From IMG/VR virus record IMGVR_UViG_3300044622_000912, positions 1-44,544 of that record: 44,544 nucleotides of DNA; one strand, given 5' to 3'. The stretch's first letter is position 1, and each line of letters begins with the position of its first letter. The notes beneath the pieces were generated by a model. It was not told where the DNA came from. It worked only from the letters and a program-made list of their open reading frames with translations, and did not search any database. The DNA is from a virus. Made by a program: the position numbers and the translations under genes. Shown piece by piece: positions 1 through 44,544 of the stretch.

Positions 1-1086
1 GATAAAAGATTCAGAATTTTAAATATTCCTTATACCGATTCAACAGGTGTTTGTTGGGCAAGAAACTTGACACAACAATTATATGAAGGTGAGGAGTATA
101 CATTACAACTTGATTCTCATATGAGATTTGAACAGGATTGGGATGACACATTAATCAAAATGATTAAACAACTACAAAAGAAAGGATATAAGAAACCTTT
201 GTTAACAGGATATGTTTCTTCATTTGATCCTGATAATGATCCACAAGGTAGAGTTAAAGAACCATGGAGAATGGCATTTGACAGATTCACACCTGAAGGT
301 TGTGTTTTCTTTTTACCTGAAACAATACCAGGTTGGGATAAATTAAAAGAACCAATCCCATCAAGATTTTATTCAGCTCACTTCTGTTTTACTTTAGGTC
401 AATTTTCAACTGAAGTACAACACGACCCTGAGTTTTATTTCCACGGAGAAGAGATTTCAATTGCGGTAAGAGCTTATACTCACGGATATGATTTATTCCA
501 CCCACATAAAACGGTTATTTGGCATGAGTATACTCGTAAAGGTAGAACAAAACAATGGGATGACGATAAAGAATGGGGTAAACGAAATGAAAGATGTCAT
601 CAAAAGAATAGACAATTATTAGGTGTTGATGGTGAAATTCCTGATAGTGATTTTGGAATCTATGGTTTGGGCACTGAAAGAACAATACAAGATTATGAAA
701 AATATTCTGGTCTATTATTCTCAAAAAGAGCGGTACAACAATACACATTAGACAAACAATACCCACCAAACCCTTACACATATAATTCAGAAGAAGAATG
801 GAAAGAATCTTTCTCTTCAATATTTAAACATTGTATTGATGTTAATTATGGTAGCGTACCTGAAACAGATTATGATTTTTGGGTGGTAGCATTCCATAAT
901 GCAAAGGATGAAACATTATTTAGATTGGATGCAGGAATTGATGAGATTAATAGAATGAAAAACGATCCCGATGGATATTGTAAAGTATGGAGAGAATTTA
1001 ATGCGACAGATAAACCAACCTATTGGGTTGTATGGCCTCACTCAGTATCAAAAGGGTGGTGTGATAGATTAACAGGTAATTTATAA
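1..1086 (+). CDS. GlcNAc-transferase-like glycosyltransferase (5' end cut off)
   Basis: The reading frame is open from the first base, so the true start lies upstream and 361 residues are visible. The first part resembles the GlcNAc glycosyltransferase family (PF11397): an AR..(x)n..Y.LQ-DSH-MRF segment with DSH at visible residues 38-40 as the likely metal/nucleotide-sugar site, then HFCFTLGQF, DPEFYFHGEEIS, a long GYDLFHP stretch, and GTERTIQDY. Family members transfer GlcNAc to hydroxyproline or similar acceptors in eukaryotes; the acceptor here cannot be read from sequence. About 100 C-terminal residues (WVVAFHNAKD onwards) lie outside that family and were not recognised. The next gene starts 1 nt after the stop, so this is the first visible member of a glycosylation operon. 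Confidence 0.8.
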   Translation, partial: DKRFRILNIPYTDSTGVCWARNLTQQLYEGEEYTLQLDSHMRFEQDWDDTLIKMIKQLQKKGYKKPLLTGYVSSFDPDNDPQGRVKEPWRMAFDRFTPEGCVFFLPETIPGWDKLKEPIPSRFYSAHFCFTLGQFSTEVQHDPEFYFHGEEISIAVRAYTHGYDLFHPHKTVIWHEYTRKGRTKQWDDDKEWGKRNERCHQKNRQLLGVDGEIPDSDFGIYGLGTERTIQDYEKYSGLLFSKRAVQQYTLDKQYPPNPYTYNSEEEWKESFSSIFKHCIDVNYGSVPETDYDFWVVAFHNAKDETLFRLDAGIDEINRMKNDPDGYCKVWREFNATDKPTYWVVWPHSVSKGWCDRLTGNL

Positions 1087-1087
1087 T

Positions 1088-2413
1088 ATGAAGATAGTTA
1101 TATCACAATTTTTTACCAATAATTTAAGTTATGGTAAATTCACAAAAGAAATAAATAAAAAGTATTGTGATGAAAAGGGATACATATATCATTTAGAATC
1201 TGATGATAATAAAATAAAAACCGCATTAGAAGGTAGATCTCCAACATGGTATAAACCAAAATTTATTAATGAGGTTTTTGAATTATATAATCCTGACTAC
1301 ATTCTTTTTTTAGATGCAGATGCAATAGTATGTGATTTTAATTATAGTGTGGAAGATTTTATTGATTCAAATTATAATATTATATGTACCGAAGATTATG
1401 GTCCTAGTAAATTAAATGCTGGTGTTTTCATAATGAAAAATTCAGATTGGACAAAACGAGTAATGAATAAATGGTGGGAGACAGGTAATAATTTAGTTGG
1501 AGGACCAAATAATGAAATGGGGTTCTATAAAACTGGATTATGGCACGATCAAACTTGTTTCGGACATTTAATGGATATTATGCCCGATTCTAAAACAAAC
1601 ATTAAATTAATAACTAATAAAGTATTAAACGGTAGAGAATATAAAAATAACGTAGATAAAAATTTTATATTTCACGCCTTCTCTTATGGTATGTTACCAA
1701 ATAGAACCATTGATAAATGTTATTACGACATCTTCAATATAGAGATCCCTGATGGTGAAAAATTATCTGATATTGTAGAATACTATGATACAGATAAACA
1801 TTATGAGCATAATTATTTAAGATTAATTTACGATGATTTATTTCTTCCTATACGAGATGAGGTTAAAACTTTTATTGAGATAGGTGTAAATCATGGAGGA
1901 TCTATTTTAATGTGGAGAGATTATTTTAAAAACTCAAAAGTTTTAGGGTTAGATAATAATTTACCTTTCTGTGAAGAAAAATTAGGGGGTAAAAATTTAG
2001 ATCGTATTGAACTAATTAATCTTGACCAATCAATTCCTGAAATGTTAGAAACATTTGCAAACCAATATAGTGACATTGATATTATATTAGAAGATGGTTC
2101 ACATAGAATGTACGACCAACAAATCACATTAGGAAAATTATTTAAAACATTAAAGTCAGGGGGGATATATGTACTTGAAGACTTACACACTAGTTTAGAG
2201 GCTCTGATGCCCGAAAAGGCTTGGTGTGGGTGGGGAGACTCAACAAAAACATTAACCTTAGATATGTTAAAAAATTTCATCTTAACGGGTAAAATACAAT
2301 CCGATTATTTAACTGAAGATGAGATCACATATTTAAATGAAAATATATTATCGGTTGAGATATATCAAAATAGACCAGACTGGAGTATAACAAGTGTAAT
2401 CATAAAAAAATAA
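1088..2413 (+). CDS. Glycosyltransferase-methyltransferase fusion protein
   Basis: Two domains are visible in 441 residues. Residues about 1-230 look like a GT-A fold glycosyltransferase of the GMA12/MNN10 type: YILFLDADA with the DxD-like DAD at 76-78, followed by LNAGVFIMKNS. Residues about 235-441 look like a class I SAM-dependent methyltransferase of the cephalosporin hydroxylase/macrocin methyltransferase type: FIEIGVNHGGS (262-272) as SAM-binding loop and ILEDGSH (333-339) as the acidic metal/substrate motif, then GGIYVLEDLH. A fused enzyme could add a sugar and then O-methylate it, but the order and substrate are inferred. Start follows the upstream stop by 1 nt; the stop overlaps the next ATG (TAATG), which suggests translational coupling. 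Confidence 0.8.
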   Translation: MKIVISQFFTNNLSYGKFTKEINKKYCDEKGYIYHLESDDNKIKTALEGRSPTWYKPKFINEVFELYNPDYILFLDADAIVCDFNYSVEDFIDSNYNIICTEDYGPSKLNAGVFIMKNSDWTKRVMNKWWETGNNLVGGPNNEMGFYKTGLWHDQTCFGHLMDIMPDSKTNIKLITNKVLNGREYKNNVDKNFIFHAFSYGMLPNRTIDKCYYDIFNIEIPDGEKLSDIVEYYDTDKHYEHNYLRLIYDDLFLPIRDEVKTFIEIGVNHGGSILMWRDYFKNSKVLGLDNNLPFCEEKLGGKNLDRIELINLDQSIPEMLETFANQYSDIDIILEDGSHRMYDQQITLGKLFKTLKSGGIYVLEDLHTSLEALMPEKAWCGWGDSTKTLTLDMLKNFILTGKIQSDYLTEDEITYLNENILSVEIYQNRPDWSITSVIIKK

Positions 2414-3375
2414 TGATAGGTATAGTTCATCACACATTTCTCACAGGTAATTGGGAAGAAATATTAAATTCCCAAATAGAAAGACTTATATCTTCGGGGT
2501 TATATGATAAGGCGGATATTATATGGTTTACTTGTAATTTAAATGGAAATGATGAAAATGTATTCACCGACTTTCTTAAAGATTACAATAAAATACAAAC
2601 CGAATGCCATGTTAATAATGGTAATGAATACCCTGGAATTCATAAAGTAAAAGAATTAGGTGATACCAATGAGGACATGAAAATCCTTTATTTTCACGCT
2701 AAAGGAGTTAGTAATACATATACCGATAATGCAACTAAACAAGTTAATCAAGAAAAAATAAAAAACATTCAATCATGGAGAGAGTGTTTAGAATATTTTG
2801 TAATTGATAAATGGGAAGATTGTGTTGATAAATTAGACGAATATGATAATGTTGGTGTTACTTGTAATGGTGGTTGGTATTGGGGGAACTTTTGGTGGTC
2901 ACAATCTAAACACATAAAAAAATGTAGACCTGTTGATTATTGGGGTAGGTGGGATTATGAAGCTTGGTTAAATTCCTATGTGGAAGGTCCAACAAATTAT
3001 GAATTTTTTAAATTTACGTATAACCCATATGTTACTATTATACATGAGGATTGGTATAAAAAAATAAGAACCGAAAATGACCCAATTAAAATAACAGTAT
3101 TAAATGCATTTTATGGTACCCCACCATTTGAAATTGATGAGGGATATTCAAATATCCCATTAAATGTTACTCAAGATGTTAAGAGTGTAATAGAAGAAAA
3201 ATTAAAGGAACAGAATAATGAAAAATTTTATTTTCTAATTAATAACGAATCTATGGGTTGTGATCCATCACATGGAAATAGAAAGTTTTTATTTATTGAA
3301 TTTTATTTGAGTAACAGTAATAACATTTATAAATTAGGACTTCATGAAGGAATGTTCTTTGATCAAAAATTTTAA
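2413..3375 (+). CDS. Glycosyltransferase-like protein of unknown specificity
   Basis: A 320-residue protein not assigned to a family with certainty. Visible marks are a short N-terminal strand (MIGIVHHTF), ILYFHAKGVSN near residue 95, GVTCNGGWYWGNFWW near residue 155, and a late IIHEDWY. The HAKG and GNFWW pair resembles small proteins found in bacterial and phage polysaccharide loci, so a role in glycan transfer is inferred mainly from that and from its neighbours. The ATG overlaps the stop of the GT-methyltransferase gene by 1 nt and the next gene begins 2 nt after its stop, so it is clearly part of the same operon. No signal peptide or membrane segment is visible. Confidence 0.6.
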   Translation: MIGIVHHTFLTGNWEEILNSQIERLISSGLYDKADIIWFTCNLNGNDENVFTDFLKDYNKIQTECHVNNGNEYPGIHKVKELGDTNEDMKILYFHAKGVSNTYTDNATKQVNQEKIKNIQSWRECLEYFVIDKWEDCVDKLDEYDNVGVTCNGGWYWGNFWWSQSKHIKKCRPVDYWGRWDYEAWLNSYVEGPTNYEFFKFTYNPYVTIIHEDWYKKIRTENDPIKITVLNAFYGTPPFEIDEGYSNIPLNVTQDVKSVIEEKLKEQNNEKFYFLINNESMGCDPSHGNRKFLFIEFYLSNSNNIYKLGLHEGMFFDQKF

Positions 3376-3377
3376 GT

Positions 3378-5069
3378 ATGAATAAAAATATAACATTAGT
3401 TACTGGCCTTTGGGATATGGGCAGAGGAAACCTTGAGGGGTGGGCAAAAAGAGATTTTGAATATTATAAAAATAGATTCTTTGAATTTTTAGAAACGGAT
3501 GTTCAGATGTGTATTTGGATACCTAAAGATTTAGAGGAAGATGTATTAAGAATACGTGGTGATAAACCAACTAAAATTTTCATAAAGAATTTAGAGGACT
3601 TTAAAACTTGGAACCCATTCTTTAATAAGATCCAAGAAATACGTAATACAGATAGTTGGAAAAATTTTGCGGGTTGGTTAAGAGAATCCCCACAAGCAAC
3701 ATTAGAATATTATAATCCAATGATGTTTACAAAAATGTTTATGTTAAATGATTCGGCGATTATAAATCCATTTAATTCTGATTATCTTTTTTGGATTGAT
3801 GGTGGTTTAACAAATACGGTTAGTACAGGATATTTTATTAATGATAAAGTTTTAGATAATTTAGAAAATTATATGTCATCATTAGATAAAGAATATGTTC
3901 ATATAACATATCCTTATGAGGCTAACGATGAGATACATGGGTTTGAAAGAAAACAAATGGCAAAGTATTGTAATACTGATTATGTTAATTATGTTGCAAG
4001 AGGTGGTTTCTTTGGTGGTCATAAAAATACAATTCATAATATGAATACATTATATTATGGGGTAATGGAATCCACATTAAAAGATAATTTAATGGGGGCA
4101 GACGAATGTTTATTTACAATATTATGCCACAAATATCCTGAATTAATACACAGATTTGAAATTGAAGGTAATGGATTGGTATGGCCATTTTTTGAAAATT
4201 TAAAAAGTTTTGAAAAACCTATTGATGTTGAAACTAAAATTAAAATTAATGATATTGGTAGTGATATAGGATTATACGTTATTACGTTTAATTCCTCAAA
4301 ACAATTTGAAACTCTTATTGAGTCAATGTTAGACTACGATCCGTCATTCTTAACTAAAACTAAAAAATATTTACTTAATAACTCAACAGATTTAACAACA
4401 ACCGAAAGATATATTCAACTATGTGACCAATATGGGTTTGAACATATTAAAAAAGATAATATTGGTATAACAGGTGGAAGGCAATTTATTGCGGAACATT
4501 TTAATGAACAAAATAATTTAAGTCATTATTATTTTTTTGAGGATGATATGTTTTTTTATAATGGGGGAGATATAACTTGTAAAAATGGATTTGTTAGAAA
4601 AATAAAAAACATATTTGACAACACATTAAAAATAATAAAAGAAGAGAAATTTGATTTTTTAAAGTTAAACTTTAGTGAATTTTATGGTAGTCACAATAAA
4701 CAATGGGCTTGGTATAATGTACCGCAATCATTTAGGGAATCTCATTGGATAAACAACCCAAGATTACCCGAACATGGTTTGGATGCTAACTCACCTAATT
4801 TAGAATTTAAACACATTAAATCGTATAATGGTATACCATATGCAACAGGTGAAATTTATTTGTGTAACTGGCCAATAGTAATGTCAAAAGAAGGTAATTA
4901 TAAATGTTATCTTAAAACAAAGTTTGGTATGCCTTACGAACAAACTCTTATGTCTCATTGTTATCAAGAAACGGTAAAGGGTAATATAACGGGTTCTGTA
5001 TTACTTTCAACACCAACCGATCATAATAGATTTGATTTTTATGACGGTAGTTTGAGAAAAGAATGTTAA
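3378..5069 (+). CDS. HtrL/YibB-type glycosyltransferase with second GT-A domain
   Basis: This 563-residue protein seems to hold two glycosyltransferase modules. Residues about 1-280 resemble HtrL/YibB (PF09612): TLVTGLWDMGRG at the start, YYNPMMFTKMFML, then LFWIDGGL with D141, and later GGFFGG. Residues about 290-563 begin with a fresh beta strand (GLYVITFNSS) and contain FFEDDMFF with E388-D389-D390, a DxD-like site typical of GT-A enzymes. HtrL/YibB relatives occur in lipopolysaccharide and capsule loci. The gene lies 2 nt after the preceding stop and is the last of the cassette; a TATTTAT motif follows it before the next gene, marking a new transcription unit. Substrates are unknown. Confidence 0.72.
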   Translation: MNKNITLVTGLWDMGRGNLEGWAKRDFEYYKNRFFEFLETDVQMCIWIPKDLEEDVLRIRGDKPTKIFIKNLEDFKTWNPFFNKIQEIRNTDSWKNFAGWLRESPQATLEYYNPMMFTKMFMLNDSAIINPFNSDYLFWIDGGLTNTVSTGYFINDKVLDNLENYMSSLDKEYVHITYPYEANDEIHGFERKQMAKYCNTDYVNYVARGGFFGGHKNTIHNMNTLYYGVMESTLKDNLMGADECLFTILCHKYPELIHRFEIEGNGLVWPFFENLKSFEKPIDVETKIKINDIGSDIGLYVITFNSSKQFETLIESMLDYDPSFLTKTKKYLLNNSTDLTTTERYIQLCDQYGFEHIKKDNIGITGGRQFIAEHFNEQNNLSHYYFFEDDMFFYNGGDITCKNGFVRKIKNIFDNTLKIIKEEKFDFLKLNFSEFYGSHNKQWAWYNVPQSFRESHWINNPRLPEHGLDANSPNLEFKHIKSYNGIPYATGEIYLCNWPIVMSKEGNYKCYLKTKFGMPYEQTLMSHCYQETVKGNITGSVLLSTPTDHNRFDFYDGSLRKEC

Positions 5070-5075
5070 TTGCAA

Positions 5076-5082
5076 TATTTAT
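5076..5082 (+). promoter_or_regulatory. TATTTAT motif, putative late promoter core
   Basis: TATTTAT followed by an A-rich leader, 14 nt before the ATG at 5097. It is one of a set of identical heptamers in front of transcription-unit heads across the window. Confidence 0.5.
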
Positions 5083-5096
5083 TGTAAAATCAAATA

Positions 5097-5639
5097 ATGG
5101 AATTTTACATTAAGAAAAATGCTACGTTACCCGTTTTAAAGATGCAAGTCGTTAAAGACGGTAGAAGTGATTATAATAAGATGATGGAAATGATTGAGGA
5201 ATCTTCTATCTTTTTTTCAATGGTAGATACTGAGACGGGGATTCCAAGAATTGTTACTAGACCTGCAGGATTTGTTGAGAAAACCCAAATGGATCCAAAT
5301 GCTGAATACGAATATTATGTTTATTATCAGTTTACTCCAAATGATACAAGAAAAGTTGGTAGATATGAAGGTCAGTTCTTATTACGAAATTCTGACGGAA
5401 CATTAATTTTACCAATCAGAGAAAAACTTTATATAAATGTACAAGAAAGTTTCATTGCGGATGATCTTCCGTATGAATCTTGTTATGTTGTTGGTTTCCC
5501 TTGTTGTGCTAGTATACCAACAACCACAACAACTACAACAACACCTTGTCCTAGTTGTAGAGCTTGTTGTCCACCGACTCCAACACCTGAACCAATTACA
5601 ACAACTACAACTTTTTTACCACCTGAAGAGTTAGATTAA
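5097..5639 (+). CDS. Putative virion protein with Thr/Pro/Cys-rich tail
   Basis: The 180-residue product is not a recognised family. Residues 1-135 look like a compact beta domain (YYVYYQFTPNDTRKVGRYEGQF, then LPIREKLYINV) of the kind found in baseplate or receptor-binding proteins; that comparison is by general appearance only. The last 45 residues are low complexity: an eight-Thr run near 142-149, PCPSCRACCPPTPTPEP, then a five-Thr run followed by FLPPEELD. Similar Thr runs ending in a hydrophobic residue and Pro occur in the sheath and the large hub protein. It has its own TATTTAT motif and is followed by a second Thr/Pro-rich gene, which suggests a late structural unit. Confidence 0.6.
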   Translation: MEFYIKKNATLPVLKMQVVKDGRSDYNKMMEMIEESSIFFSMVDTETGIPRIVTRPAGFVEKTQMDPNAEYEYYVYYQFTPNDTRKVGRYEGQFLLRNSDGTLILPIREKLYINVQESFIADDLPYESCYVVGFPCCASIPTTTTTTTTPCPSCRACCPPTPTPEPITTTTTFLPPEELD

Positions 5640-5714
5640 GTCAAAGAATTACAAAATATTTTCAAAAACTTAGTAGATAAAAAAAGATAATATAATTTTT
5701 ATTATGTTATGAAC

Positions 5715-5721
5715 TATTTAT
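5715..5721 (+). promoter_or_regulatory. TATTTAT motif, putative late promoter core
   Basis: TATTTAT then TTAATAAAAAACT, 13 nt before the ATG at 5735. Confidence 0.5.
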
Positions 5722-5734
5722 TTAATAAAAAACT

Positions 5735-7690
5735 ATGCCTTGTAAGAGTTATAAAATCACATCTACTGCACCTTTTAAAATAATACAGTTTACTCCATGT
5801 TGTGGTAATCCTATTTCACCATTGGTAATTCTTAATCCTCCTGGAGTAAGATACATTTGTTCATCTACGACACCATCAGTTCCTACTGGCGTATCTTATA
5901 CTTTAATGGGAGAATGTTGTATTTCAACACCTACACCTACAAAAACAAAAACTCCAACTCCTACACCGACAAAAACAAAAACTCCAACACCTACACCGAC
6001 AAAAACAAAAACTCCAACTCCTACACCGACAAAAACAAAAACACCAACACCTACACCGACAAAACCAATTTGTAAAAATTATAAGATTACAGTAACGTCA
6101 GTTTTTGAAATAATACAGTTTACTCCATGTTGTGGTTCTCCTAGTTCACCAATGAGTGTTGGTCAGGGAATAACATACGTTTGTTCATTTACATTCCCAT
6201 CAGTTCCTACTGGAGTATCTTGTACTTTATTTGGAGATTGTCCAACTTGTCCAACACCTACACCAACTCCTACACCTACTCAAACAGATTATACTCAATG
6301 TACTTGTTTTACTGCAATTAATCCATATGCAGATTTCATTGGTATAAAATATACCAATTGTTATAATATTCCTGACCAAGGAATTATGGTTCCGGCACTA
6401 GGAACTGTCCAATTTTGTGCACTATCAATCACAGACGATTATTTTGGTATAACGTCACCAACAGGTATTTGTTCTAATAATGTAGATTGTAATGGTCCAA
6501 CTCCTACACCAACAAAAACTCCGACACCAACACCTACAAAAACTTTAACTCCTACACCAACAAAAACTCCGACACCAACACCTACAAAAACTTTAACTCC
6601 TACACCCACAAAAACATTAACTCCTACACCAACACAAACATTAACACCAACATTAACATCAACACCAACATTAACACCAACACCTACAATAACTTCAACC
6701 CCACAATGTGTACCATTCTCTGGAACAGATTTTACCACAACATGGGAAACTACTAGTCCAAATGAAATGATCACTTTACCTTATGACTCATTAGGTACTT
6801 ACTCAGGGATAATAGATTGGGGTGATGGTAACACAAGTGTTAATAGTTATGCAAATAGAACTCATACCTACGCAACTGCGGGAACTTATACGGTAACTAT
6901 ATGTGGAACTATTGAAGGTTGGAATTTTTCACTTTATGCAACTGCAGCTTTACAGATTAGAACAGTAGAAAGATGGGGTCAGTTACGAGGTAGGAATAAT
7001 TCTTGTCCAGGTTTTCTTAATTGTGCAAATTTAGATGCAAATTTAGTTCAAGATACTATAGATTTAACAGGATATGTTACTTTGATATCAATGTTTCAGG
7101 GTTGTAGTTCCCTTACGTCTATTAATAATATAAATTCTTGGAATACATCATTAATTACAGATATGCGGTCTATGTTTTTAGGTTGTTCGTCATTTAATCA
7201 ATCATTGAGTTTTGATACATCATCAGTTCAAACTATAAATCAAATGTTCCGCAATTGTACAGTATTTAATAGCCCACTTTTCCTTGACACATCATCAGTT
7301 ATGTATATGGATAATATGTTTGGAAATTGTGGATTCAATCAACCACTTATTCAAGGTGTAAATGGATGGGATACTTCATCAGTTATTTCTATGGCTTCTA
7401 TGTTTGCGTTATCCGCAGCATTTGATCAAAACATAGGAAGTTGGGATGTGACAAGTGTTACTCAAAACTTTGATAATCCAACAAATAATGATTTTATGTT
7501 TGGTAAAACACCTTTAACATTCTCTACCACTAACTTAGATGCAATATACGCTGGATGGAGTAGTCAGGTTGTTAATACAGGTCTTACTATATCTTTTGGT
7601 TCGGCTAAATATACAACATTAGGAGGACAAGCAGGAAAAGATATTTTAACAAATACATACGGTTGGATTATATCTGACGGAGGAGTTTAA
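5735..7690 (+). CDS. Repeat-rich adhesin/tail-fibre-like protein (PKD and BspA-type domains)
   Basis: A 651-residue mosaic. Two related Cys-containing domains of about 58 residues (residues ~2-65 and ~112-170, both with [13 protein letters not shown] and PSVPTGVS) flank a [10 protein letters not shown] repeat array; a third Cys-rich domain (~185-250) precedes a second Thr/Pro array (~255-322). Then comes a PKD-like segment ([28 protein letters not shown], ~355-390), and finally several BspA-like (DUF285) repeats of about 25 residues with [13 protein letters not shown] and [13 protein letters not shown] signatures. PKD and BspA domains usually mediate adhesion, so host binding at the virion surface is the likely role. 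No signal peptide is seen, which fits a virion protein rather than a secreted one. It lies just before DNA polymerase but has a separate promoter. Confidence 0.72.
5738..6245 (+). repeat. Duplicated Cys-domain within the adhesin gene
   Basis: DNA at about 5738-5925 and 6070-6245 encodes two similar domains. Nucleotide identity is still visible in stretches such as ATAATACAGTTTACTCCATG and in the segment for PSVPTGVS, which implies a recent internal duplication separated by the first Thr/Pro array. Confidence 0.75.
5941..6066 (+). repeat. 30-bp in-frame tandem repeat encoding [10 protein letters not shown]
   Basis: Units beginning AAAAACAAAAACT recur at 5941, 5971, 6001 and 6031, with single-base differences (CCAACTCCT or CCAACACCT). 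The period is ten codons, so copy-number change keeps the frame. Confidence 0.9.
6497..6703 (+). repeat. 48-bp tandem Thr/Pro/Lys repeat array
   Basis: Units starting ACTCCTACACC recur at 6500, 6548 and 6596 with an exact 48-nt period (16 codons), then degenerate into shorter ACACCAACATTAAC-type repeats. The array links a Cys-rich domain to the PKD-like domain. Confidence 0.85.
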
Positions 7691-7717
7691 CACTTAATAA
7701 TCCTTGTTAAAAATAAT

Positions 7718-7748
7718 TTGACATACGATTCTTTTTTTCATATATTTA
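7718..7748 (+). promoter_or_regulatory. Bacteroidetes-type promoter for DNA polymerase
   Basis: TTGAC at 7718-7722 and TATATTTA at 7741-7748 are separated by 18 nt. This fits the Bacteroidetes housekeeping pattern (TTG, about 19-21 nt, TAnnTTTG) except for the last base. The same arrangement with the same spacing precedes gp32, so both replication genes are probably read by host RNA polymerase. The -7 box also contains TATTTAT (7743-7749), so a second use by a late factor is possible. Confidence 0.6.
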
Positions 7749-7763
7749 TTTGAAGAAGGTAAA

Positions 7764-7780
7764 TTTCGTTACACACGAAA
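7764..7780 (+). promoter_or_regulatory. Leader hairpin before DNA polymerase, possible translational operator
   Basis: TTTCGT (7764-7769), loop TACAC, ACGAAA (7775-7780) form a perfect 6-bp stem in the predicted leader, 26 nt before the ATG at 7807. T4 and RB69 gp43 repress their own translation by binding a hairpin in the leader; this hairpin has a comparable size but lies further upstream, so the parallel is inference. Confidence 0.35.
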
Positions 7781-7806
7781 GCCAATGAACCAACTCAAAA
7801 AATATT

Positions 7807-10590
7807 ATGATATCACAAGAAGAAATAAAAAGTTTCCTAGAAGGGAACGATCCTGAGGAACATATTGTTTCCGTAGAGTTTGATTACGTATCAGACCACA
7901 TTTTCAAAATTAAAGAAGTACCTGGTAAAGGTAAAATTATTCAACAAGATTCGTTAATCGCTTTTGCTTGGGTTGGTGATCTACGTGGTCTTAACTTTTA
8001 CGAAGGATCCAAAGCATTGCAAAAACAGGCGATGGGTAAATATGGTATCCTCATAGAAAAACTCCGAACAGATGGTAATGAACGATTAGAAGAAGGATTA
8101 ACTTTTATGGTTAAATCCATTAAAGGGTATCGTTCTTTAACCCAATTCTTCCGTGATGGTGGAATTGATCCGTGGGGTGAAAAGGCAAAAGATAAAATCC
8201 TAATGGTTTCTCCTGTGGAACAATACCTCATCTCAAAAGAGAAAAGATTGTTCAAAGGGTTTGAGGAATACAATGATATAACGAGGTTTGTATTTGACCT
8301 TGAGACGACCGCATTAGAACCAAAGGATGGTCGTATCTTTATGATTGGAATGAAAACAAATAAAGGATTCCAAAAAGTTATTGAATGTTCAAACGAAGAT
8401 GAGGAACGAGCAGGTCTTGTGGAGTTCTTCAAAACAATAGACCAACTTAAACCATCAATTATTGCGGGGTATAACTCAGCAAACTTTGACTGGTTTTGGA
8501 TATTTGAAAGATGTAAGGCACTTCATTTAGATATTAAGAAAATTGCAATCTCAATGAATGCTAAGAAAACGATATCTCAAAAAGAATCAATGTTAAAATT
8601 GGCGAATGAGGTTGAGAGATTCAATCAGGTTCAAATGTGGGGTTATAATGTAATTGATATTATTCACTCAGTTCGTAGATCACAAGCAATCAACTCAAAC
8701 ATTAAAGAGGCAGGTTTGAAGTATATTACCAAGTTTATTGATGCTGAAGCAAAAGATCGTATTTACATTGATCACACAAGTATTGGTCCAATGTATGCAG
8801 AAAAAGATGAGTATTGGTTAAATACCGAAAATGGTAAATACAAAAAAGTAGGTATTGACCCAAAGGTAGATGAGATATGTGTAAGACGAGGAGATATATA
8901 TCTTAAAACAACGGGGGACGACATAGTTGAGCGTTATCTTGACGATGACCTTGAGGAAACGTTGATTGTGGATGACGAGTTCAACCAAGCAACGTTTCTA
9001 TTAGCATCATTGGTACCAACAACATATGAAAGAGCATCCACAATGGGAACGGCAACATTATGGAAAATGGTAATGTTAGCTTGGTCATACAAATATGGTT
9101 TGGCAATACCACAGAAAAAAGAACGAAGAAGTTTTGTTGGTGGTTTATCACGATTACTTAAAGTAGGTTATTCTAAGGACGTTCTTAAGCTTGACTACTC
9201 TTCACTATACCCATCCATTCAGTTAGTTCACGACGTGTTCCCTGAGTGTGATATAACGGGAGCAATGAAGGGGTTATTAACCTACTTCCGTAACTCTCGT
9301 ATTATGTATAAGAACTTGGCGGCAGAATATAAGACTATTGATAAGAAGAAATCAACCTCTTTTGACCGTAAACAATTACCGATTAAGATCTTTATCAATG
9401 CATTCTTCGGATCGTTATCGGCACCACAGGTATTTCCGTGGGGAGATATTGACATGGGTGAACAGATTACTTGTACAGGTAGGCAATACCTACGACAAAT
9501 GTTAAAGTTCTTTAGTAAACGAGGATATAGCCCTCTTGTGTGTGACACCGATGGTATGAACTTCTCATTACCTGATGGTGGTGTTGATGACAGAGTTTAT
9601 ATAGGTAAAGGAAAAAATTGGTTGGTTAAAGAGGGTAAAGAATATCGTGGTTATGATGCCGATGTTGCAGAGTTTAATGATATCTTTATGAAAGGTGAAA
9701 TGGGACTTGATTGCGATGGTACTTGGGATTCTTGTATTAACTTGGCTCGTAAGAACTACGCAACAATGGAACAAAATGGTAAAGTTAAACTAACAGGTAA
9801 TAGTATTAAGTCCAAGAAGATGCCAAAATACATTGAGAAGTTTTTGGATAAGGGAGTTAAACAATTACTTAGAGGTGAAGGTAAAGAATTTATTGAATGG
9901 TATTATGAGTATATCCAAAAGATATTTGACCAAAGAGTTCCATTGGCTGAAATCGCATCCAAATCAAGAGTTAAATTAAGTGTTGAGGATTACATCAAAC
10001 GTAGTAAACAAACTACTAAAGCGGGTAATCTTAATTCACGAATGGCTCATATGGAACTTCTTATTAGAGATGGGATACAATCAAATCTTGGAGATACAAT
10101 CCTTTATGTTAACAACGGAACAAAGGCATCTCATGGTGATGTTCAGAAAGTTAATGAAAAAATGACTAAGAAGGAAAAAGATGAATACTTTGAGAAACAC
10201 GGTAAAATGCCAGTACTTGGTTCACACGTAGAATTAAATTGTTATCGTATTGAACCATCGGATTTAGAAAATAACCCCGAAATGTTAGGGGAATATAATA
10301 TCCAAAGAGCAATTGCAACTTTTAACAAACGAGTTGAACCTTTGATGATTGTATTTGATGATGAGGTTAGAGATACTTTATTAGTTAAGGATCCTGAAGA
10401 TAGAAGTTTCTATACATCAGACCAATGTAAATTGATTAATGGTAAACCATTTAGTCCTGGTGACCAAGATGATGTTTACGAAAATTTAATTAAAATGGAA
10501 CAAGGTGAAGTAGAGTTTTGGGAATCTGTCGGTATTGATCCAAACTATATGTATGGATTGGCCGAAGAAGGTTGGGAAGAGTTCGTGTGA
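7807..10590 (+). CDS. 43: Family B replicative DNA polymerase (gp43-like)
   Basis: A 927-residue DNA polymerase with 3'-5' proofreading exonuclease, near the usual size for T4 gp43 (about 900). Exonuclease motifs are FDLET (Exo I, D164/E166), NSANFDW (Exo II, N223/D228) and YLDDD (Exo III, Y377-D381). Polymerase motifs are DYSSLYPS (motif A, D463), KIFINAFFGS (motif B, K527/N531/G535) and CDTDG (motif C, D580/D582). All catalytic acids are present and the gene looks intact. It stands alone on the plus strand with its own host-like promoter and a 50-nt leader holding a hairpin; the stop lies 8 nt from the end of a convergent gene. It would act at the phage fork with gp32, gp41-like helicase and the FEN nuclease found at the other end of the window. 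Confidence 0.95.
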   Translation: MISQEEIKSFLEGNDPEEHIVSVEFDYVSDHIFKIKEVPGKGKIIQQDSLIAFAWVGDLRGLNFYEGSKALQKQAMGKYGILIEKLRTDGNERLEEGLTFMVKSIKGYRSLTQFFRDGGIDPWGEKAKDKILMVSPVEQYLISKEKRLFKGFEEYNDITRFVFDLETTALEPKDGRIFMIGMKTNKGFQKVIECSNEDEERAGLVEFFKTIDQLKPSIIAGYNSANFDWFWIFERCKALHLDIKKIAISMNAKKTISQKESMLKLANEVERFNQVQMWGYNVIDIIHSVRRSQAINSNIKEAGLKYITKFIDAEAKDRIYIDHTSIGPMYAEKDEYWLNTENGKYKKVGIDPKVDEICVRRGDIYLKTTGDDIVERYLDDDLEETLIVDDEFNQATFLLASLVPTTYERASTMGTATLWKMVMLAWSYKYGLAIPQKKERRSFVGGLSRLLKVGYSKDVLKLDYSSLYPSIQLVHDVFPECDITGAMKGLLTYFRNSRIMYKNLAAEYKTIDKKKSTSFDRKQLPIKIFINAFFGSLSAPQVFPWGDIDMGEQITCTGRQYLRQMLKFFSKRGYSPLVCDTDGMNFSLPDGGVDDRVYIGKGKNWLVKEGKEYRGYDADVAEFNDIFMKGEMGLDCDGTWDSCINLARKNYATMEQNGKVKLTGNSIKSKKMPKYIEKFLDKGVKQLLRGEGKEFIEWYYEYIQKIFDQRVPLAEIASKSRVKLSVEDYIKRSKQTTKAGNLNSRMAHMELLIRDGIQSNLGDTILYVNNGTKASHGDVQKVNEKMTKKEKDEYFEKHGKMPVLGSHVELNCYRIEPSDLENNPEMLGEYNIQRAIATFNKRVEPLMIVFDDEVRDTLLVKDPEDRSFYTSDQCKLINGKPFSPGDQDDVYENLIKMEQGEVEFWESVGIDPNYMYGLAEEGWEEFV

Positions 10591-10598
10591 TGAGGTGT

Positions 10599-10949
10599 TT
10601 ATGACATCTTCAACCCGTCTGAAGATAGGATATACCAGTTACCCTGAACAAATTGAAATTGGACACAAGCCCCCTTTTCTAACAATAGTTCATCCCACTC
10701 CTCATCAATTTTTCCTGTGTTAGGTTTAACTAAAACACTAACTAATGATTTTATAATAACACGATTGGTGGTTTCAGAGTTTAATAAAATTTCTGATCCA
10801 CCGATTGTTTTAACAATAATTAAATCCTCACCATTGGTGGTGTGATTCTTTTCTAACAAAATTAAATTATTATATTCAGTTTTGTGTTCTATTACAATAT
10901 TTTGTTTCATTACTGTTTTTCTTATTGGTATTTCTTTAATTATTGGCAT
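10599..10949 (-). CDS. Small conserved-looking phage protein of unknown function
   Basis: The 116-residue protein is rich in predicted beta strands (KQNIVIEHKTEYNNLILL, GEDLIIVKTIGGSEILLN) and ends FVQGNWYILSSDGLKMS. I do not recognise the family. It begins 1 nt after the stop of the gp13-like neck gene and is the last gene of the minus-strand unit, so it is likely expressed late and may be a virion or assembly protein. The overlapping plus-strand frame is not supported. It ends convergent to DNA polymerase with 8 nt between them. Confidence 0.65.
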   Translation of the reverse strand: MPIIKEIPIRKTVMKQNIVIEHKTEYNNLILLEKNHTTNGEDLIIVKTIGGSEILLNSETTNRVIIKSLVSVLVKPNTGKIDEEWDELLLEKGACVQFQFVQGNWYILSSDGLKMS

Positions 10950-10950
10950 A

Positions 10951-12075
10951 TTAAATAACGTAAATTTGTCTTGGAAACGCTCTAAATTTCATTGCCTTAT
11001 TTAAGTTTTCAGCAATTAACGCTTCACGTTCCATTACCTTTTCAGGTTTTAATCTTGTTAGACGACCTTCAGCACCAATTAATTCGTCAATTAATTTTGT
11101 TTTTTCATCTTTTGCCTCAGTTGCTAATGCCGCATAATCCATAGTTAAATCACCATCAGGGGATTTAAGGTTACCACTGAATTTACCTCTTACTCTTGCC
11201 AATGTTTCTTTACAATAAGCAATAAACCATCTTCTAACCCAAACTTGAGCTGGATTATTAAGATCCAACCAACTAATTTTATCGTAAGGTACGTCAGAAG
11301 GTAATTTAATAATATCAGGATTGTTTTTTAAACATTCGTCCCTATCTTCAGGACCAACATCATAATACCAATACCAAACTCTACCTTTCATCATTGTGGA
11401 ATTACCAAAGTCAAATTTACCACCAGGAGTGTTCATTAAGTGAACTGCTTTCTTACCTCCCGGTAATGCGGTTACCCTATAAGTTAAATCTCCCGAAATA
11501 ATTCTTTTCTGAATGTTGATCTCTTGCATTCTTAATAACATATCAAATGCTGGCATCATAAAATAACTTCCTGCCATGTTACCCATTTGTGCAAATCCAC
11601 CTGCTCCACCAATACCACCACCAAATTCTCCGAATCCAAATCCTGCCCCAAACATTGAATTATTTAAAGTTGCCGGTGTAAACCATAACAATTCATTAAG
11701 TTCTCTGTTTTCAGGAATTTCGTATATTTGTTGGTTATGAACTAATTGTATAAAATCTTTTTTCAATACTGAATCACCACCCGCTTGTAGACCTACAATT
11801 TTAGAATAAGCATAAGTGTATCGTGTTTCGTAATCTAAACTTCTTGTTGTAAACGCTTTTGATAATGATTGAGTGTCCATGTTTAAGTTATACAAATTAG
11901 TCCACTGAGATTCAGTTAACCAATCTTGGACGTATTGTGAATATTCGTCAATAGAAAATTCAAGAAGAGTGTCCATTTGTTCCTCTTCCAATTCTACACT
12001 TCTAAGTGGAGCACCTAAAACGTGTTTCACTTTTTTGTATAGGTCACTTCTTTCTGGTTCGTTAATTATTGACAT
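10951..12075 (-). CDS. 13: gp13-like neck protein (head completion)
   Basis: T4 gp13 joins the portal vertex to gp14 and the tail. This 374-residue protein shows the gp13 N-terminal pattern, LYKKVKHVLGAPLRSVEL followed by EEQMDTLLEFSIDEYSQY, which aligns with the LGAP..NVEL..DQ..D.I..AL..Y of T4 gp13 as I remember it. The C-terminal half also fits: an AQVWVRRWFIAYCKETLARVRGKF segment, then a helix rich in E/K before the end. A Gly/Phe-rich loop near residues 140-165 (FGAGFGFGEFGGGIGGAGG) is unusual. It is about 65 residues longer than T4 gp13. The gene has a TATTTAT motif on its own strand and is followed at 1 nt by a small unknown gene. gp14- and gp15-like genes lie on the other strand 3 kb away. 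Confidence 0.68.
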   Translation of the reverse strand: MSIINEPERSDLYKKVKHVLGAPLRSVELEEEQMDTLLEFSIDEYSQYVQDWLTESQWTNLYNLNMDTQSLSKAFTTRSLDYETRYTYAYSKIVGLQAGGDSVLKKDFIQLVHNQQIYEIPENRELNELLWFTPATLNNSMFGAGFGFGEFGGGIGGAGGFAQMGNMAGSYFMMPAFDMLLRMQEINIQKRIISGDLTYRVTALPGGKKAVHLMNTPGGKFDFGNSTMMKGRVWYWYYDVGPEDRDECLKNNPDIIKLPSDVPYDKISWLDLNNPAQVWVRRWFIAYCKETLARVRGKFSGNLKSPDGDLTMDYAALATEAKDEKTKLIDELIGAEGRLTRLKPEKVMEREALIAENLNKAMKFRAFPRQIYVI

Positions 12076-12088
12076 ATGAGTTTTATTT

Positions 12089-12095
12089 ATAAATA
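12089..12095 (-). promoter_or_regulatory. TATTTAT motif for the gp13-like gene
   Basis: On the minus strand GATATTTATAAATAAAACTC precedes the ATG at 12075 by 13 nt. The site is extended and also reads TATAAATA, the T4 late consensus. Confidence 0.5.
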
Positions 12096-12100
12096 TCTTA

Positions 12101-13189
12101 TTATTTTGTTCTTAACAAATATAATTCGTTAACAAATTCCCAATTAACGTGATTCCAAAAATTATTTATATATTCGTCACGTTTATTACGATATTTTAGA
12201 TAGTATGCGTGTTCCCACACATCAAGTCCTAATAGTGGATACCCACCATCTTTAACTACATTCATTAATGGATTATCTTGATTGGATGTAGATATAATTT
12301 TTAATCTATTATTTTTAGTTAAAATTAACCAAGCCCACCCTGATCCAAATCTATCCTTAGCGACCTGATTAAATTCATCTTTTAATTTTTTAATATTTCC
12401 GTATTGTTTTGTAATTTTTTCAGACACCTCACCACTTGGTTTTTGTTTGGTTGGACTTAACATTTTCCAAAATAAAGCGTGATTAAAAGCACCTCCTGCG
12501 TTATTTCTAACTTTAGTATCATACTTACTAATGTTTTTGATTATGTCTTCTAATTCAACATCGCCTTTTTTATTTGATAATGCATCATTTAATTTCTTAA
12601 CATAACCTTTATAATGTTTGTTGTAATGAATATCCATAGTTTCAGGATCTACAAATTGTTTCATTGAGGAATATGAATATGGTAATTTTTCAATACCAAT
12701 TTTTTTCATTTCCATTATAAAATCTTTTTTTATATTTTGTTTTTCTGAAATTAAAATTTGTTCATTAATAAGATTAATTTTATTGTTAATCCCTTTAAAC
12801 CCTTCAAAAACATATTCATTAAATTGTGGGTATTCTTCTTCAAACATTTTAATTAGTCGGCCACCATATGCATTTGCCTCATCTTCATTCTGACCACCAA
12901 TGTTTGGTCCTTGTTCTCTTTTAAGAACATTTATTTGGTAAGCATGAACCCACTCATGAGCTAATGTTCTCATTATATCACGATTTAATCTACCATCAGT
13001 TAATACTTTAATTCCATTTTTTGGGTGTTGACTACCTGTAGACATTCCACCTATTTTTTTACCCACAAATTGAATAGTAATATCCTCCTTTAATTGATAA
13101 TTCTTTTGTAAGAATTTAATAAAGGTGTGAATTAACTCGTTATACTTTGAATCAAGTCCTGAATTTATACGTTTGATGCTTACTTTCAT
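12101..13189 (-). CDS. Zincin peptidase-superoxide dismutase fusion
   Basis: Residues 1-135 hold a zinc-peptidase signature, LAHEWVHAYQ (H78, E79, H82), followed by DEANAYGG with E104 as likely third ligand, an arrangement like ImmA/IrrE-type gluzincins. A linker of about 35 residues leads to a complete Fe/Mn superoxide dismutase domain (166-362). Its metal ligands are all present: H188 (MDIHYNKHY), H237 (NNAGGAFNHALFW), D323 and H327 (LGLDVWEHAYYL). GSGWAWL and NQDNPLM with Q304 favour the Mn or cambialistic type over the strict Fe type. SODs convert superoxide to oxygen and peroxide. No signal peptide is visible. The gene lies between the neck protein and an SNF2 helicase, with a TATTTAT motif only 5 nt before the ATG. 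A virion-packaged or cytoplasmic protective role is possible; activity is unproven. Confidence 0.85.
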   Translation of the reverse strand: MKVSIKRINSGLDSKYNELIHTFIKFLQKNYQLKEDITIQFVGKKIGGMSTGSQHPKNGIKVLTDGRLNRDIMRTLAHEWVHAYQINVLKREQGPNIGGQNEDEANAYGGRLIKMFEEEYPQFNEYVFEGFKGINNKINLINEQILISEKQNIKKDFIMEMKKIGIEKLPYSYSSMKQFVDPETMDIHYNKHYKGYVKKLNDALSNKKGDVELEDIIKNISKYDTKVRNNAGGAFNHALFWKMLSPTKQKPSGEVSEKITKQYGNIKKLKDEFNQVAKDRFGSGWAWLILTKNNRLKIISTSNQDNPLMNVVKDGGYPLLGLDVWEHAYYLKYRNKRDEYINNFWNHVNWEFVNELYLLRTK

Positions 13190-13194
13190 TAATG

Positions 13195-13201
13195 ATAAAT
13201 A
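13195..13201 (-). promoter_or_regulatory. TATTTAT motif for the zincin-SOD gene
   Basis: On the minus strand AATATTTATCATTAATG places the motif 5 nt before the ATG. If it is a -10-type element, the transcript would start at or near the ATG and be leaderless. Confidence 0.45.
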
Positions 13202-13220
13202 TTATCAATAACAAAAAGAT

Positions 13221-14990
13221 TTATCTTCTCTTGTTAATTAAACCAAGGATTTCCTCAACAACATCACCAACGTTTTCAGGTTGTTGATCACCCATAACGG
13301 TTCTAATGATTTCTTTTTTACGATTTAGTATGTCATATACCGCACCTTCTATTGTATTTTCATACAATGGGTAATAAACAAGTACGTTTGATTTTTGACC
13401 ATAACGATACGCTCTATCTTCAGCCTGAGCGTGTTCAGCGGGAACAAATGATAGGTCATTCATAATAACAACCTCAGCGGCAGTTAAAGTTAAACCAACA
13501 CCAGCAGCTTTTAAATTCCCCACAAATACTTTAATCTTATCGTTCTCTTGAAACTCATCAACTGCGTTTTGACGATGAGGTTTGGAACAACTACCGTCTA
13601 AATAAACTGCTTGTTTACCAAAGTGTTGGTAAATTGTTTGTAAGGTATCTGTAAAATTAGTAAAGATTATAACTTTCTTACCTTGTTCAATGATGTTTTC
13701 AGCAAATTCAATTGTCTGTTTTGTTTTTTCATTTGCAATAACCTTCCTTACTTTCATCAATTTTGAGAACTGAACGGTAAGGGAAGAGGATTCGTCTTTT
13801 TTATTATCAAACCAATCATAGTATTCACCCATCAGTTCTTCATACTCTTTTGATTTCAAACGAAGATATACAGGAGAAATAATTTTATCGGGAAGATCTA
13901 ACACATCTTCTTTTAACCTACGAAGAATTTGTTTTGAAGTTCTATCTCTTAACTCTTCCAAATTAGATGCCCCCGTTACGTTCCAAACTTTTCTTCTACC
14001 CGCCATAAATTGGTAACCCTGACAATAACGAATAGCGTAAGCCATCCAATTTTGTGCAACTGGTGATTCAATAATGTTTAGTAAGTTATAGTAGTTCATT
14101 GGACGAGAAGTCATTGGAGTTCCCGTTAATAACCAAACTCTTTTAATATCCTTAACAAAATGATTTATGATTTTTGTTCGTTGAGCTTGGGGATTTGAAA
14201 TCATATGTGCCTCATCTAAAATAACAAGGTCAAAGTTTGATTGATTTAATATTGATCCATTTTTCTTTTTTGGGTCAGTATCGTGGAAATTTTTTAGGAT
14301 ATCATAATTAACGATAACAAAATCGGATTCAGTTGAAAATTTCTTTCCCTCTGCAATATAAACAGGTCTATCTGAATAATTTTCAATTTCACGTTGCCAG
14401 TTAATCTTTAATGATGCGGGACAAATAATTAATATTTTCTTTGATCCTGTCTCTAAAGCGGCAATGATTGTTGCGGTTGTTTTACCAAGACCCATATCAT
14501 CAGCAAGAATGAATCGTCTTGATCCTGCCAACTTTTCTACCGCTTCTTTTTGATGTTCCAATGGAGGTCGGTGATCATATTTAGAATAATCTACCTCAAC
14601 TTTTTCAACATTGTGAGTTTTTATTAATGAAGATTTAGGAACCCAAAATTCTGTTAAAGGATCCTTTTCAAAGAACTTACCCCAAATATGATATGATTTT
14701 TCTTTCTCAACTAATAATTTCTCAATGTAAATTTTTTCAGGAGTTTCCATCAAATATCTTTCTTCGGCAAACTTCTTTGCAAAATATGTATCAAGATCAA
14801 CCCACTTACGAGCAACCTTAGGAACCGTATCAAAATAATTTATAATGTAATCTGATTGAGTTCTTGTTGGGTAAAACTTTTTACTAGTTTCTTTTTTTGT
14901 TTTTAGATACAATATATGATTATTGGCACCCGAATACGAGTCCAATAAGGACAAAGCTTTATGCTCTATTAGTGATGGGGCAACTTCCAA
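13221..14990 (-). CDS. SNF2-family DNA helicase/translocase
   Basis: A superfamily 2 ATPase of the SNF2 class. Counting from TTG 14990, DDMGLGKTT (K170) is Walker A, VILDEAH (259-262 for DEAH) is Walker B, LLTGTPM is motif III, and the second RecA domain holds VYLDGSCSKPHRQ, GVGLTLTAAE and AEDRAYRYGQ (motif VI arginines). Such phage proteins may remodel forks or recombination intermediates, a role UvsW plays in T4. The frame extends to a TTG at 15035, but that codon lies inside the promoter motif and the extra 15 residues are a hydrophobic string from AT-rich DNA. TTG 14990, preceded by ATAAAAAACAAAAT, is preferred; ATT at 14993 cannot be excluded. No ATG occurs near the front. It starts divergently from the gp14-like gene. 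Confidence 0.85.
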   Translation of the reverse strand: MEVAPSLIEHKALSLLDSYSGANNHILYLKTKKETSKKFYPTRTQSDYIINYFDTVPKVARKWVDLDTYFAKKFAEERYLMETPEKIYIEKLLVEKEKSYHIWGKFFEKDPLTEFWVPKSSLIKTHNVEKVEVDYSKYDHRPPLEHQKEAVEKLAGSRRFILADDMGLGKTTATIIAALETGSKKILIICPASLKINWQREIENYSDRPVYIAEGKKFSTESDFVIVNYDILKNFHDTDPKKKNGSILNQSNFDLVILDEAHMISNPQAQRTKIINHFVKDIKRVWLLTGTPMTSRPMNYYNLLNIIESPVAQNWMAYAIRYCQGYQFMAGRRKVWNVTGASNLEELRDRTSKQILRRLKEDVLDLPDKIISPVYLRLKSKEYEELMGEYYDWFDNKKDESSSLTVQFSKLMKVRKVIANEKTKQTIEFAENIIEQGKKVIIFTNFTDTLQTIYQHFGKQAVYLDGSCSKPHRQNAVDEFQENDKIKVFVGNLKAAGVGLTLTAAEVVIMNDLSFVPAEHAQAEDRAYRYGQKSNVLVYYPLYENTIEGAVYDILNRKKEIIRTVMGDQQPENVGDVVEEILGLINKRR

Positions 14991-15025
14991 AATTTTGTTT
15001 TTTATAAAAATAACAATAAAAAAGA

Positions 15026-15041
15026 TATTTATCAATAAATA
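15026..15041 (+). promoter_or_regulatory. Bidirectional TATTTAT promoter between SNF2 and gp14-like genes
   Basis: GATATTTATCAATAAATAC is a near palindrome. The plus-strand TATTTAT (15026-15032) precedes the gp14-like ATG by 16 nt; the minus-strand TATTTAT (15041-15035) precedes the SNF2 TTG at 14990 by 44 nt. One site may therefore serve both directions. Confidence 0.5.
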
Positions 15042-15048
15042 CGAGAAA

Positions 15049-15561
15049 ATGGCGAATAGAGTTCCTATAACAAGACTAGGTAAATTTTTTGGTGATAACG
15101 ATTTTAACCTTGAGGTTGAGATGGGTCAAGAGTGGTTGGTTGGTGATATGAATTTCACTTGTGTACTTTATAGAGTTGATAAAGTAAAAACCAAAATTGA
15201 TGATGTATATGGTGAAACGGTTAAAGACGGTATTAAATTTTTACCACCCGTTGAGTTTAACGCATATATTGGAATTGTTGCACCTGAAAATAAATTCTTG
15301 GGTTCCACAAAAATGGATCAACTTGAACCTGGTAATATTACCATGTCGGTTTATTTAAAAACTTTAGAAGATTTAGAAATTGATATTCAGTTTGGTGATT
15401 ATGTTGGTTATTACGATACGGAAAGTTTTGTGAGATACTACACCGTGGTTAATGATGGTCGTGTCACTTCAGATATAAAACATACTTATAAAGGATATAA
15501 ACCTTTTTATAGGACAATAATTGGATCACCTGTCGGACCAAACGAATTTAGAGGATTATGA
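15049..15561 (+). CDS. 14: gp14-like neck protein (putative)
   Basis: A 170-residue protein starting MANRVPITRLGKFFGDND. T4 gp14 joins gp13 in the neck. The match is by pattern only: VYGETVKDGIKFLPPVEFNAYI resembles the FGEDL...F..AWKFAAYL region of gp14, and GDYVGYYDTESFVRYYTVV resembles the GDLIYFPMDNSLFEI.WV segment. It is shorter than T4 gp14 (about 256). Position supports the call, since a gp15-like gene follows and a gp13-like gene lies nearby. The frame is open upstream to 14923, but ATG 15049 sits 16 nt after a TATTTAT motif and upstream residues would overlap the SNF2 gene. Its stop overlaps the next ATG by 4 nt (ATGA). Confidence 0.5.
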   Translation: MANRVPITRLGKFFGDNDFNLEVEMGQEWLVGDMNFTCVLYRVDKVKTKIDDVYGETVKDGIKFLPPVEFNAYIGIVAPENKFLGSTKMDQLEPGNITMSVYLKTLEDLEIDIQFGDYVGYYDTESFVRYYTVVNDGRVTSDIKHTYKGYKPFYRTIIGSPVGPNEFRGL

Positions 15562-15983
15562 AAATAATAGCTGATGAAAAAGAAGGGTTGTTAAAAAATA
15601 AAATTAACAATTTAATTGGTAAAAAAGTAATGTGTTATTATGACTTACATAGACACACATTTTCGGTGACTTATAATGGACTTGTTATGTTAAAGGCAGA
15701 CTATTTAAAATTAAATGATGTTGAGTTTAGAGTAAGACAAGGTGGAAAACAAAAAGTAAGAGACAAAAAAAGAAAAAATGTTCACGCATTTGTTATTGGT
15801 AATTTAGATGATTATTGTGAATTTCCTTGTGGGAATATTCCTGTACCTGAATCAAATGATGTGGTTACATACAATCCTTACAAATATGATTCTTTTGTTA
15901 TTAAAACAACGAAAGAACCAATTTATAAGTCAAATGAAATTGAAATGATTAACATTAAAGATAAAATATTTTTAATAAACTAA
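15558..15983 (+). CDS. Unknown neck-operon protein
   Basis: 141 residues, basic, with predicted beta structure (HTFSVTYNGLVMLKADYLKL) and a central Lys/Arg-rich stretch (KQKVRDKKRKNVHAFV). The family is not recognised. It overlaps the gp14-like stop by 4 nt and is followed by the gp15-like gene after 1 nt, so it is translationally coupled inside the neck operon. A head-tail connector or assembly role is suggested by position only; the basic segment could contact DNA. Confidence 0.65.
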   Translation: MKIIADEKEGLLKNKINNLIGKKVMCYYDLHRHTFSVTYNGLVMLKADYLKLNDVEFRVRQGGKQKVRDKKRKNVHAFVIGNLDDYCEFPCGNIPVPESNDVVTYNPYKYDSFVIKTTKEPIYKSNEIEMINIKDKIFLIN

Positions 15984-15984
15984 T

Positions 15985-17022
15985 ATGGGGTTACCTAAAA
16001 AAATAAAAAAAGACATATCATTAATACCTAAGAAGACACTTCTTCCTAGACGACATGAGATTGCCGATATGATTTCGGAAGATGGTACTTATTTACCTAA
16101 AAGTTTATTACATGCTGATTTAGATAGGGGGTTTTTAGATTTTGTTAAAGACGGACTTAAAACCGTAGTTGAAGGAAAAACGGTACCAATGGTGGATGTT
16201 TTAATAACAACACAAAATTGGGCTCAATTTGTTGAGACATGGGACTTTGAAAATATTGATAAGAATGTTGAACCACCATTTATTACGGTAATCAGAACAC
16301 CTGAAGTTAAGTATGGTAGTAACCCAGCGGTTATGTATAATATCCCAAACAGAAGATTATATTACTACGCCAAAGTACCAACTTGGGATGGACAACGTCA
16401 TGGGATGGATATTTACAAGATCCCACAACCTGTACCTGTAGATATAAAATATACGGTTGCAATAGTTTGTAATAGAATGAGAGAATTAAATAAATTTAAT
16501 CAAATTGTATTAGAAAAATTTTCATCAAGACAATCTTATCAAACTATTAAAGGACATTATATCCCAATTGTAAATGATGATGTTATTGATGAGTCAATTA
16601 TGGATTTGGAAAAAAGAAAAGTATACATTCAAAAATATACTTTCACAATGATGGGATTCTTAATTGATGAAGATGAGTTTGAGGTACAACCTGCGGTTAC
16701 AAGAATATTCCAAATATACGAAACTGAAAGTAAAATTAAAAAAAGAAAACCTAAAAAAGAAGTTCCTAATTCACCACAAACTACAACCTTTACATATTCA
16801 GATATTGACGCAGAAAAGGAGGAAACATTTCATTATACCGTAAATATGCGTTTTATGGATAGTGAAAACGTGGATTCATATTCTGTTTTCATTAATGGTG
16901 ATTACTATGGTGATGATGTAGTTGTGATATTAGTTAATAGTGGGGATGTAATTAAAATAACAATTATTAAAGATAATCCTTCTGAACAATCTTCAATAGT
17001 ATTTACTGAAGAGTTACTTTAA
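15985..17022 (+). CDS. 15: gp15-like tail terminator/sheath stabiliser
   Basis: T4 gp15 caps the tail tube and sheath and joins them to the neck. In this 345-residue protein the core shows VDIKYTVAIVCNRMRELNKFNQIVLEKF, then a gap and DLEKRKVYIQKYTFTMMGFLIDEDEFE. In gp15 the equivalent positions are a Y.LSIFTRYEDDMFQIVEQIL segment and a RRRIEWSLTFEVNGWMYPP segment, so order and spacing agree. It is about 70 residues longer than T4 gp15; the extra part is C-terminal, beginning with a basic linker (KIKKRKPKKEV) and ending in a small beta-rich domain. It is the last gene of the neck unit. Its stop codon overlaps the stop of the convergent RHH gene. Confidence 0.65.
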   Translation: MGLPKKIKKDISLIPKKTLLPRRHEIADMISEDGTYLPKSLLHADLDRGFLDFVKDGLKTVVEGKTVPMVDVLITTQNWAQFVETWDFENIDKNVEPPFITVIRTPEVKYGSNPAVMYNIPNRRLYYYAKVPTWDGQRHGMDIYKIPQPVPVDIKYTVAIVCNRMRELNKFNQIVLEKFSSRQSYQTIKGHYIPIVNDDVIDESIMDLEKRKVYIQKYTFTMMGFLIDEDEFEVQPAVTRIFQIYETESKIKKRKPKKEVPNSPQTTTFTYSDIDAEKEETFHYTVNMRFMDSENVDSYSVFINGDYYGDDVVVILVNSGDVIKITIIKDNPSEQSSIVFTEELL

Positions 17023-17183
17023 TCCTCCCCGTATACATCCTTTTTTTCCTTACATTTTTCAAAAATAAGGTTCTCCAAAAACCTATACATTTTAATACCA
17101 CGTTTATCGCAATACTTCTTTAGGGTTTCGTGTGATTCAACCGAAATCTTCAGGTTTTTTATCTTCTTAGTATCTTTATCCAT
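17019..17183 (-). CDS. Small ribbon-helix-helix DNA-binding protein
   Basis: A 54-residue protein starting MDKDTKKIKNLKISVES and ending KDVYGED. The layout is that of MetJ/Arc/CopG repressors: a short beta strand (LKISVES, 11-17), helix one (HETLKKYCDKRG, 18-29), helix two (MYRFLENLIFEKCK, 32-45), and a charged tail. Such proteins bind DNA as dimers through the paired strands. The gene is antisense in the gap between the gp15-like and sheath genes, with its stop overlapping the gp15-like stop by 3 nt. Upstream on its own strand are a TATTTAT motif 37 nt before the ATG and a direct repeat TTCTGCC that could be an operator. Targets may include its own promoter or the divergent sheath promoter. 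Confidence 0.75.
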   Translation of the reverse strand: MDKDTKKIKNLKISVESHETLKKYCDKRGIKMYRFLENLIFEKCKEKKDVYGED

Positions 17184-17185
17184 AG

Positions 17186-17203
17186 GGCAGAAAAAAGGCA
17201 GAA
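17186..17203 (-). promoter_or_regulatory. Direct repeat upstream of the RHH gene, putative operator
   Basis: GGCAGAA occurs at 17186-17192 and again at 17197-17203 (plus-strand reading), an 11-bp period or about one helical turn, immediately upstream of the RHH ATG. RHH dimers commonly bind adjacent short repeats, so autoregulation is plausible. Confidence 0.4.
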
Positions 17204-17220
17204 TAAAATCTTACCAAAAT

Positions 17221-17227
17221 ATAAATA
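17221..17227 (-). promoter_or_regulatory. TATTTAT motif for the RHH gene
   Basis: On the minus strand AGTATTTATATTTTGG precedes the ATG at 17183 by 37 nt; the direct repeat lies between motif and start codon. Confidence 0.45.
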
Positions 17228-17263
17228 CTTTCTAATAAGTAAAGTTTTTCGTCAAATTATCAA

Positions 17264-17270
17264 TATTTAT
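17264..17270 (+). promoter_or_regulatory. TATTTAT motif and G-free leader for the sheath gene
   Basis: The motif is followed by 37 nt containing no G, ending AATAAACTAAATTATGGC. The tail tube leader ends in a similar way. A-rich, unstructured leaders favour translation in Bacteroidetes. Confidence 0.5.
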
Positions 17271-17307
17271 ATAATAAATAAAATTAAAACCAAAAATAAA
17301 CTAAATT

Positions 17308-20300
17308 ATGGCAACTAACGGTAAAGTATTCGTATCACCTGGTGTTTATACTTCTGAAGTGGATTTAAGTTTTGTAGCACAAAGTGTGGGAGTTACCACA
17401 TTGGGTATTGCAGGTGAAACTTTAAAGGGTCCAGCTTTTGAACCGATATTCATCAAAAACTATGAGGAATTTCAAACTTACTTCGGAGGTACATCCGCGG
17501 AAAAATTCATAAACACACAAATCCCTAAGTATGAGGCGGCTTACATAGCAAAATCATATTTACAACAATCTAATCAATTATTTGTAACTAGAGTTTTAGG
17601 ACTTTCTGGTTATGATGCGGGACCATCTTGGTCTATTATAACTCAAGCAAATGTTGATCCTACTACGATTGACTTTTATTGTACTACACCACAAATAGTT
17701 GATTGTTTACCTTATTGTGATCCTGCAGATTATAAGGTTACACCTTATGTTGTAGAATTTACGGGGTGTTCAAACTCACAAGGAACAATTAGTTATACAA
17801 CTAGTTTCCCTGCTGAGATTGAAACTATATTAACCGATCAGTTTGAACAATTCAATGGAGATGTATCAACACTACAAACTCAAATCAATAATATGGTTTT
17901 TGATGTACTTACCGATGCTAACCCATTTACTGCACAGACTAACACAATATCTTATTTCGGAACAATTTATGGTCCTATTTATGATATATTATCACCTGTA
18001 TTCACAAATGAAACTAATGTTTATGGTGTTCCTTCAGTATCAAGTACTGAAACTAATTATGAATCACCATTTAACGATCCTTGGTATTATTCATTATTTA
18101 CAAATAATGGTAATAATAGTTATTCAGGATTCTCATTCTTTGCTTATGTTGACGATTTGAGTTTAATACCAGTAACTACAACAACAACAATTCCATTTAC
18201 ACCGACACCAACACCGTCGGCAGTTAATCCATGTGCTACGGCAACACCAACATCATCACCGACACCTACACCAACTGCAGTTAATACTAATTGTTATACA
18301 GGTACAATTAATGGGTTGATTTATGAATACACAGGTACATCATATGTTAATTTTGATGATTTAGTTGTTGGTACATTAAGATCAAGAGGTATTGCTACAT
18401 ACGCAGATTCAACAAATCCATTGTTTGAAGTAACAAATATCAATAACGTAAATTTAAATATGTCAGGACAATACTCAGGTGTTCTTAAAAATCCATATTT
18501 ACCATTTGTTGTTAATGTCACAAATGATGATGGAACTGCATTCTCTTTTGAGACATCATTTGCAACTTCAGATTCTCAATACATTTCTAAAGTGTTTGGA
18601 TCTACTAACTTTCAAAAACCAAGAAAGAATGTTCCTTTATTCTTAGAGGAAAAATTCCAAGCTTTATTAAACTATGGATGGAACAAAGGTTTCATTAGAG
18701 GTTTGAGTTCAAACTTAATTGAATTAGATTCCGCACAAAGTGGACAACAAGATAGTATTGGATGGTACTTAGATAGATACCAATCACCAAGTACCCCTTG
18801 GATTGTATCTGAATTAAGAGGTACCAAAGTATTTAACTTGTTCAAGTTCTACTCAATTTCTGATGGTAACTCAGCAAACTCTGAAATTAAAGTTTCAATT
18901 ATCAATATGTCATTCTCCAATGGAACGTTTGATGTAATTGTAAGAGATTATTACGATTCAGATGCTAACCCTACAGTTTTAGAGAAATTTACAAATTGTA
19001 GTATGGATTTAAATCAAAATAATTTCATAGGTAAAAAAATAGGTTCATTAGACGGAGAATATGCGTTGAACTCTAAATTTGTAATGGTTGAAATGAATGA
19101 GGACGCACCTATTGATTCATTACCTTGTGGTTTTGATGGATATACATTTAGAGAATATGCTGATGTAACACCTCCATTCCCTGTATATAAAACTAAATAT
19201 GATTTCCCAGGTGAAATTATTTATAATCCACCTTTCGGTTTTACAAGTGGTAACGATGATTCAATTAGATCAAATGGTGATAACGTTAGAAGAACTTATT
19301 TAGGTTTCTCTAATAACATCGGATTTGACACAGACTTCTTCCAATACAAAGGAAAAAGAGCTCCAATTGATTTATGTAATGTTGATGGAGTTGAGTGGTC
19401 ATACCAAACAAAAGGATTCCACATGGATAAAGATGCTAGTGTGATTGAAATCGGACCAGCGTTTACAACAAGTGGAACACCTAAATACTATGTTGGTGAT
19501 GCTACATTCCAACAAGAACCTACAAACGAAACAAGTCCATATTACAGAATTTACTCAAGAAAATTCACAACAATGTTCTATGGTGGTTTTGACGGATGGG
19601 ATATCTATAGAGAATACAGAACAAATTCAGACAGATTTGTACTTGGTAGAAATGGATTCTTGAACGGAGCTTGTCCTTCACCAAGATATCCATTAGCAAC
19701 AGGATGGGGAGCATTTAAACAAATCTCTATCGGTGATGGAACACAAAGTTTCGCAAATACTGACTACTACGCTTACTTATTAGGAATTCAAACATTCTCT
19801 AATCCTGAGGCGGTTAACATCAATGTATTTGTATCCCCAGGTATTGACTACGTAAACAATAGTGACTTAGTTGAAGCTACAATTGATATGATTGAAAACG
19901 ACAGAGCTGACTCATTGTATATTGCAACAACACCTGACTACAACTTGTTCTTACCTTCTACTACAGGTGGTGATGGATTGATCTACCCACAAGAAGCGGT
20001 TGACAACTTAGAACAAACAGGAATTGACTCCAACTACACGGCAACTTACTACCCATGGGTATTAACTCGTGATACAGTAAACAATACTCAAATCTACATC
20101 CCAGCAACGGCTGAGGTGACGAGAAACTTGGCCTTGACCGACAACATTGCATTCCCTTGGTTCGCAGCGGCAGGTTACACAAGAGGTATTGTAAACTCAA
20201 TCAAAGCACGTAAGAAGTTGACTCAAGAAGATAGAGATACTCTTTACCAAGGAAGAATCAACCCAATTGCAACCTTCTCTGATGTTGGTACAGTAATTTG

Positions 20301-20649
20301 GGGTAACAAAACTCTTCAAGTTAGAGAATCTGCTCTTGATAGAATTAACGTGAGAAGATTATTATTACAAGCTCGTAAATTGATATCTGCAGTTTCTGTG
20401 AGATTGTTATTTGATCAAAACGACGAACAAGTAAGACAAGACTTCTTAAATGCGGTTAATCCAATCTTAGATGCGATCAGAAGAGACAGAGGTTTATACG
20501 ACTTTAGAGTTACGGTTTCAAGTGACACTGAAGACTTAGACAGAAATCAAATGGTAGGTAAAATCTATATCAAACCAACTCGTTCTTTAGAGTTCATAGA
20601 TATAACATTCTACATCACTCCAACAGGAGCATCGTTTGACAATATCTAA
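17308..20649 (+). CDS. 18: Contractile tail sheath protein (gp18-like)
   Basis: The N-terminus (VFVSPGVYTSEVDLSFVAQSV, then GIAGETLKGPAFEP) and the C-terminus (IKARKKLTQEDRDTLY, GTVIWGNKTLQ, INVRRLLLQARKLI, GKIYIKPTRSLEFIDITFYI) are classic for T4-type sheath subunits, which polymerise around the tube and contract. The protein is 1113 residues against about 660 in T4, with the extra length in surface-domain insertions between about 110 and 430. That part is Cys-rich (CTTPQIVDCLPYCDPADY) and holds a linker with a five-Thr run, IPF, TPTPTPSAVNPCATATPTSSPTPTPT at about 290-330, absent from usual sheaths. It has its own TATTTAT promoter and a strong terminator after the stop, so it is expressed as a single-gene unit, as expected for an abundant protein. 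Confidence 0.95.
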   Translation: MATNGKVFVSPGVYTSEVDLSFVAQSVGVTTLGIAGETLKGPAFEPIFIKNYEEFQTYFGGTSAEKFINTQIPKYEAAYIAKSYLQQSNQLFVTRVLGLSGYDAGPSWSIITQANVDPTTIDFYCTTPQIVDCLPYCDPADYKVTPYVVEFTGCSNSQGTISYTTSFPAEIETILTDQFEQFNGDVSTLQTQINNMVFDVLTDANPFTAQTNTISYFGTIYGPIYDILSPVFTNETNVYGVPSVSSTETNYESPFNDPWYYSLFTNNGNNSYSGFSFFAYVDDLSLIPVTTTTTIPFTPTPTPSAVNPCATATPTSSPTPTPTAVNTNCYTGTINGLIYEYTGTSYVNFDDLVVGTLRSRGIATYADSTNPLFEVTNINNVNLNMSGQYSGVLKNPYLPFVVNVTNDDGTAFSFETSFATSDSQYISKVFGSTNFQKPRKNVPLFLEEKFQALLNYGWNKGFIRGLSSNLIELDSAQSGQQDSIGWYLDRYQSPSTPWIVSELRGTKVFNLFKFYSISDGNSANSEIKVSIINMSFSNGTFDVIVRDYYDSDANPTVLEKFTNCSMDLNQNNFIGKKIGSLDGEYALNSKFVMVEMNEDAPIDSLPCGFDGYTFREYADVTPPFPVYKTKYDFPGEIIYNPPFGFTSGNDDSIRSNGDNVRRTYLGFSNNIGFDTDFFQYKGKRAPIDLCNVDGVEWSYQTKGFHMDKDASVIEIGPAFTTSGTPKYYVGDATFQQEPTNETSPYYRIYSRKFTTMFYGGFDGWDIYREYRTNSDRFVLGRNGFLNGACPSPRYPLATGWGAFKQISIGDGTQSFANTDYYAYLLGIQTFSNPEAVNINVFVSPGIDYVNNSDLVEATIDMIENDRADSLYIATTPDYNLFLPSTTGGDGLIYPQEAVDNLEQTGIDSNYTATYYPWVLTRDTVNNTQIYIPATAEVTRNLALTDNIAFPWFAAAGYTRGIVNSIKARKKLTQEDRDTLYQGRINPIATFSDVGTVIWGNKTLQVRESALDRINVRRLLLQARKLISAVSVRLLFDQNDEQVRQDFLNAVNPILDAIRRDRGLYDFRVTVSSDTEDLDRNQMVGKIYIKPTRSLEFIDITFYITPTGASFDNI

Positions 20650-20670
20650 TCAGACAAATAAATTAAAGGA

Positions 20671-20696
20671 AAAGGGGAATTCGTTCCCCTTTTTTT
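20671..20696 (+). terminator. Intrinsic terminator after the sheath gene
   Basis: AAAGGGGAA, loop TTCG, TTCCCCTTT form a perfect 9-bp stem; a run of seven T (20690-20696) overlaps its end. Confidence 0.9.
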
Positions 20697-20706
20697 ATTT
20701 TCCTAA

Positions 20707-20713
20707 TATTTAT
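20707..20713 (+). promoter_or_regulatory. TATTTAT motif for the HAD gene
   Basis: TATTTATTAGTGTATG: the motif lies 6 nt before the ATG, directly after the sheath terminator. A leaderless transcript is implied if it is a -10-type element. Confidence 0.45.
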
Positions 20714-20719
20714 TAGTGT

Positions 20720-21559
20720 ATGAAAGATTACCACAAAATTATTGTTAAAGAAATTATCAACGAAATTATTCAGGAAAAACAAACACCGGTAATGAAATAT
20801 TACGCTTTTGACTGGGATGATAATCTTATGTTTATGCCAACAAAAATATATCTTAAAGATGATAAAGGTAAAAGTGTTGGAATGTCAACTGAAGATTTTG
20901 CGGAATATAGAACTGATATTGGTGAAGAACCTTTTGAATATAAGGGACACACCATAGTATCTTTTGATGAAGAACCTTTCAGAGATTTCAGGGTATCAGG
21001 AGACAAACAATTTATAACGGATGCAATGTCAGCACCAACAGGACCGGCATGGGATGATTTTGTGGAGGCAGTTAATAATGGTTCAATATTCGCTATTGTT
21101 ACCGCAAGAGGACACACACCTTCTATATTAAAAGAGGGGGTTTATAGATTAATTAAACAGAATAAACATGGTTTGGACTCAAATCAGTTAGCGAAAAATC
21201 TTTTAAAGTATAGAGATTTAGCGGATGAAGATAAATTATCTAAAGATCAACTAATACGATCTTACTTAGATATGTGTCGTTTTCACCCTGTGTCTTTCGG
21301 AGATGGTTCCGCAACTAACCCCGAACAAGGAAAAATAGATGCAATGGAAGAATTTGTAAGTTATATAAAAAACTTATCACATTCATTACAACAAAAGGCA
21401 TTTATGAAGAACAAGATTAGTAACTACTTTACACCATTTATTGGTTTTTCAGATGATGATGTAAGAAATGTAGAAACTATGAAGAAACATTTTGATAAAA
21501 AAGAAGATAATATATTAAAGACTTATTTAACTGCAGGAGGACAAAAGAAATTATATTAA
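20720..21559 (+). CDS. HAD-superfamily phosphatase-like protein
   Basis: A 279-residue protein with HAD motifs: YAFDWDDN (nucleophile D31, acid D33) as motif I, IVTARGH (T128) as motif II, a candidate motif III lysine in PEQGKIDAMEEF, and FIGFSDDDVRN (acids 245-247) as motif IV. HAD enzymes dephosphorylate nucleotides, sugars or polynucleotide ends; the substrate is not evident. The first 24 residues (MKDYHKIIVKEIINEIIQEK and four more) form an amphipathic helix ahead of the domain, which would start at M25. Such a leader might target the protein to the capsid, as capsid-targeting peptides do in T4, but this is inference. It interrupts the sheath-tube pair, an unusual place for an enzyme. Confidence 0.75.
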   Translation: MKDYHKIIVKEIINEIIQEKQTPVMKYYAFDWDDNLMFMPTKIYLKDDKGKSVGMSTEDFAEYRTDIGEEPFEYKGHTIVSFDEEPFRDFRVSGDKQFITDAMSAPTGPAWDDFVEAVNNGSIFAIVTARGHTPSILKEGVYRLIKQNKHGLDSNQLAKNLLKYRDLADEDKLSKDQLIRSYLDMCRFHPVSFGDGSATNPEQGKIDAMEEFVSYIKNLSHSLQQKAFMKNKISNYFTPFIGFSDDDVRNVETMKKHFDKKEDNILKTYLTAGGQKKLY

Positions 21560-21632
21560 CTAGTTTGTCTGGTCTAGTATAAGAATATGTTCAAAAAAAA
21601 TGTAAGTAAATAGAAAAAATTCATTATCGTGA

Positions 21633-21639
21633 TATTTAT
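21633..21639 (+). promoter_or_regulatory. TATTTAT motif and G-free leader for the tail tube gene
   Basis: GATATTTATAATAAAAAACT is followed by 41 nt without a single G, up to ATG 21681. Confidence 0.5.
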
Positions 21640-21680
21640 AATAAAAAACTAAAATAAACTAAAAAATAAAATAAAAAATT

Positions 21681-22169
21681 ATGGCTGATTTGTTAATGAA
21701 AATGCCGATTCCTTACGAACCAAAAAGAGAAAATCGTTGGATTTTAAGGTTCCCTTCATCACTTGGAATTAATGAGTGGTATGTGGAAAGTACTTCAAGA
21801 CCTAAATTAAAAATCGCTTCAGTTCCGATACCTTTCTTGAACACTGAAACATATGTTGCAGGTAGATTCAACTGGGAAGAAATATCAGTTAAGTTTAGAG
21901 ATCCAATTGGACCTTCAGCTTCTCAAGCGGTTATGGAATGGATTCGTCTATGCGCGGAGTCTGTAACAGGTCGTATGGGTTATGCTGCGGGATACAAGAA
22001 AAATGTGGATTTGGAAATGTTAGACCCAACAGGAGTTGTTGTTGAGAAATGGATTTTGGAAGGTGCTTTTTTAACAGGATATGATGGTGGTTCATTATCA
22101 TATGATTCTGATAAGATTGCAGGAATAACTTCAAGTATTCGTATGGATCGTTGTATATTAGTATACTAA
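21681..22169 (+). CDS. 19: Tail tube protein (gp19-like)
   Basis: 162 residues, almost exactly the size of T4 gp19 (163). The protein shows the tube fold signature: RENRWILRFPSSLGINEWYVESTSRPKL, then FNWEEISVKFRDPIGPSASQAVMEWI, YKKNVDLEMLDPTGVVVEKWILEGAFL, and a final beta strand ITSSIRMDRCILVY. Subunits stack as hexameric rings inside the sheath. It has its own promoter motif with a G-free leader and a terminator after it, so it is another single-gene unit; that fits a protein needed in many copies. Confidence 0.93.
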   Translation: MADLLMKMPIPYEPKRENRWILRFPSSLGINEWYVESTSRPKLKIASVPIPFLNTETYVAGRFNWEEISVKFRDPIGPSASQAVMEWIRLCAESVTGRMGYAAGYKKNVDLEMLDPTGVVVEKWILEGAFLTGYDGGSLSYDSDKIAGITSSIRMDRCILVY

Positions 22170-22190
22170 AAAAATTTACTTTTAATATTA

Positions 22191-22222
22191 ACCGTGTACA
22201 TTTATGATGTATACGGTTTTTT
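22191..22222 (+). terminator. Intrinsic terminator after the tail tube gene
   Basis: ACCGTGTACA, loop TTTATGA, TGTATACGGT (one G-T wobble pair in a 10-bp stem), followed by TTTTT. Confidence 0.85.
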
Positions 22223-22255
22223 GTGCAATAATAAATTAAAAAAATATAAAAAAAA

Positions 22256-23020
22256 ATGGATCAAGACACGGCTGCTTACGGGCAAATGGATTTTAACTTA
22301 CCACATGATGTGGTGACACTACCTTCAGGTGGTTTATTCTACAAATCAAAAAAGAAAAGTGTTAAGGTTGGTTACTTAACCGCAAGTGATGAAAATATAT
22401 TAGTTAATATTGATTCACGTAGAACAATTAACGAGAGTGTTGTTTTACCTTTATTGAGGAATAAACTTTATGAAAGAGATCTTAGACCTGAAGAATTATT
22501 GGAAAGTGATATTGAGGCAATCCTTTTATTTTTACGTAATACATCTTTTGGTCCTGAATATAGAATCACAACTATAGACCCAAGTAATGGTCAGTCTTTT
22601 GAAACATCTATTATGTTAGATGAGTTAAATCTTACAAAACCTAAAGTTCAACCTGATGAGGATGGAACATTTACGGTTAAATTACCACAATCAAAGTCGG
22701 ATGTAAAAATTAAAATGTTAAGTTTACACGATACAATTGAAATTGCAAAAATTATTGATTCATATCCCGTTGGTTATACCGCACCTACAGTCACTACAAG
22801 GTTAAATAAAACCATTTTAGAATTAAATGGTAGTCCTGATAGGAATGAAATAAGCGTATTTTGTCAAAATATGCCAATTGGTGATTCTAAGTTCATAAGA
22901 AATTTCCTTAAAGAAAACGAATCGAGATTGGATTTAAGGAAAACAGTTTACGCCCCGTCAGGAGAAAAGGTTGATGTTGTCATCAATTTTGGGGTGGAGT
23001 TTTTTCGGCCTTTCTTCTAA
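22256..23020 (+). CDS. Tail chaperone/gp26-like baseplate protein
   Basis: 254 residues. The segment LPSGGLFYKSKKKSVKVGYLTASDENILVN followed by a helical region with IEAILLFLRNTSFGPEY and IKMLSLHDTIEIAKII looks like the T4 base plate gp26 family (PF12322). Its place between tube and tape measure is where P2, Mu and lambda phages keep tail assembly chaperones. It ends NFGVEFFRPFF at a stop inside the T-rich segment TTTTTTC (23000-23006), and a second frame in the +1 phase continues past the stop. The upstream leader is A-rich with no TATTTAT motif, so it may depend on read-through of the preceding terminator or on a promoter I cannot see. Confidence 0.65.
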   Translation: MDQDTAAYGQMDFNLPHDVVTLPSGGLFYKSKKKSVKVGYLTASDENILVNIDSRRTINESVVLPLLRNKLYERDLRPEELLESDIEAILLFLRNTSFGPEYRITTIDPSNGQSFETSIMLDELNLTKPKVQPDEDGTFTVKLPQSKSDVKIKMLSLHDTIEIAKIIDSYPVGYTAPTVTTRLNKTILELNGSPDRNEISVFCQNMPIGDSKFIRNFLKENESRLDLRKTVYAPSGEKVDVVINFGVEFFRPFF

Positions 23021-23162
23021 TCACACAAAATTTTTATTAGACGAATTTTATTACTTGGCAAAATTCTTAAGGACATCATATGATGAATTCTTAAAACTTC
23101 CAACCTATATTAGAAAATATCTTTTAGATAAGATAATTGAGGATAATACGCCCAAAACTTAA
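22974..23162 (+). CDS. Small tail-assembly ORF overlapping in the +1 frame
   Basis: The frame has a TTG at 22971 and an ATG at 22974, overlaps the previous gene by about 47 nt, and ends 29 nt before the tape measure gene. Its core, HTKFLLDEFYYLAKFLRTSYDEFLKLPTYIRKYLLDKII, is a helical pattern ending LPTYIRKYLL like small proteins that follow the gp26-like gene in related phages and like the second part of tail chaperone pairs. If translated alone it has 62 residues. If ribosomes shift +1 at TTTTTTC (23000-23006), the product is a 301-residue fusion reading VEFFGLSSNH. I cannot tell which is real; a sequencing indel is a further option. Confidence 0.6.
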   Translation: MLSSILGWSFFGLSSNHTKFLLDEFYYLAKFLRTSYDEFLKLPTYIRKYLLDKIIEDNTPKT

Positions 23163-23170
23163 CACTTAAA

Positions 23171-23177
23171 TATTTAT
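23171..23177 (+). promoter_or_regulatory. TATTTAT motif for the tape measure gene
   Basis: TATTTATAGTAAAAACTAATT separates motif and ATG (23192) by 14 nt. Confidence 0.5.
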
Positions 23178-23191
23178 AGTAAAAACTAATT

Positions 23192-25165
23192 ATGGGTTAC
23201 GGTTCAATAGAAGATATAGTTAAGGCTGGATTGACAGGGGCTGCTTTAATAGCGGCAGTGAAAGCGCTTGAAGCAACCGCAAAGAAAGATGGTATTGAAG
23301 CGGGAAAGGAGCAAAATAAAGATAAAGTTACTAGTACTGAATTTGAAACTTCATTAGACGCTAAAACTGCCAAAAATTTTGGTGATGCTTTAACAAACCC
23401 ATTGGAAGAAATGGGAACCGCAATTAAAGGAATGGTGGAAGGGTTAGACCCAACTAATTTTGAAGGTGCGGATTATCTAATGAAAAGTGGTCAAGAATTG
23501 GCCAACGCAATGGGTATCGGACAAGCAAGAATGTCTGAGATGAGAACCACAATTGCGGACTCAGTTCCTGAAATGTTAAAATTAGGTCTTACTTCTACTG
23601 AAGCATTTGCAGTGTTAAAAGATGTACCAGTTGCACTTGGTGTTAATACAACTATGGGTACTGAGGCTCTTAGAGAAATGGGTGCTGCTGCTAAAGTAAG
23701 TAGTGTTAGTGCTGGAGTTTTAGCCTCAGAATTTAAAGGTGTTGGTATGTCATTATATGATGTTGGTGACAGAATGGCTGAAGTCGCAATTTATGCAAAA
23801 AGTGTTGGAGCTAATGTAAATGTGGTATCAAAATCAGTTGTTGAAAATCTTTATAAACTTAATTTGTATAATTTTGATAATGGTGTTAAAGGTTTAGCCA
23901 AAATGGCTTCTAATGCTGCGTCTCTTGGTGTAACTATGGAACACGTAGAAAAAGTTACGGAACAAGTGTTCAATCCAGAAGGAGCTATTAATCTGGCCGC
24001 AGGACTACAAAGGTTAGGTGTTTCAAGTAGTGCATTGTTAGATCCTTTAAAAGCGATGGATTTAAGTATGAATGATCCTGAACAACTACAAAAAGAAATT
24101 GGTAACATTGCAAAAGAATTTTCAAGTTTTAATAAAGAAACAGGTAAATTTGAAATTATGCCAGGTTCTAAAAGACGTTTAATGGAAGTTGCGAATGAAT
24201 TAAAAATTCCCGCAAAAGACTTAGCAAATATGTCTATAAAAGCATCTGAGTTTGATATGAAAATGAGTAAAATCAAATTCCCAAGTTTAGCGGCATCTGA
24301 AGAAGATAAGACCTTAATAGCAAATATGTCACAAATGAAAGGTGGTGAGGCTTTTATTCAAATAAAAAATGATAAGACAGGTAATATGGATGAGATTAAT
24401 GTCTCAAAATTAACTGCCGATCAACTTACAAAATTAAGAGAACAACAATCCGATAAAGATAAAACAATTGAAGAGTTGGCACTTGATTCATTAACTGTTT
24501 TAGAATCTATTGATGCGGGAATAAATGGAGGTAAAGCATCATCTACTCTTGGTAAGGCGTCATCACCGGCAATGGATAGGTTTTATAATGCGGTTAATGT
24601 TGTTAGAAAAGAAAGTGTTAGAGCTGCCACAAAAGATGTGACAACAGATAAAGTTAGAGAAGGATATAGTGCAATTACTGGTGGGGTTGAAGAAATGGGA
24701 GTTAAGGCATTACAAGGAGATTTTTCGGGTGCGGGAGACGCACTTTTAAAACTTGGTCCTGATTTAATAAAAATTGGTAAAGATGTTGCAACAGGGTTTG
24801 GAAGTGGTTTGGTTGAAGGTTATGGGAACATTAAACAAGGTATCCAAAATGAGTATGAGCCAGTTACTGGAGTTAAACCATTGGCGGATGATGATAAATC
24901 TAGTCAATTATATAAAGATATGGAATCTTTAATGGGCACTAACTTGATTGAAGGTATAGTGAAGGCATTTAATCTGGTGACAACAAAATCTGAAGTTAGT
25001 GGTAATGTAACACATGATTTTAATATTAAAGGAGATGGTGTTGGATCACTTACTCAGACGGAATTTAATAAATTTTTCTTAGAATCATTAACAGACCCAA
25101 CGATTAAAACACAATTTGAAAAAAGATACGGAACCTCAAATGTAGGACTTCTTACAACACCATAA
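23192..25165 (+). CDS. Tape-measure-like tail protein
   Basis: The 657-residue protein is almost wholly helical, rich in Ala, Lys, Glu, Met, with a Gly/Ala-rich N-terminus (IEDIVKAGLTGAALIAAVKAL) and repeated amphipathic stretches such as EALREMGAAAKVSSVSAGVLASEF. Tape measure proteins fix tail length and fill the tube; T4 gp29 has about 590 residues. Position after tube and chaperone genes and before baseplate genes is the usual one. No transmembrane helix or enzyme motif was seen, which is different from many long tape measures. It has a TATTTAT motif 14 nt before its start. Family membership rests on composition and order rather than on a conserved motif. Confidence 0.7.
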   Translation: MGYGSIEDIVKAGLTGAALIAAVKALEATAKKDGIEAGKEQNKDKVTSTEFETSLDAKTAKNFGDALTNPLEEMGTAIKGMVEGLDPTNFEGADYLMKSGQELANAMGIGQARMSEMRTTIADSVPEMLKLGLTSTEAFAVLKDVPVALGVNTTMGTEALREMGAAAKVSSVSAGVLASEFKGVGMSLYDVGDRMAEVAIYAKSVGANVNVVSKSVVENLYKLNLYNFDNGVKGLAKMASNAASLGVTMEHVEKVTEQVFNPEGAINLAAGLQRLGVSSSALLDPLKAMDLSMNDPEQLQKEIGNIAKEFSSFNKETGKFEIMPGSKRRLMEVANELKIPAKDLANMSIKASEFDMKMSKIKFPSLAASEEDKTLIANMSQMKGGEAFIQIKNDKTGNMDEINVSKLTADQLTKLREQQSDKDKTIEELALDSLTVLESIDAGINGGKASSTLGKASSPAMDRFYNAVNVVRKESVRAATKDVTTDKVREGYSAITGGVEEMGVKALQGDFSGAGDALLKLGPDLIKIGKDVATGFGSGLVEGYGNIKQGIQNEYEPVTGVKPLADDDKSSQLYKDMESLMGTNLIEGIVKAFNLVTTKSEVSGNVTHDFNIKGDGVGSLTQTEFNKFFLESLTDPTIKTQFEKRYGTSNVGLLTTP

Positions 25166-25210
25166 TAGAAAATTCTTAAAATTATGTTTTCTATAAAAAA
25201 GATCTCAAGG

Positions 25211-25217
25211 TATTTAT
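25211..25217 (+). promoter_or_regulatory. TATTTAT motif for the baseplate operon
   Basis: TATTTATTAATAAAAAAGT, 12 nt before ATG 25230. The next two genes are tightly packed behind it. Confidence 0.5.
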
Positions 25218-25229
25218 TAATAAAAAAGT

Positions 25230-28200
25230 ATGTCGGATAGTACATTATCGTTTGCGTCCTCGTCAAATTTTAGGGATATATTATTAGCCCGTAATTTACA
25301 ACCATATTCTGTACCAGGATCTTATTCTCCTAGTAGTAATAGTGTTAATTACGAGACTAATCTTTCTGTTGTAAATGTTATTGACTCACCAAATGGATTA
25401 ATTTCAACAAACCAACTTGCAAATAGTTTATATTCACTTAATGAATACGGACCTGAAGGTGGTTATGATGGAAAATATTCTGTACCTGGAGCACCACTAC
25501 CTGTAGAATCAAATTCAGGACCATACGCACCTACTGATACAGTATTAGATTTAGTTAATGAGTTTTATATTGATGCGGCATACGTACAAAACATTTATGG
25601 ACCTGAAGGTGGTTATAAAGATTTAGTTATTATAACCGATGTGGTTGGTAATCCTAAAATGTATACACCATATTGGGATCCCTCAACATTTGTAACCTCA
25701 TCATATTCACCATACGAGATAGTTTTTAGTAATAATCCAAATGGAACTAACGGTCCATTATCTCAAGATACTTATTTAGCAAAAATTGGTGCAGCTCAAC
25801 TTAAAAGTTTATTTGAAGAGAGAATTGCAAGTGAAATACTACAAGCAAGTGTTGGTAGTGTCAATTTAGATTCATTACAGGATCCGTTTAGTGCAAGTAT
25901 GGTTGCAACAGGGAAACAACCATTCTTCACAAAAAATTGGAGAATTACCGTACCTGAAAACCCAATAAGTGCTTCGGTTACATTAGCGAATAGATTAACG
26001 GGAACATATTTTCCTGTGTCATTTATTCCTGGTGATTATTTTGATGAATCGTTTATTGATAATCCACAAACTGAGGCGGCATTAAATGTTGCAAATAATT
26101 TAACGGGTGGATTTTTGGGACCAATCTTAAATAAATTTAAGAATCCCTCTGAAATATTTGTTGCGAACACAGGTTTTGGACAAAGATCGGTATTATTCTC
26201 AAGTTTAGATTATAATAAATATAGACCGGCTTATAGTAGAGGTATCATACAAGGTGCAACAACTGCAATTGATAGATTATTTGATAAAGATAAAGCACAA
26301 AGTGGTGGATATTATGTAGGTAGTCCGAATTCTGAACCTTCTCAGATTGATTCACCGGCAAATCAAGTCCCAATTGGGAAAAATGGTAGACAAGTACAAA
26401 CTATTGTTTATGGTCCACAAGAACTTGGTATTCTATATGAAGGTAATGAAGCTCAATTACAATTTGGTTTAAAAGGAAAATCATACACCGATGGTGGAGG
26501 TATTGATGGGCAATTTATTTGGACATCACCAAAATATAAAGACAACGCAGGATTTAAAGTAGGTCCTGGTGGAGTCCCTACAAGGTTAGATAATGAATTT
26601 GAAACAATTAAAAGTGATTATGGTAGATACCAATCAACAGATATTGATTTCAAAGGTGATTCAATCTTAGATAAAACACAAAGACTTATTGAATCTGCTG
26701 ATCAAGTACAAGGACAAGCAAGATTAAAACACGTAGGTAATGCAATTAACCAAGTGTCTAAGGTATTCAACGATGGATACAAAGAGATGACAAAGGGTTC
26801 TATGGTATTATCTTATACTGATCAAGCTGATGGGTCTCAAGCGGGTATTGAGTATTGTAGAGTGTTCCAAAAAGACACACCTTACTTTACATATGCTGAC
26901 TTACAAAAGAGTGATGGTATTACAACCGAAGGTAGAAAATTCTCGTATTCAGTTTTGGATAAGACATATAATCTTAACATTGCTCCAATTAAAAATCCGG
27001 GATCAACAAACATTGTAGATAACAAAGTTAAAAAATATATGTTCTCTATTGAGAATTTAGCGTGGAGAACTTCAGATAGACCTGGATTTACTTACGATGA
27101 TTTACCTGTTTGTGAAAAAGGACCAAATGGGGGTAGAGTAATGTGGTTTCCACCATATGATATTTCATTTAGTGATGATAGTACTCCTAACTTTTCAGAA
27201 ACTCCATTCTTGGGTAGACCTGAACCAATTTATACTTATAAAAATACTTCAAGAAAGGGTAGTATAAGTTGGAAGATTGTTGTGGATCATCCGGCAATCA
27301 TGAATACTATTATTCAAAAACAATTGGCGGGAGTTGCAAAACAAAGGGTAGATTCAATTGTTGATTCATTCTTTGCGGGGTGTACAAAATATGATATGTA
27401 TGAATTAGGTATTAAATTTAACACAATACCGACAAGAGATTTATTTACATACCAACAAATATTAAATAACCCAAGATTAACAAATGAAGAGTTGGGTCAG
27501 GTTGCATTTGAAATACCTGTTGAATCTGAGGTAGTTACAACAGGTAATGCGGAAAATGCTACCGGACAAGGTGATGGTGTAGGAAGTACTGGTACCGTAA
27601 CTAATGCAACATCAACACTACAAGATTCAGATATTTTAAAAGAATTTTTAAATTATGGTTTTTATTTTGAAAATGATTGTCCAGAATGTTATGGTTCATA
27701 CGCAACAACCTCATCAAAACCATTTGATAATTGGTACGATTCGTATATACCTAAACAAAGTACTACATACGTAACTAAAGCTCCGGCAAAAGTTTATGTT
27801 GGTTCTCAAGAATTTACAAAAGAAGGTGTACAAACATTTTTTGATAATGTAATTAAAGAAAACTTTAATAAATTAAAAAAAGAATTCTTAGAAAAATTAA
27901 AAGAAGTTATTATTGATAAAGGTGGTACTGTTAAAATTACATTAAGAGGTTCCGCATCTGCACCTGCAACTACAGGTTATAACGTAAATTTATCTAAAAG
28001 AAGGGTTGATACGGTACAAAAATGGTTTAATAAACAAACTCTTGGGGATAAAAAAGTTAGTGAGTTAATTACTGAGAAAAAATTAACAATTAATATTGAT
28101 ACTGTTGGTGAGGTTGAAACTGTTACTGTCAGTAAAGATGGTAACGGTGTTTCTGTTAATTGTAGTACAAATATAACCACAACTCCATCCGTAAATACAA

Positions 28201-30230
28201 CAGGTGGTGATGTTGTAGGGGCATCTTCTAATAGTGCAGCACAATGGTGGTCAGTACCTGCAATGGCTTGTAGACGAGTTTCTTTATCAAAAATTGAGGC
28301 TCAGGTACCGGTTGTAGTAAAACCTCCTGATGGAAATACTGGTGTTGATGGTACATCAGGAAGTAGTGGTACCTCAGGAACAAAGACAGAAACAAATACA
28401 GGTACTACAACAATCAAACCAACACCTAATTTAAGGATTGAACAAAAAATTAAAGAAGGTATATCTAAAAAAATATTAAGATTTTTATTCTCAGAATGTG
28501 ATTACTTTGAGGTTATTAAGGAAAGTGATCCTATGATATATGATAGTATCAAACAAAAGATTAAGTACTTTAATCCTGCGTTCCACTCAACAACACCTGA
28601 GGGATTAAATGCTAGATTAACATTCTTAAATCAATGTATGAGAGCTGGTCAAACAATTCCTGTAATCGGACCTGATGGTAGACCAAAATATAATGATGCG
28701 TTAAATACGTCATTTGGAGCGCCTCCGATCTTAATTTTAAGAATGGGTGACTTCTATCATAGTAAGATTGTACCAAACGGATTAACTATTGCATATGATC
28801 CTATTACATTTGACTTAAACCCTGAAGGTATTGGTGTACAACCAATGATTGCTAAAGTAACGTTAAACTTTAACTTTATTGGTGGACATGGACTTAAAGA
28901 ACCTGTTGAGGAATTACAAAATGCATTATCGTTTAACTATTATGCGAACACTGAAATATACGACGAGAGAGCAACGGCAACAGAAAGTACTGAAGCAAGA
29001 GATAAATACATGGTTGAGAAGATATTATCTAACCAACCAAAGGTAACAACCGCCAGTGTTGTAAATCAACAACCAAAAAGAGGTGGTGAAGCAATTGGAA
29101 CAATATCAGGTGAAGACGATATTGATTACACTAAATTTGTAACTGACTATTGGAATAGTACTAAAGAATATTTTGATGCTTATATCAATACAAATGCGAC
29201 AATTGGTAAAAACTATAACATAGGTATTTTAGATTTATTATTTACAGAAAGAGATTACTCTACAGGTACTGCAGAATTTACACCTGTAATTGAAGTTCCA
29301 ATTTATGGTAAACCAAGTAATGTTGAAGACAAATTGGATAAATTATTTAATAAAGTTAATGGGGATATTTCACAAAGGAACGATCCATTTATGCAAATAG
29401 TTGTTAACAATGATCAATCTATAACTAATAGTGACAAGAGAGAAATTGAAAATAAATTAAAAGAATATGTGACAGGAATTAAACCTGATTTTATCACGAA
29501 TGTGAGTAATAGTGTAAACGATTTAGTTTTATTACAACAGGACTATATTCAATATATAAGAAAGGCAAATTTGGTACTATCAAAAACTGACGGAATAATG
29601 AATTCAAATAATGAACCTGATGTGTATGATATTTCAGGTGATACGTTTACTCAGTTGCAAACTTATTTGAAAAAAATAACAGATAAACATATTGAATTTT
29701 ACGGACCACAAAACGTTGTGAAAAAAGACGATTTATTATATTTAAATGAAGATCATTATAAAAAAACATCGTGTACATTTAATGATGCAAGTGCAAGTTT
29801 AGGTGGTACCGATGTATCAAATAAAAGAGATATTATCGTAAATAGCGATGAAAAAAATAGATTTTATCAAGTTATGTCCAATATATTTAATGATGAAAAT
29901 AGTAGAAATGAATTAAAAACTTTTATACTTAATGGTCAATATGGTAATATACAAGAAGTTACTAAAGTTGTTGACCTTGCGGTTAGTGGGTGTGCAACTC
30001 TTTTTAACCTTTATACTGATTTTAATAAAACCAAATATGATGGTATTAAAAATAATCCATTGTATTTAACATTAATTAAAAGTCCAATAGAAGATAATGT
30101 TAAGTTTGGATTAAAATATAAAAAAGTTAGTGGTACATCACCACAAAAAAAGGCGGTAAAAGAATTATATTCAAATGTGAATGTGGATAATAAAGAAAAA
30201 ACCTTTGATGGTAAAATTAAATTTAATTAA
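25230..30230 (+). CDS. Very large baseplate protein with OmpA-like domain
   Basis: 1666 residues. The N-terminal third is beta-rich with two YGPEGGY copies. At about 850-990 there is an OmpA C-terminal-like domain: VKITLRGSASA (901-911) and YNVNLSKRRVDTVQKW, giving NxxLSxxR with R925, the conserved arginine; the usual GHTD is replaced by GSAS. OmpA-like domains bind peptidoglycan. A flexible linker (TSGSSGTSGTKTETNTGTTT, about 1040-1060) leads to a segment with GAPPILILRMGDFYHSKIVPNGLTI and LNPEGIGVQPMIAKVTLNFNFIGG that resembles tube-initiator or hub proteins. Baseplate location is inferred from position, and the start follows a TATTTAT motif by 12 nt. The gp53-like gene follows at 2 nt. Confidence 0.7.
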   Translation: MSDSTLSFASSSNFRDILLARNLQPYSVPGSYSPSSNSVNYETNLSVVNVIDSPNGLISTNQLANSLYSLNEYGPEGGYDGKYSVPGAPLPVESNSGPYAPTDTVLDLVNEFYIDAAYVQNIYGPEGGYKDLVIITDVVGNPKMYTPYWDPSTFVTSSYSPYEIVFSNNPNGTNGPLSQDTYLAKIGAAQLKSLFEERIASEILQASVGSVNLDSLQDPFSASMVATGKQPFFTKNWRITVPENPISASVTLANRLTGTYFPVSFIPGDYFDESFIDNPQTEAALNVANNLTGGFLGPILNKFKNPSEIFVANTGFGQRSVLFSSLDYNKYRPAYSRGIIQGATTAIDRLFDKDKAQSGGYYVGSPNSEPSQIDSPANQVPIGKNGRQVQTIVYGPQELGILYEGNEAQLQFGLKGKSYTDGGGIDGQFIWTSPKYKDNAGFKVGPGGVPTRLDNEFETIKSDYGRYQSTDIDFKGDSILDKTQRLIESADQVQGQARLKHVGNAINQVSKVFNDGYKEMTKGSMVLSYTDQADGSQAGIEYCRVFQKDTPYFTYADLQKSDGITTEGRKFSYSVLDKTYNLNIAPIKNPGSTNIVDNKVKKYMFSIENLAWRTSDRPGFTYDDLPVCEKGPNGGRVMWFPPYDISFSDDSTPNFSETPFLGRPEPIYTYKNTSRKGSISWKIVVDHPAIMNTIIQKQLAGVAKQRVDSIVDSFFAGCTKYDMYELGIKFNTIPTRDLFTYQQILNNPRLTNEELGQVAFEIPVESEVVTTGNAENATGQGDGVGSTGTVTNATSTLQDSDILKEFLNYGFYFENDCPECYGSYATTSSKPFDNWYDSYIPKQSTTYVTKAPAKVYVGSQEFTKEGVQTFFDNVIKENFNKLKKEFLEKLKEVIIDKGGTVKITLRGSASAPATTGYNVNLSKRRVDTVQKWFNKQTLGDKKVSELITEKKLTINIDTVGEVETVTVSKDGNGVSVNCSTNITTTPSVNTTGGDVVGASSNSAAQWWSVPAMACRRVSLSKIEAQVPVVVKPPDGNTGVDGTSGSSGTSGTKTETNTGTTTIKPTPNLRIEQKIKEGISKKILRFLFSECDYFEVIKESDPMIYDSIKQKIKYFNPAFHSTTPEGLNARLTFLNQCMRAGQTIPVIGPDGRPKYNDALNTSFGAPPILILRMGDFYHSKIVPNGLTIAYDPITFDLNPEGIGVQPMIAKVTLNFNFIGGHGLKEPVEELQNALSFNYYANTEIYDERATATESTEARDKYMVEKILSNQPKVTTASVVNQQPKRGGEAIGTISGEDDIDYTKFVTDYWNSTKEYFDAYINTNATIGKNYNIGILDLLFTERDYSTGTAEFTPVIEVPIYGKPSNVEDKLDKLFNKVNGDISQRNDPFMQIVVNNDQSITNSDKREIENKLKEYVTGIKPDFITNVSNSVNDLVLLQQDYIQYIRKANLVLSKTDGIMNSNNEPDVYDISGDTFTQLQTYLKKITDKHIEFYGPQNVVKKDDLLYLNEDHYKKTSCTFNDASASLGGTDVSNKRDIIVNSDEKNRFYQVMSNIFNDENSRNELKTFILNGQYGNIQEVTKVVDLAVSGCATLFNLYTDFNKTKYDGIKNNPLYLTLIKSPIEDNVKFGLKYKKVSGTSPQKKAVKELYSNVNVDNKEKTFDGKIKFN

Positions 30231-30232
30231 AA

Positions 30233-30556
30233 ATGAATTTACAATATTATAACAGATATAATGAATTTTTAATAAATGGACAACAAACCGTTGTTCCATA
30301 CATAAATTTACCTGCAAAAACAACTGATAAAAATTTCATATACAAAGTTGGACAATCAAGGTTAGATAAGATATCGTTCCAATTTTATAGTACACCATAT
30401 TTTGGGTGGTTAGTACAAATGGCAAACCCCCAATATAGTGGTATGGAATCAAACATACCCGATGGGGCAATTTTAACAATACCATTCCCCCTTGTTAAGT
30501 CATTACAGGATTATAAAAACGAATTAGAAAATTATTACTTCTATTATGGTAGATAA
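30233..30556 (+). CDS. 53: gp53-like baseplate wedge protein
   Basis: The 107-residue protein carries YKVGQSRLDKISFQFYSTPYFGWLVQMANP followed by NIPDGAILTIPFPL, the LysM-like layout of T4 gp53, P2 gpX and related baseplate proteins (a strand, two helices around the Y..W motif, then a Pro-rich strand). T4 gp53 is longer (about 196). Such proteins sit in the wedge and help lock it to the hub. The ATG lies 2 nt after the preceding stop and the gene overlaps the next one by 11 nt, so the three baseplate genes form one operon. Confidence 0.72.
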   Translation: MNLQYYNRYNEFLINGQQTVVPYINLPAKTTDKNFIYKVGQSRLDKISFQFYSTPYFGWLVQMANPQYSGMESNIPDGAILTIPFPLVKSLQDYKNELENYYFYYGR

Positions 30557-33500
30557 AGGTGAAAACATATTAGTGGAATTTGATTACGATAACATTACCT
30601 TAATAGACCCAAATAAAATTGTAGATAGTGAAGGTAAAGTTAGTGATAGATTAGTTAAACATGAGAACCTTGTGTTTTATGCAAATCTAGAATGTAATGT
30701 ATTACCAAGAACTAAATTAGCCTTAGGATCGGCATTGAATGATTCCGTTAGAACTGTTTCCGTTGGTAAGATTAATTTCTTAAATCCTGGAAACAAAACG
30801 TTCATGGATAACAGATATACCGATGAAATCACCGGTAAAGGATCTTTACAGGGTCAAGGGGTAAACCAACCAAAATTAAACGCAGTTCAAAACCCAAACA
30901 AATCTGATGATTTTTACCTTACACAGAGTACATACTCAAATGGAACTCCTGGTGCGGTTGATAATGGTTTATTGGGTATTACTGATATACAGGTTGCAAT
31001 TGACACAAGTTTCTTACCTACCGTAACGGTTAACTTAGTAGATATTAAAGGAAGGGCGTTATTTGAAGGTGGAAACAATTCACCTTATTCTGCGTTTTTC
31101 CAATTACCATACCCAATGTTTTATTTAACATTAAAAGGATATTACGGAAAGGCCGTTAGATTACCATTAATGTTACAATCGTTTACGTCAAATTTTGATA
31201 ATTCAACAGGTAACTTTAAGATTACATTGAAGTTTTTTGGTTATAAGTATACTGTGATGTCTTATGTGAATTGGGGAGCTATGATGGCGGTACCACATAT
31301 GTATAATAATTTTGTTTCAACTGCACAAGCAAGTACAAACACACCTGCGGGATCTAACCTTGATAAAATGTCGGCAAAACAAGTTAGTAGAGGTTATCAA
31401 AAAATGAAAGAATTATATTCTGAATATAAATCAAAAGGTTTAATTGACGATGATTTTCCTGAGATAACGATTACACAATTAAAGGCTCGTTTAGATAGAT
31501 TTATTAATAATATATTAGAAAAATTTACCAAAGAAAATTTGGGATCAATAACAGAATTAGATAATTTTCAAACTCAGTTAACGGAATTTCAGAAAAAAGT
31601 ATTTTTTTATGGCGATTCATGGTTTGAAACATACATGGATAAAACAACTTCATATAATTTAAAAGACACTAAGGAAGTTGTTTATACGTATAAGAAAGAC
31701 TATTCGGATCCTAACAAACAAGCTGAGGCCGAAACTAAATTGGCTGGTATTTTTACTGAATATCAAAAATTATTACAAAGTAATAGTGTTGCGGGGAAAA
31801 ATGGTAGTTATACCGTTGGTGGTAAAATCACAAAAAGTGAAGTACCTATAAACGCAACTGTAGAAAAATGTTACGCAAAAATTAATCCACTTACGGATAT
31901 TGATTTTGCAAAAACGTATGAAGAAAGAAACGGTAAACCTGCAAAGACACAAACTGAATTAGATACGTTTATTGCGACTAACTCAATTGTACCTGGAACT
32001 AAGTTCTTTGTATTTGAGGGTACTGATCACTTTATTGATATAACAGAAAAGGCAGCGAAAGAATCGTCAAAACTTAGAAGAGAAATTGAAGAAAAAATTT
32101 CCGAAAATCTTAATGAACAATTAAGTAATAAAGACACTGGTGTAGGATTTAAACCATCTATTAGAAACGTATTGGCAGTTTTCTTTGCTCAAGGTGAAGC
32201 GTTTATTCGTTTAATGGATGATGTCCATTCTAAAGCTTGGGATTTAAGGGAAAATAAATACAGACGACAAGCAATTTTTGGTAGTAATAGTAGTGCATTG
32301 AGTGTGGATGTTAAATCATCAACCCAAAATAATGAACCGATTTATCCTTGGCCTCAAGTTATTAAAGAAACTTTGGGTGATGATAAACAAGAGAAATTTG
32401 AAATTGTTTATCCGGGAGACAAATCAATTTCAACCATGACAAAGGCGTATATTCCTGAAATATGGCCTGAAGTTGAATTTGTTGAGGAATTTATTAAAGG
32501 TTATACTGATAGGGAACCTAAAGATCCTGATTATGGTGATGAGTCTAATGTGGTTACAAGACCAAATAGATTAAGTTTAAATGCTCTTGATTTCCCTGTA
32601 ACAAATGAGGTATTCCAAAACAAAGAAGAGATAAAATTCTTTTATGAGATTTATGAAAGGATTATGGTTAACACTTATTATTCTAAATTAAATAGACAAT
32701 CAGGATATGATGCGAGCATCTTTATGGTTGAAGCGGAAGACGAAAAGATTAATATACTTAAGAGTTTAGGTAATGATAATCCATTTTTAACTCAAAAACT
32801 AAAACGATACTTAATTGATCAAAATAATTTCTTAACATTTTTAAGACACATTTCAAATCAAGGAGAAGGTGAAAGTTGGCAAAAATTCATAAGAGGAGAA
32901 TTCACAATAAATTACCTTAAGAATAAAACTAACGTACCTTTTGAATTATTTAATCAACAAATTTTAACAAATGAAAGATCTCAACCAAATGTTTCATTAA
33001 CTGATGAATCAAAAATAATAGACTACATAGGAAATCAAACCTCTAGTAATGAATTTGATTTTTCTGATATGTATCCTATTACTAATTTTAATTGGTGTCA
33101 GAATTATCTTGCAGATGGAAAGGCACTTCAAAATGTTAATTTAGCGTATAACACTAAAGATGTATTATCGTACAATACAACACATAAAACAATTTGTAAT
33201 TTTAATAACGACGACACTAACGATAAGAAAAGACCTATAACTAACTTTAACTATAAGGCTGACGTATTTAGTCAAAATATTGACACCTCTAATTTCAAAA
33301 CATTCTATAATAGTAGAAAAATTGAGGAACAATTCACAACTGAAGGTAATTTAAATTACACTAATTATGATGGATTTGTAACTGATACTCAGACCACTTC
33401 AATATTGAACACACCTTATTTTATAAATGCAATTCAAAATGGTGTGTATAATTTTAGATATAAACCAAATGATTTATCATCCTACAAACAAGCCGCATAT

Positions 33501-36500
33501 CTATTCTTGAATAGTTTACCACTAGCAAGTCTTAGAGAAAAATATAGGTCATATAACGAACCTAATGATTTAAGTTATATCTTATCAACCATTAAAAAAT
33601 TCGGAGCGGTACATAAATTACCATACGCTTGGGTTGTTAAATATGGTTCCATATGGCATAGATATAAAACTTGGAATGATACTGGTGTAGATATATTAGA
33701 TGAGGTTTGGAAAGATTTTGATTATTTAGGTAATTATGATCCCGTAACATCGGCATCAACAAAAGTTTATTCTTTGAATATTGAAGGATTACAAAACAAT
33801 ATTGTTTTAGAAAATACGGTAAGTGCAACACCAAACTTAGTTGCATATAATTCAACAACTATGAATACAGGGTTTTTCCCTAAGTTGTATGATGATATGA
33901 ATGTATTCTTACAAGGATTACAATTATTTTCGGGAGCAACACAATTAAATGGTACTTGTAGTATTGTTGGAACAACATTAGACGTTTATACTATTAATGA
34001 TAATAACTTGGCTCCTGGCGAAATATTAGCTGGACCAACAGTAGATGTTAATACAACTATTGTATCCCAAATAAATGGAACAACAGGAGGTGTTGGTAAA
34101 TATGTTGTTGATATATCTCAAAATACATCAATATTAAATGGTACGTGTAATGTTAATGGAACAACAATGGACGTTTTAACGTTTACGGGTGGTACATTAT
34201 CCGCAGGGCAAATTATTTCAGGACCAACTCTTGCTCTTGGAACTAAAATTGTTAGTCAAGTGAGTGGTACTACAGGAGGTGTTGGACAATATATTATTGA
34301 TATAACCCAAACACTTACGGGAGAAAACTTTACTGTGGTTACACCAAATATTTTTTATGTTACTAATTCAGCAACAGGGGGGTATTCACAAACTGAAATC
34401 CAAACATTAATTAATGATGGTAAAATGGTGATGACAACAAATTCATCAGGTAAAATTATTGAAATAAGTGGTTTTGATCCTAACGATAATGATAGATCAT
34501 TAAAAATAACACCTTGGTCAACAATAGTTAAAACTACTGAAGGTGATAAATATTTTATAATGCCGTCTTTTGGTTATACAAAAAATCAAACAAAAGACGA
34601 GTGTTTTAAAAATAACAAAATGAAAGTAGAGGTTTCTAGTAATCCTGCGGTCTTTAACGGATCGGTTAGATTATTTTGGGGATCACCAAACTATGGTTAT
34701 TTTGATAATACTAAAATTACAAAACCAAACCCTGATTCATATTTGAAAGAAATATTGTCGGATAAGAAAACACAACAGAATTTTTCATTGAATGGTGATA
34801 TTACAAAATACGATAAAATATCGGAAATGTTTACAACATTTGATACGGAAATATTAGATTACTTTGAACAAGAGTTCTTAAATTTTAGTAGATCAATTTA
34901 CGATTTTAAGACATTGGTTCCAAGTGATAAAGATGTTGAAACTGAATCTGAAAGATCATACAAGAACTTTCAATTATTAATGAGAGAATTATTAGTTGTT
35001 GAAAAACCATCTACCCTTAATTCCGAGGGGATGATTAATTCTGTTATAGAAAAACAAAAAACAAATTTTCAAGGGATACTAACTAATTTCTTAGAATATA
35101 ATGTTGTATTGAAAATGGGTAATCCATCTATGTTTGATAGAAGAACATTCTTAACATTCTCCACTAAATTCTTAATTGATCCTGTATCTTATCAAGGGTA
35201 TAATCAAGGAACAACAGGAAGTTTACCATCAAATGGTGGAACTACTACATTGGCTCAATCTAAAACTGCAAACCCTGAAACATGGAAAACGTTGGAGAAA
35301 TATGTTGGATTTTCCGAAATACCTGAGTTAGTTTATTCTGATAATGGATCATATATTACGGATTTCTTTATTGATTTGAATGTACAATTTACGGAAAAAA
35401 ACGTTAAAGATTTTGCTCCGTTGATTATGTTATATGCAACTCAGAAACTTAATAACTTTAAAGTCCCAACAAATAACGTTGTAATACCAAACCCTGTACC
35501 GACACCCGTACCAAGTCCTCAAACACCTGGTGATTTATTAACTACAGTAACACTTAAAGATACTAAAACAATTTCGGTCTATAAATTTGGTCCACAAAAA
35601 TATTGTGTTTATAAAGACACTAATGGAACAATATTATTTACAGGACAACCTGCAAGTGCGTCACTATATCCAATTAATACCCCTCTAATAAATGAAATTA
35701 TAATTAGTCAATATGGTAATTTGGCAACAAGTCCTAATGACAATCAATTCATTGTAAGTACAGTAAATAATACCACATCACAAGTTACCACAACTACAAC
35801 TACTCTTCCTATTGTACAAAATTTAGGTAATAGTGTAGATGGGGTTAAGTTTTATGGTCTTATGGATGAATACCTTGATAAATCAGAAACTTACTTAAAA
35901 AATGTTATTTCTAATTTAATGACAGGTGTACGAGCTGGCTTACCAAATATTACAATAGAAGGTGATAAAGGTAATAAGTCACAACTTGAGGGAGAACAAA
36001 CAAGAGTTGAGATGTGGGAGACATTTAAAGCATTCAATGATACGTGGGTTGCCGGTGGTGACTTTAAATCAAAAACAATGTTTGAAGATGTTTTATTATT
36101 TGATAGGGCAAGTAGAGACGTTGGACAAAAAGTTTATGTTGATATCTTCAAAATTAAAGATTTAATTGAAGGGTCATTATATAAAAATAATATGTTAGAT
36201 ATTGTGTCAACAATTTTAACTCAAAATAATTTTACTTATTTCCCATTACCTGCTTACGCTAATTTCTATAATGCACAAGACGCAGAAAAAAATCCTGTAC
36301 CAAGAAGTGAAGGATCAACTGAATTTGCTAACTCATTTTGGGGCACATTCTTAAATGTGGACTACAGAAATACATCACCTAAGTTTTTATGTTATTACGC
36401 AAACAAACCTAGTCAGTATGTGGATATGAAGGACAATGTTGATTATAGATTTAGAGATGATGCTTTTGATCTTAGAAGAGCAAGTGATAACCCATTAGTT

Positions 36501-37667
36501 GAAAGTCAATCTAACAAAAAGAATTGGGATAAATCAAATAAGGTAGTTGGGTTTAATATTGATATTAGTAATCAAAATCAACAAATATTTAAAAACTTTA
36601 GTGTTGGTCAAGATGTGGGAAAACCTACTGCAGAATCTTTGGAAATGTTAAATCAAATGGCAAATCAAAGTAGAAACAGAAGTACAGGATCTCAAAACGT
36701 ATCTTTATATAACTTATATAGAAATAGAAGTTACGAATGTTCTGTTGATATGTTGGGTAACGCTCTAATACAACCAATGATGTATTTTAATGTAAGAAAC
36801 ATACCTATGTTCTCAGGACCATATATGATTACTTCGGTAACTCATCAGATTAGTGATGGTGAATTTAGTACAACATTTAAAGGTACAAGACAACCTTTTT
36901 ATAGTTTACCTAAAATTGACAGTTTTATACAATCTTTAAGTTTAAATATAATTTCTAAATTACAAGAACAAGTAAAGGCAAATGAGGAGAAATCTAAATC
37001 ATCACCTGAAAACGTAATATTCCAAAAAAATAATGTGGTTTCAAATGTAACCGGTACTGATACAATAACTAAAAATCAAGATTGTTCTGATAAAATTAAT
37101 AGTGGTTATGTTGGATATACACCATTAGATAGTCCAGCATCAACTCAAATATCATATAAGGACTTTAAAAAACTACTTGGAGATAGGATTGTTGCAAGTG
37201 GAATACCAAAAGAAACCACAAGTGGTGGGGTTACAAAACTAAATGATAATTTTGCAAAATTGTCAGGGGTTTTATTCTCGTTTATTTATTTGGATTCTGC
37301 GTCATCAAGTGGGTTAAAGGCGTATGAAAATAATTATAGTACCATTAATTTAACTGAAACTTATGGGCAAATATTAGCGTCTACAACTAATAAAAAATAC
37401 TATTGTTTATCAAGAGGTACTAATTTGAATATACCTGTAGTATCATTTATATCTGCTGAAAAATTTGTTGATTTTGCAATTGGTAAATTTAAAGATAGAT
37501 TATCTTTAATAAAAACAGCTACCGATGCAGAGATTGTTCAACTATATGTAACTAAGTATCCTAACATCCAACCTGATAATGTTTATACTGAAATGACAGA
37601 ACAAGATAAAAATACATTACAAAATAAAGTAAAACAAGCAATAGATATATATAACTCATTAAATTAA
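30546..37667 (+). CDS. Giant baseplate hub-like protein
   Basis: 2373 residues, the largest gene here. Near 140-245 it carries LGITDIQVAIDTSFLPTVTVNLVDIKG, then FFQLPYPMFYLTLKGYYGKAVRLPLML and GNFKITLKFFGYKY, a block I recognise from baseplate proteins of T4-related Bacteroidetes phages. Near 2060-2130, MLGNALIQPMMYFNVRNI, FSGPYMITSVTHQISDGEFSTTFKGTRQPF resembles the end of gp27/gpD hub proteins. Between them lie a duplicated 62-residue module (about 1135-1260), a PVPTPVPSPQTPG linker near 1651, and a six-Thr run before LPI near 1750. Phage baseplate hubs usually are 300-600 residues, so this is probably a fusion of several parts. The start overlaps the gp53-like gene by 11 nt. Frame is intact throughout. 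Confidence 0.68.
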   Translation: MVDKGENILVEFDYDNITLIDPNKIVDSEGKVSDRLVKHENLVFYANLECNVLPRTKLALGSALNDSVRTVSVGKINFLNPGNKTFMDNRYTDEITGKGSLQGQGVNQPKLNAVQNPNKSDDFYLTQSTYSNGTPGAVDNGLLGITDIQVAIDTSFLPTVTVNLVDIKGRALFEGGNNSPYSAFFQLPYPMFYLTLKGYYGKAVRLPLMLQSFTSNFDNSTGNFKITLKFFGYKYTVMSYVNWGAMMAVPHMYNNFVSTAQASTNTPAGSNLDKMSAKQVSRGYQKMKELYSEYKSKGLIDDDFPEITITQLKARLDRFINNILEKFTKENLGSITELDNFQTQLTEFQKKVFFYGDSWFETYMDKTTSYNLKDTKEVVYTYKKDYSDPNKQAEAETKLAGIFTEYQKLLQSNSVAGKNGSYTVGGKITKSEVPINATVEKCYAKINPLTDIDFAKTYEERNGKPAKTQTELDTFIATNSIVPGTKFFVFEGTDHFIDITEKAAKESSKLRREIEEKISENLNEQLSNKDTGVGFKPSIRNVLAVFFAQGEAFIRLMDDVHSKAWDLRENKYRRQAIFGSNSSALSVDVKSSTQNNEPIYPWPQVIKETLGDDKQEKFEIVYPGDKSISTMTKAYIPEIWPEVEFVEEFIKGYTDREPKDPDYGDESNVVTRPNRLSLNALDFPVTNEVFQNKEEIKFFYEIYERIMVNTYYSKLNRQSGYDASIFMVEAEDEKINILKSLGNDNPFLTQKLKRYLIDQNNFLTFLRHISNQGEGESWQKFIRGEFTINYLKNKTNVPFELFNQQILTNERSQPNVSLTDESKIIDYIGNQTSSNEFDFSDMYPITNFNWCQNYLADGKALQNVNLAYNTKDVLSYNTTHKTICNFNNDDTNDKKRPITNFNYKADVFSQNIDTSNFKTFYNSRKIEEQFTTEGNLNYTNYDGFVTDTQTTSILNTPYFINAIQNGVYNFRYKPNDLSSYKQAAYLFLNSLPLASLREKYRSYNEPNDLSYILSTIKKFGAVHKLPYAWVVKYGSIWHRYKTWNDTGVDILDEVWKDFDYLGNYDPVTSASTKVYSLNIEGLQNNIVLENTVSATPNLVAYNSTTMNTGFFPKLYDDMNVFLQGLQLFSGATQLNGTCSIVGTTLDVYTINDNNLAPGEILAGPTVDVNTTIVSQINGTTGGVGKYVVDISQNTSILNGTCNVNGTTMDVLTFTGGTLSAGQIISGPTLALGTKIVSQVSGTTGGVGQYIIDITQTLTGENFTVVTPNIFYVTNSATGGYSQTEIQTLINDGKMVMTTNSSGKIIEISGFDPNDNDRSLKITPWSTIVKTTEGDKYFIMPSFGYTKNQTKDECFKNNKMKVEVSSNPAVFNGSVRLFWGSPNYGYFDNTKITKPNPDSYLKEILSDKKTQQNFSLNGDITKYDKISEMFTTFDTEILDYFEQEFLNFSRSIYDFKTLVPSDKDVETESERSYKNFQLLMRELLVVEKPSTLNSEGMINSVIEKQKTNFQGILTNFLEYNVVLKMGNPSMFDRRTFLTFSTKFLIDPVSYQGYNQGTTGSLPSNGGTTTLAQSKTANPETWKTLEKYVGFSEIPELVYSDNGSYITDFFIDLNVQFTEKNVKDFAPLIMLYATQKLNNFKVPTNNVVIPNPVPTPVPSPQTPGDLLTTVTLKDTKTISVYKFGPQKYCVYKDTNGTILFTGQPASASLYPINTPLINEIIISQYGNLATSPNDNQFIVSTVNNTTSQVTTTTTTLPIVQNLGNSVDGVKFYGLMDEYLDKSETYLKNVISNLMTGVRAGLPNITIEGDKGNKSQLEGEQTRVEMWETFKAFNDTWVAGGDFKSKTMFEDVLLFDRASRDVGQKVYVDIFKIKDLIEGSLYKNNMLDIVSTILTQNNFTYFPLPAYANFYNAQDAEKNPVPRSEGSTEFANSFWGTFLNVDYRNTSPKFLCYYANKPSQYVDMKDNVDYRFRDDAFDLRRASDNPLVESQSNKKNWDKSNKVVGFNIDISNQNQQIFKNFSVGQDVGKPTAESLEMLNQMANQSRNRSTGSQNVSLYNLYRNRSYECSVDMLGNALIQPMMYFNVRNIPMFSGPYMITSVTHQISDGEFSTTFKGTRQPFYSLPKIDSFIQSLSLNIISKLQEQVKANEEKSKSSPENVIFQKNNVVSNVTGTDTITKNQDCSDKINSGYVGYTPLDSPASTQISYKDFKKLLGDRIVASGIPKETTSGGVTKLNDNFAKLSGVLFSFIYLDSASSSGLKAYENNYSTINLTETYGQILASTTNKKYYCLSRGTNLNIPVVSFISAEKFVDFAIGKFKDRLSLIKTATDAEIVQLYVTKYPNIQPDNVYTEMTEQDKNTLQNKVKQAIDIYNSLN
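33949..34330 (+). repeat. Duplicated 62-residue module in the hub gene
   Basis: Copies start near 33949 and 34135. Shared words are LNGTC, GTTxDV, SGxTxxxGTKIVSQ-like TIVSQ/KIVSQ, and GTTGGVGxYxxDI. It is a tandem duplication inside one reading frame. Confidence 0.8.
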
Positions 37668-37685
37668 TTTTATTGAATAACTAGA

Positions 37686-37692
37686 TATTTAT
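37686..37692 (+). promoter_or_regulatory. TATTTAT motif before the two small genes
   Basis: GATATTTATAAATAAAAAC, 14 nt before ATG 37707; like the gp13 site it also reads TATAAATA. Confidence 0.5.
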
Positions 37693-37706
37693 AAATAAAA
37701 ACAATT

Positions 37707-37931
37707 ATGGATACAAAATTAATTTTAGACAACTACTTGGGTAAAAACACAAGAGTGTCAGAGAAAGATAAAGGTAATGGGTACAAAGAAGTTTGTGACT
37801 TAGACACTGGAGATTGTTATACGCTTAGAATAAAAGACGGATTGATTGAGAGAGTTGATAATACTATGAACACATTCAAAAAAATCCAAGTAGAAACTAA
37901 AACAGGAATTAAACAATTATTAAACGGATAA
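37707..37931 (+). CDS. Small unknown phage protein
   Basis: 74 residues, MDTKLILDNYLGKNTRVS at the start and a short central beta hairpin (YKEVCDLDTGDCYTLRIKDGLIERVD). I do not recognise it. It has its own TATTTAT motif and lies 2 nt before the next gene, so the two are co-expressed late, most likely as virion or assembly factors. Confidence 0.6.
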   Translation: MDTKLILDNYLGKNTRVSEKDKGNGYKEVCDLDTGDCYTLRIKDGLIERVDNTMNTFKKIQVETKTGIKQLLNG

Positions 37932-37933
37932 CC

Positions 37934-38623
37934 ATGGCAATAGATAAAAAAATATTAAAAGAAATAAGTAGATTTAATTCTATTAACAAATACATAAGTG
38001 AACAAGTTGATCCTGCATTAGATCCAGCGTTGGCACCACCTGCGGATCCTGCTTTAGCACCTGATCCTGCCGCTGGAGCTCCACCTGTTGATCCTAATGC
38101 TCCTGTTGATCCTAATGCTGCACCCGCAGACCCTAACGCAGTTGCTCCAATTCCACCGGCAGCACCTGTTGATATTGCAACCGATCCTGAGGTAGAAGAA
38201 CTTGGTGCTGAGGGGGAAGAAGAAGAAAACAAAGAAGAATTAGATGTTACAGATTTAGTTAAGAGTCAAAAAAATATGGAACAAAAACAAGAAGAATATT
38301 TTGATAACTTATTTGCTCAACTAAAAACTCTTGAGGAAAAATTAGGTGAAATGGATGGTTTGGTAACAACCATAAATAATTTAGAAACTAAGTTTGATAA
38401 ATTTAGACCAAAAACACCACAAGAAAAATTAGAACTAAGAAGTTTAGATTCAGGACCTTTTAACCAAAAATTATCTGATTTCTTTCAAGACAAAGAACCT
38501 GATATGGAAAAATCGGGTAAAAATGAATATGTGTTAACAACTGATGATGCTAATAATTACTCAACAAATGATGTTGAAACTTCATTTAATGATTACGACG
38601 ACGAAGACACAAATATGATGTAA
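37934..38623 (+). CDS. Pro/Ala-rich acidic coiled-coil protein, possible scaffold or internal protein
   Basis: 229 residues in four parts: a basic amphipathic N-terminal helix (DKKILKEISRFNSINKYISEQ), a Pro/Ala/Asp repeat region (DPALDP, PVDPNAPVDPNAAPADPNA, about 26-80), an acidic block (ELGAEGEEEENKEELDV), and a coiled-coil segment (about 115-160) before an Asp/Asn-rich tail. No family is recognised. The composition is like phage scaffold or internal head proteins, and the N-terminal helix resembles a capsid-targeting leader; both are inference. It follows a small gene by 2 nt and is closed by a strong terminator. Confidence 0.6.
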   Translation: MAIDKKILKEISRFNSINKYISEQVDPALDPALAPPADPALAPDPAAGAPPVDPNAPVDPNAAPADPNAVAPIPPAAPVDIATDPEVEELGAEGEEEENKEELDVTDLVKSQKNMEQKQEEYFDNLFAQLKTLEEKLGEMDGLVTTINNLETKFDKFRPKTPQEKLELRSLDSGPFNQKLSDFFQDKEPDMEKSGKNEYVLTTDDANNYSTNDVETSFNDYDDEDTNMM

Positions 38624-38630
38624 TACTTTA

Positions 38631-38665
38631 GAGAGGGACATTGATGTCCCTCTCAAGTTTTTTTT
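38631..38665 (+). terminator. Intrinsic terminator closing the structural block
   Basis: GAGAGGGACA, loop TTGA, TGTCCCTCTC make a perfect 10-bp stem, then AAG and eight T (38658-38665). Confidence 0.93.
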
Positions 38666-38675
38666 AAATATTTTA

Positions 38676-38706
38676 TTGACTACCCTACTTTTTATAACTA
38701 TATTTT
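38676..38706 (+). promoter_or_regulatory. Bacteroidetes-type promoter for gp32
   Basis: TTGAC at 38676-38680 and TATATTTT at 38699-38706 with 18 nt between them, the same geometry as the DNA polymerase promoter. Transcription would begin about 24 nt before the gp32 ATG. Confidence 0.65.
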
Positions 38707-38736
38707 CTACGTAAACCTTTAATAAATATATACAAA

Positions 38737-39600
38737 ATGGCGACAAACAATGTTTTAGATGCAGTTTTGGCTCAGTATGAGAGTTCAAAACAAAGTGGTT
38801 CTTCTTCCACTTCAAAATTCACACAAGAAGAAAGAATGAAAAAGTATTTCGCAGCAATCCTTAAGGATAACGAAAAACAAGGTCAACGAACAATCCGTAT
38901 TTTACCTACAACTGATGGATCATCTCCTTTTAAGGAAGTTTGGTTTCACGAAATCAATGTTGATGGTAAATGGCAGAAGTTCTATGATCCAGGAAAAAAT
39001 GACAACGAACGTTCACCTTTGAATGAGGTATATGACGAGTTAATGTCAACAGGTCGTGAATCCGACAAACAATTAGCAACACAATACAAAGCACGTAAGT
39101 TTTATATTGTTAAAGTAATTGACCGTGACCACGAAGAAGATGGTGTTAAATTTTGGAGATTTAAACACAATTACAAACAAGAAGGAATCCTTGACAAAAT
39201 TATTCCAATTTGGAAAGCAAAAGGTGATGTTACCGACTCTGATACTGGTCGTGACTTAATCCTTGAACTTACAAAGGCAAAGACTCCAAAAGGAGCGACG
39301 TATACGGTTATTCAAACTGTTATGTATGACGATCCGGCACCAACACATGAGGATGCTGAACAATCATCAACATGGGTCAACAATGAGTTGACTTGGGAGG
39401 ACGTATACTCTAAGAAACCTGTTGAATATCTTGAATCAATTGCAAGAGGTGAAACTCCACGTTGGGACACTGACGCAGGAAAATACATCTACTCAAATAA
39501 TCAAGAAGAAGAGATTTCTATGGGTGGAAGTGTAAAGTCTGAAGTTAAAAAGGCTGATCCTCAGTCTAATCAAGAAGTTGACGAAGATTTACCATTCTAA
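38737..39600 (+). CDS. 32: Single-stranded DNA-binding protein (gp32-like)
   Basis: 287 residues, close to T4 gp32 (301). It shows KYFAAILKDNEKQGQRTIRILP, then PFKEVWFHEINVDGKWQKF, ARKFYIVKVIDRD, VKFWRFKHNYKQEGILDKII, and a C-terminal acidic tail ending DEDLPF, which in SSB proteins recruits partner proteins. The protein coats single strands at forks and in recombination. It contains no cysteine, so the zinc site of T4 gp32 (His64 and three Cys) is absent, and the region that holds it is replaced by DPGKNDNERSPLNEVYDEL. It starts after a host-like promoter and ends at a terminator, which allows gp32 to be made in larger amounts than the genes that follow. Confidence 0.9.
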   Translation: MATNNVLDAVLAQYESSKQSGSSSTSKFTQEERMKKYFAAILKDNEKQGQRTIRILPTTDGSSPFKEVWFHEINVDGKWQKFYDPGKNDNERSPLNEVYDELMSTGRESDKQLATQYKARKFYIVKVIDRDHEEDGVKFWRFKHNYKQEGILDKIIPIWKAKGDVTDSDTGRDLILELTKAKTPKGATYTVIQTVMYDDPAPTHEDAEQSSTWVNNELTWEDVYSKKPVEYLESIARGETPRWDTDAGKYIYSNNQEEEISMGGSVKSEVKKADPQSNQEVDEDLPF

Positions 39601-39612
39601 TTAAACTTTAAC

Positions 39613-39647
39613 ATGGACACTTGGAATACTGAGTGTCCATATTTTTT
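39613..39647 (+). terminator. Intrinsic terminator after gp32
   Basis: ATGGACACT (39613-39621) pairs perfectly with AGTGTCCAT (39632-39640) around a 10-nt loop, followed by ATTTTTT. The next gene begins 13 nt later with no visible promoter, so partial read-through probably feeds the uvsX operon. Confidence 0.8.
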
Positions 39648-39659
39648 AAAATCAAAAAA

Positions 39660-39890
39660 ATGAGCAAAATAGCAGAAAAAATGTATGAGGCATTGTCCTT
39701 AAAATATCGTAGTGAAATCGCTGAGGCGGAAGCAACATTATTAGTTTATTTAACTTCACCTGTCGGTATTGGTGAACACCCACAACATCTTGAAGAAATG
39801 GATAAGTTGGTTGAAAAATTCGCTAATGCACAAGATAAACTTGAGTCATTGGAAAAAATTCGTAAATATAATTCAGCAATTACACAATAA
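39660..39890 (+). CDS. Small helical protein between gp32 and UvsX
   Basis: 76 residues from ATG 39660 (MSKIAEKMYEALSLKYRSEI); the frame is open further upstream but that part lies in the terminator. It is helical and charged with a middle segment VYLTSPVGIGEHPQHLEEMDKLVEKF and a probable coiled coil at the end. The family is not recognised. The gap to the UvsX start is 1 nt, so it belongs to the recombination/replication operon and may be an accessory factor; UvsY-like function cannot be shown. Confidence 0.62.
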   Translation: MSKIAEKMYEALSLKYRSEIAEAEATLLVYLTSPVGIGEHPQHLEEMDKLVEKFANAQDKLESLEKIRKYNSAITQ

Positions 39891-39891
39891 C

Positions 39892-40875
39892 ATGGCGATA
39901 AGAAAAAGAGAAATATCTTTAGAGACAATCAAAGGTAAGTACTCAACAAAAACAAAATACAAACCAGAAAGTTTTTATAATCTTGGAGAGGCTTTTTTGG
40001 GGTCATCTGGATTACCGGGACCCATTATGGGGGGTATAAATATGTTTTTAGGTCACTCTAATACCTCAAAAACAACGGCAATGATCCTTGCTGCAGCAGA
40101 CGCTCAAAAAAAAGGACATTTACCTATTCTTATTATTACTGAGAAAAAATGGTCTTGGGAACACGCTATTGAATTAGGGTTACAGGCAGAAAAAAACGAA
40201 CTTGGTGAGTATGATGGTATGTTTATTTTTAATGATTCGTTTGATGTGATTGAACAAGCAACTGAATTTATTAATGATATTCTTGATGCCCAAGAAAAAG
40301 GTGATATTCCTTATAGTTTATTATTTTTGTGGGATAGTATCGGTAGTATACCTTGTCAGATGACTTTTGATGGTAAAGGTGGAGGAATGCACAACGCAAA
40401 AGTATTAGCGGATAAAATTGGTATGGGAATTCATTCAAGAATCTCAAAATCTAAAAAAGAAGAATATCCGTATTACAACACTTTGGTTATTTTAAATCAA
40501 CCTTGGGTGTTACTTCCTGATAATCCATTTGGTCAACCTGAAATCAAAGCTAAAGGTGGTGAAGCGGTATGGTTGGCATCATCATTAGTATTCTTATTTG
40601 GTAATCAGAAAAAGGCAGGTATTAGTCACATTGATGCGACTAAGAATGGTAGAAAAGTATCGTTTGCAATTAGAACTAAGATTTCAATATTAAAGAATCA
40701 CGTTAATGGTCTTGGGTATAAAGATGGTAAGATCATCGCAGTACCACAAGGTTATATTACAGACACAAAAGAATCTTTGGATAACTATAAGAAAGAATAT
40801 TCTGATTATTGGGAAACAAAATTAGGGTATTCAGATTATTCTTTGGATGAATCTGATGATGACTCTGACGAGTAA
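39892..40875 (+). CDS. uvsX: UvsX-like RecA-family recombinase
   Basis: 327 residues from ATG 39892; an upstream start at 39769 in the same frame would overlap the preceding gene and is less likely. Walker A is GHSNTSKTT with K60, and like T4 UvsX it lacks the second glycine of the classic motif. LLFLWDS (144-149) is Walker B. Further marks are ITEKKWSWEHA near the front, then the L1/L2-like region MTFDGKGGGMHNAKVLADKIGMGIHSRI and QPEIKAKGGEAVWLASS. It ends with an acidic tail (DESDDDSDE). It catalyses strand exchange with gp32-coated DNA. The gene lies 1 nt after the small helical gene and 30 nt before the exonuclease gene. Confidence 0.85.
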   Translation: MAIRKREISLETIKGKYSTKTKYKPESFYNLGEAFLGSSGLPGPIMGGINMFLGHSNTSKTTAMILAAADAQKKGHLPILIITEKKWSWEHAIELGLQAEKNELGEYDGMFIFNDSFDVIEQATEFINDILDAQEKGDIPYSLLFLWDSIGSIPCQMTFDGKGGGMHNAKVLADKIGMGIHSRISKSKKEEYPYYNTLVILNQPWVLLPDNPFGQPEIKAKGGEAVWLASSLVFLFGNQKKAGISHIDATKNGRKVSFAIRTKISILKNHVNGLGYKDGKIIAVPQGYITDTKESLDNYKKEYSDYWETKLGYSDYSLDESDDDSDE

Positions 40876-40905
40876 AAAGTATTTCAAACGACTTAAAAAT
40901 TTTAA

Positions 40906-41916
40906 ATGGTCAAAACATTAATTGTTGATGGTAACAATTTATTAAAAATAGGATTTCACGGAGTTAAGGATTTTTATAATAATGGGGAACACATTGGTGG
41001 GACTTGGCATTTTCTTAACACAATTCGTAAATTTTTAGAAGAAACTAATTTTAATAAAGTTATGGTCTTTTGGGATAGTGATACAAACTCATCACAAAGA
41101 AAATTAATATATCCAAAATATAAGATGAATCGTAAGTCTTCCCCTAATGATGAGGAGAAGACAGATTCATTTAACAAACAAAAAACAAGGGTTAAACAAT
41201 ATCTTGAAGAGATGTTTATAAGACAATTAGAGGTTGAAAATTCGGAAGCGGATGATCTCATTGCCTACTATTGTCAAATCTCTTTAGATGAAGAGAAAAC
41301 GATATTCTCAAGTGATAAAGACTTAACTCAATTAATCTCAGAAAAGGTATTAATCTATTCACCAAACTTAAAGTCGTATTATAGATTTGGGGACAACATT
41401 AAATTTAAAGATTGTTCAATTCCTCATTATAATGTTATGACATTTAAGATCCTTGCTGGTGATACTTCGGATAATATTGACGGAATAAGTTTAATGGGTG
41501 AGAAAACTTTAATTAAGTTTTTCCCTGAAATACTTGATTCAGAGATATCTTTAACCGATATTTTAACAAAGGGTGAGTTATTGTTAAAAGAACAACAAAA
41601 AAATGTTGTTTTAGGAAATCTACTCAGTGGAAAAACCAAAGAAGGTATCATGGGTGATGATTTTTTTAAAATCAATAAAAAACTCGTAGATTTGTCAGAA
41701 CCTTTAATTGACGAAGAGGGTAAAGAAATGGTTAGGGAATATTACTCTGAATCGATGGATCCCGATGGGAGAGGACATAGAAACCTAATTAGAATGATGA
41801 TGGATGACGGGTTCTTCAAATACCTACCAAAAGGTGATGACTCTTGGGTTAATTTTTTAAAACCATTTTTAAAATTATCAAGAAAAGAAAAAACAAAATT
41901 TAGAAACAAAAAGTAA
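40906..41916 (+). CDS. rnh: FEN-type 5'-3' exonuclease (T4 RNase H-like)
   Basis: 336 residues with the PIN/FEN nuclease acids: LIVDGNNL (D8), EADDLIA (E114, D116, D117), FSSDKDLTQL (D137, D139) and AGDTSDNIDG (D186, D189) followed by the helix-hairpin-helix-like SLMGEKTLIKFF. T4 rnh (305 residues) removes RNA primers from Okazaki fragments and this is the likely job here. All acids are in place. The gene is in the replication operon between UvsX and an unknown gene, 30 nt after the UvsX stop. Confidence 0.85.
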   Translation: MVKTLIVDGNNLLKIGFHGVKDFYNNGEHIGGTWHFLNTIRKFLEETNFNKVMVFWDSDTNSSQRKLIYPKYKMNRKSSPNDEEKTDSFNKQKTRVKQYLEEMFIRQLEVENSEADDLIAYYCQISLDEEKTIFSSDKDLTQLISEKVLIYSPNLKSYYRFGDNIKFKDCSIPHYNVMTFKILAGDTSDNIDGISLMGEKTLIKFFPEILDSEISLTDILTKGELLLKEQQKNVVLGNLLSGKTKEGIMGDDFFKINKKLVDLSEPLIDEEGKEMVREYYSESMDPDGRGHRNLIRMMMDDGFFKYLPKGDDSWVNFLKPFLKLSRKEKTKFRNKK

Positions 41917-41938
41917 AAAAAGTAAAAACAAAAACAAG

Positions 41939-42388
41939 ATGAGAGATCAAGATGTAACAAAAGTTGAATTCCTATTAATGTGTAATGATAACATTGTAGT
42001 ACAACGTTTTTTTAACGTTAAAGGATTTAACAAAAACGCCCACAAATCTGAGGATTTTTATGACCATATGAGTATGGTATGTCGTAAATTAGAATATGAT
42101 TTGAAAATGCGATCAGTGGTCTATATGTTAGACAACAAATATGAAATTTCTGAGAATCCAGAAATTTTAAATACGTCAATTACTGACGGTGATGAAAATT
42201 TTAACCTTTATATTAAGGTTGGAGACCTGACAATTTGTCAGAGAAGGTTTGATGCTAAAGTGTATCCACCAAAGGTAAGATATACCGTAGACCTACGCCC
42301 AAAGCTAAAAGGTATACTAAACGACCTGACTGACATTTTTTCAGGCAAAAATTTTAATTATTTTTACCCTGAATTTATCCAAAACTAA
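41939..42388 (+). CDS. Unknown replication-operon protein
   Basis: 149 residues, MRDQDVTKVEFLLMCNDN at the start, then FNVKGFNKNAHKSEDFYDHMS and VVYMLDNKYEISENPEILN. It has alternating strands and helices and no motif I can name. It sits 22 nt after the exonuclease stop and 32 nt before the helicase gene. Expression with replication genes suggests an accessory role, not more. Confidence 0.62.
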   Translation: MRDQDVTKVEFLLMCNDNIVVQRFFNVKGFNKNAHKSEDFYDHMSMVCRKLEYDLKMRSVVYMLDNKYEISENPEILNTSITDGDENFNLYIKVGDLTICQRRFDAKVYPPKVRYTVDLRPKLKGILNDLTDIFSGKNFNYFYPEFIQN

Positions 42389-42391
42389 TAG

Positions 42392-42398
42392 TATTTAT
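42392..42398 (+). promoter_or_regulatory. TATTTAT motif before the helicase gene
   Basis: AGTATTTATCTTTACTAACAG lies 22 nt before ATG 42421. Unlike most starts here, the leader then carries AGAAGGAAAA, a purine-rich stretch like a Shine-Dalgarno sequence. Confidence 0.4.
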
Positions 42399-42420
42399 CT
42401 TTACTAACAGAAGGAAAATT

Positions 42421-43809
42421 ATGGCGACAAACAAAAATTTTGAGTATCTAGGAAACACATTCCAATTACAATTACTTAATCAAATTATCTTAGATAAAGA
42501 TTTTTCACATTCAATCATTGATGTGATTGAAAACAATTATTTTGAAAATAAATACTTTAAAATAATTACCCAAATGATCAGAGAGTATTATACAAAATAT
42601 GATCACACACCATCATTTGAGACATTAGAACAGATTACTAAATCTGAACTACAACAAGAGATTGCATCCAAGATAGTATTGGATACAATTAAGAAAATTA
42701 AGGACGCACCTATTGATGGTGTAGCTTTTGTACAGGAAAAGGCGTTAAAGTTCTGTAAACAACAGGAACTTCAAAAGGTTATGACCAAAGCTCAAAAAAT
42801 CATTGATGGTGGTGAATTTGAGAACTATGATGCCCTTGAGGAAATGGTTAGAGGAGCTTTACAAGTAGGAGCTAAAGACACAAGTTCAATGGATGTCTTC
42901 TCCAACATTGATCAGGTCCTTGATGACGACTACAGACACCCAATTCCAATGGGAATACCTGGAATTGATAGACTACTTAAAGGTGGTTTGGCTAAAGGTG
43001 AGATTGGGGTTATATTAGCACCAACGGGTGTGGGTAAATCTACAATCTTAACTAAAATTGCTAACCACGCATTTAACTTAGGAAATAACGTACTTCAGAT
43101 CTTTTTTGAGGACAACCCAAAGGTAATACAAAGAAAACATTATACACTTTGGACTAAGATTCATCCTGATGAATTGTCAGAAAAAAGAGACGAAGTTATC
43201 AAAAAGGTTAAAGATATTGAGGAATCTATGCCAAATAAGTTAATTATGAATAAGTTACCATCTGATACGGTAACCATGTCACAAATTAAGAATCAAATCA
43301 GAAAGATGGTTGCTGATGGTAATAAGATTGATATGGTATTACTTGATTACATTGACTGTGTTGTTCCTGATAAGAATTTAGGTGATGAATGGAAGAGTGA
43401 AGGATCTGTAATGAGAGCATTTGAAGCTATGTGTCACGAAATGGATTTAGTTGGATGGACTGCAACACAAGGTAATAGAAGTTCTATTTCTTCTGAGGTT
43501 GTAACAACTGATCAAATGGGTGGATCAATTAAAAAGGCACAAGTTGGTCACGTTATTATTACGGTTGCAAAAACACTTCAACAGAAAGAAATGAAATTAG
43601 CAACAATAGCAATTACAAAATCAAGGGTTGGTGATGACGGAGTTGTATTTGAGAATTGTAAATTTGATAATGCGATGCTAGACATTGACACCGATAGTTC
43701 TATGACTTTCTTAGGGTTGGAAGAACAAAAAGAAGAAAAACAACGATTAAGAGTCAAAGAGTTGTTAGAAAAAAGACAACAAAGACAAAACGAAACAAAA
43801 ACTAATTAA
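42421..43809 (+). CDS. 41: DnaB-family replicative helicase (gp41-like)
   Basis: 462 residues, close to T4 gp41 (475). The N-terminal helical domain (about 1-165) leads to the RecA-like ATPase: [21 protein letters not shown], Walker [10 protein letters not shown] (K206), [10 protein letters not shown], a Walker [11 protein letters not shown] (D309), TATQGNRSS near 352, and [15 protein letters not shown]. The protein unwinds DNA at the phage fork as a hexamer on the lagging strand; with DNA polymerase, gp32 and the FEN nuclease it forms a nearly complete T4-type replisome. The gene follows the unknown gene and precedes nrdB by 13 nt. Motifs are intact. Confidence 0.9.
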
Positions 43810-43822
43810 TTTTAAGAAAAAA

Positions 43823-44544
43823 ATGGAAAAAATATTAAAGGAAAACCCTAACAGGTTTGTTATCTTCCCGATTGAACACAATGACATATGGGAATACTAC
43901 AAAATGCATCAGGCGGCGTTTTGGACGGCTGAAGAAGTAGATTTAACGAATGATATTCGCGATTGGGAAAAATTAACAGATAATGAAAAGTTTTTTGTTA
44001 AGAATGTATTATCATTTTTCGCAGCTTCTGATGGGATTGTAAATGAAAATTTGGCGGAGAACTTCTATCGTGAAGTACAATATCCTGAGGCTAAGTTTTT
44101 CTACGGTTTTCAGTTGGCGATGGAGAATATTCACTCATTAATGTATTCGTTATTGATTGATACTTACATTAGTAATCCAAAAGAAAAAGATGAGTGTTTT
44201 AATGCAATTGAGAACTTACCAGCAGTTAAGAAAAAAGCGACATGGGCTCTTGATTGGATTGATAATTCATCATTCCAAGAAAGATTAATTGCGTTTGCTG
44301 CGGTTGAAGGTATATTCTTTTCAGGATCATTCTGTTCAATATTTTGGATGAAATCAAGAGGAATAATGCAAGGTTTGTGTAATGCAAATACACTTATTTT
44401 TAAAGATGAAAACTTACATTGTGATTTTGCAATTCACTTATTGAACAACCATTGTGAGGAAAAACCATCTGAAAAAAGAATTAAGGAGATTTTGTTATCG
44501 GCTTTAGAAATTGAAAAAGAATTCATTACTGAGTCATTACCTGT
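43823..44544 (+). CDS. nrdB: Ribonucleotide reductase small subunit (3' end cut off)
   Basis: The frame opens at ATG 43823 and runs off the window; 240 residues are visible. It is a class I R2 protein of the eukaryote-like type: FWTAEEVDL (D40), ENIHSLMY (E101, H104, with Y108 at the radical tyrosine position), [10 protein letters not shown] (E162) and KDENLH (E196, H199) give a full diiron set and a tyrosyl radical site. The enzyme makes deoxynucleotides for phage DNA. Two usual sequences differ: HSLMYS instead of HSE(M/T)YS and [11 protein letters not shown] instead of NELI-RDEGLH. It lies 13 nt after the helicase gene in the same operon; the large subunit may lie beyond the window. Confidence 0.92.

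Follow-up and report, generated by a model that had tools for sequence, protein, structure and literature searches.

The superoxide dismutase (SOD) that forms the C-terminal half of a zincin-SOD protein encoded in the window (the whole 44.5-kb IMG/VR record analysed here) is best read as a capsid-packaged cargo enzyme, which would be freed by the prohead protease and probably ejected together with the DNA. We put the probability of this reading at roughly 65%. Packaging, cutting, ejection and activity are what we infer from features at the sequence level, namely the modular build of the proteins, invariant metal ligands, [LI]xE motifs at the junctions, the occurrence of both split and fused forms, a single clade of fused proteins, and a prohead protease in large relatives.

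The window contains sheath, tube, baseplate hub, polymerase, UvsX-like recombinase and helicase genes, and its source is a contractile-tailed, T4-like phage. The zincin-SOD gene occupies positions 12101–13189 of the minus strand (362 aa, ATG start, stop codon included), as supported by ORF calling, Pfam and IMG/VR relatives, and the plus strand is full of stops across the same interval. The open reading frame of the original prediction was real, but its position in the gene block had to be corrected: it lies on the minus strand, in a four-gene minus-strand block with the order small gene, head-tail adaptor, SOD, helicase. The head-tail adaptor (neck) gene at 10951–12075 (phrog_211, 6e-10) and the DNA helicase gene on the other side, at 13221–15035 (phrog_62, 7e-115), are both on the minus strand and, based on synteny, are conserved neighbours. 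Elsewhere in the window, a plus-strand gene at 5735–7690, downstream of a glycosyltransferase-like gene, encodes a 651-aa protein with long repeats.

IMG/VR protein scans found 190 relatives by query and at least 568 and at least 396 by profile patterns, and the best 80 loci of each set were kept. Of the best 80 of 190 loci, 78 covered the protein from residue 1 to at least residue 357 and two ran into a contig end, indicating that the fusion is not a chance or chimeric join. Scans with an SOD-start pattern and a zincin-motif pattern returned at least 119 stretches each; since such scans take the best or listed matches, the frequencies given here are not a census. Among the matches listed, 129 SOD-start frames comprised 86 with SOD but no zincin (some cut by contig ends), 38 with both, one with zincin and no further SOD motif, and four with neither. 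In two large records (G015 and G016; 317 and 203 kb) a tagged SOD and a separate zincin were both present, far apart. Based on the 86 of 129 listed frames without zincin and on these two records, the fusion looks derived and not essential. INPHARED contained no record matching the query over 80% of its length, and among its "phage" records with a match to the SOD half, several probably come from bacteria. Bacterial-type genes also surround the SOD of freshwater contig MW462191. In UniProt, two proteins of uncultured Caudovirales phages are related to the two halves: A0A6J5L953 (501 aa), named "superoxide dismutase", shares 69% identity across 206 aligned columns, and A0A6J5L9U4 (127 aa) shares 42% identity with the zincin. 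Both are annotated by name only or not at all, and are known here as fold matches.

The putative zincin (HExxH) domain spans residues 1–129 (12803–13189; this and all following features of the gene are on the minus strand). AlphaFold predicted confident helices and strands up to residue 127, with residues 1–127 modelled as a separate, mostly confident fold, and a stand-alone gene ends at about the same point. The HEWVH motif (residues 78–82, 12944–12958), with H78, E79 and H82, and the E102-D103-E104 triplet (12878–12886), which holds the candidate third zinc ligand, were invariant in all 81 rows of the alignment (best 80 of 190 IMG/VR loci plus the window, many of them near-identical contigs). 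E104 was kept in 216 of 216 rows, which include repeated contigs and correspond to 97 different proteins. This half fell below every Pfam cut-off, and Pfam, PHROGs and PDB profile searches gave it no name; the weak Pfam matches included DUF6055, DUF4344, M76, SprT and M78, and the single member given in full scored below both cut-offs. A fold match was found in BFVD to a phage protein named IrrE N-terminal-like (E 6e-5). Fold relatives of the zincin were seen in BFVD only, because the PDB fold matches listed belonged to the SOD half. Among the matches listed there were also 12 complete stand-alone zincin frames of about 130–157 codons between stops, which start like the fused ones and carry no obvious tag. 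That split genes turned into one chain suggests a shared task or place.

The Fe/Mn superoxide dismutase domain covers residues 161–362 (12104–12709) and was assigned by Pfam and by PDB sequence and fold matches. Pfam placed Sod_Fe_N (3e-20) and Sod_Fe_C (7e-40) on residues 166–355, and the top PDB sequence match was 6gsc (1e-61), titled Sphingobacterium Mn SOD. Both Pfam domains and the four metal ligands of Fe/Mn superoxide dismutases (three His, one Asp) are present: H188 (12626–12628), H237 (12479–12481), and D323 and H327 within D323-x-W-E-H327 (12209–12223). H188 and H237 were invariant in 81 of 81 rows, and Q304, D323 and H327 in the 80 rows reaching them (best 80 of 190 loci plus the window). 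The ligands were equally invariant in 60 unfused proteins plus the window among the matches listed, where Gln 304 (12278–12280), assigned to the Mn-type position by a PDB match and alignments, and the Gly-Leu before the Asp were conserved; we take these two features to go with the use of Mn rather than Fe. From this we infer that the SOD half is a complete superoxide dismutase of predicted Mn type and predicted activity. An HExxH zincin joined to a complete Mn-type SOD was the core of the original prediction and is borne out: H78, E79, H82, E104, H188, H237, Q304, D323 and H327 are present exactly as claimed and invariant in relatives wherever these are covered, homologues with lost SOD ligands, which would have refuted the claim, were looked for in the rows above and not found, and both domains were modelled with fair to good confidence.

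A complete SOD of bacterial (Bacteroidota-like) type would also suit an ordinary phage metabolic enzyme, in which zincin and SOD stay one chain in the infected cell and remove superoxide late, the linker being a flexible helix. Other jumbo phages have SOD-like genes without the leader and module features described below. PA5oct and its relatives and Vibrio phage 2.275.O encode Fe/Mn SOD homologues, about 27% identical, that lack a zincin and a C-terminal module. The PA5oct protein has a short start ending in SIAE/A (slash, border after the Glu), and its record flags it with ESI-MS/MS; this is weak evidence for a place in the virion, as ribonucleotide reductase and thymidylate synthase carry the same flag. 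For MIJ3, which is near-identical to PA5oct, four structural proteins were reported by mass spectrometry, in a paper that does not use the word superoxide (PMC6892783). Both PA5oct and Vibrio phage 2.275.O (L538, L539) have a ClpS-like adaptor gene ahead of their SOD-like gene, one gene upstream in the former and three genes upstream in the latter. Microcystis virus auxiliary genes include an Fe/Mn SOD and may buffer reactive oxygen, according to an excerpt of a paper on these viruses (PMC12542629). A metabolic enzyme of this kind would, however, leave unexplained why variable leaders of mostly fixed length keep an invariant Glu and an Ile or Leu at P3, as well as the junction motifs and the tagged stand-alone modules, and we consider it unlikely.

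The linker (residues 130–160, 12710–12802), delimited by alignments and AlphaFold, takes the position of the leader of about 30 aa found on unfused SODs, and holds candidate cut sites after E143, E149 and E160. Residues 129–174 were the only stretch of the AlphaFold model with pLDDT below 50. The leader tag is N-terminal in unfused relatives and internal, behind the zincin, in the window protein; as the zincin precedes the tag, cutting would free it. Among the matches listed, the 49 fused representatives (proteins below 90% identity) had E160 in 49, E143 in 46 (Gln in the other three), Leu or Ile at 141 in 49, Ile or Leu at 158 in 48, and M161 in 49. Unfused frames were kept if they held one of three SOD motifs and had an upstream stop in the locus. 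In the 81 such frames among the matches listed, Glu always stood directly before the SOD, with Ile (57), Leu (22) or Met (2) at P3, so that [IL]xE marked the border between leader and SOD in 79; the first SOD residues, including Met, were fixed by the search pattern, and the P1 Glu and P3 lie outside it. The 60 different unfused leaders with an ATG were exactly 30 aa long in 48 cases, and their last Glu was the only invariant residue (matches listed). Codons at the site varied synonymously: of 74 Glu codons 63 were GAA and 11 GAG, and Ile and Leu were encoded in several ways, a pattern that fits selection at the protein level. The invariance of M161 could also point to two products made by an internal translation start, with a separate SOD beginning at M161, but unfused SODs with a Met at this place (required by the search pattern) nevertheless keep the leader of about 30 aa, and I/L-x-E is kept as protein while its codons change, making such a start very improbable.

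Fused and unfused SODs occupy the same locus between helicase and neck genes. Among the matches listed, and counting distinct stretches long enough to show the neighbour, the helicase gene came immediately upstream of the SOD in 108 of 112 fused and in 49 of 51 unfused cases; the neck gene followed downstream in 88 of 89 fused and in all 52 of 52 unfused cases. A locus counts as "unfused" here if it gave no zincin match, so a small number of fused genes truncated at a contig end may be among them. Although this adjacency would fit a neck or head-tail structural protein whose SOD fold is a scaffold or, as had been proposed, aims the peptidase, the invariant SOD ligands, in unfused proteins and in the fused rows reaching them alike (matches listed), and the occurrence of SOD without a peptidase make a structural role, including targeting by the SOD fold, the least credible of the explanations considered.

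A tree was built that combined 16 fused and 16 unfused phage SODs with 40 bacterial ones, the latter sampled from 78 chosen by likeness to the window SOD. The phage SODs formed one clade (100/100) apart from the bacterial SODs. Within it, the fused SODs formed a single clade (100/100) nested among the unfused ones, which never grouped together by themselves (0% of 200 bootstrap replicates); forks between the unfused groups received moderate support only. If the root lies on the bacterial side, this nesting indicates that the tagged SOD is the older state, and the single fused clade indicates that the zincin was joined once.

The zincin-SOD pair is the mere core of a larger modular family. Fused members reach 958 aa and carry one or more of several different modules behind this core. 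Among the matches listed, 97 different fused proteins comprised 54 extended ones (four cut further on by a contig end), 37 ending 0–3 residues past residue 362, and 6 cut by a contig end. All 54 extended proteins had an [LI]xE within 40 residues after the SOD, compared with 194 of 540 later windows. The motif itself is weak: an [LI]xE is present in 36% of the later 40-residue windows of these listed proteins. The stricter [LI][NDT]E[SNA] was found after the SOD in 38 of the 54 and in 13 of the 540 later windows (matches listed). Unfused SODs with a long C-terminal domain likewise had an [LI]xE after the SOD in 56 of 56 listed cases. One fused member (L126) reads zincin, SOD, module E, module E, module B, with a separator at each join. 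The idea that long members are SOD-neck fusions was rejected, as their extra parts did not match the window neck protein (best E 0.17).

Module B and the C-terminal domain D of unfused proteins are related (hhalign probability 90, E 1.4e-6) and share an invariant D...QxK core; neither had a Pfam match over the cut-off. For module B, Foldseek gave nothing at E 0.001 or better, with I-Ssp6803I on top at 0.018, and the top rows of VIA were SPARDA chains (Z 7.4, 121 residues, rmsd 3.7), with no row at Z 8. We presume these fold matches to be PD-(D/E)xK nucleases, and B and D look like nucleases, that is, candidate DNA-cutting domains. A 304-kb relative (G001) encodes homologues of modules B, C and E in separate genes whose products begin with an [LI]xE tag; the match to E, for instance, is 58% identical across 90 residues and that to B 28% identical across 200. 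In one alignment of module C the separator LNES stood against the tag's IKEE. No search gave module A a name; its two matches in G001 (E 2e-5 and 8e-5 among 367 proteins) were short, fell on different parts and were not trusted. At 42375–43985, G001 also encodes a 536-aa tagged protein with one copy of module C found by BLAST and a second by eye, set off by [LI]xE motifs (LKEESN and ITESTS); such polyproteins may therefore occur beyond SOD.

A protease of the appropriate kind was sought in the relatives. In phage T4, cutting by gp21 shortens gp23 by 65 residues, and the prohead protease shortens gp24 by 10, as described in excerpts of PMC9958956; the T4 sequence reads FLTE/A and LLRE/S at these borders. 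A gp21-type protease (Pfam Peptidase_S77) was detected in six of seven tested records above 200 kb, and gp23 in four of four tested large relatives, whose gp23 proteins have LINE/A aligned to the T4 FLTE/A site. S77 was found neither in the remaining record above 200 kb, nor in the 44.5-kb window fragment, nor in ten records of 160 kb or less, of which seven came from the closest relatives of the window (41–95 kb) and three others measured 150–160 kb.

In G001, an [LI]xE with A, S, G, Q or N as the next residue occurred within residues 1–30 in 82 of 367 frames; the three windows after that had it in 41 of 357, 24 of 300 and 26 of 247 frames. In the same genome 45 of 367 frames started with one of three tag types, compared with 4 of 1732 internal Met positions; the three patterns were written after viewing the same genome, against which the internal-Met control guards only partly. 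Pfam named 2 of these 45 tag-bearing proteins (two families, one member each), and one of the two, a thymidylate synthase, may be a false positive of the patterns. Dozens of small G001 genes (loci L230–L247; e.g. 13668–14653 and 54202–55880) have near-identical starts such as MKKVIRLTESDLTRIVKRVINE, often in runs. In the isolated Flavobacterium phage immuto, which has an annotated prohead protease, [LI]xE was not enriched in residues 1–30 (23/214, vs 22/207, 11/162 and 9/130); four or five of its genes, some beside head genes, have a start like MENFDLKKFLVENKLTTNSKILKEN (L328–L331). The zincin profile had no match in immuto, and immuto was absent among the INPHARED SOD matches. In the window itself, a plus-strand gene at 20720–21559 starts with MKDYHKIIVKEIINEIIQEKQ, which resembles the same kind of [LI]xE tag; it contains YAFDWDDN, presumably a HAD-like motif, and had no Pfam or PHROG match. 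Its evident G001 counterpart (214321–215220) keeps the tag pattern with different letters.

The route known for T4 internal proteins, in which tagged cargo is brought to the prohead, cut and ejected with the DNA (excerpts of PMC9958956, PMC9026906 and PMC5694885), offers a possible mechanism. A short leader with little structure, of the type that targets proteins to the capsid, would precede the newly made SOD and carry it into the prohead core. During head maturation, the gp21-type prohead protease would cut the leader after [LI]xE, and the freed SOD, plus any module behind it, would remain in the head with the DNA, with which the SOD would most likely enter the host. There it could remove superoxide in the first minutes of infection, arising either from respiration upset by infection or from a defence that makes superoxide; alternatively, it might act earlier, protecting the packaged DNA before infection in sunlit water. 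The nuclease module could act on host or competing DNA. In the clade of the window, a zincin gene would have been joined in front, so that the leader became the internal linker between zincin and SOD, and in many relatives the same kind of site would link the SOD to a further module at its C-terminal side, nuclease-like or other, so that the cargo would be made as a polyprotein. A packaged enzyme against oxidative stress had been proposed originally and is favoured here by three features: a leader bounded by [LI]xE, a gp21-type protease in large relatives, and the exchange of modules. The fusion, on which the proposal was based, is the part that appears derived and dispensable.

Several points stand against packaging of the SOD as cargo. 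The tag of the fused protein is internal while T4 tags are N-terminal, and stand-alone zincins have no obvious tag. The leader has 30 aa compared with 10–20 in T4, the weakness of the [LI]xE motif has been noted, and 3 of the 49 listed fused representatives have Gln at 143. S77 is missing from the window, from the ten records up to 160 kb and from one above 200 kb; immuto shows no N-terminal excess of [LI]xE, and the SOD-like protein of Vibrio phage 2.275.O has no such leader. Finally, a nuclease stored beside the phage's own DNA would need restraint.

Compared with T4 internal proteins IPI–III and Alt, which carry a capsid-targeting sequence (CTS) cut by gp21, the SODs described here are alike in the short leader, the Glu at P1 and the Leu or Ile at P3, and the large relatives likewise have a gp21-type (S77) protease and gp23; G001 also has an acidic gene in the place of gp22, assigned by position only. 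They differ in that the cargo would be an SOD whose chain may also include nuclease-like or small modules, known from sequence alone, and in that the leader is about 30 aa long or internal, the T4 targeting tags being N-terminal and of 10–20 aa in the excerpts available. For the ejection proteins of phiKZ, 201phi2-1 and SPN3US, excerpts give the motif A-x-E in SPN3US and S-x-E at phiKZ sites, in place of the [LI]xE seen here, and name no SOD among the proteins described. Bacterial Fe/Mn SODs share the whole fold and all ligands (46–57% identity in the best 80 bacterial loci), and the phage SODs differ from them in being a separate clade, tagged and modular. Neither a zincin-SOD fusion nor a capsid-packaged SOD appeared among the titles and abstract openings listed for searches of the open-licence PMC literature. 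The internal-protein route is known from T4, and SOD as its cargo is probably new.

The zincin-SOD phages are a family of giant, T4-like lake phages. Most of the best 80 bacterial SODs were labelled Bacteroidota, many of them Chitinophagales, and the closest relatives of G001 gp23 were an uncultured 484-kb phage record, a Microcystis phage and Flavobacterium phage immuto; the host is likely one of the Bacteroidota. In a broader reading, T4-like giant phages, probably of Bacteroidota, would carry a tagged effector set in the head, made up of dozens of small proteins and polyproteins with gp21-cut N-terminal tags, to which the helicase-neck locus would contribute a widely conserved piece, an antioxidant enzyme that in many cases comes with a nuclease-like domain. 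We put this forward tentatively, leaning slightly against it.

If the SOD is indeed packaged, the phage ships a metal antioxidant enzyme in its particle, and superoxide would matter in the first moments of infection, or else for the particle itself in sunlit water. Whether reactive oxygen limits infection of Bacteroidota would become testable, and the tag could list injected proteins from the genome text alone in a large group of uncultured lake phages. If the broader reading also holds, these phages would combine a virion-delivered superoxide defence with a readable code that predicts which phage proteins are injected.
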